Assembly (NCBI GenBank): GCA_030448105.1
Contig: JAUJNP010000001.1
Span: 297,403-361,402, forward strand
DNA length: 64,000 nucleotides
Source: Acidimicrobiales bacterium
Lineage (GTDB): Bacteria; Actinomycetota; Acidimicrobiia; Acidimicrobiales; Iamiaceae
Direction of reading: 5' to 3'
A program made the translations under genes and the position numbers. Position 1 is the first letter of the stretch. Every line of letters begins with the position of its first letter. This document shows positions 1-64,000 of this stretch, one piece after another. The notes under the pieces were generated by a model. It did not search any database. It was not told the origin of the DNA and worked only from the letters and a program-made list of their open reading frames with translations.

Positions 1-919
1 GGGTCCGTCATCGCCGCCGAGGATAGGTTTGGCCGGTGCGGGCGACGATCATGCGTGGTGGCCAGCATGGACCTCGCTCAGGACGTGGTCATGGGCCACG
101 AGTTCGCCGCTGAAGTGGTCGAGGTGGGCGCCAACACCGGCATGAGCGCGGTGGGCGACGTGGTGGTGTCGATGCCCGTCGTACTCGACCCCTCCGGGCT
201 GCACCCGGTGGGGTACTCCAACCGGTTCCCCGGGGGCTACGGCGAGCTGATGGTGCCTCTCGGACCCCCTCACCCTCGAGGTCCCGAACGGGCTGGACGC
301 GCGCCGGGCCGCCCTCACCGAGCCGATGGCGGTCGGCGTCCACGCCGTGAACCGCTCGGCGGTGGCGGCCGGACAGCCGGCGGTGGTGCTGGGCTGCGGT
401 CCGGTGGGCCTGGCCGTGGTGGCCGCCCTGCGCCTCGTCGGCGCCGAACCGATCGTGGCCGCCGAGCTCTCCCCCACCCGTCGGGCGCTGGCCGCCACCA
501 TGGGCGCCCACGAGGTGGTCGACCCCCGCGCCGAGGCGGCGGTCGATGCCTGGCGGCGCACAGCGGGTAGCGCCGCCGCCGGTCCCCTCACCATCTTCGA
601 GGCCGTGGGGGTGCACGGGATGCTCGACGACGCCATGCGCATGGCCCCGCGCGACGCCCACATCGTCGTGGTCGGCGTGTGCATGGAGCCCGACACCATC
701 CGACCCATGCGGGGGATCACCCGGGAGCTGTCGATCACCTTCGCCCTCGGCTACGACCCCATGGAGTTCGCCGCCACCCTCGAGCGCATCGCCGAGGGTG
801 AGCTCGACGTCGGCCCGCTCATCACCGGCTCGGTGGGCATCGACGGCGTCGCCGGAGCCTTCGAGGCCCTCGCCGACCCCGACGCCCACGCCAAGATCCT
901 CGTGGAGCCCGGCCGCTGA
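1..919 (+). pseudogene. Zinc-dependent alcohol dehydrogenase, 5' incomplete and frameshifted
   Basis: Medium-chain dehydrogenase/reductase remnant. One frame (from about 55) reads MGHEFAAEVVEVG, the GHE zinc-enzyme signature, up to GGYGELMV near 255. The protein then continues one frame over (LSDPLTLEVPNG, EPMAVGVH) through the nucleotide-binding GCGPVGLAVV to EPGR before the TGA at 917-919. The switch near 256-260 fits one extra base. Upstream, a CGxDxH-like pattern is recoverable only by changing frame again near 35-55, so the 5' part is incomplete or error-ridden. It may be a real pseudogene or poor sequence at a contig edge. Confidence 0.75.
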
Positions 920-978
920 GCAAGGTTGTCGCGCGGAAGCGGTACTGGGCGGCACGAGCGACGACCTCGGTGCCGCGC

Positions 979-1944
979 TCAGGTGCGGGCCACGAGCACG
1001 CGAGGGCGACCGGCCAGGTCGGGGCGGACCTCGGGCGCGGCGAACCCGGCGGCGACGGCGAGGGCCCGGGCCGCGGTCGCCTGGGTGGCGCCCACCTCCA
1101 CCACCAACGCTCCCCCCGGCGCCAGCCAGCGGGGCGCGCCGGCCACCACCGCCCCGACCGCCTCCAAGCCGGTGGGCCCGGACACGAGGGCGTCGGGCGG
1201 CTCCCAGTCGGCCACCACCGGAGGCAGCTCCTCGCCAGCGGCCACGTAGGGCGGGTTGGCCACGATCACGTCCACCGAGCCGGCCAGGTCGGCCGGGAGG
1301 GCGTCGTACCAGTCGCCTTCGGCGAGGCGCACCCGGGTGGCGGCCCGCCCGCCGAGGCCGGCCAGGTTGGCCCGGGCCAGCGCGAGGGCGGCCGGCGAGC
1401 GTTCGGTGCCCCACACCGTCACCCCCTCGCGCTCGGCTGCCACCGACAGGGCGATGGCGCCCGACCCGGTGCCCAGGTCCACCACCACCGCCGTGCTCCC
1501 CCATGCATTCTTGGCGCGATCTCCCCTTGTTTCCGGGGGCGAATCGCGCCAATTCGAGGGGGAGGGGCCTGGGGGGGTGCGGGGGAGGCGGCGGTCGAGC
1601 TCGGCGAGGGCGTGGTCGACGACCTCTTCCGTCTCGGGCCGGGGGATCAGCACCCGCCGGTCGAGGGCAAGGTCGAGGCGGCGGAACCCCCATCGTCCGA
1701 GCACGTACTGCAGCGGCTCCCCGGCCATCCGGCGGGCCACCATGTCGTCGACACGGGCCACGCCGCGAGTGGTGACGGCGTCGTCGAGGTGGCGGTGCAG
1801 CTCGGCACCGTCGAAGCCGGACGCCTCCTCGACGATGCGGCGGGCGTCGACCGCCGGCGAGTCGACGCCCGCGCCGGTCAGCCGCGCTTGGGCCTCGCCG
1901 CGCAGCGCCCGCCACGAGACGGTCCCTTCGGCGGTGCCGATCAG
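979..1944 (-). CDS. prmC: Peptide chain release factor N5-glutamine methyltransferase PrmC
   Basis: PrmC (HemK) methylates the GGQ glutamine of release factors. The helical N-terminal domain is followed by a Rossmann methyltransferase with the SAM motif DLGTGSGA and the catalytic NPPY (VANPPYVA). It directly follows prfA, its substrate gene. No ATG, GTG or TTG lies in frame near the expected N-terminus; a CTG at 1944 overlaps the prfA TGA as CTGA and is the best start candidate. The protein (about 321 residues) is longer than usual because about 35 residues are inserted between DRRL and VVVDLG, where a 42-bp palindrome sits. Confidence 0.9.
   Translation of the reverse strand: MIGTAEGTVSWRALRGEAQARLTGAGVDSPAVDARRIVEEASGFDGAELHRHLDDAVTTRGVARVDDMVARRMAGEPLQYVLGRWGFRRLDLALDRRVLIPRPETEEVVDHALAELDRRLPRTPPGPSPSNWRDSPPETRGDRAKNAWGSTAVVVDLGTGSGAIALSVAAEREGVTVWGTERSPAALALARANLAGLGGRAATRVRLAEGDWYDALPADLAGSVDVIVANPPYVAAGEELPPVVADWEPPDALVSGPTGLEAVGAVVAGAPRWLAPGGALVVEVGATQATAARALAVAAGFAAPEVRPDLAGRPRVLVART
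1511..1552. repeat. 42-bp palindromic element, copy 1, inside prmC
   Basis: Arms TTGGCGCGAT (1511-1520) and ATCGCGCCAA (1543-1552) flank a C/G-rich centre. A second 42-bp element with the same arms lies at 59893-59934. The reverse complement of that copy shares the last 17 bases of this one exactly. The prmC frame stays open through the element, adding a NWRDSPPETRGDRAK-type segment. Confidence 0.8.
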
Positions 1945-3005
1945 GGCTCCCCGGTGAGGCGGCGGGCCTGCTCGTCGTGCACCAGGGCGTCGCTGATCTC
2001 GTCGAGCTCGCCGGCCAGCACCTTGTCGAGCTTGTAAAGGGTGAGACCGATGCGGTGGTCCGACACCCGGTTCTCCTTGAAGTTGTAGGTGCGGATCTTC
2101 TCCGAGCGGCCGCCCCCGCCCACCTGGTCGCGGCGCGCTTCGGACTGCTCGGAGGCCTGGCGCTCCTGCTCTAGGCGCAGCAACCGCGACCGGAGCACCT
2201 GCAGGGCCCGGGCCCGGTTCTGGATCTGGCTCTTCTCGTCCTGCATGGAGACCACCAGGCCGGTCGGCTTGTGGGTGATGCGCACCGCCGAGTCGGTGGT
2301 GTTGACCGATTGGCCGCCCGGGCCCGACGACCGGTACACGTCCACCTGGAGCTCGCCGGGGTCGAGGCGCACGTCGACCTCCTCGGCCTCCGGCAGCACC
2401 GTGACCGTGGCCGAGGAGGTGTGGATGCGCCCCTGGGCCTCGGTGACCGGCACCCGTTGCACGCGGTGGGGCCCACCCTCGTGCTTCATGCGGGTCCACA
2501 CGCCGTCCCCCCTCACCAGGAACGACACCTCGTTGTAGCCCCCCATGTCGCTGGGGGCCGACCCCAGCACCTCGACGGCCCACCCCATGCGGGCCGCCCA
2601 CGCCCGGTACATCTCGAACAGGTCGCGGGCGAAGAGGTTGGCCTCCTCGCCACCCTCGGCCCCGCGGATCTCGACGATGACGTTGCGGCCCTCGTTCGGG
2701 TCCTTGGGGAGCAGCAGCAGCTCGAGCTCGCGGGTCAACCCCTCGATGTCGACCTCGGCCGAGTCGACCTCGGCCCGCATCGCCTCACGGTCCTCCCCCG
2801 AGGACTCCGAGAACATCTCCCGGGCCGCCTCCAGGTCGCCGGAGCGCTCCCGCAACCGGCGGCTGCGCTCGACGATGGCGGCCAGCTCCTTGTGGCGGCG
2901 CGCCAGGTCGGCGTAGCGGGCCTGGTCGCGGTGCACGTCGGGATCGGCCAGGCGCACCTCGACGTCGGCGAACTCCCGCTCCAGCGCCTCGAGGCGATCG
3001 AGCAT
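1941..3005 (-). CDS. prfA: Peptide chain release factor 1 (RF1)
   Basis: RF1 terminates translation at UAA/UAG. The GGQ motif (SSGPGGQSVN) is near residue 228 and the stop-codon recognition tripeptide is PVT, the RF1 type rather than the RF2 SPF. Length is 354 residues, normal for the family. ATG start at 3005. It lies downstream of rho and rpmE and overlaps the likely prmC start. Order rho-rpmE-prfA-prmC is conserved in actinobacteria. Confidence 0.97.
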   Translation of the reverse strand: MLDRLEALEREFADVEVRLADPDVHRDQARYADLARRHKELAAIVERSRRLRERSGDLEAAREMFSESSGEDREAMRAEVDSAEVDIEGLTRELELLLLPKDPNEGRNVIVEIRGAEGGEEANLFARDLFEMYRAWAARMGWAVEVLGSAPSDMGGYNEVSFLVRGDGVWTRMKHEGGPHRVQRVPVTEAQGRIHTSSATVTVLPEAEEVDVRLDPGELQVDVYRSSGPGGQSVNTTDSAVRITHKPTGLVVSMQDEKSQIQNRARALQVLRSRLLRLEQERQASEQSEARRDQVGGGGRSEKIRTYNFKENRVSDHRIGLTLYKLDKVLAGELDEISDALVHDEQARRLTGEP

Positions 3006-3011
3006 CCGCCG

Positions 3012-3404
3012 CTACCGCTGCCCTTCGGGCGGCCCGCCTTCGCCGTCGACCTCGAGACCCAGCTCCGAGCGGATCTTGCGCAGCCGTTCGTCGGCCCGGC
3101 GCTGCTCCTCGGCCCGGTCGAAGGCCAGGTCGGCCGGGCCGTCCCCACCCGCCCCGGGCGGTGCCGGCGGGCCCGTGGTGGCCGCGGCCCCGGAGGCGGC
3201 GGCCCTGGAGGCGGCGGCATCGTGCTCGATGCGGGCCCGGACCTCGTCGACGGTGGGCACCTCGCCGGCCGTGCGCAGCCAGGGCCGGTCAGCCGCCCGG
3301 GTCTCCAGCTCCGCCTCGCGCTGGTCGAGCTCGTCGTTCCCCTTGCGCAGGGCGCGGTCGAGGTAGGCCTGTCCGTAGCGCAACCAACGCTTCCAGGTGG
3401 GCAT
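3012..3404 (-). CDS. Small charged hypothetical protein upstream of prfA
   Basis: I do not recognise this protein of about 130 residues. It begins MPTWKRWLRYGQAYLDRALR, has an acidic/basic helical N-terminal half, an Ala/Gly/Pro-rich linker and a second helix rich in E, R and D. There is no signal peptide or membrane segment. It ends 6 bases before the prfA start, so it is probably cotranscribed with prfA. The ATG at 3404 was preferred over a GTG at 3422 because GAGGATGG precedes it. Confidence 0.6.
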   Translation of the reverse strand: MPTWKRWLRYGQAYLDRALRKGNDELDQREAELETRAADRPWLRTAGEVPTVDEVRARIEHDAAASRAAASGAAATTGPPAPPGAGGDGPADLAFDRAEEQRRADERLRKIRSELGLEVDGEGGPPEGQR

Positions 3405-3435
3405 GGCCCCATCCTCGCCCACCGGGCGGGGGGTG

Positions 3436-4443
3436 TCAGCCTCGGGGCCGCCAGGCGTCGTCGACGGGCACGATCTCGGCGGGCTCGGCCAGTGCGGCGG
3501 CGAGGGCCTCGGTCACCGCCAGCACGTCGCGCTCGGGCACGGCCAGCACCAGGCGGGCACCAGGGGCGTGGGCGAAGCGGTCGTCAGCGGCGCTCGGCAC
3601 CAGGTCCAGGTCCACGCCGGTGGAGCACGTCACCACCATCGGGCGGCCGTCGCCGTCGACCCCGACGGCGCTGGCCGGCCACGGCTCGGTGAGGTTGCGC
3701 CGGGGCACGGCCGGTTCCGCCGGCTCCAGCTCGGTCGCCCCCACCAGCCCGGGTTCGGCGACGACCTCGGCCCGCAGCCACCGCTCCGGGACCAGCCGGT
3801 TCAGCTGGTGGTGGGGCGCCCCCGCCCGCCGGTGCCTCCGCACGACGCCCGCCGCCTTGGCCAGGGCGTCGGCATCGGGCAGGCCGGCGTTCATCAGGGC
3901 GAACGCCTCCCGGTCGAAGCGGCCCACCCCCACCTCGAGGCGGGCCCCCGCCGGATCACCTTCGGGGCTCAGCACCCGAGCCACCTCCAGCCCCCGCACC
4001 TCGCCGAGCAGCTCGCCCTGTTCCACCACCACCTCCACCCCGGTGGCGACGAGGAGGGGTCGGAACAGCTCGGCCGACGGCGCCGGAGCCGGGAACGACG
4101 GTCTGGGCGCAGCGCCGGCCGGCGTGAGGGTGCGCCCCTCGACCTGCCAGACCTGTGGAGGCGCCGCCAACTGGCTTGCCCGCCGGGCCAGCACCCCCGC
4201 GGCGGAGCGGTCGTCGACGAGCACGTGCAGCTCCTCCACCCCTTGCTGGCGGGCCCAGGCCAGCGCACCGCCGAGACGGCGAGCGGCGTCGCCGCCAGCC
4301 AGGACCCACCCCCGGTGACCGGACCCGAGGACGGCCCCGTCGGGGAAGGGCCCGACGGCGGCGCCGGTGATGCCCCAGTGGTCGCGGACCAGCGCCGCCA
4401 GCTTGACCGCGTGGAGCGGGGGGCGCGGGTCGGTCGAGGCTAC
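3436..4443 (-). CDS. Hypothetical protein between rpmE and prfA
   Basis: An open frame of about 335 codons starts at or inside the rpmE stop and ends just before the previous gene. I do not recognise the family. The N-terminal half contains [18 protein letters not shown] and [20 protein letters not shown]. The C-terminal half contains [17 protein letters not shown] and a long alternating Ala/Val/Asp region. No transmembrane segment is evident. No ATG, GTG or TTG lies in frame near the rpmE stop, so the start coordinate is approximate. Its place in the rho-prfA operon suggests a housekeeping or translation-linked role, but that is only inference. Confidence 0.6.
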
Positions 4444-4652
4444 TTCCGGCCCTTGCGGGGGCCGTAGCGCCGCTCGAAGCGGTCGATGCGCCCACCGGTG
4501 TCCACCAGCTTCTGCTTGCCCGTGTAGAAGGGGTGGCACTCGTTGCAGAGCTCGACGGTGAGCGAGGGCACCGTCGAGTGGGTGGTGAACGAGTTCCCGC
4601 AGGAGCAGCGCACCTGGGTCTCGATGTAGTTCGGATGGGTGTCGGCCTTCAT
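4440..4652 (-). CDS. rpmE: 50S ribosomal protein L31, zinc-binding form
   Basis: Ribosomal protein L31, 70 residues, starting [16 protein letters not shown]. It has the four zinc-ligand cysteines CSCG and [13 protein letters not shown], so it is the zinc-containing form, not the zinc-independent paralogue. The ATG at 4652 was chosen over the longer open frame because MKADTHP is the standard N-terminus. It follows rho. Confidence 0.97.
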
Positions 4653-4717
4653 GGTTGCTCCAGTGTGTCCGGTCCGGGACGCGTTCCCGCAATCGTTCCA
4701 ACCGCGGGGCATTCCCG

Positions 4718-6418
4718 TCAGCCCGTGGCCGCCGCCTTGGCGATCTCGGTGAGGAACGCGTCGTTGGACTTGAACGTCTTCATGCGGTCGATGAGCAGCT
4801 CAAGGCCGGCGGCGCCGCTGGCGCCCTCCCCGCCCAGCCCCGACAGCACCCGTCGCAGCTTCCACACCTGCTGGAGCTGCTTGCGCTCGAACAGGAGCTC
4901 CTCGTGGCGGGTGGAGGAGGCGTCGACGTCGATGGCGGGGTAGATCCGCCGGTCGGCCATGCGCCGGTCGAGCTTGAGCTCCATGTTGCCGGTGCCCTTG
5001 AACTCCTCGAAGATCACCTCGTCCATGCGGGATCCGGTCTCCACCAGCGCCGTGGCCAGGATGGTGAGCGATCCGCCCTCCTCCACGTTGCGGGCGGCGC
5101 CGAAGAACTTCTTGGGGGGGTAGAGGGCGCCGGTGTCCATGCCGCCCGACATGATGCGGCCGGTGGGCGGCGCCGCCAGGTTGTAGGCACGGGCCAGGCG
5201 GGTGATGCCGTCGAGGATGATCACCACGTCGGTGCCCTCCTCCACCATGCGCTTGGCCCGCTCGATGACCAGCTCGGCCACCTGGGTGTGCTCCTCGGCC
5301 GGCCGATCGAAGGTGGAGGCCGCCACCTCGCCGTGCTGCAGCCACCGGCGCATGTCGGTGACCTCCTCGGGCCGCTCGTCGACGAGCAGGACGATGAGCT
5401 TCACCTCGGGGTTGTTGACCTCGATGGAGCGAGCCACCTGCTTCATCACCGTGGTCTTGCCCGCCTTGGGGGGCGAGACGATGAGGCCGCGCTGACCCTT
5501 GCCGATGGGGGCGATGAGGTCGATGATCCGGGCCGTCATGTTGGTGGGATCGTCGGGCTGTTCGAGGCGAAGCCGCTCGTCGGGGAACAGCGGGGTGAGG
5601 TCCTCGAACCTCGCCCGCTGGCTGGCCGCCACCGGGTCCTGGCCGTTGACGGCGTCGATCTGGAGCAGTGCCGGGTTCTTCTCGGTGCGGGCCGCGGGGC
5701 GGCTCTTGCCGGCGACGCGGTCGCCCTTGCGCAGGGCGAACTGGCGGACCTGCTTGACCGACACGTAGACGTCGTCCCGGGTGGGGAGGTAGCCCCGGAG
5801 CCGGAGGAAGCCGTACCCCTCGTCGCGTAGGTCGAGCAGTCCCTCGACGTCGACGGGATCACCGAGGAAGGTGTCGTCGGGCTGGCCACCAGCGGCGCCT
5901 CCCGGGGCCCCCTGGCCACGGTCGCGCCCCCGGCGCCGCCGCCGACGATTGCCGGGTTCGCCGTCCTCGGCGGGCCGCGGGCCCCCCGGCTCGGCGCCGT
6001 CGGGACCGCCGACCGACAGGCCGGTCTGGCCGGGGAGCGGTTGCGGGGGGGCAGGCGCGCCAGGGGTGACGGAGGCCTCGATGGTGTTGGCGTCGGCCGG
6101 CTCGGCGCCGGCGTCGGCCTGGACCGGCGGGCGAGCGTCGACCGGCGGACCCGCCATGCCAGCGGCCGGGTCCGGACGCGTGTCGGCCGGGGCGACGGCG
6201 GCGACGGCGGCCGGGGGTTCGAGCTCGACGGAGGGAACGGGCTCGGCGGTGTCGCCGTTCGGGCCGGCGGCGACGGGCACGCCGGCCAGCTGCAGGATGA
6301 GGTCGACGATGTCGGCCTTCTTGGCCCGCGAGGGCGGCCGCTGCCCGAGCTGCTCGGCGATCTGGGTGAGCTCGTCACGCTCCTTGCGTTCGAGCAGCGA
6401 CCGCTCGAACCCGCTCAT
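4718..6418 (-). CDS. rho: Transcription termination factor Rho
   Basis: Hexameric RNA/DNA helicase that terminates transcription. From the ATG at 6418 it is 566 residues. A SAP-like N-terminal segment ([20 protein letters not shown]) is followed by a Pro/Ala-rich and then Arg/Gly-rich insertion ([14 protein letters not shown]), typical of actinobacterial Rho. The RNA-binding cold-shock-like domain ([12 protein letters not shown]) comes next, then the ATPase with Walker A PKAGKTT near residue 318 and Walker [11 protein letters not shown]. It heads the rho-rpmE-prfA-prmC block. Confidence 0.97.
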
Positions 6419-6679
6419 CGCGGCACCGTCGCCGCTGGTGATGGCCCTGTGGGATGGCTCATGGGGTACCTCGCTTCGTGGGGAGCCGAGGGTAGGAGAC
6501 TCCCTGGGGCCGATCCGGCGCGGCTCATCGCTGCAGCCGGTCGGCGGATGCCCCCTCGGCAACTCCTCGACCGGTCAGCACTCGACCCGCCGGGAGGGAA
6601 CGCGGTCAGCATAGACCCGGGCCTGCGAGGGCACCGCACCGGTGGCATGTGATCATGGCGGACGCCCTGATCGCCGTCG

Positions 6680-6826
6680 GTGAGGACCGCCGTGCCGCCC
6701 TCGACCACCCGCCTACTCGTGGCCAGCCTGGTCTCCGGTTGCTGCCTGCTCGCCGGCGCACTACTTCTCGCCGCTCTCTTTCGAGGGGCAGCGGTTCCTG
6801 AGCTGACCGGATCGTCGATGTCGTAG
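6680..6826 (+). CDS. Possible small membrane peptide
   Basis: A GTG-initiated open frame of 48 residues begins VRTAVPPSTTRLLVAS and carries one strongly hydrophobic segment (LVSGCCLLAGALLLAALF). There is no clear ribosome binding site and no family was recognised. It may be a real small membrane protein or the N-terminal stump of a gene disrupted by the inverted-repeat element 24 bases downstream. Confidence 0.3.
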   Translation: MRTAVPPSTTRLLVASLVSGCCLLAGALLLAALFRGAAVPELTGSSMS

Positions 6827-6849
6827 ATGGAAGAGAAGACTTATCCATC

Positions 6850-6941
6850 TGTTCCACGTCGCGCCGAATGTGGGGGGCACGACACCTCGCCGGGAGCTAC
6901 CAAACCGCCTCGGCACCTCCGTTTCGGCGCGACGTGGAACA
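6850..6941. repeat. 92-bp inverted-repeat element with 19-bp perfect arms
   Basis: The left arm (6850-6868, TGTTCCACGTCGCGCCGAA) and right arm (6923-6941) are exact reverse complements, separated by 54 bases. A shorter dyad, AGATGGA/TCCATCT (6825-6831 and 6844-6850), abuts the left arm. The layout resembles a MITE or a transposon-end relic, but I find no transposase and no obvious target duplication. It could also be a transcribed hairpin. Confidence 0.6.
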
Positions 6942-7046
6942 CGGGAACGGTTGGGGAGGTGGTAGCCCACTCCACTCGCCCCGCCCGGCACTGACGATCA
7001 GCGACCGGGCGCTGAGCTCCTATCGGCCGTTCCTGGTGCAGGCCTC

Positions 7047-7115
7047 GTGTACCCGATGCCAGCGGTGATGGTGCTCTACACCATCGCCGGCCTCGGCCTC
7101 CTGCTCGGCGGCTAG
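7047..7115 (+). CDS. Possible C-terminal fragment of a small membrane protein
   Basis: A short frame from a GTG reads VYPMPAVMVLYTIAGLGLLL and ends GG before TAG at 7113-7115. The frame stays open further upstream without a good start. It is hydrophobic like the peptide at 6680-6826, so the two may be halves of one decayed gene. Very weak evidence. Confidence 0.2.
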   Translation: MYPMPAVMVLYTIAGLGLLLGG

Positions 7116-7127
7116 CGCGGCCGGAGC

Positions 7128-8453
7128 TCACGGGATCGAGTACGCCGTCAGGGCCTGGTCACCGGTGCTGACGAACAGCATGTTTCCGTCCACGTGGGGA
7201 GTGTCGACCAGGCTGGCCTGCCACGCCTGCCTGAGCCGGACCTGGCCGTCGGCATCGAGGACGGCAAGCTGCTCGAGATCGAGTAGTCCCAGACGACCCT
7301 CCCCGAGCTCCAGCAGAAGGGCCGGGTACTCGATCGGTGAGGCGATCTCGCGCACGACGTCGCCGGTCCCCGGATCCACCTCGGCCAGCGAGCCGCCGCT
7401 CCCCGCCACCCAGAGCCGGTCTCCGACGAGTGCGCCTACGGGGCCCGGACGGCTCCAGCGGCGGCTGCCGTCGGCCCGGTCGACGGTCACCAGCTCCGGG
7501 TACCCGGGTAGGTGGACGTACGGGCCGTTGATGACCGCGGGGAAGAAGTGGAAGCTCTGGCCGCCGCCCGTGCCGGCCATCCAGCGAACGGAGCCGTCGG
7601 CGACGTCCAGGAGGTGGGCCACGTTCTCCCTGGCGCTACCAGCGTGGCTGAGCGTCGACAGGAAGACGGTTTGGCCGTCGTTCACGGGTGGAGTTCCCCA
7701 CTCCAGGTCGGTGCCCTCGACGAGCGGGGTCCGCCAGGTCACGGCACCGGTGCTGGTGTTCACGCCCAGCACGACGGGGGGCCGGACGTCTCCTTCCCCG
7801 TTGGCCGACAGACCGATGGCACTGAGCGGCTCGGCGATGGCAGATGTGACGGCGCCGTAGCCGTCCAAGCCGAGCGCCGAGAGGGAGATCTCCCAGCGGA
7901 CGGTTCCGTCATCGGCGTCGAGCCCCACGATCTTCTCGTATTGGGTGTTGGCGATGACGACCCCGCCGGTGGCGCCTTGCAGGAAGGCGGGCCCGCCAAG
8001 CCTCGCCGTCCACCGCACCTCTCCGCTCGCCCGCTCGAGCCCCGAGATTCGACCGACCGCGTCGCCTCCGCCGGAACCGAAGCCTTCGGCAGCGAAGATC
8101 CCGTCGCCCCAGGCCACAGCCAGCCGGCCGCTGGTGGCTCCGAAGCTCTCTCCCATGCCGACGTCCGGCGCGCTCCAGAGCCGCCGCAGGCCGGTCTCGC
8201 CGCTGGTCGATTCGGGCGCGGACGTGCCCGGTGGTTCCCCGACGAACACCGAGGAATCGTCGTTCCTGTGGCGCTCCACGAGCGAGAGGGCGACGAGGCC
8301 ACCGGCCACTGCGAGAACCGTGGCGATGGCGAGCACCCGCTGCCGGGTTCTGCGACGGATCCGGGCCATCACGTCACCGAGCGCCTTCTCGGTGTCCGGC
8401 GACCCCGCCGCGGATCGAAGCCGTCGATCGAGATCAAGAGGGCTCGGCATCAT
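7128..8453 (-). CDS. Membrane-anchored PQQ-like beta-propeller protein, partner of ECF sigma factor
   Basis: About 441 residues. A short cytoplasmic N-terminus (PLDLDRRLRSAAGSP, DVMARIRRRTRQR) precedes one transmembrane helix (VLAIATVLAVAGGLVAL), an extracytoplasmic Ser/Thr linker and a propeller with PQQ-type repeats (TGAVTWRTPL, DGSVRWMAG, DGSRRWSRPG). The start (ATG 8453 or 8450) lies inside the end of the sigma factor gene, so the two are translationally coupled. The anti-sigma position and topology suggest that it senses an external signal and controls the sigma factor; no classic zinc anti-sigma HxxxCxxC motif is present. Confidence 0.8.
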   Translation of the reverse strand: MMPSPLDLDRRLRSAAGSPDTEKALGDVMARIRRRTRQRVLAIATVLAVAGGLVALSLVERHRNDDSSVFVGEPPGTSAPESTSGETGLRRLWSAPDVGMGESFGATSGRLAVAWGDGIFAAEGFGSGGGDAVGRISGLERASGEVRWTARLGGPAFLQGATGGVVIANTQYEKIVGLDADDGTVRWEISLSALGLDGYGAVTSAIAEPLSAIGLSANGEGDVRPPVVLGVNTSTGAVTWRTPLVEGTDLEWGTPPVNDGQTVFLSTLSHAGSARENVAHLLDVADGSVRWMAGTGGGQSFHFFPAVINGPYVHLPGYPELVTVDRADGSRRWSRPGPVGALVGDRLWVAGSGGSLAEVDPGTGDVVREIASPIEYPALLLELGEGRLGLLDLEQLAVLDADGQVRLRQAWQASLVDTPHVDGNMLFVSTGDQALTAYSIP

Positions 8454-8934
8454 CCACCTCCGTTTGGTTCCGGTCTTCGAGCAGCTCGGCCAGCCGGTGG
8501 CGACCACGCGAGAGGTGCGAGCGGACCGTCACGTCGGCGCAGCCGAGGACCTCGGCGATGTCAGCTGTGGGCCAGCCGCCGAGGTGGTGCATGACCACTG
8601 CTGTCCGCTGTGCCTTCGAGAGCTGGCCCAGGGCGGCAACGAGGTCGACGTTGTCGTCGTCAGCCGATTGCATCGGGTGAAAGGACGCCTCCACCACCCG
8701 CCGCCGGCGGCGCCGCCACCGGGCACGGCCTGCCTTCCGGAGCGCGACGCGTCGCACCCATGCGCCGGGACGATTGAAGCCGCCCACCGTCTCCCAGTGG
8801 CGCCAGAGCTCGACGAAGCCCTCGGCCGCCACGTCCTCCGCCAGTCGTTGGTCGCCCAGGATCAGCCTGAGCTCTCGAACCAGGCCGGGATACTCAGCCC
8901 GGAACAGCTCCGCGAACCGCCCGCGCTTGTCCAT
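8434..8934 (-). CDS. ECF sigma factor, SigE-like family
   Basis: A 166-residue extracytoplasmic-function sigma factor. Region 2 (FAELFRAEYPGLVRELRLIL, EDVAAEGFVELWRHW) and region 4 with a helix-turn-helix (LSKAQRTAVVMHHLGGWP, DIAEVLGCADVTVRSHLSRG) are present. The ATG at 8934 (MDKRGRFAEL) was chosen; a GTG ten codons upstream is possible. Its last bases overlap the start of the membrane propeller gene, its likely regulator. Confidence 0.88.
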   Translation of the reverse strand: MDKRGRFAELFRAEYPGLVRELRLILGDQRLAEDVAAEGFVELWRHWETVGGFNRPGAWVRRVALRKAGRARWRRRRRRVVEASFHPMQSADDDNVDLVAALGQLSKAQRTAVVMHHLGGWPTADIAEVLGCADVTVRSHLSRGRHRLAELLEDRNQTEVDDAEPS

Positions 8935-9011
8935 CTCCCGTGACACTGTCACCAGCGGCCGAAAACGTTGCGGGCGATCGACACGATCGCCCCGCCGGCC
9001 CCAGCTCGGGG

Positions 9012-10154
9012 TTAGCCGACCAGGCGGCCCATGAGGGTGTGGCCGGGCACGGGGGCGCAGTCGGCGGTGGCCGCCTCGGTGTAGGTGCCGCCCGAGCCCG
9101 CGGACCGGGAGTCCACCAGCAGGTAGGGCACCGGTTCGGACGTGTGGGTCTTGCGCTCCACCGGGGTGGGGTGGTCGGGCAGCAGCAGCAGCCGCCAAGG
9201 CCCCAGGGCGTCGAGGCCCTCCACCAGGCCGGGCAGGATGCGGCGGTCCCAGTGCTCGAGGGCCCGGACCTTTTCGTCCACGTCGCCGGCGTGACCGGCT
9301 TCGTCGGTGGCCTCCACGTGGATCAAGAACAGGTCGGCGCCGTCGGCCAGGGTGTCGAGGGCGGCGTCGCGCTTGGCCTCGTAGTCGGTGTCGTACCAAC
9401 CGGTGGCGCCGGGCACCTCCACCACCCGCATGCCTGTGAGCACCCCGAGCCCCCGGACCAGGTCGACCGCGGTGACCAGGCCGGCGTCGAGTCCGTAGGT
9501 GTCGGCGAACGACGGGAGCTGCGGCTGGTGGCCCTGACCCCAGAGCCACACCGCCGTGGCGGCCAGAGGCGACGCCGACACGATGGCCTGCGAGGCCTCC
9601 ATCAGCGCCCGCAGCTTCGGGGCGGCCGGGCCGGTGGGCCACACCGCGGGCTGGTCGCTCAGGTCGTGGGGCGGTACGCACTCGGCGTCGGCCCACTCAG
9701 CCGGCGCCACCACGATGTGTCGGTACTGGAACCCGGGGTGGAACGACACGCCGTCGCTGCCGAGCTCGGCGTCGAGGGTCCGGATCACCTCGGTCGCGGC
9801 GGCAGTGTCGGGGTGCCCGCCGGCGAAGTCGATCATGGTCCCGTCGGCTGAGAGGGTGACCAGGTTGCAGCGGTAGGCGACCTGGTCGGGGGCCAGTCGC
9901 AGGCCGAGGGCGGCGGCCTCGATGGGGGCGCGACCGGTGTGGTGGAGGGCGGGGTCGTAGCCCAGGATGCTCATGTTGCCCACGTCGCTGCCGGGGGGAA
10001 GCCCGGGGGGGATCACCGCCGCCCGCCCCACCTCGCCCCGGGCGGCCAGCCCGGCCAGCGTGGGCAGGTTCGCCGCCTCCAGCGGCGTGCGCCCGCCGAG
10101 GGCGGCGACCGGTTCGTCGGCGCACCCGTCCGGCACGCACACCACGTACTTCAC
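9012..10154 (-). CDS. ApgM-family alkaline-phosphatase-superfamily enzyme; probable alternative homoserine kinase
   Basis: 380 residues, GTG start (VKYVVCVPDGCAD). Alkaline-phosphatase-superfamily metal and nucleophile motifs are visible: CVPDG, GSDVGNMSILGYDP with the catalytic serine, HVEATDEAGHAGD and LLLPDHPTPVERKTHT. Family members are annotated either as cofactor-independent phosphoglycerate mutase (archaeal type) or as proposed homoserine kinase. It sits 10 bases after thrC in an argS-lysA-hom-thrC operon where mycobacteria carry thrB, and no GHMP-type thrB occurs in the window. I therefore infer homoserine phosphorylation as its role; mutase activity is the alternative. Confidence 0.82.
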   Translation of the reverse strand: MKYVVCVPDGCADEPVAALGGRTPLEAANLPTLAGLAARGEVGRAAVIPPGLPPGSDVGNMSILGYDPALHHTGRAPIEAAALGLRLAPDQVAYRCNLVTLSADGTMIDFAGGHPDTAAATEVIRTLDAELGSDGVSFHPGFQYRHIVVAPAEWADAECVPPHDLSDQPAVWPTGPAAPKLRALMEASQAIVSASPLAATAVWLWGQGHQPQLPSFADTYGLDAGLVTAVDLVRGLGVLTGMRVVEVPGATGWYDTDYEAKRDAALDTLADGADLFLIHVEATDEAGHAGDVDEKVRALEHWDRRILPGLVEGLDALGPWRLLLLPDHPTPVERKTHTSEPVPYLLVDSRSAGSGGTYTEAATADCAPVPGHTLMGRLVG

Positions 10155-10164
10155 CCCCGGGAGG

Positions 10165-11553
10165 CTACGGGAGGTGCTGGCTTGCTCCGCCACGGGCGGA
10201 GGTTCCCACGCAACCTCGAACGTGGGCCTGCACGACGCCGAGGTCGGCGGGCAGGAGGTCGAAGCGCTCGGGCCGCTCGGCCAGGTCGGCGAGGCGGTCG
10301 GGCAAGGGGGGGCGGATACCGGTGGCGGCCTCGACGGCGTCGGGGAACTTGGCGGGGTGGGCGGTGGAGAGGCACACGATGGGCTCATCCCCGCCCCGGC
10401 GGAGGCGGCGGGCGGCGCCGATGCCGACGGCGGTGTGGGGGTCCACGAGGTGTCCCGTCGACGCGTGGACCTCGGCGATGACCGATCGGGTCTCGTCGTC
10501 GTCGAGGCGGGCGGCGGAGAAGACCGGATCGCACGGCGCCTCGACCGTGCCGAGCGCACGGGCCCGGCCCAGGAGCTCCGCGACCCGCGCGCCGTCGCGG
10601 TCGAGCAGCTCGAACAGCACCCGCTCCACGTTGGACGAGACCTGCACGTCCATCGCCGGGCTGATGGTGGGCACCACCTCCTCGCTGACCAGCGCGCCGG
10701 TGGCCACCCACCGGCAGACGATGTCGTTGCGGTTGGAACCGATGAGCAGGCGGTCGACGGGCACGCCCATGCGCCGGGCGTACCAGCCGGCGAGGACGTT
10801 GCCGAAGTTGCCGGTGGGCACGGCGAACGCGCACCGGCCGACGGCCTCGGTGGCGCTGCGGTAGTAGACGAGCTGGGCCATCACCCGAGCCCAGTTGATC
10901 GAGTTCATGGCCGAGAGACGCAGGTCGCGGCGGAAGGCATCGTCGGCGAACATGGCCTTCACCAGGTCCTGGCAGTCGTCGAACGTGCCCTCCACGGCCA
11001 CGTTGTGGACGTTGGGCGCGTCCACCGTGGTCATCAGGCGCCGCTGCACGTCGCTCACCCGGCCCGCGGGGTGCAGCACCACGATGTCGAGGGTGCTGCG
11101 CCCGGCGCAGGCCTCGATGGCGGCCGAGCCGGTGTCGCCCGAGGTGGCCACCACGATGGTGGCCCGCTCGCCCCGCCGCGTGAGCTCGGCGTCGAAGAGC
11201 CGCCCCACGAGCTGGAGGGCCACGTCCTTGAACGCCAGGGTCGGCCCGTGCCACAGCTCCTGCACCCAGAGGCGACGGTCGATCTCGGTGAGGGGGCACA
11301 CGTCGGGGTGGTCGAAGCCGGCGTAGGCGTCGGCCACCATGGCCACGAACGGGCCCGGGGCCATCGCACCGTCGACGAAGGGCCACATGGTCTCCACGGC
11401 CACGTCGACGTAAGGGCGGCGCCCGTCCGTCGCGCCCGGCAGAGAGGGCAACTCCTCGGGCACGTAGAGGCCCCCGTCGGTGGCCAGCCCGGCCAGCAGC
11501 ACGTCGGCGAAGTCGAGGACCGGGGCCCGGCCCCGGGTGCTGACGTACTTCAT
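10165..11553 (-). CDS. thrC: Threonine synthase
   Basis: A PLP enzyme converting O-phosphohomoserine to threonine. Length 462 residues, ATG start with the typical MKYVSTRG N-terminus. The PLP lysine lies in HGPTLAFKDVALQ. The substrate/phosphate loops ATSGDTGSAA and VPTGNFGNVLAGWYA are intact. This long form resembles the enterobacterial/fungal class rather than the short actinobacterial one. It lies between hom and the proposed kinase that would supply its substrate. Confidence 0.95.
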   Translation of the reverse strand: MKYVSTRGRAPVLDFADVLLAGLATDGGLYVPEELPSLPGATDGRRPYVDVAVETMWPFVDGAMAPGPFVAMVADAYAGFDHPDVCPLTEIDRRLWVQELWHGPTLAFKDVALQLVGRLFDAELTRRGERATIVVATSGDTGSAAIEACAGRSTLDIVVLHPAGRVSDVQRRLMTTVDAPNVHNVAVEGTFDDCQDLVKAMFADDAFRRDLRLSAMNSINWARVMAQLVYYRSATEAVGRCAFAVPTGNFGNVLAGWYARRMGVPVDRLLIGSNRNDIVCRWVATGALVSEEVVPTISPAMDVQVSSNVERVLFELLDRDGARVAELLGRARALGTVEAPCDPVFSAARLDDDETRSVIAEVHASTGHLVDPHTAVGIGAARRLRRGGDEPIVCLSTAHPAKFPDAVEAATGIRPPLPDRLADLAERPERFDLLPADLGVVQAHVRGCVGTSARGGASQHLP

Positions 11554-11563
11554 CCCCGCCGCC

Positions 11564-12880
11564 TCAGGCGTCGTCGCCGACGACGCGCAGCACCGAGCCG
11601 ACGTGGTGGATCACGTCGAGGTCGCGGAGGTCGGCCAGGGTGGCTTGCACGTCGGCCTCCCGGGCCTGGTGGGTGATGAAGATGAGCCGGGCCTCCTCGC
11701 CGAGGCCCTGCTGCTCCATCGACCGGATGGACACGCCGTGGCGCTCCACCACCTCGGCGATGGCCCGCAGGACGCCGGGGCGGTCCTCCACGTCGAGGTT
11801 GAGGTAGTAGGAGCTGACCACCTCGTCGATGGGCCGGATGCGGGCCTTGGCCAGCGCGCCGACGGTGGCGTGGGTGCCGCGGCAGAGGTTGGTGGCGGCG
11901 TCGACGAGGTCGCCCAGCACGGCCGAAGCCGTGGGCCGGCCCCCCGCCCCCCTCCCGTAGAACATGAGCTCGCCGACCGACCGGCCCTCCACGAACACGG
12001 CGTTGAACGTGTCGCGGACGTTGGCCAGGGGGTGGGCCAGGGGCACCATCGCCGGGTGCACCCGCACGCCGATCTCGTCACCGTCGGGCCCCGGCGTGCG
12101 CTCGGCCACCGCCAGCAGCTTGATCGCGTATCCGAGGCGGTCGGCGAAGGCGATGTCGGCGGCGGTGATGCCGGCGATGCCCTCGTGGTGGACGTCGCCG
12201 GCGACCACCCGGGCGCCGAAGGCGATCGACGCCAGGATGGCCGCCTTGGACCCGGCGTCGAAGCCCTCCACGTCGGCCGCCGGGTCACGCTCGGCGAACC
12301 CGAGGCTCTGGGCCTCGGCCAGGGCCTCGGCGTAGCCGCTGCCCTGCTCGCTCATGCGGGTGAGGATGAAGTTGGTGGTGCCGTTGACGATGCCCATCAC
12401 CCGGCTGATGTCCTCGCCGGCCAGGGACTCCCGCAGCGGACGGAGGATGGGGATGGCCCCGGCCACCGCCGCCTCGAAGAGGAGGTCGACGCCGGCGGCG
12501 TCAGCGGCGGCGAACAGCTCGGACCCGTGGTTGGCCAGGAGCTCCTTGTTGGCGGTGACCAGCGGCTTGCCGCCCTTGAGGGCGGCCAGGCTCAGCTCCC
12601 GGGCCGGTTCGATCCCGCCGATGACTTCGACCACCACGTCGATGTCGGGGGCGTCGACCACCGCCGCGGTGTCGCGGGTGAGCACGTCGGGACCGAGCAC
12701 CACCGGGCGCTCCCGGGCAAGGCTGCGCACGGCCACCCTCGCCACCTCGAGGCGCAGGCCGGTGCGGGCCGCGATGGCGTCGCGGCGCTCGCCGAGCAGG
12801 GCAACGAGGGCGGCCCCCACGTTGCCGCACCCGAGCACGCCGACGCGCACGATGCCGTCGCCAGCCGGGGATCGGTCCAC
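11564..12880 (-). CDS. hom: Homoserine dehydrogenase
   Basis: NAD(P)H-dependent reduction of aspartate semialdehyde to homoserine. The GTG start at 12880 gives 438 residues: dinucleotide-binding VRVGVLGCGNVGAALV, then VVVEVIGG, the catalytic region NGTTNFILTRM and the ERDPAADVEGFDAGSK substrate segment. A C-terminal ACT domain (YYLNLDVEDRPGVLRAIAEV) probably mediates threonine feedback. It lies 10 bases upstream of thrC. Confidence 0.96.
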   Translation of the reverse strand: MDRSPAGDGIVRVGVLGCGNVGAALVALLGERRDAIAARTGLRLEVARVAVRSLARERPVVLGPDVLTRDTAAVVDAPDIDVVVEVIGGIEPARELSLAALKGGKPLVTANKELLANHGSELFAAADAAGVDLLFEAAVAGAIPILRPLRESLAGEDISRVMGIVNGTTNFILTRMSEQGSGYAEALAEAQSLGFAERDPAADVEGFDAGSKAAILASIAFGARVVAGDVHHEGIAGITAADIAFADRLGYAIKLLAVAERTPGPDGDEIGVRVHPAMVPLAHPLANVRDTFNAVFVEGRSVGELMFYGRGAGGRPTASAVLGDLVDAATNLCRGTHATVGALAKARIRPIDEVVSSYYLNLDVEDRPGVLRAIAEVVERHGVSIRSMEQQGLGEEARLIFITHQAREADVQATLADLRDLDVIHHVGSVLRVVGDDA

Positions 12881-12911
12881 GCCGCCACGGTAGTGGCCGG
12901 TCGCGTCGCGG

Positions 12912-14181
12912 CTACAGGTCGAATCGGAGCAGGTCGTCGTGGGTCTCGCGCCGCACGACCAGGCGGGCGTCACCGCCGGACACGAACACCACCGGTGGGC
13001 GCGGCACCTTGTTGTAGTTGGAGCCCATGGAGTGGCCGTAGGCGCCGGTGACGGGCGTGGCCAGGAGGTCGCCCACCGCCAGGTCGGCGGGCACCGCCGC
13101 GTCCCGAACCAGCACGTCACCGGACTCGCAGTGCTTGCCGACCACGGTCACGGTACGAGGGCGCTCGGCGGTCGGCGCCCGCGGCAGGAACGTCTCGTAG
13201 CCGCTGCCGTAGAGCACGGGCCGGGGGTTGTCGCTCATGCCGCCGTCGACCGACACGTAGGTCCGGATGCCGGCCAGGTCCTTCACCGTGCCCACCGTGT
13301 AGAGCGTGATGGCCGCGCCGGCCACGACCGCCCGGCCGGGCTCGGCCGTCACCCGGGCGGTGATCCCGGCATCGGCGCACGCCGACCGCACCGCCGCCGC
13401 CCACTCGCTGATGGTCGGCGCCTCCTCCCCGGCCACGTAGGCGACGCCGACGCCGCCGCCCACCGACAGCTCGGGCAGGCCCGACGCGGCGACGAAGGGG
13501 GCGATGGCCTCCACCGCCGCCGCGAAGAACCGGGCCACGAAGACCTGGCTGCCGATGTGCATGTGCAGGCCGACGAGGTCGACGGCGGCCGAGGCGCGGG
13601 CCCGCTCGACGGCGGCGTCGGCGACGCCGGTGGAGAGGGTGAAGCCGAACTTGGAGTCGTCCTGGCCGGTGCGCACGAACTCGTGGGTGTGGGCCTCGAC
13701 GCCCGGGGTGACCCGCAACAGCACGGCGGGCACCCGGCCGTCCTCGGCGTGCAGCCGCTCCAACCGGTCGAGCTCGTCGTGGCTGTCGACCACGATGCGG
13801 CCGACCCCCGCAGCCCGGGCCGACCGCAACTCGCCCTCGCTCTTGTTGTTGCCGTGCAGCACCAGCCGGGCGGGCCCCACCCCGGCGGCAAGGGCCACGT
13901 GCAGCTCGCCACCGCTGGCCACGTCGAGGTGCATGCCCTCCTCGTCGGCGAGGGCGGCCATGGCGCGGCTACAGGAAGGCCTTGGTGGCATAGGCCACGC
14001 CGTCGCCGAAGGCGGCCACCGCCTCCCGGCAGCGGGCCCGGAGCTGATCCTCGTCGTAGACGAACAACGGGGTGCCGAGCTCGGCGGCCAGCTCGGCGGT
14101 GGAGCACCCGCCGATCCGGAGCCACCCGTCGGGTCCCACCTCGGCCGAGTCGGGCAGCAACGACCACGGTAGGGGTGTCAC
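12912..14181 (-). CDS. lysA: Diaminopimelate decarboxylase, one-base frameshift as sequenced
   Basis: The last step of lysine biosynthesis. The GTG at 14181 overlaps the argS stop (GTGA). The N-terminal part (TPLFVYDEDQLRARC, then YATKAFL with the PLP lysine) runs into a TAG at 13971-13969. The protein resumes one frame over as RAMAALADEEGMHLDVASGGEL through HMHIGSQV, SVGGGVGVAYV and CESGDVLVRD to the end. Removing the single A at 13971 restores FLCRAMAALA. With the correction it is about 422 residues, normal length. As lysine biosynthesis is expected to be essential, a sequencing error is likelier than decay. Confidence 0.9.
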
Positions 14182-15783
14182 ATCGACTCGGGGGCGGACA
14201 CGCCGAGCAGGTCGAGGCCGATGGCGAAGACCCGGGCCGCCTCCACCAGCCATAGCCGGGCGGAGGTGAGCTGGCGGCTGATGTCGTCGCCCATCACGTA
14301 GCAGTCGTGGTAGAAGCCGTGGAAGCGGTCGGCCAGCTCCCGCACCCACGTGGCCACCTTGTGGGGCGCCCGCTCGGCGGCGGCCACGGCCACCACGTCG
14401 GGCAGCTCGGAGAGGGTCCGCAGCAGCTCCAGCTCGCGGGGGTGACCGAGCAGGCCGAGGTCCACCTGGTCGAGCGGCGGGCGCGCCACCCCCGCTCGCC
14501 CGCCACCCGGTTGATGGAGGCGATCCGGGTGTGGGCGTACTGCACGTAGTACACGGGCGACTCCGCGACTCGCTCCGCACCTTGTCGAGGTCGACGGTGA
14601 CGGCCTGGTCGATGGAGGTCAGCAGCGACAGCAGCCGGGTGGCGTCGGGGCCGAGGTCGGCCACCACGTCGTCGAGGTCGACCACGTTGCCCGCCCGCTT
14701 CGACATCCGCCCGCTGGTGAGCGAGATCATCTGGCCCAGCCGCACCTCGAGCCGTCCCCGCTCCACCCCGAGGGCCTCCACGCCGGCGAGGAGGCTGGCG
14801 ACCTGGCCGTGGTGGTCGGCCCCCCACACGTCGATCACCCGGTCGAAGCCCCGGACGAGGAACTTGTCGCGGTGGTAGGCGAGGTCGCCGGCGAAGTAGG
14901 TGTAGTCGCCGTCGGACTTCGGAGCACCCGCTGCTCCCGAGGGTCACCGAAGTCGGCCGTGCGCAGCCAGACCCGCGCCGTCCTCCTCGAACACCAGCCC
15001 CTTCTCGGCCAGCAGCGCCACCGTTTCGCCCACGGCCTCGCTCTCCTGGATCGACGCCTGGCTGAACCACTCGTCGTAGGTGATGTGGATGGACTCCATG
15101 GTCCGGCGGATGCCGTCCAGGATGCGCTCGGCGGCCCAGCGTCCGGCCGCCTCGATGTCGTGCGGGCCGTCGTAGCTCGCCGCCAGGTCGGCCACGTACC
15201 GGCCGGGATAGCCCCCGTCCGGGACGGGCTCTCCCCGCACGTGGGCCAGCACGCTCGCCCCCAGGAGGCGGATCTGGCCGCCGGTGTCGTTTACGTAGTA
15301 CTCCCGCTGGACGGTGTGGCCGCAGCGCTCGAGCACACGGCCGAGGGCGTCGCCGTAGGAGGCGAACCAGCCGTTGCCGACGTGCACCGGACCAGTGGGG
15401 TTGGCCGACACGAACTCGATCTGCACCCGCTCTGGCTTCTTGTCGAGGGGTCGGGCGTAGCCGGCGACGCCGGCCTGCACCACCTCGGCCAGGACCTCGT
15501 GCAGCCACGAGTCGGCCAGGTGGAGGTTCACGAACCCCGGGCCGGCCACCTCCACCCGATCCACGTGCTGCGGCGGCGAGGCGGCGAGCTCGGCGGCCAG
15601 CGCGGCAGCCAGCTCCCGAGGGTTGCGACCGGCGGGCTTGGCCAGGGCGAGGGCCACGTTGGTCGACCAGTCGCCGTGCTCGCGCCGCGCCGGCCGCTCG
15701 AGCACCACCCCCGCCGGGGGCGGCTCCAGGCCGAGCGCGCCGAGGGCCACGCGGACGGTGGCGGCGAGGTCGTCGCGGATCAC
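14178..15783 (-). CDS. argS: Arginyl-tRNA synthetase, several one-base indels as sequenced
   Basis: A class I aminoacyl-tRNA synthetase. The HIGH-like motif is in ANPTGPVHVGNGWF and the KMSKS-like motif in TSGRMSKRAGNVV. The reading is broken four times: an extra base at about 14972-14974 and missing bases near 14920, 14564-14567 and 14489-14493. The conserved sequence continues seamlessly in another frame each time (VWLRTADFGDPR, SDGDYTYFAGDLAYHRDK, ESPVYYVQYAHTRIASINR, ARPPLDQVDLGLLGHPRE). Corrected length is about 535 residues. Two of the four sites are in C/G runs, as expected from read errors in an essential gene. Confidence 0.9.
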
Positions 15784-15803
15784 GGGGCGCGCTCGGATGG
15801 GGG

Positions 15804-16178
15804 TCAGCGGTCGAGCAGCTTGTCGACCCGCGCCAGCAGGTCGTCGGGCTCGAAGGGCTTGGTGAGGAACTCGTCGGCGCCGGCGTCCAGCCCGGCCCGC
15901 ACGTCGGCGGCCAGGCCCTTGGCCGACAGGAGCACCACCGGGATGTGGGCGGTGGTGGGATCGGTCTTGACCTCGGCCAGCAGCTCGAGCCCGCTGCGCC
16001 TCGGCATCATGATGTCCGAGACGATCACGTCGGGCTGGTCGGAGCGGGCCCGGTCCACGCCCTCGGCCCCGTCGGTGGCCCGCAGGACCACGAAACCCTC
16101 GAGCTCGAAGTTGACCGCGAGCAGGTCGAGGATGACGGGGTCGTCGTCGACCAGGAGGATCCTCGGGCCGGGCATCAC
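15804..16178 (-). CDS. Single-domain response regulator (CheY-like receiver)
   Basis: A receiver domain only, 123-124 residues, with no output domain. The acidic pocket and phosphoacceptor are present (ILLVDDDP, VIVSDIMMP with Asp, then LLSAKG and TKPFEPDDLL with the conserved Lys). The start is GTG 16178 or ATG 16175. It ends 20 bases before argS on the same strand and may be the first gene of the argS-lysA-hom-thrC operon. No cognate kinase is adjacent. Confidence 0.9.
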   Translation of the reverse strand: MMPGPRILLVDDDPVILDLLAVNFELEGFVVLRATDGAEGVDRARSDQPDVIVSDIMMPRRSGLELLAEVKTDPTTAHIPVVLLSAKGLAADVRAGLDAGADEFLTKPFEPDDLLARVDKLLDR

Positions 16179-16231
16179 CGCATCCTAGGGGCGGGGTCGG
16201 TCGACGCCGAGCGGCTATGGTCGCTCACTCC

Positions 16232-16306
16232 GCCCTCGTAGCTCAGGGGATAGAGCATCGGCCTCCGGAGCCGTGTGCGCAGGTTCGAATCCTGCCGAGG
16301 GCGCCA
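16232..16306 (+). tRNA. tRNA-Arg (anticodon CCG)
   Basis: A complete cloverleaf: acceptor GCCCTCG pairs with CGAGGGC, the D arm is GCTC/GAGC, the anticodon loop is CTCCGGA with anticodon CCG (reads CGG), and the T arm is GCAGG-TTCGAAT-CCTGC. The CCA end is encoded (16304-16306). The top anticodon-stem pair is a T-T mismatch. It decodes an arginine codon heavily used in this GC-rich genome. Confidence 0.95.
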
Positions 16307-16313
16307 CCGCGCC

Positions 16314-16352
16314 GGAGCCCTGTGTGCCGGTCAAGTCCTGCCGAGGGCGCCT
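16314..16352 (+). repeat. Degenerate duplicate of the tRNA-Arg 3' half (att-like scar)
   Basis: The segment GGAGCCCTGTGTGCC, then CCTGCCGAGGGCGCC, aligns with the tRNA from the anticodon stem to the CCA end (16267-16306) with a few changes, 47 bases downstream. Duplication of a tRNA 3' end is the classic footprint of a site-specific integrase. The toxin-antitoxin pair next to it suggests the scar of an integrated element. Confidence 0.7.
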
Positions 16353-16364
16353 ACGGCGATGTTC

Positions 16365-16913
16365 TCAGCGGCGGGTGAGCACCGCCACGGTGCGCTCGTA
16401 GCGCGGGTCGGCGTCGCCGGCGATGCGGCCCACCCAGCGGAGCACCTCGGCGACGTCGAACGATGCCTCGGCGGCGACCGCCGCGTCGATGTCCACCCAG
16501 TCCCTGGCTCGGTTGAACACCGCCTTGCACACGATCAGGTGCTCGGCGGCGAGGATAGGGATGGTCGTGTCGGCGAAGGGCACCTGGTGGCGCCCCGCGG
16601 CCGCCGCGTCGTGGAAGGGGTCGTAGGCGAAGAAGAGGTCGATGGGCGTGGCATCCCAGAACACCCGGACCTGCCCGTCGCGTCGCACGATCTCGGCCAC
16701 CGCCGGGTCGTCCGCCGACGTGCCCAGCTCGACGAGGGGAGCGGCCACGTCGGGAAACCGCTCCGCCGGCACGAAGACGTTGAGGTCGATGTCGATGGTG
16801 GCGCGCGGTTCGGCGTAGTAGGCGAGGGCCAGCGCGCCGCCGAAGGCGTGCGGGATGGCCGCCAGGGCACGGTCGAGGGCGACGATCCGCTGCGCCAGCG
16901 ACAGGCTGCTCAC
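16365..16913 (-). CDS. Nucleotidyltransferase toxin-like protein (AbiEii/MNT type)
   Basis: 182 residues with the polymerase-beta-like nucleotidyltransferase signature GGALALAYYAEPRATIDIDL, where GG and DID are the catalytic elements, and later HLIVCKAVFNRARDWVDID. Family members are toxins of type IV/AbiE-like or MNT-type systems that modify tRNA or partner proteins with nucleotides. The start overlaps the XRE gene stop by 4 bases (ATGA), so it is the downstream half of a two-gene operon. Located beside the tRNA scar. Confidence 0.85.
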   Translation of the reverse strand: MSSLSLAQRIVALDRALAAIPHAFGGALALAYYAEPRATIDIDLNVFVPAERFPDVAAPLVELGTSADDPAVAEIVRRDGQVRVFWDATPIDLFFAYDPFHDAAAAGRHQVPFADTTIPILAAEHLIVCKAVFNRARDWVDIDAAVAAEASFDVAEVLRWVGRIAGDADPRYERTVAVLTRR

Positions 16914-17239
16914 CCCGACACGAGGCGCGGGGCCCTCAGCCGCGGGCTGCGCCGGCGCGACGGGATGGCGTCGGCCAGCGACAGGACGTCGAGGAGTCGC
17001 TCAGCGTGCTCCTCCGGGCTGGTCGCGGGGGCCAGGTCGGGCGCCGCCGGCGAGGCATCGATGCTCAGGCGCTCCCCGCCCGCCTCCACCAGCTTGCGCA
17101 GCGTGGCGAAGGTGGGGTCGCGGCGACCGTGCTCGTACGCGGACACCACGGGCTGCGACGTGCCCGCCCGCCCGGCCAGCTCTGCCTGGGTCAGGCCCCG
17201 CCGGCGCCGGACGGCCTTGATGAGCTGGGCGGGGGTCAC
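16910..17239 (-). CDS. XRE-family helix-turn-helix regulator, likely antitoxin
   Basis: 109 residues. An N-terminal HTH (LIKAVRRRRGLTQAELAGRA, SQPVVSAYEHGRRDPTFATL) is followed by a linker and an ERLLDVLSLADAIP helix likely to contact the partner. Coupled by an ATGA overlap to the nucleotidyltransferase. Such HTH/nucleotidyltransferase pairs are known as toxin-antitoxin modules in actinobacteria; the HTH protein usually represses its own promoter. Confidence 0.85.
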   Translation of the reverse strand: MTPAQLIKAVRRRRGLTQAELAGRAGTSQPVVSAYEHGRRDPTFATLRKLVEAGGERLSIDASPAAPDLAPATSPEEHAERLLDVLSLADAIPSRRRSPRLRAPRLVSG

Positions 17240-17248
17240 GACGTCAGC

Positions 17249-17266
17249 ATATCGGATCGTCTATAT
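17249..17266. promoter_or_regulatory. AT-rich dyad upstream of the XRE gene
   Basis: ATAT-N10-ATAT in an otherwise very GC-rich region, starting 10 bases before the XRE start and lying between divergent genes. TATGCT and TATAGA hexamers on the minus strand overlap it and could be -10 boxes. It is a plausible autoregulatory operator; no experiment or family consensus supports it directly. Confidence 0.35.
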
Positions 17267-17315
17267 CCCTCGTTCGGTCCTATCTTCTCGCCGCGACCGA
17301 CCGATCAGACCTCCG

Positions 17316-19367
17316 ATGGAAACCGCCCGTGAGGTCCCCGCCGTCCTACCCTTCGCCGTCCTCCACTACGTGGCCAACGCCGTCGGTGGGCCCGCCGCCG
17401 ACCGCATCCGTGCCGATGCCGGCGAGACCCGGTCACTGGCCGAGCTCGGCGCCCACGGTGTCTGGACCTCCGCGGCCTCGGCGCTGGCCATCGCCCAAGG
17501 TGCGGCCCGGATCACCGGTGATCCGGAGATCGCCCGGCGGGGCGGGGAGGAGCTGTTCCGCCACCACGCCGAGGCGGGGGTCACCCAGATCCTGCACGCG
17601 GACGGCTCCGTGCTGGCGGCGGTCGAGCGAGTCATCGCGCTGTCGGCCACGATCTCGGTCGGTCGGCGGTCGACGGTGGTGGACCGCTCGGAGGACGGCG
17701 TCGTGGTCGAGAGCGTCACCGAGCCGGGGGTGACCACGACCGCGCTCCTCTGCGGGTTCGCCGCCGGCTACTGGTCGAAGGTGCCGTCGGTGTTCGGGAC
17801 CGCCGGCTACATCAGTGAGCCCGAGTGCCAGGCCCGTGGCGACGCTCGCTGCCTGACCCGCCTGCGCTGGACACCACCCCGGGTGGAGGAGCTCAACCTG
17901 GAGGGCGCCCGGGAGCGGAGCGAGGAGACCCTGGTGCGGATCGCCGAGCTGCAGGCCACCGCCTCCGAGCTCGCGGCGGCACGCGACGTCGACTCCCTGC
18001 TCGACCTGATCGTGGCTCGAGCCGGGACGGCCGTGCTCGCTCCCCGGTTCCTGCTCGCCGTCCGCCTGGAAGGCGAGGGCGAGCTGCGGATCCGTCACGA
18101 GGGCTTTCCCGACGACGCCACCGCCCGCCGGGCGGCGGAGGCGGCGGTGGAGGAGCGCCTGAGCGAGTCGACGCTCAGCACCGAGGTGGCGTCGTCGCGT
18201 CATCGCTTCGGTCAGCTCGTCGCCGTGTTCCCCGAGGGGGCGACGCCATCGGACGCCAACCGGCGGGTGATGGCGGCCTACGCCGGCCACGCCGCGGCCG
18301 CGCTGGAGACGGTGGCCGCGCTCGAGCAGGCCCAGCGCGAGCGGGACACCTCGTGGGCGCTGCTCAACCTGGCCAAGGCGCTGGCGCTGGGCGCCACCCC
18401 GGCCGACGTGAGCAACCGGCTGGCCACGGCCCTGCCCACCGTGATCGGTGCCAGCGGCGCATCGGTGTGGCTGTGGGAACCGGCGGAGGCCCAGCTGCGG
18501 GTGGCGGCGAACGCCCCGGCCGGGGCGCAGGCGGGGCTCCCGCTGGTCCTCGCCGCCGCCGATCTGCCCGACCCGACCCGGCTGGCGGTGGACGCCCGTC
18601 CCACCATCGTCGAGCCCGGTGCCCTCACCGGGGCGATGCACGAGGTCGTGGCCCGGTTCCCCCAGGCCGCCGTCGTCCCTCTCGTCGCCCGGGGCAGCTT
18701 CCTCGGCGTGATGATCGCCGGCTTCGACGCCATCGTGCCCCCGGACGAGGTGGGCGTGCTCTTCGAGCGGTTGGCCGGCTGCGCCGACCTGGGGGCCACC
18801 GCCCTGGACAACGCCCGGCTGGTGGAGCAGATCCGCCACCAGGCGCTCCACGACGCGCTAACCGGCCTGGCCAACCGCCCCCTCATCGAGCACCGGGCCA
18901 ACGAGGCGCTGCTCGCCGCCGGCCGGACCGGAGGCGAGGTGGGTGTCCTCTTCCTCGACCTGGACCACTTCAAGGCGGTGAACGACACCTTCGGCCACCA
19001 CACGGGCGATGCGCTGATCCGACAGGTCGTCGCCCGCCTGTCGGAGGTGATGCGGCCGTGCGACACCCTGGCCCGTACCGGCGGCGACGAGTTCGTCGTG
19101 CTCGTCACCGAGGTCGCCCACGAAGCCGAGGTGGTCGCCGTGGCCGAACGGCTCATCGAGAGCATCCGGGCGCCCTTCGTGGTGGAGGGCCACACCCTCG
19201 CCATCTCCTGCAGCATCGGGATCGCGGTGGCACCCGGGCACACCGCCCGCTACGAGACGCTCATGCAGCGAGCCGACATCGCCATGTACGAGGCCAAGGC
19301 CAAGGGACGAGACACCTTCGCCGTCCACCCCCCCGACTCGAAGTTGGCGCCATCCACCACCCCATAG
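17316..19367 (+). CDS. Diguanylate cyclase with N-terminal sensor and GAF domains
   Basis: 683 residues from the ATG at 17316. The N-terminal ~190 residues resemble a V4R/heme-NO-binding-like small-molecule domain ending in EPECQARGDARCLTRLRW. Coiled and GAF-like regions follow (about 200-500), then a C-terminal GGDEF domain: DALTGLANRPLIEHR, FLDLDHFKAVNDTFGH and an intact GGDEF at 589-593. The RPCD at 580-583, five residues upstream, is the product-inhibition I-site. It should make c-di-GMP in the cytoplasm. Divergent from the toxin-antitoxin pair; no EAL domain. Confidence 0.9.
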   Translation: METAREVPAVLPFAVLHYVANAVGGPAADRIRADAGETRSLAELGAHGVWTSAASALAIAQGAARITGDPEIARRGGEELFRHHAEAGVTQILHADGSVLAAVERVIALSATISVGRRSTVVDRSEDGVVVESVTEPGVTTTALLCGFAAGYWSKVPSVFGTAGYISEPECQARGDARCLTRLRWTPPRVEELNLEGARERSEETLVRIAELQATASELAAARDVDSLLDLIVARAGTAVLAPRFLLAVRLEGEGELRIRHEGFPDDATARRAAEAAVEERLSESTLSTEVASSRHRFGQLVAVFPEGATPSDANRRVMAAYAGHAAAALETVAALEQAQRERDTSWALLNLAKALALGATPADVSNRLATALPTVIGASGASVWLWEPAEAQLRVAANAPAGAQAGLPLVLAAADLPDPTRLAVDARPTIVEPGALTGAMHEVVARFPQAAVVPLVARGSFLGVMIAGFDAIVPPDEVGVLFERLAGCADLGATALDNARLVEQIRHQALHDALTGLANRPLIEHRANEALLAAGRTGGEVGVLFLDLDHFKAVNDTFGHHTGDALIRQVVARLSEVMRPCDTLARTGGDEFVVLVTEVAHEAEVVAVAERLIESIRAPFVVEGHTLAISCSIGIAVAPGHTARYETLMQRADIAMYEAKAKGRDTFAVHPPDSKLAPSTTP

Positions 19368-19376
19368 GGGGACGGA

Positions 19377-19393
19377 TCTCGTCGAGAACGAGA
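19377..19393. terminator. Hairpin between convergent genes
   Basis: TCTCGT-CGAGA-ACGAGA forms a 6-bp stem in the 28-base gap between the diguanylate cyclase stop and the LCP gene stop. There is no T run, so it is only a possible bidirectional transcription end. Confidence 0.3.
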
Positions 19394-19395
19394 AG

Positions 19396-20883
19396 TCAGC
19401 CGCAGCTCGTGCCGGGCGGGGGCTCGCCCGGGGTGCGGCCCACCGGCTCGGTCGTCGGGGGCGAGGTGGTGGTGGGCTTCGAGGTCGACGACGTCGTGTC
19501 GTCGCGGCGCTCGCCCTCCGCCCCGGGCACGGCGTCGAGGGCGGCCGCCTCCACCGTGGTGAAGTCGCGCCCGGCCACCAGCACCACCGCCCCCGCCCGC
19601 AGGTCGTCGTCCTCCACGAGGTCGGCTCCGGCGGTGAGGTGGCGCGCCACCAGCTCGGCGGAGGGACCTTCACCGGCGGCATAGCGCACCTCGGTGCGGT
19701 CCACGTCGTCGAGCCCCAGGTCGCCGGCGTTGCCGGTGCCGGCGATGCGGAAGCCGGCCGCTTGGAGCGCGCCGGCGGCGTTGGCGGCCTGCTTGTCCAC
19801 ACCCGACCCGTTCAGCACCTGCACGTCGACCGCACCCTCCACCGGCTTGGCCGGGGAGGTGCCGGGCGGCGCCGAGCCGGGGCGGTCGCGGAACAGGTCG
19901 AGGGTGGGCACGGCGGCCCGCTCGTCGAGCTGGAGGACGTCGGCCCCGCCGTCGGTGGTCCGCTCGACGACCGGCAGGGTGTAGGTCTTCAGCTCCTCGC
20001 CCGAGAACGACGAGAAGCGCCGGGCCAGCGCGAGCAGGTCTCGGGGCGAGAGCCGCTTGTCGATGCCGACGTTGGCCACGCCCACGTCGACCAGGCGCTT
20101 GAGGGTGAGAGGGTTGCTGGCGCCCTTGCCCACCGCCCGGGAGATGGCCCGTCGGATGAAGATCTGCTGGCGGGTGATGCGGCCCAGGTCGCCGGTGGGG
20201 TCCGAGCGCCACACGCCGTCCCGGATGAACTCCAGGTGCCGGGCCCGGGCGAAGGCGAGGGCCTGGTCGGCGTCGAGGTTGACGCATCCCGGGTGCAGCA
20301 CGTCCAGGCCGGAGTACGGGTCGCGCATGGCCCGCTCGAAGTACATGGGCACGCCGTCGATGGCCTTCACCAGCCCCTGGAAGCCCCGGAAGTCGACCTC
20401 GACGTAGTGGTGGACCGGGATGCCCAGGTACTGCTGCACGGTGTCGGCCAGCACCTGCTTACCCATGGCGTAGGCCGTATTGATCCGCTGGCGGGTGCCG
20501 GTCCCCGAAATGGGCACCCACAGGTCCCGGGGCAGGGAGAGCATGGTGGCCGTCTCCCGACGAGGGTCGACTCGGACGACGAGGATCGTGTCCGAACGTC
20601 GCCCGCCGGACTCCCCGTTCAGGAACCGGTCGGCGTCGGGCTGGTCGGCGTCGACCACGGCCCGGCTGTCGGAGCCGATCACCAGGTAGTTCCTCGGCGC
20701 GCCGGATGCGGCGTCGGGCAGGTCGATGTCGTACTTCTCGACCTGGTCGAACTTCCACACGCCGTACGCCGCCCCGACCGCACCGGCCACGCAGCTCAGG
20801 ACGAGGATGACGCCTAGGGCGAGGACGAGGCGCTGAGGCCAGGTCCGCCGGGGACGCGGGGCGTCGTCGCTCACCGCAGCCAT
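19396..20883 (-). CDS. LytR-CpsA-Psr family protein with C-terminal LytR_C domain
   Basis: 495 residues. Short cytoplasmic N-terminus, one transmembrane helix (LVLALGVILVLSCVAGAVGA), then the LCP catalytic domain: VIGSDSR, RSDTILVVRVDP, MLSLPRDLWV, FARARHLEF and an RITRQQIFIRR segment. The C-terminal LytR_C region reads VDVQVLNGSGVDKQAANAAG, followed by a Thr/Pro-rich tail. LCP enzymes attach teichoic-acid-like or arabinogalactan polymers to peptidoglycan at the outer membrane face of the plasma membrane. Confidence 0.93.
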   Translation of the reverse strand: MAAVSDDAPRPRRTWPQRLVLALGVILVLSCVAGAVGAAYGVWKFDQVEKYDIDLPDAASGAPRNYLVIGSDSRAVVDADQPDADRFLNGESGGRRSDTILVVRVDPRRETATMLSLPRDLWVPISGTGTRQRINTAYAMGKQVLADTVQQYLGIPVHHYVEVDFRGFQGLVKAIDGVPMYFERAMRDPYSGLDVLHPGCVNLDADQALAFARARHLEFIRDGVWRSDPTGDLGRITRQQIFIRRAISRAVGKGASNPLTLKRLVDVGVANVGIDKRLSPRDLLALARRFSSFSGEELKTYTLPVVERTTDGGADVLQLDERAAVPTLDLFRDRPGSAPPGTSPAKPVEGAVDVQVLNGSGVDKQAANAAGALQAAGFRIAGTGNAGDLGLDDVDRTEVRYAAGEGPSAELVARHLTAGADLVEDDDLRAGAVVLVAGRDFTTVEAAALDAVPGAEGERRDDTTSSTSKPTTTSPPTTEPVGRTPGEPPPGTSCG

Positions 20884-20902
20884 GATCGGTCGAGGGTAGC
20901 GA

Positions 20903-22189
20903 CTACGTACCGGGGGACTGCGGCACCGGCGACTTGGACCCTGAGGTCACCGAGCTCGGGGGCTTCGGCTCCTTGGGCAGGCCGAGGACGCGCTCGCCCA
21001 CGATGTTGCGCTGGATCTCTGCCGTCCCGCCCCAGATGGTCTCCGAGCGCGAGAAGAAGAACGCCGCCTGTAGGGGGGTGACCGGGTAGTCACGGGCAGC
21101 CTCGCGCCGGGCCATGCCCGGAACCCGCTCGTCGTCCGGCTTGCCGGTGAGGATGTCGCCGTCCATGCCCAGCACGTCCATGGCCAGCTTCATGGTGTCG
21201 CGGTGGGTCTCCGACCAGAACATCTTGTTGGTGGCGCCGAGGGCGGCCACGCCCATGTCCTTCTTGTCGTGCAGCACCGAGGACAGGGTGCGGTAGCCGT
21301 TCACCCGCATGATCTGGATCTTCGACCACTGGCGCACCAGGCGCTGGCGGATCATCGGGTCGCCGACCCTCCCGTTCTCCCGGGCCTTGTCGATGATCAC
21401 CTCGAGCTCCCGCTCGAAACGCCGGTGGCTGGTGGTGGCCGACGATCCCCGCTCGAAGCCGAGGGTGGTCATGGCCACATGCCAGCCGTTGTTGAGCCCG
21501 CCCACGACGTTCTCATTCGGGCAGCGGGCCTCGGAGAAGAACACCTCGTTGAACTCGGCCGAGCCGTCGGGCTGGACGATGGGGCGGACCTCCACCCCGG
21601 GCTGCTTCATTGGCACCAGCAGGTAGCTGATGCCCTTGTGCTTGGGCGCGTCGGGATCGGTGCGGGCCAGGAGGAAGCAGTAGTCGGCGTACTGGGCCTG
21701 GGTGGTCCACACCTTCTGCCCGGTGATGACCAACTCGTCGCCGTCGAGGGTCGCCTTGGTCTTGAGCGACGCCAGGTCGGAGCCCGCCTCGGGCTCGGAG
21801 AAGCCCTGGCACCACGACATCTGGCCCTTCAGGATCTTCGGCAGGTACTCCTGCTTCTGCTCCTCGGTGCCCCACTGCAGGATGGTGGGACCGACCAGGG
21901 TGTCGCCGAAGAAGTCGGCCCGCATCGGTGCCCGGGCCCGGGCGAACTCCTCGGTGAGCACCACGTTCTCGATCACCGACAGGCCCTTGCCGCCGTACTC
22001 GACCGGCCACGACGCGCAGATCCACCCGCCGTCGAAGAGGGTGCGGACCCACTCCTCGTTGAACCTCTTGCGCTCCTCGCCGGTGAGCTCGAAGCCCTCG
22101 TCGAACCAGCCCTCGGGGAGGTGCTCCTCCAGCCAGGCGCGGATCTCGGCCCGGAAGGCCTCGGCCTCGGGCGGGTAGGTCAGGTCCAT
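20903..22189 (-). CDS. Acyl-CoA dehydrogenase
   Basis: About 428 residues, ATG at 22189 (MDLTYPPEAEAFRAEIRAWL). FAD/substrate motifs: WCQGFSEPEAGSDLASLKT, ITGQKVWTTQAQYAD and the C-terminal SETIWGGTAEIQRNIVGERVLGLP. It oxidises acyl-CoA to enoyl-CoA using ETF as electron acceptor; etfBA lie about 12 kb away. Divergent from the FrhB-like gene, with a 64-bp shared upstream region. Confidence 0.93.
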   Translation of the reverse strand: MDLTYPPEAEAFRAEIRAWLEEHLPEGWFDEGFELTGEERKRFNEEWVRTLFDGGWICASWPVEYGGKGLSVIENVVLTEEFARARAPMRADFFGDTLVGPTILQWGTEEQKQEYLPKILKGQMSWCQGFSEPEAGSDLASLKTKATLDGDELVITGQKVWTTQAQYADYCFLLARTDPDAPKHKGISYLLVPMKQPGVEVRPIVQPDGSAEFNEVFFSEARCPNENVVGGLNNGWHVAMTTLGFERGSSATTSHRRFERELEVIIDKARENGRVGDPMIRQRLVRQWSKIQIMRVNGYRTLSSVLHDKKDMGVAALGATNKMFWSETHRDTMKLAMDVLGMDGDILTGKPDDERVPGMARREAARDYPVTPLQAAFFFSRSETIWGGTAEIQRNIVGERVLGLPKEPKPPSSVTSGSKSPVPQSPGT

Positions 22190-22253
22190 GCCCCCATCTT
22201 GACCCACGGGTCAAGGTGGGGTGAAGTCCGCACGGCCTACCATTCCCGAGGCC

Positions 22254-23438
22254 ATGATCGTGACCGACGAGATCCCCGAGCCGCCCGCCTCGGTGCTGCC
22301 CACCGGCCGGTGGACGGCGCAGTGGAAGGAGCTCTACGAGGAGGTGGTCGACACCGGGCTGTGCACCGGCTGTGCGGGGTGCGTGATCGCCTGCCCCCAC
22401 GACGTCATCGGCTACGACCACGCCCAGGGCGGCTACAAGCCCTTCCACCTCGAGGACGAGCTCGGCCCCACCGACTGCGTCCACGGCCACAAGGGCTGCA
22501 CGAGCTGCACCCGGGCCTGTCCCCGCTTCCGCACGTGGGAGCCCGAGGCCGACGACCACCTCTTCGGTCGGGTGCGCCGGGAGGACGAGATCTCCGGCGT
22601 CTACTCCGACATCATGCTGACCCGGGCCAGCGACGACATGGTGCACCGCATGGGCCAGGACGGCGGCCTGGTCTCCGCCCTGCTCATCTGGGCCATGGAC
22701 GAGGGCTACATCGACGCTGCCCTGGTCTCCTACCTCGAGGGCGACGGCTCCACCTGGAAGGCCCGCCCCGGCGTGGCCGCCAACGCCGAGGAGGTGCTGG
22801 CGTCGGCCGGGAGCCGCTACACGTACTCGGCCAACACCCTCGCCATGGACGAGGCCCTGGAGCGGGGGTTCACCAAGCTGGCCCTCGTCGCCATGAGCTG
22901 CCAGTCGTCGGTTCCGCCGGTCATGTGGTCACGCAAGGTCGGCAAGATCTCCAAGCCGATCCTGTTCAACATCGGCCTGCTGTGCTCGAAGACCTTCGAC
23001 GACGCCATCTTCCCCGAGCTGTTCGAGGCGAAGTACGGGCTGGCCCGGGCCGACATCGCCAAGATGAACATCAAGGGCGTCTTCCAGATCTGGATGAAGA
23101 ACGGCGACTACCACGAGGTGCCCCTCAAGGAGTGCCACGCCTGGACGCGCGAGGGCTGCAAGAAGTGCCCGGACTTCGCGGCCGAGCACGCCGACATCTC
23201 CACCGGCGGCATCGGCAAGTTCAACGACTGGACCCTCACCATCGTCCGCACCGAGCTGGGCCGGGAGATCATCTCCCGCATGGCTGCTTCGGGGGCCATC
23301 CTCACCCGCCCCGGCGACGACGACCCCGCCGCCATCGCCCTCATGCACAAGCTGGCGGCCAAGAGCCGCAAGCGCTGGCCCGACACCGCCGTGCCGTTCC
23401 CCAGGGTGCTGCCCCCGCCCGAGCCGAAGCCCGCCTGA
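22254..23438 (+). CDS. Coenzyme F420 hydrogenase/dehydrogenase beta-subunit-like oxidoreductase (FrhB family)
   Basis: 394 residues. The N-terminus carries two ferredoxin-like cysteine clusters (CTGCAGCVIACP and CVHGHKGCTSCTRACP). The FrhB domains follow (MGQDGGLVSALLIWAMDEG, SRYTYSANTLAMDEALERG, VAMSCQS, NIGLLCSKTFDD, and CKKCPDFAAEHADISTGGIG). FrhB proteins move electrons between F420 (via flavin) and Fe-S centres. The true substrate is unknown. Adjacent and divergent to an acyl-CoA dehydrogenase. Confidence 0.9.
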   Translation: MIVTDEIPEPPASVLPTGRWTAQWKELYEEVVDTGLCTGCAGCVIACPHDVIGYDHAQGGYKPFHLEDELGPTDCVHGHKGCTSCTRACPRFRTWEPEADDHLFGRVRREDEISGVYSDIMLTRASDDMVHRMGQDGGLVSALLIWAMDEGYIDAALVSYLEGDGSTWKARPGVAANAEEVLASAGSRYTYSANTLAMDEALERGFTKLALVAMSCQSSVPPVMWSRKVGKISKPILFNIGLLCSKTFDDAIFPELFEAKYGLARADIAKMNIKGVFQIWMKNGDYHEVPLKECHAWTREGCKKCPDFAAEHADISTGGIGKFNDWTLTIVRTELGREIISRMAASGAILTRPGDDDPAAIALMHKLAAKSRKRWPDTAVPFPRVLPPPEPKPA

Positions 23439-23441
23439 CGC

Positions 23442-23810
23442 CTACCCGGGGCTCGACGCCTGGTCCACGCAGCCCTGCACGATCTGCACGTAGCGGTCGG
23501 GAAGCGGGCCGGGGTCCTCCTCGAGGTCGACGTAGGTCTGCTTGAAGTCCTTGAAGGGGATCCGCTTCACGATCTGGGCGTAGGCGCACCGGCACACACC
23601 GGCGGGGTCATCGAGGCGCTGCTCCTTGCCCACCTCGACGCACCCCTCCTGGAAGTTCCTGCGGGTGGTGTCGCCGTACTTGGTGGGCGTGCTCTGGGCG
23701 CCGGTGCAGGACGCCAGCAGGACCAGGGTGGCGAGCAGCAGGGCGGCGACGGGAAGGTGGCGGCGCCGGCGGCCCGGGTGGCGCAGGCCGTGCTCCGGTC
23801 GGATGGGCAT
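23442..23810 (-). CDS. Putative small lipoprotein
   Basis: 122 residues. An Arg/His-rich N-terminus precedes a hydrophobic signal (LPVAALLLATLVLLASC) with a lipobox LASC. The mature part has three further cysteines (EGCVEVG, CRCAY, QGCVDQ) and reads like a short acidic domain. I do not recognise the family. It ends next to the FrhB-like gene in convergent orientation. Confidence 0.75.
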   Translation of the reverse strand: MPIRPEHGLRHPGRRRRHLPVAALLLATLVLLASCTGAQSTPTKYGDTTRRNFQEGCVEVGKEQRLDDPAGVCRCAYAQIVKRIPFKDFKQTYVDLEEDPGPLPDRYVQIVQGCVDQASSPG

Positions 23811-23878
23811 CGGGCCAACGTATCGCCTCCCCCGCCACGGACTTGCCGCACCGAGCCGGCCACCCGTAGACCAGCCGA

Positions 23879-24703
23879 GTGGATCCCGGCCCCCTCCGTG
23901 ACGCCCTCACCATCGTTGCCGGGGCGGCCACTGGGGCGCTGTCAGGGCTGTTCGGCGTGGGCGGCGCGGTGATCTCCACGCCCGCCATCCGGGCCCTCGG
24001 GGTCCCGGCCCTGATCGCGGTGGGGACCACCCTGCCCTCGATCATCCCCGGCGCCGCCAGCGGCACCGCCCGCTACGTGCGCGAGGAGCTGATCGACCGC
24101 CGGGTCGTGGCCCTGACCGCCCCACCGGGCATCGTGGCCTCGGTGGGTGGCTCGCTGCTGTCCAAGGTGGTGCCCGGCGAGGGGCACGTGCTCATGCTGC
24201 TCACCGCCGCCCTGCTCGGCTTCAGCGCGTGGCGGATGTACGCCACCGGGCGGGCCGACAACCGCCGGGACGCCGCCGACGCCCGCGAACCGGGCGCCCA
24301 CCCCGGCGGCGAGGTGGGACCGGCTCCACCGGCGACGTGGCGTTGCGGCGCCGTTGGCGCGGTGGCCGGGCTCCTGTCGGGCCTACTGGGAGTGGGTGGG
24401 GGGATCGTGATGGTGCCCGGCTTCACCCAGTTCGCCCGCGTGCCCCTCAAGGCGGCCATCGCCACCTCGCTGGCCTGCGTGGCCCTCTTCGCCGTGCCCG
24501 GCACCATCACCCACGCGCTGCTGGGCGACATCGACTGGCGGGTGGCCCTGCTGCTGGCGGTGGGCGTCATCCCCGGGGCTCGCCTCGGGGCCGCCCTCAC
24601 CGTGCGGGCCGACGTGCGCCGCCTGCGCGTGGTGGTCGCCGTGTTCCTCGGCGCCACCGCCCTGCTCTACGCCGGCGGTGAGCTAGTGGCTGTGCTCGAT
24701 TAG
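23879..24703 (+). CDS. TSUP family (TauE/SafE) membrane permease
   Basis: 274 residues, GTG start. Two repeated halves each contain the TSUP glycine motif (TGALSGLFGVGGAVISTPAI and AGLLSGLLGVGGGIVMVPGF), with seven to eight predicted membrane segments. The family exports sulfite, sulfoacetate or related organosulfur anions; the substrate here is unknown. The last residues and TAG stop lie within the first copy of a 50-bp tandem duplication. Confidence 0.9.
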   Translation: MDPGPLRDALTIVAGAATGALSGLFGVGGAVISTPAIRALGVPALIAVGTTLPSIIPGAASGTARYVREELIDRRVVALTAPPGIVASVGGSLLSKVVPGEGHVLMLLTAALLGFSAWRMYATGRADNRRDAADAREPGAHPGGEVGPAPPATWRCGAVGAVAGLLSGLLGVGGGIVMVPGFTQFARVPLKAAIATSLACVALFAVPGTITHALLGDIDWRVALLLAVGVIPGARLGAALTVRADVRRLRVVVAVFLGATALLYAGGELVAVLD

Positions 24704-24840
24704 CTCCTCCTCCGCTTCGCTCCCCCGGAGCGGGCTTCGCCGTGCTCGATCAGCTCCTCCTCCGCTTCGCTCCCCCGGAGCGGGCTTCGCCCATCCGGGT
24801 GTCATCCTCGGGGCTGCTCCGCCTGGCGGCTGCGCAGCCG
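24692..24840. repeat. Gene-end repeat, locus A, with 50-bp tandem duplication
   Basis: Two head-to-tail 50-bp copies (24692-24741 and 24742-24791) differ at one base, T versus C at 24701/24751; the T creates the TAG stop of the TSUP gene. The segment to 24840 is the reverse complement of the element at three other loci: GCCAGGCGGAGC, TGACACCCGG and GGCGAAGCC occur in the same order on the minus strand. It sits between two convergent genes. Confidence 0.8.
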
Positions 24841-24851
24841 AGCGACTCTGG

Positions 24852-25523
24852 TCAGCGGTGGCCCCCGGCTAGGGCGCGCGCTCGGGCCAGGATGGCGTCG
24901 AACATGGCCGGGGTGAGGGTGCCGGTGAAGGTGTTCTGCTGGCTCACGTGGTAGGAGCACAGCAGCGTGCGCCCGCCGGGTAGGGCCACCTCCAGGCCAT
25001 GGGCGAAGCGGGGGCGGGGCGCCACCCCGAGGAGGCCCGCCACCGCGCTGTAGCCGAAGGATCCGAGGGCCAGCACCACCCGCACACCCGGGAGCAGGGC
25101 CAGCTCGCGGTCGAGGTAGGGCCGGCAGGTGTCGCGCTCGGCGACGGTCGGCCGGTTGGCCGGTGGCGCGCACCGCACCGGTGCGGTGATCCACGCCCCG
25201 GTGAGGCGGAGGCCATCTCCCCGCGAGGTGCTGGTGGGTTGGTTGGCGTAGCCGGCGCGGTGCAGCGCGGCGAAGAGGAAGTCACCGGAGCGGTCGCCCG
25301 TGAAGACCCGGCCGGTGCGGTTGCCCCCGTGGGCGGCGGGGGCCAGCCCGACGATGAGCAGGTGGGCGGCGGGGTCGCCGAAGCCCGGCACCGGCCGGGC
25401 CCAGTACTCCTCGTCTCGGAAGGCAGCCCGCCTCTCGTCGGCCACCTGCTCCCGCCAGGCGACCAGCCGAGGACAGGCCCGGCAGCCGACGATGTCGGCC
25501 TCGAGCCGCTCCAGGGAGTCCAC
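24852..25523 (-). CDS. Uracil-DNA glycosylase, family 5 (UDGb type)
   Basis: Removes uracil and related damaged bases from DNA. The active-site motif GLAPAAHGGNRTGRVFTGDR is typical of family 5, the second motif is SYHVSQQNTFTG, and cysteines in GCRACP, VRCAPP and DTCRPY match the 4Fe-4S ligands. The GTG at 25523 (VDSLERLEADIVGC) fits family N-termini and leaves 47 bp to the divergent gene; an upstream GTG at 25565 is possible. Confidence 0.88.
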   Translation of the reverse strand: MDSLERLEADIVGCRACPRLVAWREQVADERRAAFRDEEYWARPVPGFGDPAAHLLIVGLAPAAHGGNRTGRVFTGDRSGDFLFAALHRAGYANQPTSTSRGDGLRLTGAWITAPVRCAPPANRPTVAERDTCRPYLDRELALLPGVRVVLALGSFGYSAVAGLLGVAPRPRFAHGLEVALPGGRTLLCSYHVSQQNTFTGTLTPAMFDAILARARALAGGHR

Positions 25524-25570
25524 GCTGGGGAACCTAAACGGCCGGAACGAGCCGGTAGGTTGCACGTCTC

Positions 25571-26215
25571 ATGGCCCGGGCCAAGCCACCTGCTCCCACC
25601 TTGGTGTTGTTCGTGCGCCATGGCCAGACCCCCACCACCGGCACCACCCTCCCCGGCCGGGCGCCCGGGCTCCACCTGGCGGAGGCGGGCACGGCCCAGG
25701 CGGCGGCGGCGGGCACACGCATCGCCGCCCTGAAGAAGGTGGCCGCGGTCTACGCCTCGCCCATGGAGCGGGCTCGCGAGACGGCGGCGCCCATCGCCCG
25801 CGCCCGGCGGCTCCGGGTGCGCACCGAGCGGGGGCTCAACGAGTGCGACTTCGGCGAATGGACCGGCGCAGAGCTCAAGGAGCTGCGCAAGCGGCCCGAG
25901 TGGCAGGCGGTGCAGCGGTACCCGAGCGGATTCCGGTTCCCCGGCGGCGAGTCCTTCCCGGAGATGTCGACCCGCATGGTCTCGACGGTGGAGGCCCTGT
26001 GCCACCGCCACCGCGGCGAGACGGTGGTGGCGGTCTCCCACGCCGATCCGATCAAGGCGGCGGTGGCCGCCGCCATGGGCACCCACCTCGACCTGTTCCA
26101 GCGCATCGTGATCTCGCCCTGCTCGGTCACCGCCATCGCCTACTCGACGACCGGCCCCGTCGTCCTGGCCGTGAACTCCACCGGCGACGACCTCAGTCGC
26201 CTCGTCCCCTCGTGA
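25571..26215 (+). CDS. Histidine phosphatase family protein (MSMEG_4193 type)
   Basis: 214 residues. The phosphoglycerate-mutase-like signature VLFVRHGQT holds the phosphoacceptor histidine. SPMERARETA and VVAVSHADPIKAAV supply the second Arg and His. It is followed after 16 and 2 bases by DUF3090 and SCO1664-like genes. This three-gene set is conserved in actinobacteria. Substrate unknown. Confidence 0.9.
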   Translation: MARAKPPAPTLVLFVRHGQTPTTGTTLPGRAPGLHLAEAGTAQAAAAGTRIAALKKVAAVYASPMERARETAAPIARARRLRVRTERGLNECDFGEWTGAELKELRKRPEWQAVQRYPSGFRFPGGESFPEMSTRMVSTVEALCHRHRGETVVAVSHADPIKAAVAAAMGTHLDLFQRIVISPCSVTAIAYSTTGPVVLAVNSTGDDLSRLVPS

Positions 26216-26231
26216 CGGGGGGCGTGCGCCG

Positions 26232-26759
26232 ATGAGCGCATCGTTCGACTTCGACGAGGTCGACCGATTCACCGCGGGGGCGGTCGGTGAACCGGGCCGG
26301 CGGGTTTTCTACCTGCAGGCGGTGGCGCAAGGGACGGTCGTGTCGTGCAAGTGCGAGAAGCAGCAGGTGGCCGCGCTGGCCGAGTACCTGTCGGGCGTGC
26401 TGGCCGACCTGCCGCCCGCCGAGGGTTCGTCCGCCGGTGAACTGGTGGAGCCGGTGCTGGCCGAGTGGACCGCCGGCACCATGGCCGTCGCCTACGACGA
26501 GAACGCCGACCGCATCGTGCTGGTGGTCGAGGAGCTGGTGCCCGAACCCGAGGGCGAGGCCGAGGGCGCCGGGGACGCGGCCGGCGACGAGGACACCGGA
26601 CGGCTCCGGGTGCGCCTGACGCGCGGGCAGGTGGCGGCGTTCATAGCCTTCGTGCCGAACCTGGTGTCGGCCGGCCGGCCGGCCTGCGACCTGTGCGGCC
26701 GACCCAAGGGCGCCGACCACTCGTGCCCGCGCACCAACGGCCACGGTCCCCCGGCCTAG
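26232..26759 (+). CDS. DUF3090 family protein
   Basis: 175 residues. An N-terminal beta-rich domain (RRVFYLQAVAQGTVVSCKCE) is followed by an acidic linker (EPEGEAEGAG) and a C-terminal zinc-ribbon-like tail CDLCGRPKGADHSC ending PRTNGH. Function is unknown. It is always found between an MSMEG_4193-like phosphatase and an SCO1664-like kinase, as here. Start ATG at 26232. Confidence 0.9.
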   Translation: MSASFDFDEVDRFTAGAVGEPGRRVFYLQAVAQGTVVSCKCEKQQVAALAEYLSGVLADLPPAEGSSAGELVEPVLAEWTAGTMAVAYDENADRIVLVVEELVPEPEGEAEGAGDAAGDEDTGRLRVRLTRGQVAAFIAFVPNLVSAGRPACDLCGRPKGADHSCPRTNGHGPPA

Positions 26760-26761
26760 CC

Positions 26762-27487
26762 ATGGCCGAGGTCGGCTCGGACGCCCTGTCCCGCCTCTGC
26801 ACCGACGAGGTCGAGCTGGTGGGGCGCATGCCATGGAGCTCCAACGCCACCTTCCTGGTGGAGCTGAACCGGCCAGGATCGGATCCCTCCGAGCCCGGCC
26901 GGAAGGCGGTCTACAAGCCGGTGCGGGGGGAGCGGCCCCTGTGGGACTTCCCGCCCGGGCTGTACAAGCGGGAGGTGGCGGCCTACCTGCTGGCCGAGGA
27001 CCTCGGCTGGGACCTGGTGCCGCCGACGGTGGTGCGGGCCGATGCGCCGCTCGGCGTGGGATCGGTGCAGCTGTTCATCGACGCCGACTTCTCCCAGCAC
27101 TACTTCACCCTGCTCGAGCACGAGGCCAACCACCTCCAGCTCCAGCGGATCTGCGCCTTCGACCTGCTGGTCAACAACACCGACCGCAAGAGCGGCCACT
27201 GCCTGATCGACGGCGACGGCCACATCTGGGGGATCGACAACGGCCTGTCGTTCGCCATCGAGTTCAAGGTCCGCACCGTGATCTGGGACTTCGCCGACGA
27301 GCCCGTCCCCTCTGATCTCCTGGAGGACGTGTCGGCGCTGCTCGATCGCAAGCTGCCCGTGGGCCTCGAGGAGCTCCTCGACCCGTTCGAGCGAGACGCC
27401 ATCCGCGCCCGGGCCCGGGCCCTGGTGGCCGACGGCTGCTTCCCCGTCGACCCCACCGGCCGTCGCTACCCCTGGCCCCTCGTCTGA
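26762..27487 (+). CDS. SCO1664 family protein, PI3/4-kinase-like fold
   Basis: 241 residues, ATG two bases after the DUF3090 stop. The ATP-lysine strand is RKAVYKPVRGERPLWDFP. The catalytic and metal loops are LLVNNTDRKSGHCLIDG and WGIDNGLSF, as in phosphatidylinositol-kinase-like proteins. The substrate is not known. Pairing a kinase-like with a phosphatase-like protein suggests opposing activities on a common target, which is inference. Confidence 0.9.
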   Translation: MAEVGSDALSRLCTDEVELVGRMPWSSNATFLVELNRPGSDPSEPGRKAVYKPVRGERPLWDFPPGLYKREVAAYLLAEDLGWDLVPPTVVRADAPLGVGSVQLFIDADFSQHYFTLLEHEANHLQLQRICAFDLLVNNTDRKSGHCLIDGDGHIWGIDNGLSFAIEFKVRTVIWDFADEPVPSDLLEDVSALLDRKLPVGLEELLDPFERDAIRARARALVADGCFPVDPTGRRYPWPLV

Positions 27488-27503
27488 GCGGACACCATCG
27501 CCC

Positions 27504-28783
27504 CTACCTCGGAACGTCTAACCGACCGTGAGGGTCAGACGGCCCAGTCTTGGGGTGGGTGAAGTCGACCCATTTGAGGTGGATGGGTTCGCCGGTGGGT
27601 GGGATCCAGGTGCTCGGGGGCGCGATCCAGTCGGGAGTGAGGTCCGGTGGTGCAGGGCCGGCCCGGCCCAGGGGCCGGCGGTGACGGTCGGTGAAGGCCA
27701 GCCCGTCGGGTTCGTCGGCGTTGCCTTCGATGCCGAGCCGTCCTTGGTGGTGCATGCGGTGATGGGCCCGGCACAAGCACACCAGATTCGGGGTGTCGGT
27801 GGGGCCTTGGTCCTCCCAGTGGATGATGTGGTGGACCTGCACGGTGCGCTGGTCACAACCGGGTACCCGGCACCCCTGGTCGCGGTGCTCGACCAGGGTC
27901 CGGGTGCGGTCGGGCACGATGTGCTGGGCCCGGCCCACGTTCACCGCCAACCCCCCGATCTCCGACACGGTGCGCACAGTCGCGTCGCAGAGCAGGAACC
28001 GGCGCGCCGAGTCCGGCAGGGGCGGACCCTGGTGGACCCGCAGGGCGGGGGCGTCATCGGGGGTGGCTTCGAGGTGCAACACCACCTGGTAACGGTCCCG
28101 GGCGGCCCGGCCCTCACCGGTGGGGCGGCCCCCGTGTCGACCAGGGCGAGGAGGGCATCGGCCCAGGTGATCTGTTCACGGTCGGCTTTGTCGTCGGCGG
28201 CCTGCCACAACTGGTCGCGCTTGGCCCCCAGGGCGGCTTCGATCACCGCCCCCTCATCACCGGGCAACCGCACCGACAGGGACCAGGTGCCGTCGTCGCC
28301 GTAACCGAACCCCACCCAGCGTTCCTCCTGGGTCGGACAGGTGTCGACCGGCTGGTCGGGGTCAGACGGTGGGGTGGGCCAGGCGTAGCCCCCCAACAGG
28401 TTCCGCAACTGGGGAACCGCCAACCCCCCAGCCAACTCGGCCACCTCCGCATCGGCGTGGGTGGGGACGATCCGGGTGATCACCGCCACCTGATCCACCG
28501 ACAGCTCACCGGCCGCGAACCTCGCCCGGGTGGCCGGCAGTTCGCCCAGCCGGCGGGCACAGCCCACCAGGGTGCGGGCCTGAGCCGGGGACACCCCGCA
28601 GCGCAACGTGACCCAGTGGTGGATCGACCGCAACCCCCACCCCTCCCACGCCCCCGACGCCCACACCTGGCCGATCAACTCCACCAACCGGGCGTCGAGC
28701 ACATTGCGGCTCCCGGCCAACTCCACCACCGCGTCCGACAACCCATCAGCCACCACATCGGAGTCACTCGGCAGTCCAAACAT
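27504..28783 (-). pseudogene. DUF222 / HNH endonuclease (13E12 repeat type), frameshifted as sequenced
   Basis: Starts at ATG 28783 (MFGLPSDSDVVADGL). The DUF222 region (ELPATRARFAAGELSVDQVAVI) runs to about 28122 and then loses frame; a missing base near 28119-28122 restores ARDRYQVVLHLEATPDDAP. The second part has the HNH nuclease domain: CRVPGCDQRTVQVHHIIHW and LVCLCRAHHRMHH, with all Cys and His in place. These multicopy genes are often in mobile or recombining regions. Either a real pseudogene or one more single-base sequence error. Confidence 0.8.
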
Positions 28784-28792
28784 CTGTACGTA

Positions 28793-28805
28793 GCATACCG
28801 TATGC
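28793..28805. promoter_or_regulatory. Palindrome at the DUF222/HNH promoter
   Basis: GCATAC-C-GTATGC lies 9 bases before the ATG at 28783. On the gene strand it contains TATGCT, a good -10 hexamer that would give an almost leaderless transcript. A dyad overlapping the -10 box suggests repression. No known regulator can be named. Confidence 0.4.
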
Positions 28806-28995
28806 GGGGATGGCTGTGAACCCCCAGACGACAGGTTTCCGACAATCTTCTCCGGTTGCCGGCGTCGGCCTCCATCACCCTCGTCCGGCCAGGGTCGACC
28901 GGCGGGGCGGGTCCATTGGCGGTAGGCGCCGGGGGACGCCCCCGCGGCGGGCCCGGGTCGCGTCCTGCGAGCGCGGCCGGCGCTCCGGCCTGGTC

Positions 28996-29727
28996 TCAGT
29001 TCGCCGCTTCCAGGAGCGCGAGGTCGCGGTGCGCGTAGCGGTTGTGCCAGAACTCCTCTTCGAAGACGGTGTAGATGCACTCTCGCCTTGGGTTCGTGCC
29101 GTTCTCGAGCACGAGGGTCGGTCGTGTGAGATCGGTCGCGGCGACCGACCCGAGGTAGTCGCGGAAGCGAGTGGCGCGATCCGTACGCACGGCCAGAGCG
29201 TCCGAGACGGACGGTGTCAGGTCGTAGTCGAGGCCGGGCCACGGGAAGTCGACCGAGCCGCTGTTCGGCAACCCGATCGGGTGGAAGCTCCCTCCGAGGA
29301 TCGGCGCCGTGAACCACTTGTCCATGGCGAAGACGAGATGTCGCAGCGTCTGGGCGAAGCTCCACTCTCCGTTGACCGACCTCTGCAGCTCGTCCTCGGG
29401 GAGAGCCTGCGCCCGGGCCACCGTCTTCGCCCATTCGTCTTCGAGGGCGGCCCACGTGGCGCGCATGCCCTCCGGGTCCGGGGGACGGAGCATCCCGCGC
29501 AGCGGGTACCACGGGTCACGCTCATTGACGTAGCTAGTGACGTCTACGCCGTTTATGACGACGGTGTCGACCAGGGCGTCGATGTCGACGTTGACGAGCC
29601 ACGCATGGCTGATCTTCGCGTCGGTGAGGTTGACGTCGCGGAACCGGGCGCCGCTGAGGTCGGCGCCCCAGAACACCGCTCCCGCAAGATCGCCTTCGAA
29701 CTCCTCCGGCATGCTGCCTCCGGTCAT
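28996..29727 (-). CDS. Pentapeptide-repeat / DinB-like fusion protein
   Basis: About 243 residues. A short pentapeptide-repeat-like N-terminus (DLAGAVFWGADLSGARFRD) is joined to a DinB-like four-helix domain (ALEDEWAKTVARAQALPEDE, GEWSFAQTLRHLVFAMDKW, and a late EEFWHNRYAHRDL). DinB-fold proteins often bind a metal through three histidines; candidate ligands are in RHLVF and WHNRYAHRD. The start is ATG 29727 or 29712. Same strand as and 19 bases downstream of the carboxyltransferase gene. Confidence 0.75.
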   Translation of the reverse strand: MTGGSMPEEFEGDLAGAVFWGADLSGARFRDVNLTDAKISHAWLVNVDIDALVDTVVINGVDVTSYVNERDPWYPLRGMLRPPDPEGMRATWAALEDEWAKTVARAQALPEDELQRSVNGEWSFAQTLRHLVFAMDKWFTAPILGGSFHPIGLPNSGSVDFPWPGLDYDLTPSVSDALAVRTDRATRFRDYLGSVAATDLTRPTLVLENGTNPRRECIYTVFEEEFWHNRYAHRDLALLEAAN

Positions 29728-29746
29728 GTCGGCGCTCGCTCGCGTC

Positions 29747-31306
29747 CTAGGGACGGTAGCCGTGGCCCACTGGGCCCGGCTCACGCAACGGCGCCGCCAA
29801 CGTGGCGAACTCGCACAACAGGGGCCGGGTGTCGCGGGGGTCGATGATCTCCTCGGCGAGGAAGGCCTCGGCGGTGCGGAACGGGCTGCGCACCGCGTTC
29901 ATGCGCTCCTCGATCTCCCGTCGCAAGGCATCGGGGTCCTCGGCCGCCTCCAGCTGGCCCCGGAAGGCGGCCTCGATGCCGCCCTCCATCGGCAAGCTCC
30001 CCCAATCACCCGACGGCCAGGCGTAGCGGTACAGCAAGCGGCTGGCGTTGGTGTGGGCGGCCCCGGCCACGCCGAACACCCGGCGCAGGATGACGGCGCA
30101 CACCGGCACCCGGGCCTGGTACACCGCGGCCAGGGCCCGCGCCCCGTGGCGGATGGTGGACGCCCGCTCGGCGGCGGTGCCGATGACGAACCCGGGCTGG
30201 TCCACCAGGTGCACGAGCGGCAGGGCGAAGGTGTCGGCCAGGTCGACCAGGCGGGTCACCTTGTCGGAGGCGTCGGCGGTCCACCCGCCGCCGTAGTGGT
30301 ACGGGTCGCTGGCCAGGACCGCCACCGGCCACCCGTCGAGGCGGGCCAGGCCGGTCACCGCCGAGCGCCCCCACCCCCGGCCGATCTCGAACCACGAGCC
30401 GGCATCGGTCACCGACTCGATGACGGGGCGGATGCGGTACACCTTGCGTCGATCCCGGGGGATCACCCGCAGCAGCGCCTCGTCGCGCCGGTCCGGATCG
30501 TCGTCCACCGGCCCCCGGGGGGCCAGCTCGTGCACGCTCGACGGCAGGAAGGACAGGAAGCGACGGGCCCGCTCGAAGGCCTCCTCCTCGCTGGCGACCA
30601 CGTCGTCGACGGTGCCGTTCACGCCGTGGATGTGGGCGCCGCCGAGCTCCTCCTTGGTGACCTCCTCCCCCACTCGCCGCACCACCGGGGGCCCGGCCAC
30701 GAACACCTGGGCCGATCCCTCCACCATCACCGAGTAGTGGCTGGTCACCACCCGGGCCGCGCCCAGGCCGGCCACCGACCCGAGGGCGAGCGCCACCACC
30801 GGCACCGTGGCGAGGTTGGCGACGACGTGGTCCCAGCCCGGGTTCATGGGGATGTAAGTGCGCCCCATCTGGTCGAGGCTCTTGACGCTCCCGCCGCCGC
30901 CGGTGCCGTCGACCAGGCGGACGGTGGGCAGGCGCAGCTCGCGGGCCATCTGCTCGGCGTGGACCTGCTTCTGCCAGATGGCGGCATCGGCGGCGCCGCC
31001 CCGCACGGTGAAGTCGTCGCCGCCCACCACCACGGGCCGGCCGTCGATGCGGCCCCGGCCGATCAAGAAGTTGGTCGGTGCCAGCCCGGTGAGCTTGCCC
31101 TTGTCGTAGCTGGCCCGGCCGGCGATGGCCCCGATCTCGTGGAACGAACCATCGTCGAGCAGGGCGTCGATGCGCTCGCGCACGGTGAGCTTGCCGTGCT
31201 CGCGCTGGCGGGCCACCTTCTCGGGCCCACCCATGCGCCGCGCCAGCTCCTCGCGCCGCCGCAGCTCGGCCAGCTCCGGCTCCCACCCTCCCTCGGTCTC
31301 GGCCAT
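29747..31306 (-). CDS. Acyl-CoA carboxylase carboxyltransferase (beta) subunit
   Basis: 519 residues, ATG at 31306 (MAETEGGWEPELAEL). Two crotonase-like halves: HGKLTVRERIDALLDDGSF, GGDDFTVRGGAADAA and VDGTGGGGSVKS, then LVDQPGFVIGTAAE and a C-terminal EEIIDPRDTRPLL. It transfers CO2 from carboxybiotin to an acyl-CoA. No biotin carboxylase or biotin carrier gene is adjacent. A second carboxyltransferase lies at 59958-61535. Confidence 0.9.
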   Translation of the reverse strand: MAETEGGWEPELAELRRREELARRMGGPEKVARQREHGKLTVRERIDALLDDGSFHEIGAIAGRASYDKGKLTGLAPTNFLIGRGRIDGRPVVVGGDDFTVRGGAADAAIWQKQVHAEQMARELRLPTVRLVDGTGGGGSVKSLDQMGRTYIPMNPGWDHVVANLATVPVVALALGSVAGLGAARVVTSHYSVMVEGSAQVFVAGPPVVRRVGEEVTKEELGGAHIHGVNGTVDDVVASEEEAFERARRFLSFLPSSVHELAPRGPVDDDPDRRDEALLRVIPRDRRKVYRIRPVIESVTDAGSWFEIGRGWGRSAVTGLARLDGWPVAVLASDPYHYGGGWTADASDKVTRLVDLADTFALPLVHLVDQPGFVIGTAAERASTIRHGARALAAVYQARVPVCAVILRRVFGVAGAAHTNASRLLYRYAWPSGDWGSLPMEGGIEAAFRGQLEAAEDPDALRREIEERMNAVRSPFRTAEAFLAEEIIDPRDTRPLLCEFATLAAPLREPGPVGHGYRP

Positions 31307-31358
31307 CGGCCCATACTGTCGGGCGCGGTCGCGACCCGCGGCCCCCGAAGGAGGCGAA

Positions 31359-31829
31359 ATGGTCAAGCCCATCCCCGACGACTACCCCCGGCTCTCGCCG
31401 TCACTCAGCATCGACGGCGCGGCCGACGCCATCTCCTTCTACGTCGACGTGTTCGGCGCTACCGAGCGGATGCGCATGCCCGGCCCCGACGGCAAGGTGG
31501 GCCATGCCGAGCTGGCCTTCGGGGACTCGGTGATCATGCTGGCCGACGAGTTCCCCGAGATGGGCCACGTCGGGCCCAAGAAGGTCGGCGGCACGCCCGT
31601 GGCCCTAGCCCTCTACGTGGAGGACGTCGACGCCGTGATCGAGCGGGCCGTCGCCGCCGGCGCCACCGTGGTCCGGCCGGTGGAGGACCAGTTCTACGGG
31701 GACCGGTCCGGTCAGATCGAGGACCCATTCGGGCACCACTGGTTCCTGCACACCCACATCGAGGACGTGTCGCCCGAGGAGATGGGGCGTCGGGTAGCCG
31801 AGGTCATGGGCGGCGGCGGGCCCACCTGA
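31359..31829 (+). CDS. VOC family (glyoxalase/PhnB-like) protein
   Basis: 156 residues with the repeated VOC fold: SLSIDGAADAISFYVDVFGA, then VALALYVEDVDAVIERAVA and DPFGHHWFLHTHIEDVSPEE. The second half resembles PhnB-like proteins. A textbook ribosome binding site AAGGAGG (31348-31354) precedes the ATG. Substrate unknown. Divergent from the carboxyltransferase gene. Confidence 0.9.
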   Translation: MVKPIPDDYPRLSPSLSIDGAADAISFYVDVFGATERMRMPGPDGKVGHAELAFGDSVIMLADEFPEMGHVGPKKVGGTPVALALYVEDVDAVIERAVAAGATVVRPVEDQFYGDRSGQIEDPFGHHWFLHTHIEDVSPEEMGRRVAEVMGGGGPT

Positions 31830-31850
31830 ACCCGGTTCCGGCGCCGACCG

Positions 31851-33164
31851 TCAGGCCCCGACCGGCCCGAGGACACGGTCGGTGTAGGGGTTGGCGAACG
31901 TCCCGGCCGGGTCGAGCTCGGCCCGCACCGCCTGGAACTCCTGCCAGCGCGGGTACCGGGGGGCGAGGGCGGCGGCCGTGCGGAAGTGGAGCTTGCCCCA
32001 GTGGGGGCGGCCGTCGTAGCGGTCCATGGCCGCCTCCACCCCGCTGAAGTACTCCTCGTGCGGCGCGCCGATGGCGGTGTGCACGGCGATGTACGCCGTG
32101 TCACGGCCCGACGCCGTCGAGAGCGGGATGTCGTCGCCGGCCACGAACCGGCACTCCACCGGGAACCCGACCGGCACCCGCATGCGGGCCACCAGATCGC
32201 GTACCGCCTCGAAGGCGGGGCGGAAGGCGACGCGGGGCACGGCGTACTCCATCTCCAGGAAGTGCACCAGGCGGGGGCTGGCGAAGACCCGGTCGCTGCG
32301 TTCCACGTACTCCTGACGACCGGCCGACGGGATCCGCTTGGCCAGGCGGGGGATGAGGTCGGGCCGGCGGCGCCCGATCCGGAGCATGGCGCCGAAGGCC
32401 AGGTTGTCGTAGAGGACCTCGTTGCGGAAGGCCTCCCAGCGGCGCCGCGGTTGCGCCGGCTCGTGGGTGCGGCGGTTGCGCTTGGTGAGCGCCCACCGGG
32501 TACCGGGGATCCAGAACAGCTCGAAGTGGTCGTTGCCGTCGACCAGGTCGTCGAGCTCCTCCAGCACCTCGTCGACGGGACGGGCCTCCTCGACGGCGTG
32601 GAGGTTGAACGCCGGCACGCACTGGATGGTGAGGGTGGAGAGCAACCCGAGTGCCCCCACCCCGACCCGGGCGGACGACCACACGTCGGGCCGCTCGGTC
32701 GGCGAGCAGTCGAGCGCCTCGCCCGCTCCGGTGATCAGGCGCATCCCGACGATCTGGCTCGACAGGTTCCGGAACCGGGCCCCGGTGCCGTGGGTGGCGG
32801 TGGCGGCGGCGCCCGCCACCGACTGGTAGGCGATGTCGCCCAGGTTCTCCACCGCCAGGTCACGCGCCGCCAGCTTCCGGTTGAGGCCGCGCAGCGTCAT
32901 GCCCGCCTCCACGGTGACCTGCCGGGCAGCGGGGTCGACGTGGAGGAGGCGCCCGTACCGGGAGAGGTCCACCAGGTGGCCGTCGGTGCAGGCGATCGAC
33001 GTGAAGCTGTGACCGGCGCCCACCGCCTTGACCCGGCGCCCGGCGGCGGCGGCCCGCTCCACCACCCCCACCAGCTCCGGCTCCGAGGTGGGCCGGTCGA
33101 CGGCGTGAGGGGCGCAGTGCTGGTTGCCGGCCCAGTTGCGCCAGATCCCCGGCTCGGTCCTCAT
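31851..33164 (-). CDS. FAD-linked lactone oxidase (D-arabinono-1,4-lactone oxidase family)
   Basis: 437 residues. An N-terminal FAD-binding PCMH domain (VKAVGAGHSFTSIACTDG, GMTLRGLNRKLAARDLAVEN, GTGARFRNLSSQ) is followed by an ALO C-terminal domain with RPHWGKLHF and DPAGTFANPYTDRVLG. The family oxidises aldono-lactones. The ATG at 33164 overlaps the upstream gene stop (ATGA), linking it to the etfB-etfA transcript. Confidence 0.88.
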   Translation of the reverse strand: MRTEPGIWRNWAGNQHCAPHAVDRPTSEPELVGVVERAAAAGRRVKAVGAGHSFTSIACTDGHLVDLSRYGRLLHVDPAARQVTVEAGMTLRGLNRKLAARDLAVENLGDIAYQSVAGAAATATHGTGARFRNLSSQIVGMRLITGAGEALDCSPTERPDVWSSARVGVGALGLLSTLTIQCVPAFNLHAVEEARPVDEVLEELDDLVDGNDHFELFWIPGTRWALTKRNRRTHEPAQPRRRWEAFRNEVLYDNLAFGAMLRIGRRRPDLIPRLAKRIPSAGRQEYVERSDRVFASPRLVHFLEMEYAVPRVAFRPAFEAVRDLVARMRVPVGFPVECRFVAGDDIPLSTASGRDTAYIAVHTAIGAPHEEYFSGVEAAMDRYDGRPHWGKLHFRTAAALAPRYPRWQEFQAVRAELDPAGTFANPYTDRVLGPVGA

Positions 33165-33625
33165 CCCCCGTCGCCCTCGCCGTCGCCGTCGCCCTCGCCA
33201 TCGCCGGGCCGGTCGGCGCCGTCCAGCGCCTCGAGGCGATCGACCACCGCGGTGACGTCGGCCGGCTCGAGAGCGATCTCGCTCTGGTGGCGGTCGGTGG
33301 TGACCACCACCAGGTCGCCGTCGATGCCGAAGAACGCTTCTCCCTTGAACCGCACCGGCCGCCGGGTCACCTTCATGGGTGGGCCGATGGCCAGCGGCCC
33401 GGTGCGACCGGGCCGTCCCGACACCAGTGCCACCTGCGCCGGATCGTCGGCCACGAAGGCCGCCTCAGCCGAGCCCTGCCCGGGCAACCGCAGCGCACCG
33501 GCCACCCAGGGGCCCCACCCCCGCGACGACGTCCGCCGCAACCGGCAGGGCACGTCCACCTCGGCGCCGGCCTCCAGTAGGGCGCGCCGCTCGCGGGTGC
33601 GGCGCCGCCGCCGGCGCAGGGTCAA
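33161..33625 (-). CDS. Hypothetical protein coupled to etfA
   Basis: About 154 residues, with TTG at 33625 overlapping the etfA stop as TTGA. It has a very basic N-terminus ([14 protein letters not shown]), a beta-rich core ([39 protein letters not shown]), then a Gly/Asp/Glu tail made by a simple GAG-GGC-GAC type repeat. No family is recognised with confidence. No clear transmembrane segment. Confidence 0.65.
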
Positions 33626-34590
33626 CCGCGGCTCTGGAGGGCCTCGAGGAGCTTCGGCAGCACCTTGTGGACGTCGCCCACGATGCCGAGGTCGGCGATG
33701 GAGAGGATGGGCGCCTCGGGGTCCTTGTTGATGGCCACGATGTTCTTCGAGCCCTTCATGCCCACCATGTGCTGGGTGGCGCCGGAGATGCCGGCGGCGA
33801 TGTAGACGGTCGGCTTCACCACCTTGCCGGTCTGGCCCACCTGGTAGGAGTACGGCACCCACCCGGCGTCGACGATGGCCCGGGAGGCGCCGGGGGCGCC
33901 CTTCAGCGCCTTGGCCAGGTCCTCGATGATTTGGTACTTCTCGGCTTCGCCCAGGCCCCGGCCGCCGGAGACGACCACCGCGGCCTCGTCCAGCTTGGGA
34001 CCCGAGGACTCCTCCACGTGACGGTCGGTGACGCGGGCAGCCCCCGCCGCGCCCGAGTCGGGAACGGCCAGCTCGGCCACCTCGGCGGCGGCGCCCCCGG
34101 ACTCTTCGGCCACGAAGGACTTCGGGCGGAACGTGGCGATGGCCGGCGCACCGGCGGCGAACTTCGTCTTCACGATCTGGGTGCCGCCGAAGATCGGTTC
34201 GAACACCACGATGTCGTCACCCTCGACGGCGACGTCGGTGTTGTTGGTGATCACCGGCTTGTCGAGCTTCACCGATAGGCGGGCGGCGGTGTCGCGGCCG
34301 TCGTAGGTGGTCCCGAACATCACCAGGTCGGGGGGGGCGGCGCCGGCGGCTTGGGCCAGCGCCGAGGCCAGGTGCACCCCGGCCAGGCCGCCGCCGAGAT
34401 CCCCGGTGGTGTGGACCTTGCCGGCGCCGTGCGCCCCGAGCGTGGCGGCGATGGCCTCCGCGTCCGGGCCGGAGTGGAAGCACTCGACCGTGTCGGCCAG
34501 CTCACGGGCCTTGGCCAGCATCTCGAGGGTGATGGTGGCCACCTTGGCGTCGGATGCCTCGGCGTGGACCCAGATCGTCGAAAGAGCCAT
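33622..34590 (-). CDS. etfA: Electron transfer flavoprotein alpha subunit
   Basis: 322 residues. The N-terminal ETF domain ([20 protein letters not shown]) precedes the FAD-binding C-terminal domain ([60 protein letters not shown]). It accepts electrons from acyl-CoA dehydrogenases. Located 13 bases downstream of etfB. Confidence 0.97.
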
Positions 34591-34603
34591 GTCGTCGTTC
34601 CTC

Positions 34604-35383
34604 TCAGAGAACCTTGAGACCGTCGAGGAAGTCGATGATCTTCAGGTGGGCTTCGCCGTCGTCCTCGATGATCTCGCCGGCCTGGCGCTCGGGGGCGGGC
34701 GTGACCTCAACGATCTGCTGGCCGGCGCCGGCCGCCCCCACCGCCGAGGCGTCGATGCCGAGATCGGCCACCGTCACCTGGTCGACGGGCTTGGACTTGG
34801 CCGCCATGATCCCCTTGAACGACGGGTAGCGGGGCTCCACCACGCCGGCGGTGACCGACACCACGGCAGGGAGCGGGCTCTCGCACTGGTCGTAGCCGAG
34901 CTCGGTCTGGCGCTGCACCGAGACGGTGCCGTCGGCCACCTCCACGTGCTTGGCAAAGGTGATGGAGGGCAGGTCGAGCACGCCGGCGATCTGCTCGGGC
35001 ACGGTGCCGGTGTAACCGTCGGAGGACTCGGTGGCAGCGAGGATCAGGTCGGCTCCCTCTACCCGGCCGATGGCGGCGGCGAGGACCTTGGCGGTGTCGA
35101 GCGCGCCCGCGCCGGCGAGGGCGGGGTCGCTGACGAGCACGGCCTTGGCCGCGCCCATGGCGAGCGCGGTGCGCAGCCCGCTCGTCTCGTCGTTGGGAGC
35201 CATCGACACCAGGGTGACGTCGCCGCCGCCTGCCTTGTCGACCAGCTGGAGGGCCATCTCCACCCCGAAGGAGTCGGACTCGTCGAGGATCAGCTTGCCG
35301 GTCCGCTTCAGGGTGTGGTCCTCTTCGAGGGCCCCCGGGTCGGCGGGATCAGGGATCTGCTTCACGCAGACGACCACGTTCAT
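34604..35383 (-). CDS. etfB: Electron transfer flavoprotein beta subunit
   Basis: 259 residues, ATG (MNVVVCVKQIPDPADPGALE). The AMP/FAD-contacting segments LAMGAAKAVLVSDPALAG and LILAATESSDGYTGTVPEQIA and the later PSFKGIMAAKSKPVD are conserved. It pairs with EtfA. First gene of a four-gene operon ending in the lactone oxidase. Confidence 0.97.
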   Translation of the reverse strand: MNVVVCVKQIPDPADPGALEEDHTLKRTGKLILDESDSFGVEMALQLVDKAGGGDVTLVSMAPNDETSGLRTALAMGAAKAVLVSDPALAGAGALDTAKVLAAAIGRVEGADLILAATESSDGYTGTVPEQIAGVLDLPSITFAKHVEVADGTVSVQRQTELGYDQCESPLPAVVSVTAGVVEPRYPSFKGIMAAKSKPVDQVTVADLGIDASAVGAAGAGQQIVEVTPAPERQAGEIIEDDGEAHLKIIDFLDGLKVL

Positions 35384-35457
35384 GGTCGGGGATTCTGTTA
35401 CGCCGCCGCCGGTCGACCAAATCCACCTCGGGGCGGTCGAGACTACGTTCGCGGCTC

Positions 35458-36378
35458 TTGCGGACCCTGCTGCTGGTGAACTCCTCGGCCTCGTCGGTGA
35501 CGGCCCGGGGGCGGGTGGTGATCCAGAAGGCGCTCTCGGCCGACCACGACGTGACCCTGGCCGAGACCAGCCGCCGGGGCCACGCCACCCGCCTGGCCCG
35601 GGGGGCGGCGACCGACGGCGTGGAGGTGGTGGTGGTGCTCGGGGGCGACGGCACCCTGAACGAGGCGGCCAACGGCCTGGCCGGGACGAGGTGCGCGCTC
35701 GCCCCCCTGCCGGGCGGGTCGACCAACGTGTTCGCCCGGACCATCGGCCTGCCCAACGACCCGATCGAGGCCACCGGGGTGCTGCTCGACTCGCTGGCCC
35801 GTGGTTCCATCCGCCCGGTGGGCCTCGGGTCGGTGAACGGCCGGTACTTCCTCTTCCACGTGGGGATGGGCTACGACGCCGCCGTGGTCGCCCAGGTGGA
35901 GCGCCGGGAGACCTTCAAGCGCTACCTCGGCCACCCACTGTTCGTCTACTCCGCGTTCAGCGCCTGGTTCCGCCACTACGACCGCAGCCGCGCCCGCTTC
36001 ACCGTGCGCCACGACGACGGCGCCGAGGTGGAGGCCGCCTTCGCCGTCGCCTTCAACACCAACCCCTACACGTACTTCGCCAACCGCGCCCTCGACGTGG
36101 CCCCCGAGGCCACCCTGGATCGAGCCCTGGTGGCCCTCACCGTGCGGGACCTGGCCTTTGCCAAGATCCTGCGCCTGGCCCGGGCCGCCCTGTCGCAGGG
36201 CAGCGGTGGGAGCAAGGTCCGCCGGCTGCGCTTCGTCGACTACCGCACCGACTGCGAGCGCTTCACCGTCACCGGCCACGGGCCGTTCCCCTACCAGGTC
36301 GACGGGGACCACCTCGGCGACACCGAGCGCCTCGAGCTCCGCCACGAGCCCGACGCCCTCAACCTGGTCCTCCCATAG
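35458..36378 (+). CDS. Diacylglycerol kinase family lipid kinase
   Basis: 306 residues from a TTG at 35458. The catalytic-domain motif VVVLGGDGTLNEAANGLAG and the substrate loop LAPLPGGSTNVFART are intact; the C-terminal half is beta-rich with HVGMGYDAAVVAQVE. It phosphorylates diacylglycerol, sphingoid base or a related lipid. Divergent from etfB with a 74-bp gap. Confidence 0.9.
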   Translation: MRTLLLVNSSASSVTARGRVVIQKALSADHDVTLAETSRRGHATRLARGAATDGVEVVVVLGGDGTLNEAANGLAGTRCALAPLPGGSTNVFARTIGLPNDPIEATGVLLDSLARGSIRPVGLGSVNGRYFLFHVGMGYDAAVVAQVERRETFKRYLGHPLFVYSAFSAWFRHYDRSRARFTVRHDDGAEVEAAFAVAFNTNPYTYFANRALDVAPEATLDRALVALTVRDLAFAKILRLARAALSQGSGGSKVRRLRFVDYRTDCERFTVTGHGPFPYQVDGDHLGDTERLELRHEPDALNLVLP

Positions 36379-36424
36379 ACGGTCTCACGGGCGGGCGGGC
36401 CGGCGGCGCCCTACCATCCGGCCC

Positions 36425-37150
36425 GTGAAGAGCGACCTCTTTTCCAACAACCTGGAGTCGACCACCGACTCCCAGTTCGCGCTGCAGAACTCGAAGATGC
36501 TGCGGGTGAAGTTGAACGGCACCGTCACCGCCCGCCAGGGCTCGATGGTGGCCTACCAGGGCCAGGCCGACTTCAACTACCAGTCGGCGGGCGGCATCGG
36601 GAAGATGCTGAAGCAGAAGCTCACCGGCGAGGGCGTGGCCACCATGTCGGTGACCGGCCAGGGCGACGTCTTCTTCGCCGACCAGGGCCGTGACGTGCAC
36701 CTCATCTACCTCGAGGGCGACGCCATCAGCATCAACGGTCGCAGCGTCCTCGCCTACGACACCTCGATGGACGTCGACGTCCACCTCATCCAGGGGGGCG
36801 GCATGATGTCGGGCGGGCTGTTCAACACCATCATCCGGGGCACCGGGTGGGTGGCGGTGACGTCCCACGGCACGCCGGTGGTGCTCCAGACCGACGCCCC
36901 CACCTTTGCCGACTCCAACGCGGTGGTGTGCTGGTCGGCCAACCTCCAGACCACGGTGGCCCGCTCGTTCAAGATGGCCGGCCTGATCGGCCGGGGCACC
37001 GGCGAGGCGGTCCAGATCGGCTTCAACGGCCAGGGCTGGGTGATCGTCCAACCGAGCGAGCTGGACCTGGCCACCATGAACCAGGCCGGCGCCCAGACCG
37101 GCGCCCCAGCCGGCGTCGGCGGCGCCCTGGGCGGGCTGCTCGGCCGCTAG
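36425..37150 (+). CDS. AIM24 family protein
   Basis: 241 residues, GTG start. The AIM24 beta-helix-like fold is recognisable: ARQGSMVAYQGQADFNYQ, GEGVATMSVTGQGDVFFAD and the C-terminal GRGTGEAVQIGFNGQGWVIV, followed by a glycine-rich tail. Function in bacteria is unknown. Its TAG stop shares the tetranucleotide CTAG (37147-37150) with the stop of the convergent phosphodiesterase gene. Confidence 0.9.
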   Translation: MKSDLFSNNLESTTDSQFALQNSKMLRVKLNGTVTARQGSMVAYQGQADFNYQSAGGIGKMLKQKLTGEGVATMSVTGQGDVFFADQGRDVHLIYLEGDAISINGRSVLAYDTSMDVDVHLIQGGGMMSGGLFNTIIRGTGWVAVTSHGTPVVLQTDAPTFADSNAVVCWSANLQTTVARSFKMAGLIGRGTGEAVQIGFNGQGWVIVQPSELDLATMNQAGAQTGAPAGVGGALGGLLGR

Positions 37151-37860
37151 AGCTGTCCGTCGAGCGCCCGGCGGGCCACGTCGGGCACGTTGGTGACCAC
37201 GCCGTCCACCCCCCAACCGGCCAGCTCGCGGATGCGCTCGGGGTCGTCCACCGTCCAGACGTTCACGGCCAGGCCCCGATCGTGGGCGGCCGCCACCTCC
37301 TCGGCCGTCACCAGCGGGTCCCATGGGTGCACGGCGGTGTGGCCGGCGGCGGCGGCCACCTCGACGGCGGCGGCCAGGTCGGCCCTCGCCACGAGCAGGG
37401 CGGTGGCCAGCCGGGTGTCGAGGGCGGCGACCCGCTCGACGGTGGGGCCGTGGAAGGACGACACCAGCACGTCGTCGACCCACCCGGCCCGCGCCACCAG
37501 GCCCACCACCGCTTCGGCCACCGCCTCGGTGGGGTCGAAGTCGGCGTCGGCCGGCCAGTTCTTGATCTCGACGTTCACGACCATGCCGGTGCAGGCGTCG
37601 AGCGCCTCGCCGAGGTGAGCCACCGACGGCGGCAGCGCGGCGGCCGGCAGCTCGACGATGAGGCGCCCGTCAGGCAGGTGGGCGTCGTGGTGGACGACGA
37701 CGTGGCCGTCGGCGGTGCGCCGGGCGTCCAGCTCCACGCCGTCGGCGCCCAGCTCCCGGGCCAGGGTGAACGCCTCGATGGTGTTCTCGGGGGCGGCCGC
37801 CGACGCGCCACGGTGGGCGAAGATGAGGGGGCGGGCCCGACGGTCAGCCATCGCCGCCAC
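37147..37860 (-). CDS. Glycerophosphodiester phosphodiesterase
   Basis: 237 residues. The GDPD catalytic signature is IFAHRGASAAAPENTIEAF with the first His and Arg, then GADGVELDARRTADGHVVVHHD with the metal-binding Glu/Asp and second His. The C-terminal part (VNVWTVDDPERIRELAGWGV) is conserved. It lacks a signal peptide, so it probably acts on cytoplasmic glycerophosphodiesters. Confidence 0.93.
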   Translation of the reverse strand: MAAMADRRARPLIFAHRGASAAAPENTIEAFTLARELGADGVELDARRTADGHVVVHHDAHLPDGRLIVELPAAALPPSVAHLGEALDACTGMVVNVEIKNWPADADFDPTEAVAEAVVGLVARAGWVDDVLVSSFHGPTVERVAALDTRLATALLVARADLAAAVEVAAAAGHTAVHPWDPLVTAEEVAAAHDRGLAVNVWTVDDPERIRELAGWGVDGVVTNVPDVARRALDGQL

Positions 37861-37888
37861 CTTTCGTCATGATTTCGCAAAGAAGTGC

Positions 37889-37917
37889 TTGCAACAGGCA
37901 GCACCGCCGGGTACCGT
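37889..37917 (+). promoter_or_regulatory. Candidate sigma-70-type promoter for whiB
   Basis: TTGCAA (37889-37894), a 17-bp spacer and TACCGT (37912-37917). The predicted transcript start near 37925 would leave an 85-nt leader containing the dyads below and GGAGG (37999-38003) five bases before the GTG. Confidence 0.5.
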
Positions 37918-37963
37918 GCCTTCGTCCCGCTGCGCACACCTTGAGATCTTGGGTGCGACAGCA

Positions 37964-37991
37964 TGTGAACATCGTCACGAACAGTCGTGAC
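37964..37991. promoter_or_regulatory. CRP-like site and overlapping dyad upstream of whiB
   Basis: TGTGA-N6-TCACG (37964-37979) differs from the TGTGA-N6-TCACA CRP consensus at one position. It overlaps a perfect dyad GTCACGA-ACAG-TCGTGAC (37974-37991). In mycobacteria whiB1 is regulated by the cAMP-binding CRP protein (established), so such a site here is meaningful; its downstream position relative to the candidate promoter suggests repression or a second promoter. Confidence 0.5.
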
Positions 37992-38008
37992 CCTTTCTGG
38001 AGGTCGTT

Positions 38009-38302
38009 GTGGCGCTCAGCTCGAGCCACCTGTTGTCCCTCACCCTGGCCACCCACGAGTGGCGGGCCGTGTCGGCCTGCCGGGACACCGACCCCGACCT
38101 GTTCTTCCCGGTGGGCACCACCGGCCCGGCCATCGAGCAGATCGAGAACGCCAAGGCGGTGTGCCGGACCTGTGAGGCCCAGGCCCCTTGCCTCGAGTAC
38201 GCCCTCGCCACCAACCAGGACTCGGGCATCTGGGGCGGCACCTCCGAGGAGGAGCGCCGCAAGCTCCGCAAGCACTACACCCGCCACCGCCGCACCGCCT
38301 GA
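38009..38302 (+). CDS. whiB: WhiB family Fe-S transcriptional regulator, WhiB1-like
   Basis: 97 residues, GTG start with GGAGG five bases upstream. The four cluster-binding cysteines are at 24, 52, 55 and 61 (C-x2-C-x5-C in the second part), followed by the turn GIWGG and a basic tail RRKLRKHYTRHRR. It binds a 4Fe-4S cluster and the principal sigma factor. Being next to a PdtaS-like kinase matches the mycobacterial whiB1 (Rv3219)-pdtaS (Rv3220c) order. Confidence 0.95.
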   Translation: MALSSSHLLSLTLATHEWRAVSACRDTDPDLFFPVGTTGPAIEQIENAKAVCRTCEAQAPCLEYALATNQDSGIWGGTSEEERRKLRKHYTRHRRTA

Positions 38303-38310
38303 CCCTTCCC

Positions 38311-38396
38311 GACGCGGCGCAGTCCGCCAGGCGGAGCCGCCCCGAGCGTGACACCCGGTGGGCGAAGCCCTGACCTGAGGAGCGAAGCGACGAAGG
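38311..38396. repeat. Gene-end repeat, locus B
   Basis: One copy fills the gap between the convergent whiB and pdtaS genes. It holds CCGCCAGGCGGAGC (with a TCCGCC/GGCGGA hairpin), TGACACCCGG, GGCGAAGCCC and a GGAGCGAAGCG ending shared with locus A. Confidence 0.75.
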
Positions 38397-39869
38397 TCAC
38401 AATGTGATCGGCACTCGCAGCTCCACCACCGTGCCGGGGGTGTCGTCGAGCGGCTCGTACATGTCGATGGTGCCGCCGAGGTCCGAAGTCACCAGTGCCC
38501 GGACGATCGAGAGCCCGAGGCCCTTGGTCGAGGCCACCGAGAAGCCTTCGGGGAGGCCCACGCCGTCGTCGACCACCCGCACGGTGAGCTCCCGGGCGTC
38601 GTTGGCCAGCTCGACCCGGACGTGGCCGGGGGGGCGGGCGTCGTCGCCGTTGGCGGCGGGGAAGGCGTGGTCGACCGCGTTCTGGAGCAGCTCGTTGAGC
38701 ACGACGGCCATGGGCGTGGCGATGGTGGCCGGCAGGGTGCCGGGATCGCCGGCGATGCCGAGCTCCACGTGGCGGTCGGGTGACACGAGCCCCTCCTCCA
38801 CCATCCGCAGCAGCGGTCGCAGGATGTCGAGGAAGGGCACGTCCTCGCCGGCGTCGCGGGAGAGCGTCTCGTGCACGAGGGCGATGGAGGAGATGCGTCG
38901 CACCGACTCCTCGATGGCGTCCTTGGCCTCGGGCGAGGCGAGCCGCCGACCCTGCAGCCGCAGCAGGGAGGAGATGGTCTGGAGGTTGTTCTTCACCCGG
39001 TGGTGGATCTCGCGGATGGTGGCGTCCTTGGAGAGGAGCAAACGGTCGCGGCGGCGCAGCTCCGACACGTCGCGCAGCAGGACCACCGCGCCCGACACCC
39101 GGCCCTGCTCCAGCACGGGGATGCAGCGCACCAGCACGGTGACGCCGGTGCTGCTCTCGACCTCCTCGGTGACGGGCGCGGCCATGGTGAAGGCGGTGCG
39201 CACGACGTCGTCGTCGAGGCCGAGCTCGCCCAGCCGGAGGCCCTCGGTGCTCACGTGGACGCCGGCGCGGTGGAGGGCGGAGACGGCGTTGGGCGAGGCG
39301 TACTCCACCCGGGCGGAGCGGTCGAGCACGAGGCAGCCGTCGCCGACGCGGGGGGCCTCCTCGCTCTCGCTGTCCTCGGCGGTGAACGGGAACTCGCCGG
39401 CCGCGATCATGCGGGCGAAGCGGTTGAAGATCTCGGTGTAGATCCGCTCCAGCTCGCCGGGGGACCGGCCCACCGAGGGGGCCGACTCCCGGGACAGGAC
39501 GGCCACCGTGACCCCCTGCCAGCGCACGGGGATGCACAGCATGCGCACCCGCTCGCGGATGACGGGGTCGGTGACCTCACCCTCGATGATCTCGCCCAGC
39601 CGGTAGGAGCGGGCCACCAGCGGGCGCTCGACCTCGTCGGTGATCTCGCCGAGGAGGTCATGGCGGTAGAGGGTCTGGTTGGTGGTGGGCCGGATCTGGC
39701 CGAGCACGACGAACTGGGTGCCGGCATCGTCGGTGGGCACGAACAGCAGCAGGTCAGAGAAGCAGAAGTCGGCCAGGAGCCCCCACGACGTCACCATCCG
39801 GTGGAGGTGACTGGTCTGGGCCGCGGTCAGCCTCGTGCGGGCCTCGGCGATGTCGGTGAGGCTGGCCAT
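38397..39869 (-). CDS. pdtaS: Sensor histidine kinase, PdtaS-like
   Basis: 490 residues, cytoplasmic. An N-terminal GAF-like domain (HRMVTSWGLLADFCFSDLLL), a PAS domain (GCLVLDRSARVEYASPNAVS) and the HisKA_2 phosphoacceptor EIHHRVKNNLQTISSLLRLQ are followed by an HATPase with NELLQNAVDHAFP and DDGVGLP. In mycobacteria PdtaS signals to the RNA-binding antiterminator PdtaR; no pdtaR is in this window. Confidence 0.92.
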   Translation of the reverse strand: MASLTDIAEARTRLTAAQTSHLHRMVTSWGLLADFCFSDLLLFVPTDDAGTQFVVLGQIRPTTNQTLYRHDLLGEITDEVERPLVARSYRLGEIIEGEVTDPVIRERVRMLCIPVRWQGVTVAVLSRESAPSVGRSPGELERIYTEIFNRFARMIAAGEFPFTAEDSESEEAPRVGDGCLVLDRSARVEYASPNAVSALHRAGVHVSTEGLRLGELGLDDDVVRTAFTMAAPVTEEVESSTGVTVLVRCIPVLEQGRVSGAVVLLRDVSELRRRDRLLLSKDATIREIHHRVKNNLQTISSLLRLQGRRLASPEAKDAIEESVRRISSIALVHETLSRDAGEDVPFLDILRPLLRMVEEGLVSPDRHVELGIAGDPGTLPATIATPMAVVLNELLQNAVDHAFPAANGDDARPPGHVRVELANDARELTVRVVDDGVGLPEGFSVASTKGLGLSIVRALVTSDLGGTIDMYEPLDDTPGTVVELRVPITL

Positions 39870-39920
39870 CGCCGCCGATCGTACGGGACGTCCGCCGACC
39901 GACCTCTAGGGTGCCCGGCC

Positions 39921-40712
39921 ATGTTTCAGCCGGTGCAGCCCCTGTTCGAGCCGGCCGCCGACGGCGCGTGGCAGGCCACCGAGGTGGCGCTCGGGCCGTG
40001 GTCGCCCGACGCCCTCCACGGTGGGCCGGTGGCGGCGCTACTGGCCCGCGCCATCGAGGCGGTGGAGGCGCCGGCACCGATGGCGCCGGCCCGGCTCACC
40101 GTCGAGCTGCTGCGCCCCGTGGGCCGTGAGCCGGTGCGGGTGGCCGCCGAGGTCCTGCGCCCTGGACGCAAGGTGCAGGTGGTGGAAGCCACCCTCGAGG
40201 GGTCGTCCGGGCCCCTGGCCCGGGCCCGGGCGCTGCGCATCCGGGAGCAGGCGGTGCCGGTGCCTCCCGGCCCGCCGGAGGTGGTGCCGCCCGGCCCGGA
40301 GCACGGCACCGACTCGCCCCCGTGGCGGGAGGACGAGCCAGTGGCCTTCCACAACACCGGCGTCGAGCACCGGTTCGTGCTCGGTCGCTTCGACCGGCCT
40401 GGCCCCGCCACCGACTGGATCCGCCTGGTGGCGCCGGTCGTGCCCGACGAGGAACCGTCCCCCCTGCAACGGGTGGCGGCCGCCGCCGACTTCGGCAACG
40501 GCATCAGCGGCATCCTGGACCCGGCCGCCGCCACCTGGATCAACCCCGACCTCACCGTGCACCTGTCCCGGCTGCCGGTGGATGAGTGGATCGCCCTGGA
40601 GGCCACCACCCACCTCGGCCCCGACGGCTGGGGCCTGGCCGAGAGCGCCCTCTACGACACCCGAGGTCGCATCGGCCGGGCCGTCCAGAGCTTGGTGGTG
40701 GAGCCGCGGTAG
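39921..40712 (+). CDS. Acyl-CoA thioesterase family protein (TesB-like double hotdog)
   Basis: 263 residues. Two hotdog halves: GPWSPDALHGGPVAALLARA and LTVELLRPVGREPVRVAAEV, then ADFGNGISGILDP and HLSRLPVDEWIALEATTHLG with LAESALYDTRGRIGRAVQSL. Such proteins hydrolyse acyl-CoA; the substrate is unknown. Divergent from pdtaS by 51 bases. Confidence 0.85.
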   Translation: MFQPVQPLFEPAADGAWQATEVALGPWSPDALHGGPVAALLARAIEAVEAPAPMAPARLTVELLRPVGREPVRVAAEVLRPGRKVQVVEATLEGSSGPLARARALRIREQAVPVPPGPPEVVPPGPEHGTDSPPWREDEPVAFHNTGVEHRFVLGRFDRPGPATDWIRLVAPVVPDEEPSPLQRVAAAADFGNGISGILDPAAATWINPDLTVHLSRLPVDEWIALEATTHLGPDGWGLAESALYDTRGRIGRAVQSLVVEPR

Positions 40713-40725
40713 AGCGGCTGGTGAC

Positions 40726-40896
40726 GCTGCGGAGTCCGCCAGGCGGAGCAGCCCCCCAATTGAGAGCCGGATCGGCGAAGCCGGCTCCGCCGCAGGCGGA
40801 GCAGACCAGCACAGCCAGGCGGAGCAGCCCCCCGGGATGAAAGTCGGATCGGCGAAGCCGGCTCCGCCGGAGGCGGAGCAGAGCCAGCACAGCCCC
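40726..40896. repeat. Gene-end repeat, locus C (two tandem copies)
   Basis: Two copies with a 76-bp period (CAGGCGGAGCAGCCCCCC begins at 40740 and again at 40816). Each continues with GGATCGGCGAAGCCGGCTCC and AGGCGGAGCAGA. It lies between the convergent thioesterase and ArsA-like genes. Confidence 0.8.
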
Positions 40897-42081
40897 CTAG
40901 CGCCAGATCTGCTCGCCGAGGCGTAGGAGGCCGGGCAGGTCGGCGATGTCCTGGTCGAAGTAGGGCACGCTCGCCACCACCTCCGGCGTGCGGGCCAGCT
41001 CGGCCTGCTGCTCGCTCTCCCGGGTGGCGACCACCTGGTAGTTGAGGAAGCTCTCCCCCACCTCGTGCAGCACCCGGGCCACGTCGTCGGGCGTGCCGAT
41101 GCCGTCGGCCACCTGGGGGGCGATGGTGGCCGCGTCCGAGCACAGGCGCCGGGCCACCGGCGTGGTCACCGTCCGCCGCAGGTAGGACGGCAGCACCTTG
41201 TTGAGCACCAGCGCGCCGAGGTGGAGGCCCCGCTGGTCGAGCTCGCCCATGAAGAACTCGGCCTCGCGCACCGGGGCCGACTCGAGGGTGGACACCACGA
41301 GGAACGTGGTGCGCTTGTCCGACAGGGTGCGGGCCACCGACTCCGCCCGCTGCACGAACCCGGGTGCCATGGTCTGGAACAGGAGGAAGAACTGGGCGAT
41401 GTCCTCGAGGAACTGGGTGCCGAGGATGGAGTCGGCCACCCGGTAGAAGGGCTTGGACGCCATGTTCACGAGGCGGGACTTGGCCGGGGCGGTGAGCCAA
41501 CGCAGCAGCCGGCTGCTGAAGAAGTCGGCCATGCGGTCGGGCGCCTCGAGGAAGTCGATGGCGTTGCGGGTGGGCGGCGTGTCCACCACGATCAGGTCGT
41601 AGGTGCCGGCCGTGTGCAGCTCGTAGAGCCGCTCCATGGCGATGTAGTCGTGACTCTGCACGAACTTCCCGGTGATGTTGGCGTAGAGCGGGTTGGCGAG
41701 GATGGCGTCGCGGGTCTTGGCGTCCGGCGCGTGGCGGCGCACGAGGTCGTCCCACGACGCCTTGGTGTCGAGCATGGCCGCGTAGAGCTCGCCGCGGGGC
41801 TCCACTCCGGCCTCGGCGAACTCCTCCGGCGGCACCCTGGTCTCCACGTTGCCGAACTGCTCGAGGCCCAGCGCGTTGGCGAGACGCCGGGCGGGGTCGA
41901 CGGTGAGCACCAGCACCCGCCCCCCGAGGTGGGTGGCGGCCATGGCCCCCAGGGCGGCGGCGGCGGTGGTCTTGCCGACCCCGCCCGCTCCGCAGCTGAT
42001 GGCAATCTCCTTGGCCGCCAGCAGCTGTTCGAGGGTGCGGGCCCGCTCGTCGGCGCTCGCCTGGGCGCCACCGCGGGCCAT
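40897..42081 (-). CDS. ArsA/GET3-family ATPase, second subunit
   Basis: 394 residues. The P-loop reads ISCGAGGVGKTTAAAAL: the first lysine of the deviant GKGGxGKT Walker A is replaced by alanine. Switch-like regions VDPARRLANALGLE and VVDTPPTRNAIDFLEAPDRM follow. The start (ATG 42081) overlaps the upstream ArsA stop by one base (TGATG). Mycobacteria have a similar adjacent pair (Rv3679-Rv3680). The missing signature lysine suggests an asymmetric heterodimer. Confidence 0.88.
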   Translation of the reverse strand: MARGGAQASADERARTLEQLLAAKEIAISCGAGGVGKTTAAAALGAMAATHLGGRVLVLTVDPARRLANALGLEQFGNVETRVPPEEFAEAGVEPRGELYAAMLDTKASWDDLVRRHAPDAKTRDAILANPLYANITGKFVQSHDYIAMERLYELHTAGTYDLIVVDTPPTRNAIDFLEAPDRMADFFSSRLLRWLTAPAKSRLVNMASKPFYRVADSILGTQFLEDIAQFFLLFQTMAPGFVQRAESVARTLSDKRTTFLVVSTLESAPVREAEFFMGELDQRGLHLGALVLNKVLPSYLRRTVTTPVARRLCSDAATIAPQVADGIGTPDDVARVLHEVGESFLNYQVVATRESEQQAELARTPEVVASVPYFDQDIADLPGLLRLGEQIWR

Positions 42082-43031
42082 CAGTACCCCAGCTCCTGGG
42101 ACAAGGCCTCGGCCACCTGGCGGGTGGCCCGCAGACCCTGGGCCCGGGTGAACAGGTAGGGCAGGTACAGCAGGGGCAGGTCACCGGGCAGGCCCTTGCG
42201 GAGGCGGTCGAGGTGCCCGGCGCGGGTGCGGCGCAGGGTCACCGCCAGGCGGGCCCCCTCGAGGATCGGTCCCACGTCGCCGCCGGCCGCCGCCGCCAGC
42301 GCCTCGGTGTGCTCCGGCTCGCGCAGCTGGTCGAAGATGGCCTCCTCGTTGCGACCGAACAGCTCGGGCAGCACCCGGTTGACGATCACCGCCGCCAGGT
42401 CGACATCGGTCTCGCCGCTGATGCGCCCGGCCAGCTCGATGGTCTCGTTGACCGGCATCTCCTCGGGGGCCGACACGATCACCGCACCGGTCTGGCGAGG
42501 GTCGGCGAGGATGTCGATCATCCAATCGGTCTGGTTGCGGACCATTCCCACCTTCACCAGCTCCCTGATCCCCTGGGGGGCGGCGAGCTGGCCGACGATG
42601 TGGCCGGTGGCGACCGCGTCCACCACCACGAGGTCGTAGTGGCGCTCGCGCACCTCCCAGCAGAGCTTGCCGACGGTGAGGATCTCCTTCACGCCGGGAG
42701 CGGCGTCGGCGATGAAGTCGAAGGTGCGGGCCAAGGGCCCGACCCGGGCCAGCATCGGCACCTTGAGCTGGAGCTTCAGGTACTCCTTGAGCGACTCCTC
42801 GGTGTCCATCGACATGGCGAAGAGCCGCGGCTGGACCTCGTGGGGATCGAACTCGGTGGGGCCGGCCTCGAAGAAGTCGGCCATGCCGCCCTTGGCGTCG
42901 ACCTCGCACACCAACGTGCGCTGGCCCCGCTCGGCGGCCAGGAGGGCCAGCCCGGCGGCCACGGTGGTCTTGCCCACGCCGCCCTTGCCGGTGACGAACA
43001 GCAGGCGACGGTCGAGCAGGTCGAGGGGCAT
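42081..43031 (-). CDS. ArsA/GET3-family ATPase, first subunit
   Basis: 316 residues, ATG at 43031. The deviant Walker A is complete (LLFVTGKGGVGKTTVAAGLA), followed by CEVDAKGGMADFF and VVVDAVATGHIVGQLAAPQG. The family uses ATP for anion extrusion or for targeting membrane proteins; the actinobacterial pair has been linked to envelope and glycerol-related phenotypes, but its mechanism is unclear. It lies 58 bases downstream of DUF3107. Confidence 0.88.
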   Translation of the reverse strand: MPLDLLDRRLLFVTGKGGVGKTTVAAGLALLAAERGQRTLVCEVDAKGGMADFFEAGPTEFDPHEVQPRLFAMSMDTEESLKEYLKLQLKVPMLARVGPLARTFDFIADAAPGVKEILTVGKLCWEVRERHYDLVVVDAVATGHIVGQLAAPQGIRELVKVGMVRNQTDWMIDILADPRQTGAVIVSAPEEMPVNETIELAGRISGETDVDLAAVIVNRVLPELFGRNEEAIFDQLREPEHTEALAAAAGGDVGPILEGARLAVTLRRTRAGHLDRLRKGLPGDLPLLYLPYLFTRAQGLRATRQVAEALSQELGY

Positions 43032-43089
43032 GGGCGATCGGGACGGCGGCGGACGGGCGAGGGCGGGGCGGGGGCCGGGGCGAGGCGGT

Positions 43090-43320
43090 CTAGGCGCCGA
43101 AGCCGATGCGGCGGTCGCCGTCCGGAGTGCCGAGCTCCACGTAGGCGACCTTGTCGGCGGGCACGCCCACCTGGCGGCCGCGCCGGTCGGTGATCCACAC
43201 CATCGACCCACCGCCGATCGCCGACTCGAGGTCAGCCTTCAGCTTCGCCGGCTCGGTGTCGTCGGGCAGCTCGATGTCGAGCTCCTTGGCGCTGTAGGTC
43301 ACACCGATGCGGACGTCCAC
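43090..43320 (-). CDS. DUF3107 family protein
   Basis: 76 residues, starting MDVRIGVTYSAKELDIELPD and ending RRIGFGA, an exact match in size and ends to the actinobacterial DUF3107 family (for example mycobacterial TB9.4). Function is unknown. It is the first gene of a likely three-gene transcript with the ArsA pair, and its upstream region is occupied by repeat locus D. Confidence 0.92.
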   Translation of the reverse strand: MDVRIGVTYSAKELDIELPDDTEPAKLKADLESAIGGGSMVWITDRRGRQVGVPADKVAYVELGTPDGDRRIGFGA

Positions 43321-43387
43321 GCGGTCCTCCTAGGGATCGGGGGTCATCGTAGGGGGAACGGCGCGCCGCACCCCCAGGCAGGCCGAC

Positions 43388-43560
43388 GCTGCGCAGCCGC
43401 CAGGCGGAGCAGCCCCCACGATGACACCCGGATCGGCGAAGCCGGCTCCGCCCGCCGGCGGAGCAAAGCCAGCACAGCCGCCAGGCGAAGCAGCCCCCAC
43501 GATGACACCCGGATCGGCGAAGCCGGCTCCGCCCGCTGGCGGAGCAAAGCCAGGACAGTC
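43388..43560. repeat. Gene-end repeat, locus D (two near-identical tandem copies)
   Basis: An 81-bp period: AGCCGCCAGGCG begins at 43395 and 43476. The copies differ at only three positions. Each contains GCCAGGCGGAGC or its variant GCCAGGCGAAGC, TGACACCCGG, GGCGAAGCCGGC and GGCGGAGCAAAGCC. It is downstream of the cytochrome b gene and upstream of DUF3107. Confidence 0.85.
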
Positions 43561-43566
43561 GGCCCC

Positions 43567-44211
43567 TCAGCGGCCGGTGACGTCGTGGTGCCAGCGGGGG
43601 CGGTGCCGCTGCGCCCACGCTTCGGGCACCCAGCCCGACCACATGCCCCGCATGGCCACCGGTTCGCTGACGGCCTTGGCGATGTGGCCAGTGACGGAGA
43701 TCCAGATGCCGAAGGCAGCCAGGTCGTGCACGAAGGTGGCGCCGGTGCGCCAGGAGTCCGGGAACGGCCCGAACCAGCGCATCACCGACCCGGTCATGAG
43801 CGTGACCGGGAGCGCGCTGGCGAGGAAGAGGGCGTTCAGTTTCTGGCCGGCGTTGAACTTGCCCGACCGCAGGGCGAGGGACTGGCCCCGCGAGCGGAGC
43901 CAGAGGCGGTCGTCCGCGGTCCACCGCCCGATGCGGGCGGTGTCGCGGCGCAGGCCGTCCCGCCAGCGCCCCGCCACCGTGAGCACCAGGGGGACCGGCA
44001 GCAGCAGGCCGCTCCACACGTGGAGGTCCTTCATCAGGCCCCGGCGGCCCACCGCCGCCGCCAGCGGCCCGAAGTAGAGCACCGCACCGGTGGCCATGAG
44101 CGCGAGCACGAGGACGGCAGTGGACCAGTGCAGCAGCCGCTCGGCCCGGTCGAAGCGCACGATCCGGTCGCCGGCGAGCGTGTCCACGGTTCGGGTGGCG
44201 GCGGCGCTCAC
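43567..44211 (-). CDS. Cytochrome b561-like membrane subunit
   Basis: 214 residues. The GTG at 44211 overlaps the upstream molybdo-oxidoreductase stop (GTGA). Four or five membrane segments are visible, with candidate heme histidines in ERLLHWSTAVL, MKDLHVWSGLL, TFVHDLAAFG and SVTGHIAKAV. It resembles the formate-dehydrogenase-gamma/cytochrome b type. It probably carries electrons between the membrane pool and the Tat-exported oxidoreductase encoded before it. Confidence 0.85.
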   Translation of the reverse strand: MSAAATRTVDTLAGDRIVRFDRAERLLHWSTAVLVLALMATGAVLYFGPLAAAVGRRGLMKDLHVWSGLLLPVPLVLTVAGRWRDGLRRDTARIGRWTADDRLWLRSRGQSLALRSGKFNAGQKLNALFLASALPVTLMTGSVMRWFGPFPDSWRTGATFVHDLAAFGIWISVTGHIAKAVSEPVAMRGMWSGWVPEAWAQRHRPRWHHDVTGR

Positions 44212-44975
44212 CCCACCGGCTCGTCGGCCCCGTCGCGGCCGTTGGAGCGGCCGATCCAGGCGTCGACGTCGTAGCCCATGTCCTCCCAGTAGCCGGGAGT
44301 GAGGTGATCGACCACCTCGATGCGGTCGAGCCACTTGAGCGACTTGTAGCCGTACATGGGGGCGACATAGAGCCGCACCGGGCCGCCATGGTCGCGGGTG
44401 ACGGGCTGGCCCAGCATCTCGTGGGCGACGAGGACGTCGGGGCGGCGAGCCTGGTCGAGCGTGAGGCTCTCGGTGTAGGTGCCGTCGAACGACCAGAACC
44501 GAAGGTGGGTGGCACCGGGCTTCACGCCGGAGCGGTCGAGCAGGTCGCGGACGAGCACTCCCGCCCATTCGACGTCCTCCACCCGCCAGCCGGTGACGCA
44601 CTGGAAGTCCTTGGTCATCCTCGTCTGCGGAAGGTCGCGGCGCAGCTGCTGCCAGGACAGGTCGGCCGGCCGCTCCACCAGGCCGTCGACCCGCAGGCGG
44701 TACTCCTCGGTGGTGCGCTTCGGCGACGACCCGGTGACCGAGTAGATGCGGAAGCGGCCATTGCCAGGCAGGTACGACGTGAGCCCGGTGCGGTCCTTCA
44801 GGGTGAGTGGTCGCAGGGCCCGGTCGACCGCGCCCTGCACCTTCGAGCCGAACACCACCCCGGCCGCGCCGAGCCCGAGCATGCCGAGCACCGCCCGCCG
44901 CCCGACCCGCCGCCCACCTACCTCGCCCTCTCCGAGTTCGACGGAGTCGCCGTCAGAGTCGGAGGAGCTCACCAC
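44208..44975 (-). CDS. Molybdopterin-dependent oxidoreductase (sulfite-oxidase fold), Tat-exported
   Basis: 255 residues. A twin-arginine signal (GRRVGRRAVLGMLGLGAAG) is followed by the sulfite-oxidase-like Mo domain with the molybdenum-ligand cysteine in DFQCVTGW and RVEDVEWAGVLVRDLLDRSG. HGGPVRLYVAPMYGYKSLKW is typical of YedY/MsrP-like catalytic subunits. It acts outside the membrane with the cytochrome b encoded next. Substrate unknown. Confidence 0.9.
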   Translation of the reverse strand: MVSSSDSDGDSVELGEGEVGGRRVGRRAVLGMLGLGAAGVVFGSKVQGAVDRALRPLTLKDRTGLTSYLPGNGRFRIYSVTGSSPKRTTEEYRLRVDGLVERPADLSWQQLRRDLPQTRMTKDFQCVTGWRVEDVEWAGVLVRDLLDRSGVKPGATHLRFWSFDGTYTESLTLDQARRPDVLVAHEMLGQPVTRDHGGPVRLYVAPMYGYKSLKWLDRIEVVDHLTPGYWEDMGYDVDAWIGRSNGRDGADEPVG

Positions 44976-45094
44976 CGAAGGCTACGGCGCCAGCCGGGTT
45001 GGCGGACGGCACCCGAGGCGGTCGCGCTGGTTCGGCATAGACCAGCATGAGCGCGACAACCTCCGGCGAGAGGCCATCGCGCCGCGGCGCGGGG

Positions 45095-46237
45095 TCAGAT
45101 GACCTTGAGCTGGGGGTGGTAGCGACGGGTGGGGGCGAGCTCGACGTCGATGCGCTCGGCGATGCGGGCGAAGGCCTGGGCCGCCTCGGAGTCGGGCTGC
45201 TCGGCGACGATGGGCCGGCCGGTGTCGCTGCCCTCGCGCAGCTCGGGCACGAGGGGCACTTGGCCGAGGAGCGGGACCTCGAGCCGCTGGGCCAGGTCGG
45301 AGCCTCCACCGGCGCCGAAGATCTCGTAGCGACGACCGTCGTCGCCGGTGAACCACGACATGTTCTCGATGATCCCCCGTACCGACAGGTTCACCTTCTG
45401 GGCCATGAACGCCGCCCGCTGCGCCACCCGCTGGGCCGCCGGCTGGGGGGTCGTGACCACGTAGACCTCGGCTCGGGGCAGGAACTGGGCGAGGGAGATG
45501 GAGATGTCGCCGGTTCCGGGCGGCAGGTCGACGATGAGGAAGTCGGGATCGTCCCAGTACACGTCGGTGAGGAACTGCTCGAGGGCCTTGTGCAGCATCG
45601 GCCCCCGCCAGATCACCGGCTGGTCCTCCTCGGCGAAGAACCCCATGGAGATGCAGCGCACGCCGTGGGTCTCGGGCGGCACGAGCATGCCGTCGAGCAC
45701 CACCGGTGGCCGCTGCACGCCGAGCATGCGGGGGATGGAGAAGCCCCAGACGTCGGCGTCGACCACGGCCACGCTGCGGCCCCGGGCCGCCATCGCCACC
45801 GCCAGGTTGGTGGTGACCGACGACTTGCCCACCCCGCCCTTGCCCGACGCCACCAGCAGCACGCGGGTTCGGCTGGCGGGGTCGGCGAAGGGGATGGCGC
45901 GGCCCTCGGCGTGGCCGTGGGCCGGCTGCGAGCCGGCGGTGGAGGAAGGGTCGCCGTGGATGCGTTGGCGCAGGGCCGACAGCTCCTCGTCGGTCATCAC
46001 CGTGAAGTCGAGGGCGACGGAGTCGGCACCGTCGAGGGCGGTGACGGCCTGGCTCACCCGGTTGGTGATCTCGGCGCGGAGCGGGCAGCCGGCGACGGTG
46101 AGGGCGATCACCACGCCGACCGCGGGGCCGTCGATGGTGACGGCACGGACCATGCCGAGGTCGACGATGCTGCGGTGCAGCTCGGGGTCCTCCACCGGGC
46201 GGAGGGCCTCGATCACGGCTGCTTCGGTGACGGGCAC
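45095..46237 (-). CDS. mrp: Mrp/NBP35-family Fe-S cluster carrier ATPase
   Basis: 380 residues. The GTG at 46237 has GAGGAG upstream. An N-terminal MIP18/DUF59 domain (VIEALRPVEDPELHRSIVDL) precedes the ATPase with SGKGGVGKSSVTTNLAVA, VVDADVWGFSIPRMLG and DLPPGTGDISI. Mrp proteins carry and deliver Fe-S clusters. The usual CxxC cluster site near the C-terminus is not seen. It is divergent from an Fe-S-type regulator gene. Confidence 0.92.
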   Translation of the reverse strand: MPVTEAAVIEALRPVEDPELHRSIVDLGMVRAVTIDGPAVGVVIALTVAGCPLRAEITNRVSQAVTALDGADSVALDFTVMTDEELSALRQRIHGDPSSTAGSQPAHGHAEGRAIPFADPASRTRVLLVASGKGGVGKSSVTTNLAVAMAARGRSVAVVDADVWGFSIPRMLGVQRPPVVLDGMLVPPETHGVRCISMGFFAEEDQPVIWRGPMLHKALEQFLTDVYWDDPDFLIVDLPPGTGDISISLAQFLPRAEVYVVTTPQPAAQRVAQRAAFMAQKVNLSVRGIIENMSWFTGDDGRRYEIFGAGGGSDLAQRLEVPLLGQVPLVPELREGSDTGRPIVAEQPDSEAAQAFARIAERIDVELAPTRRYHPQLKVI

Positions 46238-46298
46238 CGGGTTCTCCTCGACGAGTGAGCGGGCCGGCGATCGGAGGCGCCGGTGCAGGGGTATTTCC

Positions 46299-46318
46299 CC
46301 TACGCCCATAGGTAGAAT
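46299..46318 (+). promoter_or_regulatory. Dyad and -10 box of the regulator gene, likely leaderless
   Basis: CCTA-N6-TAGG (46299-46312) abuts TAGAAT (46313-46318), a strong -10 hexamer eight bases before the GTG at 46326, so the transcript probably starts at or next to the start codon. The dyad in the core promoter suggests autoregulation, and being between divergent genes it may also control mrp. Confidence 0.5.
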
Positions 46319-46325
46319 ATCGGCC

Positions 46326-47060
46326 GTGGCGTCACGCCCACTGTCCCCCACCGACTTCGCGTCGGTCGTCACCGCCCTCACGTCGGCCTTCGGCGACGCC
46401 ACCCGCCGCAGCATCTGGCTGTTCGTGCGAGAGCAGCCCGACGGCGTGACCGCCTCGGAGGTGGCACAGCGCTTCGCCCTCCACGCCAACGTGGCCCGCC
46501 ACCACCTCGACAAGCTGGCCGGCGGCGGCTACCTGGAGGTGACCGCCTCCCGGGTCGGCACCGGCGGCGCCGGCCGGCCGTCGAAGCGCTACCGCGTGGC
46601 CGCCGACCAGGTCGACGTGGAGGTGCCCGTCCGCCACGACGACCTGGTGATCACCCTCCTCGGCCGAGCCCTCGCCCTGCTCCCGCCGGCCGAGGCCGAA
46701 GCCATGGCCACCGAGGTCGGGATGACCTACGGCCGGGACCTGGCGGCTTCCATGGGGGGCATGGCGGTGGGGGCCACGGCCGAGGGCCAGCGCTCGTTCC
46801 GGGCCGCCCTCCACGCCGTGGCCGACGCCCTCACCGCCCACGGGTTCGCCGCCCACGCCGAGCAGCGCGGCGGGGACCTGCGCATCGTGAGCGAGCACTG
46901 CCCCTTCGGCGGCACGGCGGTGGAGCACCCCGTCATCTGCGCGGTCGACCGCGGGATGGTCAAGGGGATGCTGGCCGGCCTCTACGGCGACACCGAGCCG
47001 TCCACCCGGGCCTCCCGGGCCATGGGCGACGCCGTCTGCGTCACCGCCGTCGACGCTTGA
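46326..47060 (+). CDS. Winged-helix regulator with cysteine-rich sensor, SufR-like
   Basis: 244 residues, GTG start. The N-terminal DNA-binding domain is SAFGDATRRSIWLFVREQPD, ASEVAQRFALHANVARHHLD, with a wing GGAGRPSKRYR. The C-terminal part has C-x12-C (EHCPFGG at about 192 and VICAVDRG at 205) plus a cysteine at about 238, as in Fe-S-binding SufR-type repressors. The divergent mrp and the nearby cysteine desulfurase support control of Fe-S metabolism. Confidence 0.85.
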   Translation: MASRPLSPTDFASVVTALTSAFGDATRRSIWLFVREQPDGVTASEVAQRFALHANVARHHLDKLAGGGYLEVTASRVGTGGAGRPSKRYRVAADQVDVEVPVRHDDLVITLLGRALALLPPAEAEAMATEVGMTYGRDLAASMGGMAVGATAEGQRSFRAALHAVADALTAHGFAAHAEQRGGDLRIVSEHCPFGGTAVEHPVICAVDRGMVKGMLAGLYGDTEPSTRASRAMGDAVCVTAVDA

Positions 47061-47119
47061 GGAACCCGAGACCCACACCCCCACGTCAGACGGTGACCAT
47101 CACCGCGCCAGGAGGAACC

Positions 47120-47746
47120 ATGACGACCCCCGATCGCCCGCACCCCGCTGACCGCCGGCCCCTCATCTCCGTGCCCGTCACCGTCGTGATCGTCGCGGCC
47201 GCGCTGCTCACCCTGGCCGCCCTGGCCGGGTGCGGCGTCACCGAGGACGTCGCCGGCCCCACCACCTCCTCGACACCGGGCACGGACGGGTCCACGACCG
47301 AGCCCGGCTCCACCAGCGAGCCGAGCACCACCAGCACGACCGACTTCACCCCATCGACCACCGAGCCGGACCCAGATCCGACGCCCACCACCGGCGGGGT
47401 CCCCGACCCGGGCGACCGCGAGTTCTGCGCCATCGCCGCCGAGTTGCAGGACCTCGACGACGAGCTGGGCGATGCCATCGAGGAGGGCCAGGTCGAGCGG
47501 TTCAAGGACGGCTACCGGCGCTACGTCGACGTCATGGAGCGGGCCGAGGAGAGCGCCCCGGATGAGGTCGTCGACGAGCTCGGGATCATGGTGGACGTGC
47601 TGCATGACCTGCAGGGCAAGGTCGACGCCGCCCGCACCACAGACGACCTGAAGGCCGTTGGAGACGATCCTTCGGTCGAGGGGGCCGACGACGCCTTCGA
47701 TGCCGTGCAGAGCTACACCGAGAACAACTGCCCCGACACCGACTGA
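47120..47746 (+). CDS. Putative lipoprotein with Ser/Thr-rich linker
   Basis: 208 residues. AGGAGGA precedes the ATG. A signal peptide with lipobox (LLTLAALAGC) is followed by a long Thr/Ser/Pro linker (TTEPGSTSEPSTTSTTDF) and a helical acidic domain (DREFCAIAAELQDLDDELGD) with a second cysteine near the C-terminus (ENNCPDTD). Family not recognised; a surface-anchored protein is likely. It ends 5 bases before the cysteine desulfurase. Confidence 0.75.
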   Translation: MTTPDRPHPADRRPLISVPVTVVIVAAALLTLAALAGCGVTEDVAGPTTSSTPGTDGSTTEPGSTSEPSTTSTTDFTPSTTEPDPDPTPTTGGVPDPGDREFCAIAAELQDLDDELGDAIEEGQVERFKDGYRRYVDVMERAEESAPDEVVDELGIMVDVLHDLQGKVDAARTTDDLKAVGDDPSVEGADDAFDAVQSYTENNCPDTD

Positions 47747-47751
47747 GGGCC

Positions 47752-48873
47752 GTGGACCGCGCCTACCTCGACCACGCCTCGACCTCCCCGCCCCGGCCCG
47801 AGGTGGTCGAGGCCATGGTGGCGTGCCTCTCCGCCCCGGCGGGAGACCCGGGGCGCATCCACACCGAGGGCATGACCACCCGAGTGGCGGTGGAGTCGGC
47901 CCGTGAGCAGGTGGCGACCTGGCTGGGAGCCCGCCCACGCGAGGTGGTGCTCACCAGCGGCGGCACCGAGGCCATAGCCGCCGCCGTGTGGGGTGCTTCC
48001 GAGCGGGGCCATCACCAGGTGGTGCCGGCGGTCGAGCACTCGGCCGTGCGGGAGGCGGCGGCCCGGGCCGGTGCGGTCAGCGTGGTCGGCGTGGACGGCG
48101 CCGGCCGGGTCGACCCGGCCGAGGTGGTCGCCGCCATCGGGCCCGACACCGCCCTGGTCCACGTGCAGTGGGGCAACCACGAGGTGGGGACCCTCCAGCC
48201 GGTGGCCGAGGTGGTGGCGGCGTGTCGCGACCGGGGCGTGCTCGTCCACGTCGACGCCGCCCAGGCCGCCGGGCGGGTGCCCATCGCCTTCGACGCCCTC
48301 GGCGCCGACCTGCTCAGCGTCAGTGCCCACAAGGTCGGTGGCCCGCCCGGCGTGGGCGCACTGCTCGTGCGCCGGGGTCTACGGCTGCGGCCGCTCATAG
48401 TCGGCGGTGACCAGGAGCGGGCCCGGCGGGCCGGCCTCGAGAACGTGCCGGGGGTGGTCGGCTTCGGGGCCGCCGCCGCCGTGCTCGCCACCGGCGACCG
48501 CCAGGCCCGGGAGGCAGCCGAGGCCCGCCGACTGACCGACCGGGTGCTGGCGGCCGTGCCCGAGCTCGACGGGGTGGTCGTGTACGGCGATCCCGACCAG
48601 CGGCTCCCCCACCTCGTGTGCCTCGGCGTGGGGGGGATCGAGCCCCAGGCCGTGCTGCTCGGCCTCGACCGGGCCGGCGTGGCCGCCCACTCGGGCAGCG
48701 CGTGCTCGTCGGAGTCCCTCGAGCCCTCCGCGGTGCTGGAGGCCATGGGCGTCGACGCCCACCGGTCGCTGCGGGTGTCCACGGGGTGGAGCACCACCGA
48801 CGCCGACGTCGACACCCTGCTCGACGCCCTGCCCACCGTCATCGCCGGCCTCCGCGCCCTCGGCGGTCCCTGA
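47752..48873 (+). CDS. Cysteine desulfurase (NifS/IscS family)
   Basis: 373 residues. PLP lysine in SVSAHKVGGPPGVGALLVRR (near residue 194) and catalytic cysteine in HSGSACSSESLEPSAVLEAM (near residue 317). N-terminal AYLDHASTSPPRPEVVEAM. It mobilises sulfur from cysteine for Fe-S clusters or tRNA thiolation. In many actinobacteria such a gene precedes mnmA; here an AtuA C-domain gene follows in the opposite orientation. Confidence 0.93.
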   Translation: MDRAYLDHASTSPPRPEVVEAMVACLSAPAGDPGRIHTEGMTTRVAVESAREQVATWLGARPREVVLTSGGTEAIAAAVWGASERGHHQVVPAVEHSAVREAAARAGAVSVVGVDGAGRVDPAEVVAAIGPDTALVHVQWGNHEVGTLQPVAEVVAACRDRGVLVHVDAAQAAGRVPIAFDALGADLLSVSAHKVGGPPGVGALLVRRGLRLRPLIVGGDQERARRAGLENVPGVVGFGAAAAVLATGDRQAREAAEARRLTDRVLAAVPELDGVVVYGDPDQRLPHLVCLGVGGIEPQAVLLGLDRAGVAAHSGSACSSESLEPSAVLEAMGVDAHRSLRVSTGWSTTDADVDTLLDALPTVIAGLRALGGP

Positions 48874-48892
48874 CCAGGAACGGGTTGCGAGG

Positions 48893-49261
48893 TCAGCGCG
48901 GCGCCGGCGGGCGGTGCCGTCGGCGGGCGGAGGTGGCCACCTCGTCGGGCACGTCGACCTCCATGCGCAGCAGCGTGCCGGCGTGGGTCTTGCCCAGGTT
49001 GTCGGACCGCAGCGACCGGGGGGCTCCACCGCCGAGCGCCCCGTGCATCACGAACTTCAGGGCCATCACGTTGGGGGCTTCGTAGCGCTCCACCGGGCCG
49101 TGCACGAGCCCGCCGAAGTGAGCCTTGACCGCCTCGGCCGTCACCGCCCGGCAGATGGCGTCGTAGGCGGCGGCGTCGTCGGCGAAGAGGGACACGTCGC
49201 TGATGTCGCCCTTGTCCCCCGACCGGGCGCCGCAGAGGTCGCGGAGCTGGATGCGGGCCAC
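48893..49261 (-). CDS. AtuA C-terminal-domain-like protein
   Basis: 122 residues, starting ARIQLRDLCGARSGDKGDIS, with VERYEAPNVMALKFVMHGAL. This matches the small C-terminal domain that in many AtuA (DUF1446) proteins is fused to the large domain. Here it is a separate gene, and the large AtuA gene lies 500 bp further on, beyond an oppositely oriented sixA. Role probably in acyl-CoA or isoprenoid catabolism, but unproven. Confidence 0.8.
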   Translation of the reverse strand: MARIQLRDLCGARSGDKGDISDVSLFADDAAAYDAICRAVTAEAVKAHFGGLVHGPVERYEAPNVMALKFVMHGALGGGAPRSLRSDNLGKTHAGTLLRMEVDVPDEVATSARRRHRPPAPR

Positions 49262-49297
49262 GGCGGGATCCTAGGAAACGCTCTAACGTCGTCGCCC

Positions 49298-49759
49298 GTG
49301 ACCGTCTACCTGGTCCGCCATGCCCACGCCGGCAGCCGCCACAAGTGGAAGGGCGACGACCGGGAGCGGCCCCTCTCCGACCGGGGGCGTGAGCAGGCGG
49401 CCGGCCTGGTCGTCGACCTCGGGGACCGTCCCGTCACCCGGGTGGTGTCGAGCCCCTCGTTGCGCTGTCGCCAGACGGTCGCCCCCCTCGCCCGGCACCT
49501 CGGGCTCGAGGTGGAGACCTGCGACCCGCTCGACGAGGGCACGTCCAACCATGACGCCCTCCGTCTGTTGCGCTCCCTGGCGGACGAGGAGGCGGTGGTC
49601 TGCAGCCATGGTGACGTGATCCCCGACCTCGTCAGGGCGCTCGCCGACGAGGGCATGAAGACCGACGGCGACGAGCGGGCCGCCAAGGGCGGCACGTTCG
49701 TGCTCGACGTCGACGGCGATCGCTTCACGCGGGCCACCTACATCGGGCCGCGCGCCTGA
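49298..49759 (+). CDS. SixA-like phosphohistidine phosphatase
   Basis: 153 residues, GTG start. The histidine-phosphatase signature TVYLVRHAHAGSRHKWKGDD is followed by SSPSLRCRQTVAPLA and VVCSHGDVIPDLVRAL, giving both catalytic histidines. The small size fits the SixA branch. It lies between two minus-strand AtuA-related genes, convergent with the larger. Confidence 0.88.
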   Translation: MTVYLVRHAHAGSRHKWKGDDRERPLSDRGREQAAGLVVDLGDRPVTRVVSSPSLRCRQTVAPLARHLGLEVETCDPLDEGTSNHDALRLLRSLADEEAVVCSHGDVIPDLVRALADEGMKTDGDERAAKGGTFVLDVDGDRFTRATYIGPRA

Positions 49760-49763
49760 GACG

Positions 49764-51098
49764 TCAGCCCTCCTCCCAGAGCCGGGTGACCTGGACCTGG
49801 CGATCGACCAGGGCGCGCTCGACGGCGAACGGCTCGACGGCGAGGAGCTGGGTGGGGCGGCCGTCGCGGGCGCGGCCGGCCGAGGAGATGCCGGGCGGGC
49901 CGGAAAGGCCGAGGAGGCCGGCGCCCTGGGGCACCTGGGCAGCCATCTCGGCATCGGCGCAGCGCCAGGCCAGGCGACCGATGACCTCGGGCGGCTCGTG
50001 GCCGCCGGCTTCGGTGGTCACGGCGGACGCGGTCGCGTCGCCGTAGGCGCCCGCCCCGAAGTACTCCTCGTGCCACTCCAGCACGGCCACGCCTTCGCGC
50101 TGGGCCCGGCGCCGTACCGAGTCCACCGCCACGCGGGCCTTGGCCTCGGCGTCGGGCCAGGAGTACGCGAAGCGGATCTCGCCCGCCCACCCCGCCGGGG
50201 TGCACACCAGGCCCTTGTAGGTGGCGGGCGGTGGGCCGCCCCGGGCGCCTGACACCCGCACGCGGTCGCCGCCCAGGTCGTCCACGGTGACGGCGGTGAA
50301 GTCGGCGGTGACGTCGGGGCTCAGGTAGGCCCGTGGGTCGTGCACCTCGTAGAGGAGCTGCTCCCGGACGGTGTCGAAGCTGACCCGGCCGCCGGTGCCG
50401 TCGGGCTTGGTGATCACCGCCGCACCGTCGGGTTCCACCTCGGCGATGGGGAAGCCGACCCGCAGCGGATCAAGGTGCTCCCACCAGGGGCCCGACCAGT
50501 TCCCGCCGGTGACCTGCCCGCTGCACTCGAGCAGGTGGCCGACCACCACCCCGGCGGCCAGGCGGTCCCACTCGTCCTCCCCCCAACCGTGCTCGAAGAT
50601 GAGCGGAGCGAGGAACAGCGCGGCGTCGGCCACCCGGCCGGTGACGACCACGTCGGCGCCACCGGCGAGGGCGTCCACGATGGGACGGGCACCGAGGTAG
50701 GCGTTGGCGAAGAGGGCGTGATCCGACAGGTCGAGCTCGGCGGCGAGGGGGCGGACGTCGTCGCCCACGACGGTGGCCACCCGCACGTCACCCGCCCCGG
50801 CTGCCTCCAGCGCCTGGCCCACGACCCGGCCGGCGGCGATGGGGTTGATGCCCCCGGCGTTGGTGATGAGGCGGGTGCGCCCGTCGACCAGCCACGGCAG
50901 CGCCTGGTGGACGTAGAGCGGCAGATCACGGGTGAAGCCGGCGGCCTCGTCGCGCTGGCGGTCCTTCTGGAGGATGGCGAGGGTGAGCTCGGCCAGGGCC
51001 TCGCACACCAGGTAGTCCAGCCCCGCATCGAGCAGGGCATCCACCGGTTCGTGGCCGTCGCCGTAGAAGCCCTGGCCGCCGCCGAGCCGGACGGTCAC
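49764..51098 (-). CDS. Acyclic terpene utilisation AtuA family protein (DUF1446)
   Basis: 444 residues. GTG at 51098 overlaps the stop of the ccmI-like gene (GTGA). Conserved segments: RLGGGQGFYGDGHEPVDALL, ITNAGGINPIAAGRVV, FANAYLGARPIVDALAGGAD and VVGHLLECSGQVTGGNW. It lacks the C-terminal domain, which is encoded separately at 48893-49261. AtuA takes part in citronellol/leucine-type catabolism in Pseudomonas; its role here is unknown. Translational coupling to cytochrome c maturation genes is odd. Confidence 0.88.
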   Translation of the reverse strand: MTVRLGGGQGFYGDGHEPVDALLDAGLDYLVCEALAELTLAILQKDRQRDEAAGFTRDLPLYVHQALPWLVDGRTRLITNAGGINPIAAGRVVGQALEAAGAGDVRVATVVGDDVRPLAAELDLSDHALFANAYLGARPIVDALAGGADVVVTGRVADAALFLAPLIFEHGWGEDEWDRLAAGVVVGHLLECSGQVTGGNWSGPWWEHLDPLRVGFPIAEVEPDGAAVITKPDGTGGRVSFDTVREQLLYEVHDPRAYLSPDVTADFTAVTVDDLGGDRVRVSGARGGPPPATYKGLVCTPAGWAGEIRFAYSWPDAEAKARVAVDSVRRRAQREGVAVLEWHEEYFGAGAYGDATASAVTTEAGGHEPPEVIGRLAWRCADAEMAAQVPQGAGLLGLSGPPGISSAGRARDGRPTQLLAVEPFAVERALVDRQVQVTRLWEEG

Positions 51099-51907
51099 GG
51101 TCCGGTTCCGGTCGCGGTCGTCGTCGTGCGGAGGCCCCGCTCGACGCGGTCGCGCAGGCCGGCGGTGAGGGCCCGGATGTCGGGCGGCGGGTCGAGCCGG
51201 TCGAGGGCGTCGAGCTCGGCCCGGGCGTCGGCCAGGCGCCCTTCGCGCTCGGCAACGATGGCCCGGAAGGCGCGGGGGTCGGGCAGGTCGGGGTCGGCGG
51301 CCACCGCCCGGGCCAGGAAGTCCTTGCCGGCGTCGAGGGCGTCGGCACCGGTCTCCTCCGGAAGCGAACCCGAGCTGAGCACGAGGGTCCACCCGAGGTA
51401 GGTGAGGGCGGTGGCGTTGCCGGGCTCGTCGTCGAGCACGGCGCGGTAACAGGTGATGGCCTCCGCCGCCCGGCCGGCGGAGGTGAGGTCGATGCACCGG
51501 TCGGCGGCGTCGGCCCTGGTCGGAGCGCCCCGCGTGGTCGGCACCGCCCCTGCCCCGGTGATGGTGTCGCCCGCCTGGCGGCGGCCCGAGGCCTGGGCCA
51601 CGAGGATCCCCGCCAGCACCGCCACAGCGGCGACTGCGCCCACCACCGCGACTCGACGGCCTCGCGACGATGACGGCGCTCCCTGGCCGCGCGCCTCCCG
51701 CTGCTGGTCGATGGCCCGGAGCACCTCGGCGGCGCGGGCGGTGTAGTCGTCGCGCAGGGCGGCGTGGTCGTCGGCGGCCAGGTCGCCGGCGGCACGCTCC
51801 CGGTCGAGGTCGTCGATGCTGGCCAGCAGGAAGTCACGCTCCTCCTCCATGGCCGCCAGGTCATCGGCGTCGAGGGGCTCGGGCTGGGTGCGGTCCGTGG
51901 CCTTCAC
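51095..51907 (-). CDS. ccmI: CcmI/CcmH-type TPR protein of cytochrome c maturation
   Basis: 270 residues. An N-terminal helical pair (LAAMEEERDFLLASIDDLDR, AADDHAALRDDYTARAAEVL) resembles CcmI. One transmembrane helix (VAVVGAVAAVAVLAGILVA) precedes TPR-like repeats (GRAAEAITCYRAVLDDEPGN, DFLARAVAADPDLPDPRAF). CcmI-type proteins hold apocytochrome c. The ATG overlaps the ccmH stop (ATGA). Confidence 0.8.
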   Translation of the reverse strand: MKATDRTQPEPLDADDLAAMEEERDFLLASIDDLDRERAAGDLAADDHAALRDDYTARAAEVLRAIDQQREARGQGAPSSSRGRRVAVVGAVAAVAVLAGILVAQASGRRQAGDTITGAGAVPTTRGAPTRADAADRCIDLTSAGRAAEAITCYRAVLDDEPGNATALTYLGWTLVLSSGSLPEETGADALDAGKDFLARAVAADPDLPDPRAFRAIVAEREGRLADARAELDALDRLDPPPDIRALTAGLRDRVERGLRTTTTATGTGP

Positions 51908-52467
51908 CGGCCGTCGCCCTCGCCGTGGGGGTCGACCGGCTCTCCGTCGGGTTCGCCGACGGAGAGCCGAGCGCGCCGGGCGGCGGCGACGAGGCGGCGG
52001 TCCTCGGCGCTGAGCTCAGCGGGGGCGGCCTGTTGCCAACGGCGGAACGCGAACCCGAGGCCGGCGAAGGCCAGCACCGCCGCCACCACCGGCAGCACCC
52101 ACACCAGGCCGGCCGGGCCCGAGCGGGCCGGGTTGAGCAGGATGCCCTCGCCGTAGCGGCTGGCGTAGAAGTCCCGGATCCGGTCCGGGGACTGGCCCTT
52201 GGCCAGGCGGTCGGCGATGTCGCGGCGGATGGCCTCGGCGGTGGGCGCGTCGGAGCTGGCCGCCGACTGGCCGGCGCACTGCGGGCACTTGATGGTCGAC
52301 GCCACCGCCCGCACCCGATCCTGGTCGCTGCCCCCGCCGACGGTCCGCGACCCGAGGGCGAGGGCCACCACGAGGACCACCGCCATGACCAGCCACGACG
52401 ACATCCACGGGCCCAACCGCGGGCCCTTCCCCGGGGCCCGCCGGGCGGCGACGGGAGGGCTCGCCAT
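51904..52467 (-). CDS. ccmH: Cytochrome c-type biogenesis protein CcmH
   Basis: 187 residues. The redox motif TIKCPQCAGQSAASSDAP corresponds to the CcmH LRCxxCQ motif that reduces apocytochrome cysteines. A membrane segment precedes it and another follows (GLVWVLPVVAAVLAFAGLGF). YGEGILLNPARSGP is also family-typical. The ATG overlaps the upstream thioredoxin gene stop by one base. Confidence 0.92.
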   Translation of the reverse strand: MASPPVAARRAPGKGPRLGPWMSSWLVMAVVLVVALALGSRTVGGGSDQDRVRAVASTIKCPQCAGQSAASSDAPTAEAIRRDIADRLAKGQSPDRIRDFYASRYGEGILLNPARSGPAGLVWVLPVVAAVLAFAGLGFAFRRWQQAAPAELSAEDRRLVAAARRARLSVGEPDGEPVDPHGEGDGR

Positions 52468-53039
52468 CACCCGCCCCCGCGCCGGGTGCCACCGGCGCCG
52501 AGCTCGGCCATCACCGACTCCACCCCCGCGGCGGTGACCCCGCCGGTGATCTTCGCCTGCACCACCCCGTCGGGATCGATCAGGTAGGACTCGGGCACCT
52601 TGACCACGCCGAAGGCGAGCACGGCCTTGCCGTCGGCGTCGTCGAGCACGGGCCAGCTGCCGCCGTTCTCGGCGAAGAACCGGCGCACGGTGGCGGGGTC
52701 GTCCTCGAACACCACGCTGACCACGGCGGCGTCGCCGGTGCGCTCGTGGTCGGCGGCGAAGCGGCGCAGCTCCGGGTGCTCCTGGCGGCACGGCGTGCAC
52801 CACGTGGCGAAGAAGTTCACCAGCACCCAGCGCCCTTCGTACCGGTCGAGGGAGAACGGCTTGCCGTCGAGGGTGCGCAGCTCGACGGCGGGCGTGGCCT
52901 GGCCGACGATGGGGCTCTGGGTCACGCGGTCCGAGGCCGGTGAGCGGGTGGCCAGGACCAGGATGAGGAGGGCCAGCACGACGGCCACCGGCGCGGCGAC
53001 GAAGGCGGCCAGGTGGCCACGCCCCTTGACGGGCCTCAC
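52467..53039 (-). CDS. ccmG: Thioredoxin-like CcmG/DsbE (TlpA family)
   Basis: 190 residues, GTG overlapping the ccmF stop. A membrane anchor (LAAFVAAPVAVVLALLILVLA) is followed by a thioredoxin domain with active site FFATWCTPCRQEHPEL and cis-proline region VKVPESYLIDPDG. It supplies reducing power to CcmH/apocytochrome c outside the membrane. Confidence 0.93.
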   Translation of the reverse strand: MRPVKGRGHLAAFVAAPVAVVLALLILVLATRSPASDRVTQSPIVGQATPAVELRTLDGKPFSLDRYEGRWVLVNFFATWCTPCRQEHPELRRFAADHERTGDAAVVSVVFEDDPATVRRFFAENGGSWPVLDDADGKAVLAFGVVKVPESYLIDPDGVVQAKITGGVTAAGVESVMAELGAGGTRRGGG

Positions 53040-55027
53040 GCCACCCCCACCGGCTGGCGGTCCTCCACCGGGTCGGGCCGGTCGCGGGCGGGCTCGGCCA
53101 CGGGGGCCGACGCCGGCTCGGTGCCCCGGCGGCGACGGCCGGGGAAGGCGGCCAGGGCGGAGCCGAGGGCGATCACCCCGCCACCGACCCACAGCCACAT
53201 CACCAGGGGCTGCACGATCACCCGCAGGCGCACCGCCCCACCGGCGGCGGCCGGGGCCTCCAGCAGGGCGAGGTACACGTCGTCGACGGGGCTCGTGCGC
53301 ACCGACGGGCGGCCGATCTCCTGGGTGCCGTTCGGGAACCGCTGGAGCCGGGGGGCGTACACCTGGCCGCCGTCGACCCGCACGCGGGCGATGCGGTCCG
53401 TGCGGTTGGCCTCCGCCCGCTCGGTGATCCCGAGGTAGGTGACGGAGTGCCCGCCCACTCGGGCCGACTCCCCCGGCTCGAGCCGCACCTCGCGCTGGGT
53501 GGTGTAGGACGAGCTGGCGGCGAAGGCGACGGCGATGAGCACCACGCCCAGGTGCACGATCATGCCGCCGTTGGTCCGCCCGACCAGCCCCCGCCAGCCC
53601 TGGCGCCGGGTGGCCAGCGCCACCTGGCGCACGGCCGCCCCCGCCCCGAACCCGCCGAGCCCGAACGCCAGCAGCGGCGCCAGGCCCCGGGCGCCGAGGG
53701 CCACCGCCAGCACCACCGCGCCGGTGCCGGCCCAGGCCGGCCACTGGAGGCGGGTGGCCAGGGTCTCGGCCGAGGCCTTGCGCCACGGCAGCGCCGGCGC
53801 CACCGCCATCAGGAACAGCAGCAGCAGGCCGAGCGGCATGGTCATGCGGTTGAAGTAGGGCACGCCGACCGACAGCCGCTCACCGTTCACCGACTCCACG
53901 ATGAGGGGGAAGACGGTACCGAGCAGCACCACGAAGGCAAAAGCGGCGAAGGCCACGTTGTTGGCCAGGAAGGCGCCTTCCCTCGACACGGGCGAGTCGA
54001 TGCGGCCGGGCGAGCGCAGCCGGTCGCCGCGCCAGCCGATGAGGCCCACCGCCACCAGCACCACCAGGGCGAAGAAGCCGAGCAGCAGCGGCCCGACGGT
54101 GGAGTCGCTGAAGGCGTGCACCGAGTCGAGCACGCCCGAGCGGGTGAGGAACGTGCCCAGGATGGTGAGGCTGAACGTGGCGCACACCAGCGACAGGTTC
54201 CAGACCCGCAGCATCCCGCGGCGCTCCTGCACCATGACCGAGTGCAGGAAGGCGGTGCCGGTGAGCCAAGGCAGGAACGACGCGTTCTCCACCGGGTCCC
54301 ACGCCCAGTAGCCGCCCCATCCGAGCACCTCGTAGCTCCACCAGGCGCCGAGCACGATGCCGACCGACAGGAAGGCCCACGCGAAGAGCGTCCACCGGCG
54401 GGTCTCCACCAGCCAGCCCTCGCCCACCCGCCCGGTGGCTAGTGCGGCGACGGCGAAGGCGAACGGCACGGTGAAACCGACGTAGCCGAGGTAGAGCATC
54501 GGCGGGTGGAAGGCCATGAGCACGTTGTTCTGGAGCAGCGGGTTGGGGCCCGGGCCGTCCAGGGGGGCGGTGGCGAGGGTGCGGAACGGGTTGGCCGGCC
54601 CGAGCATCAGCCCGAAGAAGAACGTGCAGACGGCGAACATGGTGAGCAGCGCCCAGCCCACCAGCGGGTCGGTGAGACGACGGCGGAACTTGAAGGTGAC
54701 GGCCACGAGGTAGCCGGCCAGGATCAGGCCCCAGAGCAGGATGGACCCTTCCAGCGCCGACCACAGGGTGGCCACGTTGTAGAGCGCCGGCGTGCGGGTG
54801 CTGCCGTGGCTGGCCACGTACTCCATGGAGAAGTCACGTGTGACGAGGCCCCGTTCCATGGCCGCGAACGCCACCACCGCGCCCCCGGCCACCAGGGCCA
54901 CGAAGCTGGCGGCCTGGCGGAGCAGGGCCCGGCGCCCGGTGCTGAGGGCGACGACGACGGTGGCGATGCCGCCGAGCGAGCTCACGAAGGCGAGCACGAT
55001 GCCGGCGCGACCTAGCGCTGCGTTCAC
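53036..55027 (-). CDS. ccmF: Heme lyase CcmF
   Basis: 663 residues, GTG at 55027. A multi-span membrane protein with the tryptophan-rich heme-binding WWD domain (WGGYWAWDPVENASFLPWLT) and the conserved MAFHPPMLYLGYVGFTVPFA and VMVQERRGMLRVWN segments. Together with CcmH it attaches heme to apocytochrome c. It overlaps ccmE and ccmG in the operon. Confidence 0.96.
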   Translation of the reverse strand: MNAALGRAGIVLAFVSSLGGIATVVVALSTGRRALLRQAASFVALVAGGAVVAFAAMERGLVTRDFSMEYVASHGSTRTPALYNVATLWSALEGSILLWGLILAGYLVAVTFKFRRRLTDPLVGWALLTMFAVCTFFFGLMLGPANPFRTLATAPLDGPGPNPLLQNNVLMAFHPPMLYLGYVGFTVPFAFAVAALATGRVGEGWLVETRRWTLFAWAFLSVGIVLGAWWSYEVLGWGGYWAWDPVENASFLPWLTGTAFLHSVMVQERRGMLRVWNLSLVCATFSLTILGTFLTRSGVLDSVHAFSDSTVGPLLLGFFALVVLVAVGLIGWRGDRLRSPGRIDSPVSREGAFLANNVAFAAFAFVVLLGTVFPLIVESVNGERLSVGVPYFNRMTMPLGLLLLFLMAVAPALPWRKASAETLATRLQWPAWAGTGAVVLAVALGARGLAPLLAFGLGGFGAGAAVRQVALATRRQGWRGLVGRTNGGMIVHLGVVLIAVAFAASSSYTTQREVRLEPGESARVGGHSVTYLGITERAEANRTDRIARVRVDGGQVYAPRLQRFPNGTQEIGRPSVRTSPVDDVYLALLEAPAAAGGAVRLRVIVQPLVMWLWVGGGVIALGSALAAFPGRRRRGTEPASAPVAEPARDRPDPVEDRQPVGVA

Positions 55028-55485
55028 GGGGCGGCCGGATCGACCCGGTCGGGGTTCTCCGCCTTGTACTCCTCGGAGTGCTTCACCTCGATGCGATCGG
55101 ACTCGAACACCCGCCCGTCGGGGGACCACCGCCCCTCGCAGACCACCGCCGTGCCCGGCTGGAACAGGGCCGGCTCCGAGCCGGTGTGCTCGATCACCAC
55201 CTTCTCGCCCCCGAACACGATGGCGAAGCGGATGGTGTCGGCAGCCACGTCGGTGGCGGTGCCCTCGTAGGTGCCCTGGATGCGGAAGCGCCGGTCGCCG
55301 AGCTGGGAGCGCTTCGCCACCGCCTCGTCGGCGTTGTAGAAGTACAGCGAGGCGCTGCCCACCTGCTTGACCAGGAGGAAGCCCACCGCCGCCAGCAGGG
55401 CCACCAGCGCCAGGGCCATGAGTGGTCCCCGGCCGCCACTGCCACGCCGGGCCGGCACCTCGGGCGGGGCGGGCCGGGGGGTCAC
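55024..55485 (-). CDS. ccmE: Heme chaperone CcmE
   Basis: 153 residues, GTG at 55485. An N-terminal membrane anchor (LMALALVALLAAVGFLLVKQ) is followed by an OB-fold. The heme-binding histidine lies in the KHSEEYKAEN motif (equivalent to KHDENY), and VVIEHTGSEPALFQPG is family-typical. It receives heme via CcmC and delivers it to CcmF. Confidence 0.94.
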   Translation of the reverse strand: MTPRPAPPEVPARRGSGGRGPLMALALVALLAAVGFLLVKQVGSASLYFYNADEAVAKRSQLGDRRFRIQGTYEGTATDVAADTIRFAIVFGGEKVVIEHTGSEPALFQPGTAVVCEGRWSPDGRVFESDRIEVKHSEEYKAENPDRVDPAAP

Positions 55486-55706
55486 ATCCACCGGCGCTGC
55501 TCCTCGGGGATCTGGCGGGCCAGGCGACGGCCCCGCTGGGCGCTGCGCACCGCCACCAGGGCCACGGCCGCCAGCACCGCCACCCAGCAGGCCAGTACCA
55601 GCGCCCACTGGAAGCCTCGGTCCTCGGTGGCGACGGCCGCGTCGGCGGCGACGGCGGCGTCGGCGGCGTCGGCCAGGGTGGCCAGGACGGCCAGGACGGC
55701 GGTCAC
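55482..55706 (-). CDS. ccmD: Small membrane protein, CcmD-like
   Basis: 74 residues, GTG at 55706 overlapping the ccmC stop. One transmembrane helix (FQWALVLACWVAVLAAVALV) is followed by a basic cytoplasmic tail (RSAQRGRRLARQIPEEQRRW). Size, topology and place between ccmC and ccmE fit CcmD, which helps release holo-CcmE. Sequence conservation alone would not identify it. Confidence 0.75.
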   Translation of the reverse strand: MTAVLAVLATLADAADAAVAADAAVATEDRGFQWALVLACWVAVLAAVALVAVRSAQRGRRLARQIPEEQRRWM

Positions 55707-56425
55707 GACACGCCGACCGCTTCGCGGCGGCGCTCGGCGATGGCCTCGTCGAGGCCGAGGTCCTCCACCCGGTGCTCGAGCCACAGGACCCGGAAGCGGT
55801 GGACCAGCAACCACACGTAGAGGAGACCGAACACGACCATGCCCAGGAAGAACGTGAACAGCATGGTGCCGTCCATCTTGGCGTCGGCGGTGGTGATGGT
55901 GGGCCCCTGGTGGAGCGTCCGCCACCACGTGGTGGCGTAGTGGCAGGCCACCGTGGCCGGCCCGAGCAGCAGGCCCACCACCGCCGCCAGCCGCGAGCGG
56001 CGCTCGCGCTCCAGCGGCAGCCGGCGCACGGCGAGGTAGCCCAGGACCAACACGAACAGCAGGGCGGTGAGGGTGAGGCGGGCGTCCCAGGTCCAGTACA
56101 CGCCCCAGGTCACCCGACCCCAGAGCATCCCCGACACGAGGGTGGCCGCCAGCAGCACGGCGCCGACCTCGGCCGACGCCCCCGCCATCACGTCCCACCC
56201 CTCACTGCGGCGCAGGAGGTACCCCACGCTGGCCGCCACCGTGAGGAAGAAGGCACCGAAGGCGACCAGGGCGGTGGGCACGTGCACGTAGAACATCCGC
56301 ACCGTCTCCTCCTGGGTCTCGTCGGCCGGTGAGATGACCAGGGCGAAGGCCAGGAGCACGGCCATGCCGATGAGGGTCAGCGCCCCGAGGACGCGGGTGC
56401 CCGGGGAGGAGGTGCCGTCGTTCAT
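55703..56425 (-). CDS. ccmC: Heme exporter membrane protein CcmC
   Basis: 240 residues, ATG at 56425. Six membrane segments, with the WWD-type heme motif WGVYWTWDARLTLTALLFVL, the first heme histidine in MFYVHVPTALVAF and later HYATTWWRTLHQGP. It loads heme onto CcmE. Followed by overlapping ccmD. Confidence 0.95.
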   Translation of the reverse strand: MNDGTSSPGTRVLGALTLIGMAVLLAFALVISPADETQEETVRMFYVHVPTALVAFGAFFLTVAASVGYLLRRSEGWDVMAGASAEVGAVLLAATLVSGMLWGRVTWGVYWTWDARLTLTALLFVLVLGYLAVRRLPLERERRSRLAAVVGLLLGPATVACHYATTWWRTLHQGPTITTADAKMDGTMLFTFFLGMVVFGLLYVWLLVHRFRVLWLEHRVEDLGLDEAIAERRREAVGVS

Positions 56426-56483
56426 CGCCCCACCAGCGCACCGCAGGTTGGGCGGCGAGGGCAAGTCGCGCGCCGGGTGACCA

Positions 56484-57152
56484 TCACCCGTCCTCCAGCA
56501 GCACGCCGAAGGTGGCCAGCCCCAGCCCGGTGTAGAGGGCGGCGAACACCACCAGCAGCCCGAGCCAGCGCCAGCCTTCGCCGGGGAAGCCCCCGAGGGC
56601 CGACTCGAACGCCGAGGTGGCGGCGATGAGCACGGGGGCCAGGACCGGGAGCAGCAGCAGGGGGAGGAGCGTCTCGCGGACCCGGAGGCCGGCGGCGAGG
56701 ATGCCGTAGACCGACCCGGCGGCGGCCAACCCCAGCGTGGCCGCCAGGCAGGTGGGCACGAGCAGCGCCACGCTCGACGGGTCGGCCCCGTAGAGCACGA
56801 CCACACCCAGCCCGAGCAGCACCTCCAGCGCCAGGAGCTGCACGGCCACCGCCGCGACCTTGCCGAGGAAGACGCCGGCCGGGTCGAGCCCCGAGAGCCG
56901 CAGGGCGTCGGCCACGCCGTCGGTGCTCTCCACCGCGAACGCCCGCTGCACCGCCAGCAGGCCCGAGAACAGCACCGCCACCCAGTAGAGGCCGGGGGTC
57001 ACCCGGGCGAGGATGCCGCGGTCGGGGTCGAGGGCGAAGGCGAAGAGCATGAGCACGAGCAGGGCGAACGGCGCGACCTGGTTCAGCGCCACCCGTGACC
57101 GGGCTTCGAGGCGGAGGTCCTTGCCCGCCACCAGGGCGGCGTCACGGAGCAC
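56484..57152 (-). CDS. ccmB: Heme exporter membrane protein CcmB
   Basis: About 222 residues. Six membrane segments. N-terminal AALVAGKDLRLEARSR, then VAVLFSGLLAVQRAFAVE and DALRLSGLDPAGVFLGKVAA are characteristic. The GTG at 57152 overlaps ccmA by 11 bases; a TTG at 57170 is another possible start. It forms the ABC module with CcmA. Confidence 0.92.
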   Translation of the reverse strand: MLRDAALVAGKDLRLEARSRVALNQVAPFALLVLMLFAFALDPDRGILARVTPGLYWVAVLFSGLLAVQRAFAVESTDGVADALRLSGLDPAGVFLGKVAAVAVQLLALEVLLGLGVVVLYGADPSSVALLVPTCLAATLGLAAAGSVYGILAAGLRVRETLLPLLLLPVLAPVLIAATSAFESALGGFPGEGWRWLGLLVVFAALYTGLGLATFGVLLEDG

Positions 57153-57846
57153 GGCGGGCCCCGGTGGCAACAGGAGGGGCTGCGCCGACGACGGAGTCGT
57201 CGACGATCGTGCCTCCGGCGATGGTGACGGTGCGGGTGGCGATCGACTCGGCGCGATCCCGCTCGTGGGAGGCCAGAACCACCGCCGCCCCTGCCCGGGC
57301 GCCGTCCCCGATCAGGCCGTCGAGGAGGTCGCGGCCCGCCTGGTCGAGCCCGGCGTGGGGTTCGTCGAGTAACCACAGCGCCGGGCGGCGAGCCAGCAAC
57401 ACCGCCAACGAGGCGCGCCGGCGCTGCCCGGCCGACAGGCGCCCCACGGCCACGTCGCGGAGCCGCCCATCGAGCTCGAGCCGGGTCATGGCCGCCTCGG
57501 CGTCGGCCCGGTCGGCGCCCGCGGCCCGGGCCCAGAACGCCACGTTGTCGGCCACCGTCAGCTCGTCGTAGAGGCCGGTGGCGTGGGCCAGCAGGCCGAC
57601 CTGCCGGCGCAGCGCCCGCCGGGCGGGGCCGGTGAGGCCGGCCAGGTCGTGGCCCAGCACCATTGCCTCCCCGGAGGTCACCGGGAGGAGCGCCGCGCAG
57701 CACCGCAGCAGGGTGGTCTTGCCGGCGCCGTTGGGTCCCCGCAGCAGGACGATCTCGCCGGTCGCCACGTCGAGGTCGACACCGGCCAGAGCGGGAAATC
57801 GCCCTAGGAGGGAGACGGCGCCCCGGAGATGGACGGCGGGCTCCAT
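57142..57846 (-). CDS. ccmA: Heme exporter ATP-binding protein CcmA
   Basis: 234 residues. Walker A GPNGAGKTTLLRC, ABC signature LSAGQRRRASLAVLLARRPA, Walker B LWLLDEPHAGLD and the switch histidine VVLASHERD. It powers release of holo-CcmE. First gene of the ccmABCDEFGHI operon, divergent from the sortase gene by 39 bases. Confidence 0.95.
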   Translation of the reverse strand: MEPAVHLRGAVSLLGRFPALAGVDLDVATGEIVLLRGPNGAGKTTLLRCCAALLPVTSGEAMVLGHDLAGLTGPARRALRRQVGLLAHATGLYDELTVADNVAFWARAAGADRADAEAAMTRLELDGRLRDVAVGRLSAGQRRRASLAVLLARRPALWLLDEPHAGLDQAGRDLLDGLIGDGARAGAAVVLASHERDRAESIATRTVTIAGGTIVDDSVVGAAPPVATGARRAP

Positions 57847-57885
57847 GAGCGGGAATCAGCGTACCCGGGGCCTATCCTCCCGACG

Positions 57886-58887
57886 ATGCCGAGCCCCGCC
57901 GCCCCGCGCTCGTCGCACCGGCTGGCGCGTGCGATCGCCGCGGTGGGGCGCCTGCTCATCACGTCGGGCACGGTCATCCTTCTCCTCGTCGCCTACCAGC
58001 TGTGGGGCACGAACCTGCAGACGAACCAGGACCAGAACCACCTCCAGAACCAGTTCGAGGCGCAGCTCGCGGAGCGGGGGACCACCAGCACGAGCACGAC
58101 CACCACGACGGCCTCCACCCTGCCGGGCATCGAGGACCCCACCGTGACCGCGCCGGTGAGCACCGCTCCCGACCTGCCCCCACCCACCGAGGGCACCCCG
58201 GTGGGCCGCATCTCCATCCCGTCCATCGGCCTGTCGAACTTCTACTTCGTGCAGGGCGTGACGGTGCCCCAGTTGAAGCGAGGGGCGGGCCACTACCCCG
58301 AGACGCCCCTGCCCGGCCAGAAGGGCAACGCCGCCATCGCCGGGCACCGCACCACCTACGGCGCCCCCTTCCACAACATCGACAAGGTGCGCACCGGCGA
58401 CCTGGTCGAGGTGGAGACGCTCCAGGGGACGTTCCGCTACGAGGTGATGGAGCAGCGGATCGTGGCGCCGTCGGAGGTGTCGGTGCTGGAGGACAAGGGC
58501 GACAACCGCCTCACCCTCACAGCCTGCCACCCCAAGTTCTCCGCCCGCGAGCGGATCATCCTGGCCGCCCGCCTGGTCGGCAACCCCGTGCCCCGCATCC
58601 CCGACCAGGAGAAGGCGGCGGAGGTGGCCGAGCCGGAGTCGCGGGGTGCCATCGACGAGTACACCCGTGAGCCGATCGTGAGCTTCCCGGGGGCGTGGTG
58701 GGGCGTGGCCTGCATGGCGCTGTGGATCACCGTCCGCCTACTCGCCTGGTGGGGCCACCGCTCGCACCGCTTCCCCCGCTGGATCCCCTACGTGCTGGGC
58801 ACGCCGGCCTGCCTGCTGCTGCTGTACTTCTTCTTCGAGAGCTTCAGCTACGAGTCGTTCGCTCACGCGGTGAACCTGTCGGTGTAG
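57886..58887 (+). CDS. Class E sortase
   Basis: 333 residues, ATG at 57886. N-terminal membrane anchor (LLITSGTVILLLVAYQLW), a Ser/Thr/Pro linker, then the sortase domain: GRISIPSIGLSNFYFVQG, catalytic histidine in AIAGHRTTYGAPF, catalytic cysteine in LTLTACHPKFSARERII with the following arginine. Unusually, two further membrane segments follow at the C-terminus (WWGVACMALWITVRLLA and CLLLLYFFFE). No sorting-signal substrate is adjacent. Confidence 0.93.
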   Translation: MPSPAAPRSSHRLARAIAAVGRLLITSGTVILLLVAYQLWGTNLQTNQDQNHLQNQFEAQLAERGTTSTSTTTTTASTLPGIEDPTVTAPVSTAPDLPPPTEGTPVGRISIPSIGLSNFYFVQGVTVPQLKRGAGHYPETPLPGQKGNAAIAGHRTTYGAPFHNIDKVRTGDLVEVETLQGTFRYEVMEQRIVAPSEVSVLEDKGDNRLTLTACHPKFSARERIILAARLVGNPVPRIPDQEKAAEVAEPESRGAIDEYTREPIVSFPGAWWGVACMALWITVRLLAWWGHRSHRFPRWIPYVLGTPACLLLLYFFFESFSYESFAHAVNLSV

Positions 58888-58893
58888 GGACCA

Positions 58894-59625
58894 TCACCGG
58901 CCCTCGAAGGTGGGATCGCGACGCTCGCGGAAGGCGGCCAACCCTTCCTGGAGGTCGCGGCTGCGCCACGCCGCGCTGAACGCCTCGGCCACCTCGCCGT
59001 CGGCGGGCAGGTCCGGTTCGAGGCGGTTGAGCATCAGCTTGTGACCGGCGATGCTGAAGGGTGCCTTGGCGGCGATGCCGTCGGCCCACGCCAGGGCGTC
59101 GTCCACCGTGCAGAGGCGTTGCGCCAGGCCCAGCCGGTGGGCGTCCTCGCCGTCGAGCACGTCGGCCGCCAGCAGCATGGTGCGAGCGACGCCCTGGCCG
59201 GCGATGGACGCCAGCCGCTGCACCGTCCAGTGGTCGACCATGAGGCCGAGCTTGGCGGCGGGTATGCCGAAGCGGGACCCGGGCTCGGCCGTGCGCAGGT
59301 CGCACGCCACCGCCAGCTGGGTGCCGGCCCCGAGGGCGGCGCCCTCGACGGCGGCGATGGTGGGGAACGGGGCGTCGCGCAAGGCCTCGAGCACGCCCCG
59401 TAGGACGACGGCGAACCCCTCGTCCTCCACCCCGGTGAGGTCCGCGCCGGCGCAGAAGTGCCCGCCGGCGCCCCGCAGCACCAACACCCGCGTGGGTGGC
59501 GGGGCGCCCTCGACCGCTTCCCGCAGGGCGTCGAGGGTGGCGTGGTCGAGGGCGTTGCGGCGCTCGGGCCGGTCGATGGTGACCACCCGCACGTGATCGC
59601 CCCGGCCCTCTACCCGGACGGTCAC
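58894..59625 (-). CDS. Enoyl-CoA hydratase/isomerase family protein
   Basis: 243 residues, GTG start. Crotonase fold with the oxyanion-hole segments RNALDHATLD and GGHFCAGADLTG, and AAVEGAALGAGTQLAVACDL. It hydrates or isomerises unsaturated acyl-CoA. It starts 4 bases after the biotin carrier stop and is probably cotranscribed with it and the carboxyltransferase. Confidence 0.9.
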   Translation of the reverse strand: MTVRVEGRGDHVRVVTIDRPERRNALDHATLDALREAVEGAPPPTRVLVLRGAGGHFCAGADLTGVEDEGFAVVLRGVLEALRDAPFPTIAAVEGAALGAGTQLAVACDLRTAEPGSRFGIPAAKLGLMVDHWTVQRLASIAGQGVARTMLLAADVLDGEDAHRLGLAQRLCTVDDALAWADGIAAKAPFSIAGHKLMLNRLEPDLPADGEVAEAFSAAWRSRDLQEGLAAFRERRDPTFEGR

Positions 59626-59629
59626 GCCA

Positions 59630-59854
59630 TCACGTGATGACGGCCACCACGTCGCCCTCGGTGATCTGATCCTCGGGTTGCACCCGTATCTCGCTCACCG
59701 TGCCGGCGCAGGGGGCCTCCACCGGGATCTCCATCTTCATGGACTCGAGGATCACCAACTCGTCGCCCTCGGCGACGGCCTGGCCCACCTCCACCCGTAC
59801 CTGCCACACGTTGGCGGTGATCTCGGTCCGCACCTCGGTACCTGCGTCGGCCAT
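59630..59854 (-). CDS. Biotin/lipoyl carrier protein (BCCP-like)
   Basis: 74 residues, ATG at 59854. The biotinylation motif ELVILESMKMEIPV carries the target lysine between two methionines. It is a free-standing carrier like mycobacterial TB7.3. It lies downstream of the carboxyltransferase gene, its probable partner, separated by a gap containing the second 42-bp palindrome. Confidence 0.92.
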   Translation of the reverse strand: MADAGTEVRTEITANVWQVRVEVGQAVAEGDELVILESMKMEIPVEAPCAGTVSEIRVQPEDQITEGDVVAVIT

Positions 59855-59892
59855 GGCGCCGGAGGCTACCGTTCCGGGGTCGGCCCCCGTTC

Positions 59893-59934
59893 TTGGCGCG
59901 ATTCGCCCCACCAGAAAGAGGTGAATCGCGCCAA
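59893..59934. repeat. 42-bp palindromic element, copy 2, intergenic
   Basis: Arms TTGGCGCGATTC (59893-59904) and GAATCGCGCCAA (59923-59934), 12 bp perfect, 18-base centre. Same length and arms as the element inside prmC at 1511-1552, in the opposite orientation. It lies in the 103-base gap between carboxyltransferase and biotin carrier genes. Confidence 0.85.
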
Positions 59935-59957
59935 TTTCGTCCGCTGGGGCCCGTGAC

Positions 59958-61535
59958 TCACACGGGCAGCACGCCGTGCTTGCGCCACGGGCGGGGCACC
60001 TGCTTGGTACGGGTGACCTGGAGGCCCTTCCAGATGGCGGCCCGGGTGTCGGCGGGGTCGATCACGTCGTCGACCTGGGCGTGGCCGGCGGCGATGTAGG
60101 GGTCGATGTTCTTGCGCAGCTCGTCGGCCATCGCGATGCGGGCGGCGTCGCGCTCCTTGCCCTCGGGCACGGCGTCGAGCTCCTTGCGCATGATGATGTT
60201 CACCATGCCCTCGGGGCCCATCACCGCGATCTCGGCGGTGGGCCACACCGCGATGTAGTCGGCCTCGTAAGCGGTGCCGTTCATCACGAAGTACCCGGCG
60301 CCGTAGCTCTTGCGCAGCACGACCGACACCTTGGGCACGGTGGCCTCGGAGATGGCGAAGAGCATCTTGGCGCCGTGGCGGATGATGCCCTGCTTCTCCA
60401 CCGCGGTGCCCACCACGAACCCGGGCACGTCGTGCAGGAACACGAGCGGAATGCCGAAGGCGTCGCACAGCCACACGAAGCGGGCGGCCTTGTCGGCGGC
60501 GTTCACGTCGAGGGCGCCGCCCAGCACCTTGGGCTGGTTGGCCACGATGCCCACCGGCTGTCCGCCGACCCGGGCCAGGCCCGTCACGATGTTGCGGGCC
60601 CAGTCGGGCTTCAGCTCCAGCAGCTCGCCATCATCGACGACGAGCTCGATCACCTTCTTCACGTCGTAGGCCCGGCGGGGGGCGGTGGGGACGATGTCGT
60701 ACACGGCCTCGATGCGCCGATCTCCGGGGTCGTCGGTGGCGGCGACGGGCGGCGCCTCCTGGTTGTGGGCCGGGAAGAATCCGAGGTACCGGCGGATGGT
60801 GGCCAGGCATTCGGCGTCGTCGGCCACGGCCAGGTCGGCCACGCCCGAGACCTTGGTGTGCACCTCGGCCCCGCCCATCTCGAACTCGTCGACGTCCTCG
60901 CCGGTGGCCGCCTTCACCAGGTGGCGGCCGGCCAGGGCCATCGACGAGGTCGGCGCCACCATGGGCAGGAAGTCGGCCAGGGCCGGGATGTACGCGGTGC
61001 CCGCTGCGCAGTGGCCCATGAGGGCGGCCACCTGGGGAACCACGCCCGACAGGGTGACCTGCTCGCGAAAGAGCGCCCCCGCCCCGGCGAAGGTGGAGCC
61101 CGAGGTGGCCTGGATGCGGGCCCCGGCCGAGTCGAGCAGCCACACGATGGGGATGCGCTGGCGCAGCACCAGCTCGCGCATCCGGGCCGTCTTGTGCTCG
61201 TTGACCGCCCCCATCGACCCGGCCATCACCGTGAAGTCGTAGGCGCACACCGCCACCCGGCGGCCGTCGATCTCGCCCACGCCGGTCACGCACCCGTCGG
61301 CCGCCATGTAGCCCTTGGCCGCCAACACCGGGTCCATCGAATCGGCCAGCTGGCCGAACTCGGTGAACGTGCCCGGATCGAAGAGCTCGTCGATGCGCTC
61401 GCGCACCGGCCACTTCCCCGCCGCCCGCTGCCGCTCCACCCGCTCGGGCCCACCCATGGCGAGGGACCGCTGCCGGCGCTCGGCCAGGTCCTCCACCAGA
61501 GGCTTCCACGCGTACAGGTCAGGCGAGTCGGTCAC
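59958..61535 (-). CDS. Acyl-CoA carboxylase carboxyltransferase (beta) subunit
   Basis: 525 residues, GTG at 61535. MGGPERVERQRAAGKWPVRE, DFTVMAGSMGAVNEHKTARM and LDSAGARIQATSGSTFAGAG mark the first crotonase-like half. LHDVPGFVVGTAVEKQGIIR and MNIIMRKEL-type segments mark the second, with DDVIDPADTRAAIWKGLQ at the end. Probably a propionyl- or methylmalonyl-type carboxyltransferase. Operon with biotin carrier and enoyl-CoA hydratase; no biotin carboxylase subunit is in view. Confidence 0.92.
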   Translation of the reverse strand: MTDSPDLYAWKPLVEDLAERRQRSLAMGGPERVERQRAAGKWPVRERIDELFDPGTFTEFGQLADSMDPVLAAKGYMAADGCVTGVGEIDGRRVAVCAYDFTVMAGSMGAVNEHKTARMRELVLRQRIPIVWLLDSAGARIQATSGSTFAGAGALFREQVTLSGVVPQVAALMGHCAAGTAYIPALADFLPMVAPTSSMALAGRHLVKAATGEDVDEFEMGGAEVHTKVSGVADLAVADDAECLATIRRYLGFFPAHNQEAPPVAATDDPGDRRIEAVYDIVPTAPRRAYDVKKVIELVVDDGELLELKPDWARNIVTGLARVGGQPVGIVANQPKVLGGALDVNAADKAARFVWLCDAFGIPLVFLHDVPGFVVGTAVEKQGIIRHGAKMLFAISEATVPKVSVVLRKSYGAGYFVMNGTAYEADYIAVWPTAEIAVMGPEGMVNIIMRKELDAVPEGKERDAARIAMADELRKNIDPYIAAGHAQVDDVIDPADTRAAIWKGLQVTRTKQVPRPWRKHGVLPV

Positions 61536-61591
61536 GCCCGGAGCCTTGCACGCTCGGCGGGCTCGCTCCCCGCTGCCTAGCGTCTCCCCCG

Positions 61592-62557
61592 ATGAGCGAC
61601 GACGACGCAACCAGGGACGGGGTTTCGCTCACCAACCTCGACCAACCGCTGTTCGACGGCGCCGACGCCACCAAGCGCGACCTGGTCGACTACCTCGACG
61701 GGGTTCGCGACCGGATCATCCCTGGGCTGGAGCACCGGCCGCTCTCGGTGATCCGGGTCCATCGTGGCCAGGAGGCGTTCATGCAGAAGAACGTCCCGAA
61801 GTACACCCCACCCTGGGTGCCCACCGTGCGGTGGTGGGCGGAGGCCTCCAAGCGCGAGGTGTCCTACGCGCTCTGCAACGACCGCCGCACGTTGCTCTGG
61901 TTCGCCAACCAGCGGGCAGTCGAGTACCACCCCACCCTGGTGACGGCCGAGCACCCCGACCGCATGACCCACCTGGTGCTCGACCTGGACCCACCCGAGA
62001 GTGGCGCGGGCGCCTTCTCGATGGCCGTCCGGGCGGCCCACCTGGTCCGGCGGGCGCTGGCCGATGTCGGCCTGAAGGGTGCGGTGAAGACCAGCGGGGC
62101 CAAGGGCGTGCACGTCTTCGTCCCGATCGACGGCCAGGTGCCGCCGGAGGACGCGGCCGCCGCGACCCGCGCCATAGCGGCGCGGGCAGAGCGCCTGGAA
62201 CCCGAGATCGCCACGACCGCGTTCATGAAGGACGACCGGGCCGGCAAGGTCTTCGTCGACTCCACCCGTGCGGGTGGGGCCACGGTGATCGCGGCGTACA
62301 GCCCCCGGGTGCGTCCGGGAGTGCCCGTGTCCTTCCCGGTGGCCTGGGACGACATCGACGACGTGGCGCCGGCCGACTTCACCGTGCACACCGCGCTGGG
62401 ACACCTCGGGGACTGCGACCCGTGGGCCGCGCAGATGCCGGAGCAGCAGCAGTTGCCGGCGAGCCTCATCGAGGAGGGCGGCGCCATCCCGGTGGCCCGG
62501 GTCCAGGCCATGCACGAGGGCAAGCGGCGCGCCCGCACCCGCCGCCCCTCGTCGTAG
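61592..62557 (+). CDS. LigD-type DNA polymerase/primase domain protein
   Basis: 321 residues, polymerase domain alone with no ligase or nuclease domain. Catalytic aspartates in LVLDLDPPESG, the nucleotide-contact motif KTSGAKGVHVFVPI and VDSTRAGGATVIAAYSPRVR are conserved. Stand-alone PolDoms fill gaps or add ribonucleotides in end-joining repair. No ku gene is nearby. Divergent from the carboxyltransferase gene by 56 bases. Confidence 0.88.
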   Translation: MSDDDATRDGVSLTNLDQPLFDGADATKRDLVDYLDGVRDRIIPGLEHRPLSVIRVHRGQEAFMQKNVPKYTPPWVPTVRWWAEASKREVSYALCNDRRTLLWFANQRAVEYHPTLVTAEHPDRMTHLVLDLDPPESGAGAFSMAVRAAHLVRRALADVGLKGAVKTSGAKGVHVFVPIDGQVPPEDAAAATRAIAARAERLEPEIATTAFMKDDRAGKVFVDSTRAGGATVIAAYSPRVRPGVPVSFPVAWDDIDDVAPADFTVHTALGHLGDCDPWAAQMPEQQQLPASLIEEGGAIPVARVQAMHEGKRRARTRRPSS

Positions 62558-62574
62558 TGGCACCTTCGGCTCAC

Positions 62575-62634
62575 TACGGCGCTGCCGGTCGCCCGGTCGT
62601 ACTCCACCCAAGCGGACGTGTCGGCCAGGATCAC
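62575..62634 (-). pseudogene. VapC toxin N-terminal fragment (inverted)
   Basis: From a GTG at 62634 the minus strand reads ILADTSAWVEYDRATGSA, the PIN-domain start with the first catalytic Asp. It then departs from the family. The matching C-terminal part is on the plus strand 40 bases away, and the middle of the domain is missing. Confidence 0.6.
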
Positions 62635-62670
62635 ACCGATCCCCGCGGCCCGGCGTCGGTAGGCGCGGCG

Positions 62671-62868
62671 ATGGCATGCGCACCCCGCATGGCACGCATC
62701 TACCGCGCCTGCCGCCGGGCGGGGGTCACGCCGAGAGGCCTGGTCGACTGCATGGTTGCGGCCGTCGCCTGGCGGCGCGGCGCCACGCTGCTCGCCCGGG
62801 ACGCGGACCTGAACCGCATCGCCGAGGTCGTCGGGATCGACCTGGACGACGCCTCGCTGGCGCCATGA
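62671..62868 (+). pseudogene. VapC toxin C-terminal fragment
   Basis: About 65 residues reading IYRACRRAGVTPRGLVDCMV and ATLLARDADLNRIAEVVGID, the C-terminal half of a PIN-domain RNase toxin with its late acidic residues. The N-terminal half is absent upstream in this orientation; a VapC start lies inverted at 62575-62634. No vapB is visible. A decayed toxin gene. Confidence 0.7.
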
Positions 62869-62924
62869 GGCTTTCGCCCAGGCTTCGGCACGTCCGTCCC
62901 GGTCGCGCAGCGTAACCTCCCCGG

Positions 62925-64000
62925 ATGATCGGTTGGCGCAAGGCGGCCGGGGCGCTGGCGGTGGCGCTGATCGCCGCGCTGGCCGCCACCACGACCCCGG
63001 CGGGCGGCATCCTCCCCTTCCCCGAGCCGGCTCCCGCCGGTGACCCTTACGACTACACGACCCTCCACATCACCAACGGGTCCTGCGACGTGGCCGCCGG
63101 CCAGGCTCGACCGCCCGGCAGCGACCTGCCCCCGAACTTCGACTGCCGGAACGACTGGAAGCTCACCGACTACGCCGCCCGCCCCGGCGACGAGGACTAC
63201 GACCCGACGGTGGCGTCGAACCCCCAGGAGCTCTTCGGCCGCAAAGGGTCCAGCACGAACAAGGCGTGGGAGGTCACCACCGGCCGGCCCGACACGGTGA
63301 TCGCGGTGACCGACTCGGGCATCCGCTGGGACGAGGACCGCCGCAACCTCGTCAACAAGTACTTCCTCAACCGGGGCGAGCTGCCCGTCCCCGGCGGCAC
63401 CGTCAAGGGCGGTCCCCTCACCGGCCACGACGCCAACCGCGACGGCGTGTTCAACGTGGCCGATTACGCAGCCGACGCCAGGGCCCAGGACTTCGACGAC
63501 GACGAGAACGACTTCCTCGACCCGGCCGACCTGATCCGCACCTTCAGCGACGGCACCGACGACGACGGCAACGGCTACGTCGACGACATCTCCGGCTGGG
63601 ACTTCTTCGAGGGTGACAACGACCCCAACGACGACGTCGACTACGGCCACGGCACCGGCGAATCGGAGGACTCGGCCGGCGAGACCGGCATCGACATCGA
63701 CCCGCAGTGCCCCAACTGCATGCTGATGGAGATGCGGGTGGGCGACTCGTTCATCGCCGACGCCAACCACTTCGCCGAGGCCGCCATCTACGCCACCGAC
63801 AACGGGGCCAGCGTGATCCAGAGCGCCCTCGGCACGCTCAACCACACCGGCTTCTCCCAGGCCGCGGCCGACTACGCGTGGGCCCACGGCGTGCTGTTCG
63901 TCGCCTCGGCGGCCGACGAGTCCGCCGGGCACCACAACTACCCCTCCGCCCTGAACCACACGATGGTCGTCAACTCGGTCACCAAGTTCGTGGACCCCGT
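62925..64000 (+). CDS. Secreted S8 family (subtilisin-like) serine protease, 3' truncated by the window
   Basis: At least 358 residues, ATG at 62925, no stop before the window end. Signal peptide (AAGALAVALIAALAATTTPA). The catalytic Asp is in VIAVTDSGIRWDED and the catalytic His in DVDYGHGTGESEDS, where GHGTG replaces the usual GHGTH. Between them is an Asp-rich insertion with calcium-loop-like segments (DANRDGVFNVADYAAD, DGTDDDGNGYVDDISGWDFF). The catalytic Ser would lie beyond the window. Confidence 0.88.
   Translation, partial: MIGWRKAAGALAVALIAALAATTTPAGGILPFPEPAPAGDPYDYTTLHITNGSCDVAAGQARPPGSDLPPNFDCRNDWKLTDYAARPGDEDYDPTVASNPQELFGRKGSSTNKAWEVTTGRPDTVIAVTDSGIRWDEDRRNLVNKYFLNRGELPVPGGTVKGGPLTGHDANRDGVFNVADYAADARAQDFDDDENDFLDPADLIRTFSDGTDDDGNGYVDDISGWDFFEGDNDPNDDVDYGHGTGESEDSAGETGIDIDPQCPNCMLMEMRVGDSFIADANHFAEAAIYATDNGASVIQSALGTLNHTGFSQAAADYAWAHGVLFVASAADESAGHHNYPSALNHTMVVNSVTKFVDP

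Follow-up and report, generated by a model that had tools for sequence, protein, structure and literature searches.

A ThrB2-type ApgM-fold protein as the predicted homoserine kinase in a threonine operon of Acidimicrobiales

Which enzyme phosphorylates homoserine in an Acidimicrobiales bacterium that carries hom and thrC side by side, and in which the gene next to thrC encodes not ThrB, the ATP-dependent GHMP homoserine kinase, but a protein of the ApgM fold? In the window analysed in this study (a stretch of 64,000 nucleotides), the gene order is argS-lysA-hom-thrC-X-rho, where X is the ApgM-fold gene (Table 1). The first-pass annotation had described X as an alkaline-phosphatase-superfamily enzyme of the ApgM type, lying 10 bases past thrC in argS-lysA-hom-thrC where thrB is expected, and had proposed that it is the homoserine kinase.

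The gene and its neighbours

The location of X was confirmed by the coordinates and by the profile matches of the neighbouring genes: the open reading frame is intact, starts with GTG and begins 10 nt past the thrC stop. The argS pieces carry an in-frame stop near 14944 and frame shifts near 14500-14560, and the break is probably an assembly or sequencing error, argS being essential.

Table 1. Features around the ApgM-fold gene in the window
Feature	Coordinates	Strand	Evidence or remark
prfA, peptide chain release factor	1941-3005	(-)	PF03462, PF00472; extends the conserved order
rho	4718-6562	(-)	PF07497, PF00006; closes the thrC-X-rho slot
PQQ-repeat protein	7128-8507		downstream of X
ECF-type sigma factor	8434-9012		downstream of X
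X, ThrB2-type ApgM-fold gene	9012-10154	(-)	380 aa; predicted homoserine phosphotransferase
thrC, threonine synthase, long type with Thr_synth_N	10165-11553	(-)	TIGR00260 257 bits (cut-off 167); PF14821, PF24857
hom, homoserine dehydrogenase with ACT domain	11564-12880	(-)	NF004976 533 bits; PF00742, PF03447, PF01842
lysA, diaminopimelate decarboxylase	12912-14144	(-)	PF02784, PF00278
argS region, interrupted reading frame	14181-16032	(-)	tblastn with the ArgS of a relative with an intact gene: pieces in three frames

The X protein matched PF10143 (PhosphMutase, 153 bits) and PF01676 (Metalloenzyme) and passed TIGR00306 (apgM) with 409.7 bits against a cut-off of 320; the assignment to the ApgM type of the alkaline phosphatase superfamily was upheld. 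Over its full length it scored 417.9 bits with TIGR02535, the model named 'proposed homoserine kinase', which is below the cut-off of 446.3, and it barely passed the phosphoglycerate mutase model NF003242/PRK04200 (427.4 bits, cut-off 426). That a subfamily of ApgM-like proteins has been proposed as homoserine kinase, as the first-pass annotation stated, is documented by TIGR02535 of TIGRFAM and by GapMind in 2020 (PMC7311316), and by a gut-genome survey of 2022 that named the family ThrB2 and noted that in Bacteroidetes it and thrB occur in a complementary way and take each other's place in operons (PMC9026213). As judged from sequence, the X protein is ThrB2-like and a divergent sister of the curated TIGR02535 members.

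The association of this gene with the threonine pathway is far beyond chance: among 110 loci of the ThrB2 clade in relatives, 96 carry thrC and/or hom upstream on the same strand, and in 71 of the 110 thrC is directly upstream. Depending on the genome, the thrC position of the operon in Acidimicrobiia is taken by one of two types of threonine synthase, the long one with Thr_synth_N or a short one of about 350 aa, and the ThrB2-clade gene adjoins both (the window thrC; L099, L102 and L121). In a same-family genome assembled as a single contig (L098, identical to G093), the ThrB2-clade gene lies beside rho with thrC megabases off, indicating that the two genes can be separated.

Kinases and mutases in the genome and across Acidimicrobiia

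The assembly to which the window belongs is 3.29 Mb in 49 contigs (93.9% complete, 3.7% contaminated), and the relatives found are Acidimicrobiia. The lack of a GHMP homoserine kinase, noted in the first-pass annotation for the window, was found to extend to the whole assembly: TIGR00191 (thrB) gave no match anywhere in it, and the only two GHMP kinases, named from sequence reading, are galactokinase (galK) and IspE. The APH-type homoserine kinase model TIGR00938 (thrB_alt) had no match in this genome either; it was used in place of PF01636 (APH), which, when run over 20 genomes, was too broad and gave 19 matches in this genome. In the route from Hom to threonine, homoserine phosphorylation is the sole missing step. 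Two genomes of the same family, one of them a single contig with 99% completeness, are also free of thrB, and both carry gpmA.

A canonical gpmA is present in the own genome as well (G000:C46:48595-49341; TIGR01258 342 bits, cut-off 81.7), so that the X protein is not the sole phosphoglycerate mutase. Some matches to PF00300 looked like possible mutases, and TIGR01258 left one clear gpmA. PF01676 was matched only by X, and hence there is neither gpmI nor a second ApgM.

For the analysis of occurrence we employed 119 genomes of the class, each at least 90% complete, with thrB counted at 100 bits or more (no score fell between 49 and 101 bits) and with the ThrB2 clade assigned by sequence class rather than by the PF01676 match alone. 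A first table that counted all PF01676 matches was dropped, since 13 phosphopentomutase-like proteins and 6 PRK04135-type mutases were among them. Both genes were found in 5 genomes, thrB only in 74, the ThrB2-clade gene only in 26 and neither in 14, an anti-correlation that is significant by Fisher test over genomes (p=1.5e-11), with one vote per genus (p=1e-10) and with one vote per family (p=3e-5), while thrC is present in 118 of the 119. Outside the class, the Nitrospirota and delta-proteobacterial genomes with ThrB2 homologues were found to carry no credible thrB.

The occurrence of gpmA, in contrast, is independent of that of the ThrB2-clade gene (both 26, gpmA only 76, ThrB2-clade gene only 5, neither 12; p=0.77). 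A survey of mutases in 2010 counted archaeal-type iPGM in bacteria and saw it alongside dPGM only in those that had bacterial iPGM as well (PMC2964296); gpmA and the ThrB2-clade gene stand together in the 26 class genomes. Six gpmA-less genomes (L100, L103, L104, L106, L108 and L119) carry a separate ApgM with the DRRAGR motif, which was of PRK04135 type in all three that were scored, and five of these six have the ThrB2-clade gene in addition. This DRRAGR/PRK04135-type ApgM is apparently the replacement phosphoglycerate mutase of these six organisms, and the retention of the threonine-operon copy where gpmA is missing and the mutase job has passed to another ApgM indicates that the two functions are separate. 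Four other gpmA-less Acidimicrobiia have PF01676 matches of gpmI length.

The 14 genomes with neither thrB nor ThrB2, 13 of which have thrC, imply further homoserine kinases or assembly gaps, and for this reason arguments from absence are not watertight. Streamlined genomes of about 1 Mb in one family, f15 (G005, G011, G017, G024, G028, G032, G036 and G040), carry thrC in 7 of 8 cases, and no thrB, ThrB2-clade gene or above-cut-off thrB_alt was detected in them; the same three are missing from L220, listed with this family, where hom and thrC are nevertheless adjacent. Either a third homoserine kinase operates in f15 or the pathway is incomplete. In another family of the same order, f2 (G030, identical to L218, G078, G101 and G116), thrC is present, but neither ThrB2 nor a thrB scoring over 100 bits, and the thrC-rho slot of G030 is closed up; here another homoserine kinase or assembly gaps are possible.

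The slot behind thrC and the predicted role

The expectation that thrB should follow thrC was examined in other Actinomycetota. Outside Acidimicrobiia, thrC is directly upstream of thrB in 29 of 30 thrB loci, and the longer stretches read lysA-hom-thrC-thrB-rho, often with prfA, so the slot between thrC and rho is indeed the one that holds thrB. Within Acidimicrobiia the same interval contains the ThrB2-clade gene, or thrB (G066), or neither with thrB located elsewhere; in G051, too, thrB comes directly after thrC. In a tblastn search with Hom and ThrC of the window, none beside thrB was seen at first in the sampled class genomes; after the thrC loci were fetched, thrB of Acidimicrobiia turned out to be usually elsewhere and only sometimes in the slot. 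Besides the five class genomes with both genes, IMCC26207 (L048) also carries the two. In one family (f21), four genomes have thrB plus the ThrB2-clade gene and three have thrB only, and in two of these three, which were inspected, the hom-thrC-rho interval lacks the ThrB2-clade gene. This pattern looks like a replacement under way.

Taken together, the presence of hom and thrC in a genome devoid of thrB, thrB_alt or any other GHMP candidate, the anti-correlation with thrB and the swap in situ lead us to infer that the X protein is likely the organism's homoserine kinase, making O-phosphohomoserine in the cell. Its distinctness from the mutase is supported by the presence of gpmA, the independence from gpmA and the separate PRK04135-type ApgM of gpmA-less relatives. 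The proposal of a homoserine kinase in the thrB slot is supported by all of these lines, with the activity itself deduced from them. It is further favoured by the altered residues described below, by the Nitrospirota and delta-proteobacterial genomes that have homologues but no credible thrB, by the threonine requirement of BT2402 mutants (PMC7311316) and by the complementary occurrence of ThrB2 and thrB in gut genomes (PMC9026213). The best reading of the locus is that a phosphotransferase of the ThrB2/TIGR02535 type has taken over, in situ, the operon place of the GHMP-type ThrB. Against it stand the genomes with both genes, those with neither, the TIGR02535 score below the cut-off, the score just above the cut-off of a model named for phosphoglycerate mutase and the failure of BT2402 of Bacteroides thetaiotaomicron, a protein of this family, to rescue a thrB mutant of E. 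coli (PMC7311316).

The case of BT2402 could also mean that such proteins are required for threonine synthesis without being the kinase, as a partner or in a different step, with an unrecognised kinase, for instance a shikimate-kinase-like one, acting on homoserine. The BT2402 mutants required threonine in minimal medium (PMC7311316), a shikimate-kinase-type homoserine kinase (DvMF_0971) is known from Desulfovibrio (PMC5764234), and the 14 class genomes with neither gene point in the same direction. We regard this explanation as unlikely: only two steps lead from homoserine to threonine, and ThrC is present for one of them; moreover, the ThrB2-clade gene and thrB replace each other in one and the same slot, and the former is lost in some thrB-bearing genomes (those of f21), as predicted if both have the same function. 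A later methods paper refers to BT2402 as 'the alternative homoserine kinase' with conserved zinc sites (PMC9765024). In the literature searched, we found neither an enzyme assay (O-phosphohomoserine formation) of any family member nor a paper describing the actinobacterial ThrB2 clade.

Residues, proposed reaction and known systems

The AlphaFold model of the X protein (mean pLDDT 96) gave as best structural matches the archaeal ApgM 2zkt (E=2.5e-32) and 3idd/3kd8, and the ApgM fold, the metal ligands and the nucleophilic serine are all present. The predicted nucleophile, Ser56, lies in GSDVGNMSILGYDP, and D9, D284, H288, D327, H328 and H337 are presumably the metal ligands, as taken from the alignment to ApgM and from what is known of iPGM. 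We aligned 44 clade members, five of them from Nitrospirota and delta-proteobacteria, with 8 mutase-type sequences (the six DRRAGR-type paralogues, 3kd8 and 2zkt). Common to the clade and the mutase types are D9, G55, S56, R75, R95, N97, D109, R145, D274, D284, D327, H328 and H337; clade members and archaeal enzymes also have H288 in common. From mutase to clade, the changes are H60N, R110F, R114H, H144Y, D161P, R205W, R238V, K281E and V321R; position 110 is F or Y in 44 of 44 members, and H114, Y144, W205 and E281 occur in 43-44 of 44. The ThrB2-clade proteins lack the DRRAGR, H144, R205 and K281 equivalents retained by the mutase types, and in the tree all 44 fall together with 100/100 support against the mutases, on long branches. 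The replaced residues may well serve phosphoglycerate binding, in which case the loss of several basic residues and the gain of an acidic one would fit a change of substrate, with zwitterionic homoserine in place of the anionic phosphoglycerate.

In iPGM the phosphoryl group is known to pass through a serine bound to the metals (PMC5382265), which is the chemistry of the family, and on this basis we propose a phosphoserine intermediate at Ser56 followed by transfer to the homoserine hydroxyl. The two-metal centre, with S56 itself among the predicted ligands, would activate Ser56, which would accept the phosphoryl group from a donor (candidates are phosphoenolpyruvate, another phosphometabolite or a nucleotide) to form the phosphoserine enzyme; homoserine would sit where ApgM mutases bind phosphoglycerate, and its gamma-hydroxyl would take the phosphoryl group to give O-phosphohomoserine, the substrate for ThrC. 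TIGRFAM curators have suggested a donor such as PEP (reported in PMC7311316). More tentatively than the kinase role itself, and at somewhat less than even chances, we suggest an amino-acid phosphotransferase that works through the phosphoserine intermediate and draws its phosphoryl group not from ATP but from PEP or some other phosphoester of glycolysis; if true, threonine synthesis would be coupled to metabolites of lower glycolysis, and the failure of BT2402 in E. coli could be accounted for as well.

A protein with both activities, that is, a homoserine phosphotransferase retaining residual phosphoglycerate mutase or donor activity, for example with 2-PG or 3-PG as the donor, would agree with the fold and catalytic core that X shares with ApgM, and a plausible non-ATP donor could help to explain the failed heterologous complementation; the loss of the arginines and the lysine kept by the mutase types makes it improbable, and on the main role it overlaps with our preferred explanation. 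A role of X as a plain 2,3-BPG-independent phosphoglycerate mutase (ApgM) that lies in the threonine operon by happenstance, as its NF003242 annotation would suggest, is highly improbable, for although it exceeds the NF003242 cut-off, has archaeal ApgM as its closest structures and conserves metal ligands and nucleophile, gpmA is in the genome, no association with gpmA exists over the 119 genomes, the PRK04135-type ApgM appears only without gpmA and in five of six cases alongside a ThrB2-clade gene, charged or polar residues invariant in mutase types are replaced (R110F, R114H, H144Y, R205W, K281E), and the strong anti-correlation with thrB would be left unexplained.

Returning to the X protein as a homoserine kinase, its step is among the commonest predicted gaps in amino-acid pathways, affecting 20% of 148 prototrophs by GapMind (PMC7311316). 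Since these ThrB2-clade proteins of Acidimicrobiia pass a phosphoglycerate mutase model, they would be misannotated, and their owners look like threonine auxotrophs. Acidimicrobiia are discriminating in this respect, with a same-slot thrB swap, a lineage with both genes and siblings without the replacement, and an ApgM mutase coexisting with a ThrB2-clade protein; for assays, they provide matched pairs of mutase and kinase along with a short residue list. New here are the actinobacterial clade that falls under the TIGR02535 cut-off and passes the mutase model, and the sharper genomic tests; the clade adds a new, divergent lineage to a kind already proposed and does not constitute a kind of its own.

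Comparison with known systems places the X protein closest to ThrB2/TIGR02535 as represented by BT2402, with which it shares the full-length family, the hom/thrC context and an occurrence complementary to thrB (PMC7311316, PMC9026213, PMC9765024). The scored Acidimicrobiia members differ in reaching 397-420 bits, below 446, and mostly just attain NF003242 instead, whereas the deep-branching Acidimicrobiia member G012 passes TIGR02535 with 498 bits, as do the Nitrospirota and delta relatives with 533 bits; the operon here is the actinobacterial lysA-hom-thrC-X-rho and not the thrC/asd-hom operons of gut Bacteroidetes. PhpG (CMP-5'-phosphonoformate:3-phosphoglycerate phosphonoformyl transferase) also belongs to the ApgM family, its annotation being that of a transferase whose donor is nucleotide-activated, but it serves a different pathway, and the X protein scores far below the cut-off of its model (NF038358; 168 bits, cut-off 545). 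With ApgM (2zkt, 3kd8; NF003160, PRK04135) the fold, two-metal site and nucleophilic serine are shared, but the mutase DRRAGR is DF[AS][AG]GH in the clade, the occurrence of which follows thrB and not gpmA. With the GHMP ThrB (TIGR00191), finally, the X protein has in common the operon slot and the predicted product, while its PF01676/PF10143 domains represent an unrelated fold.
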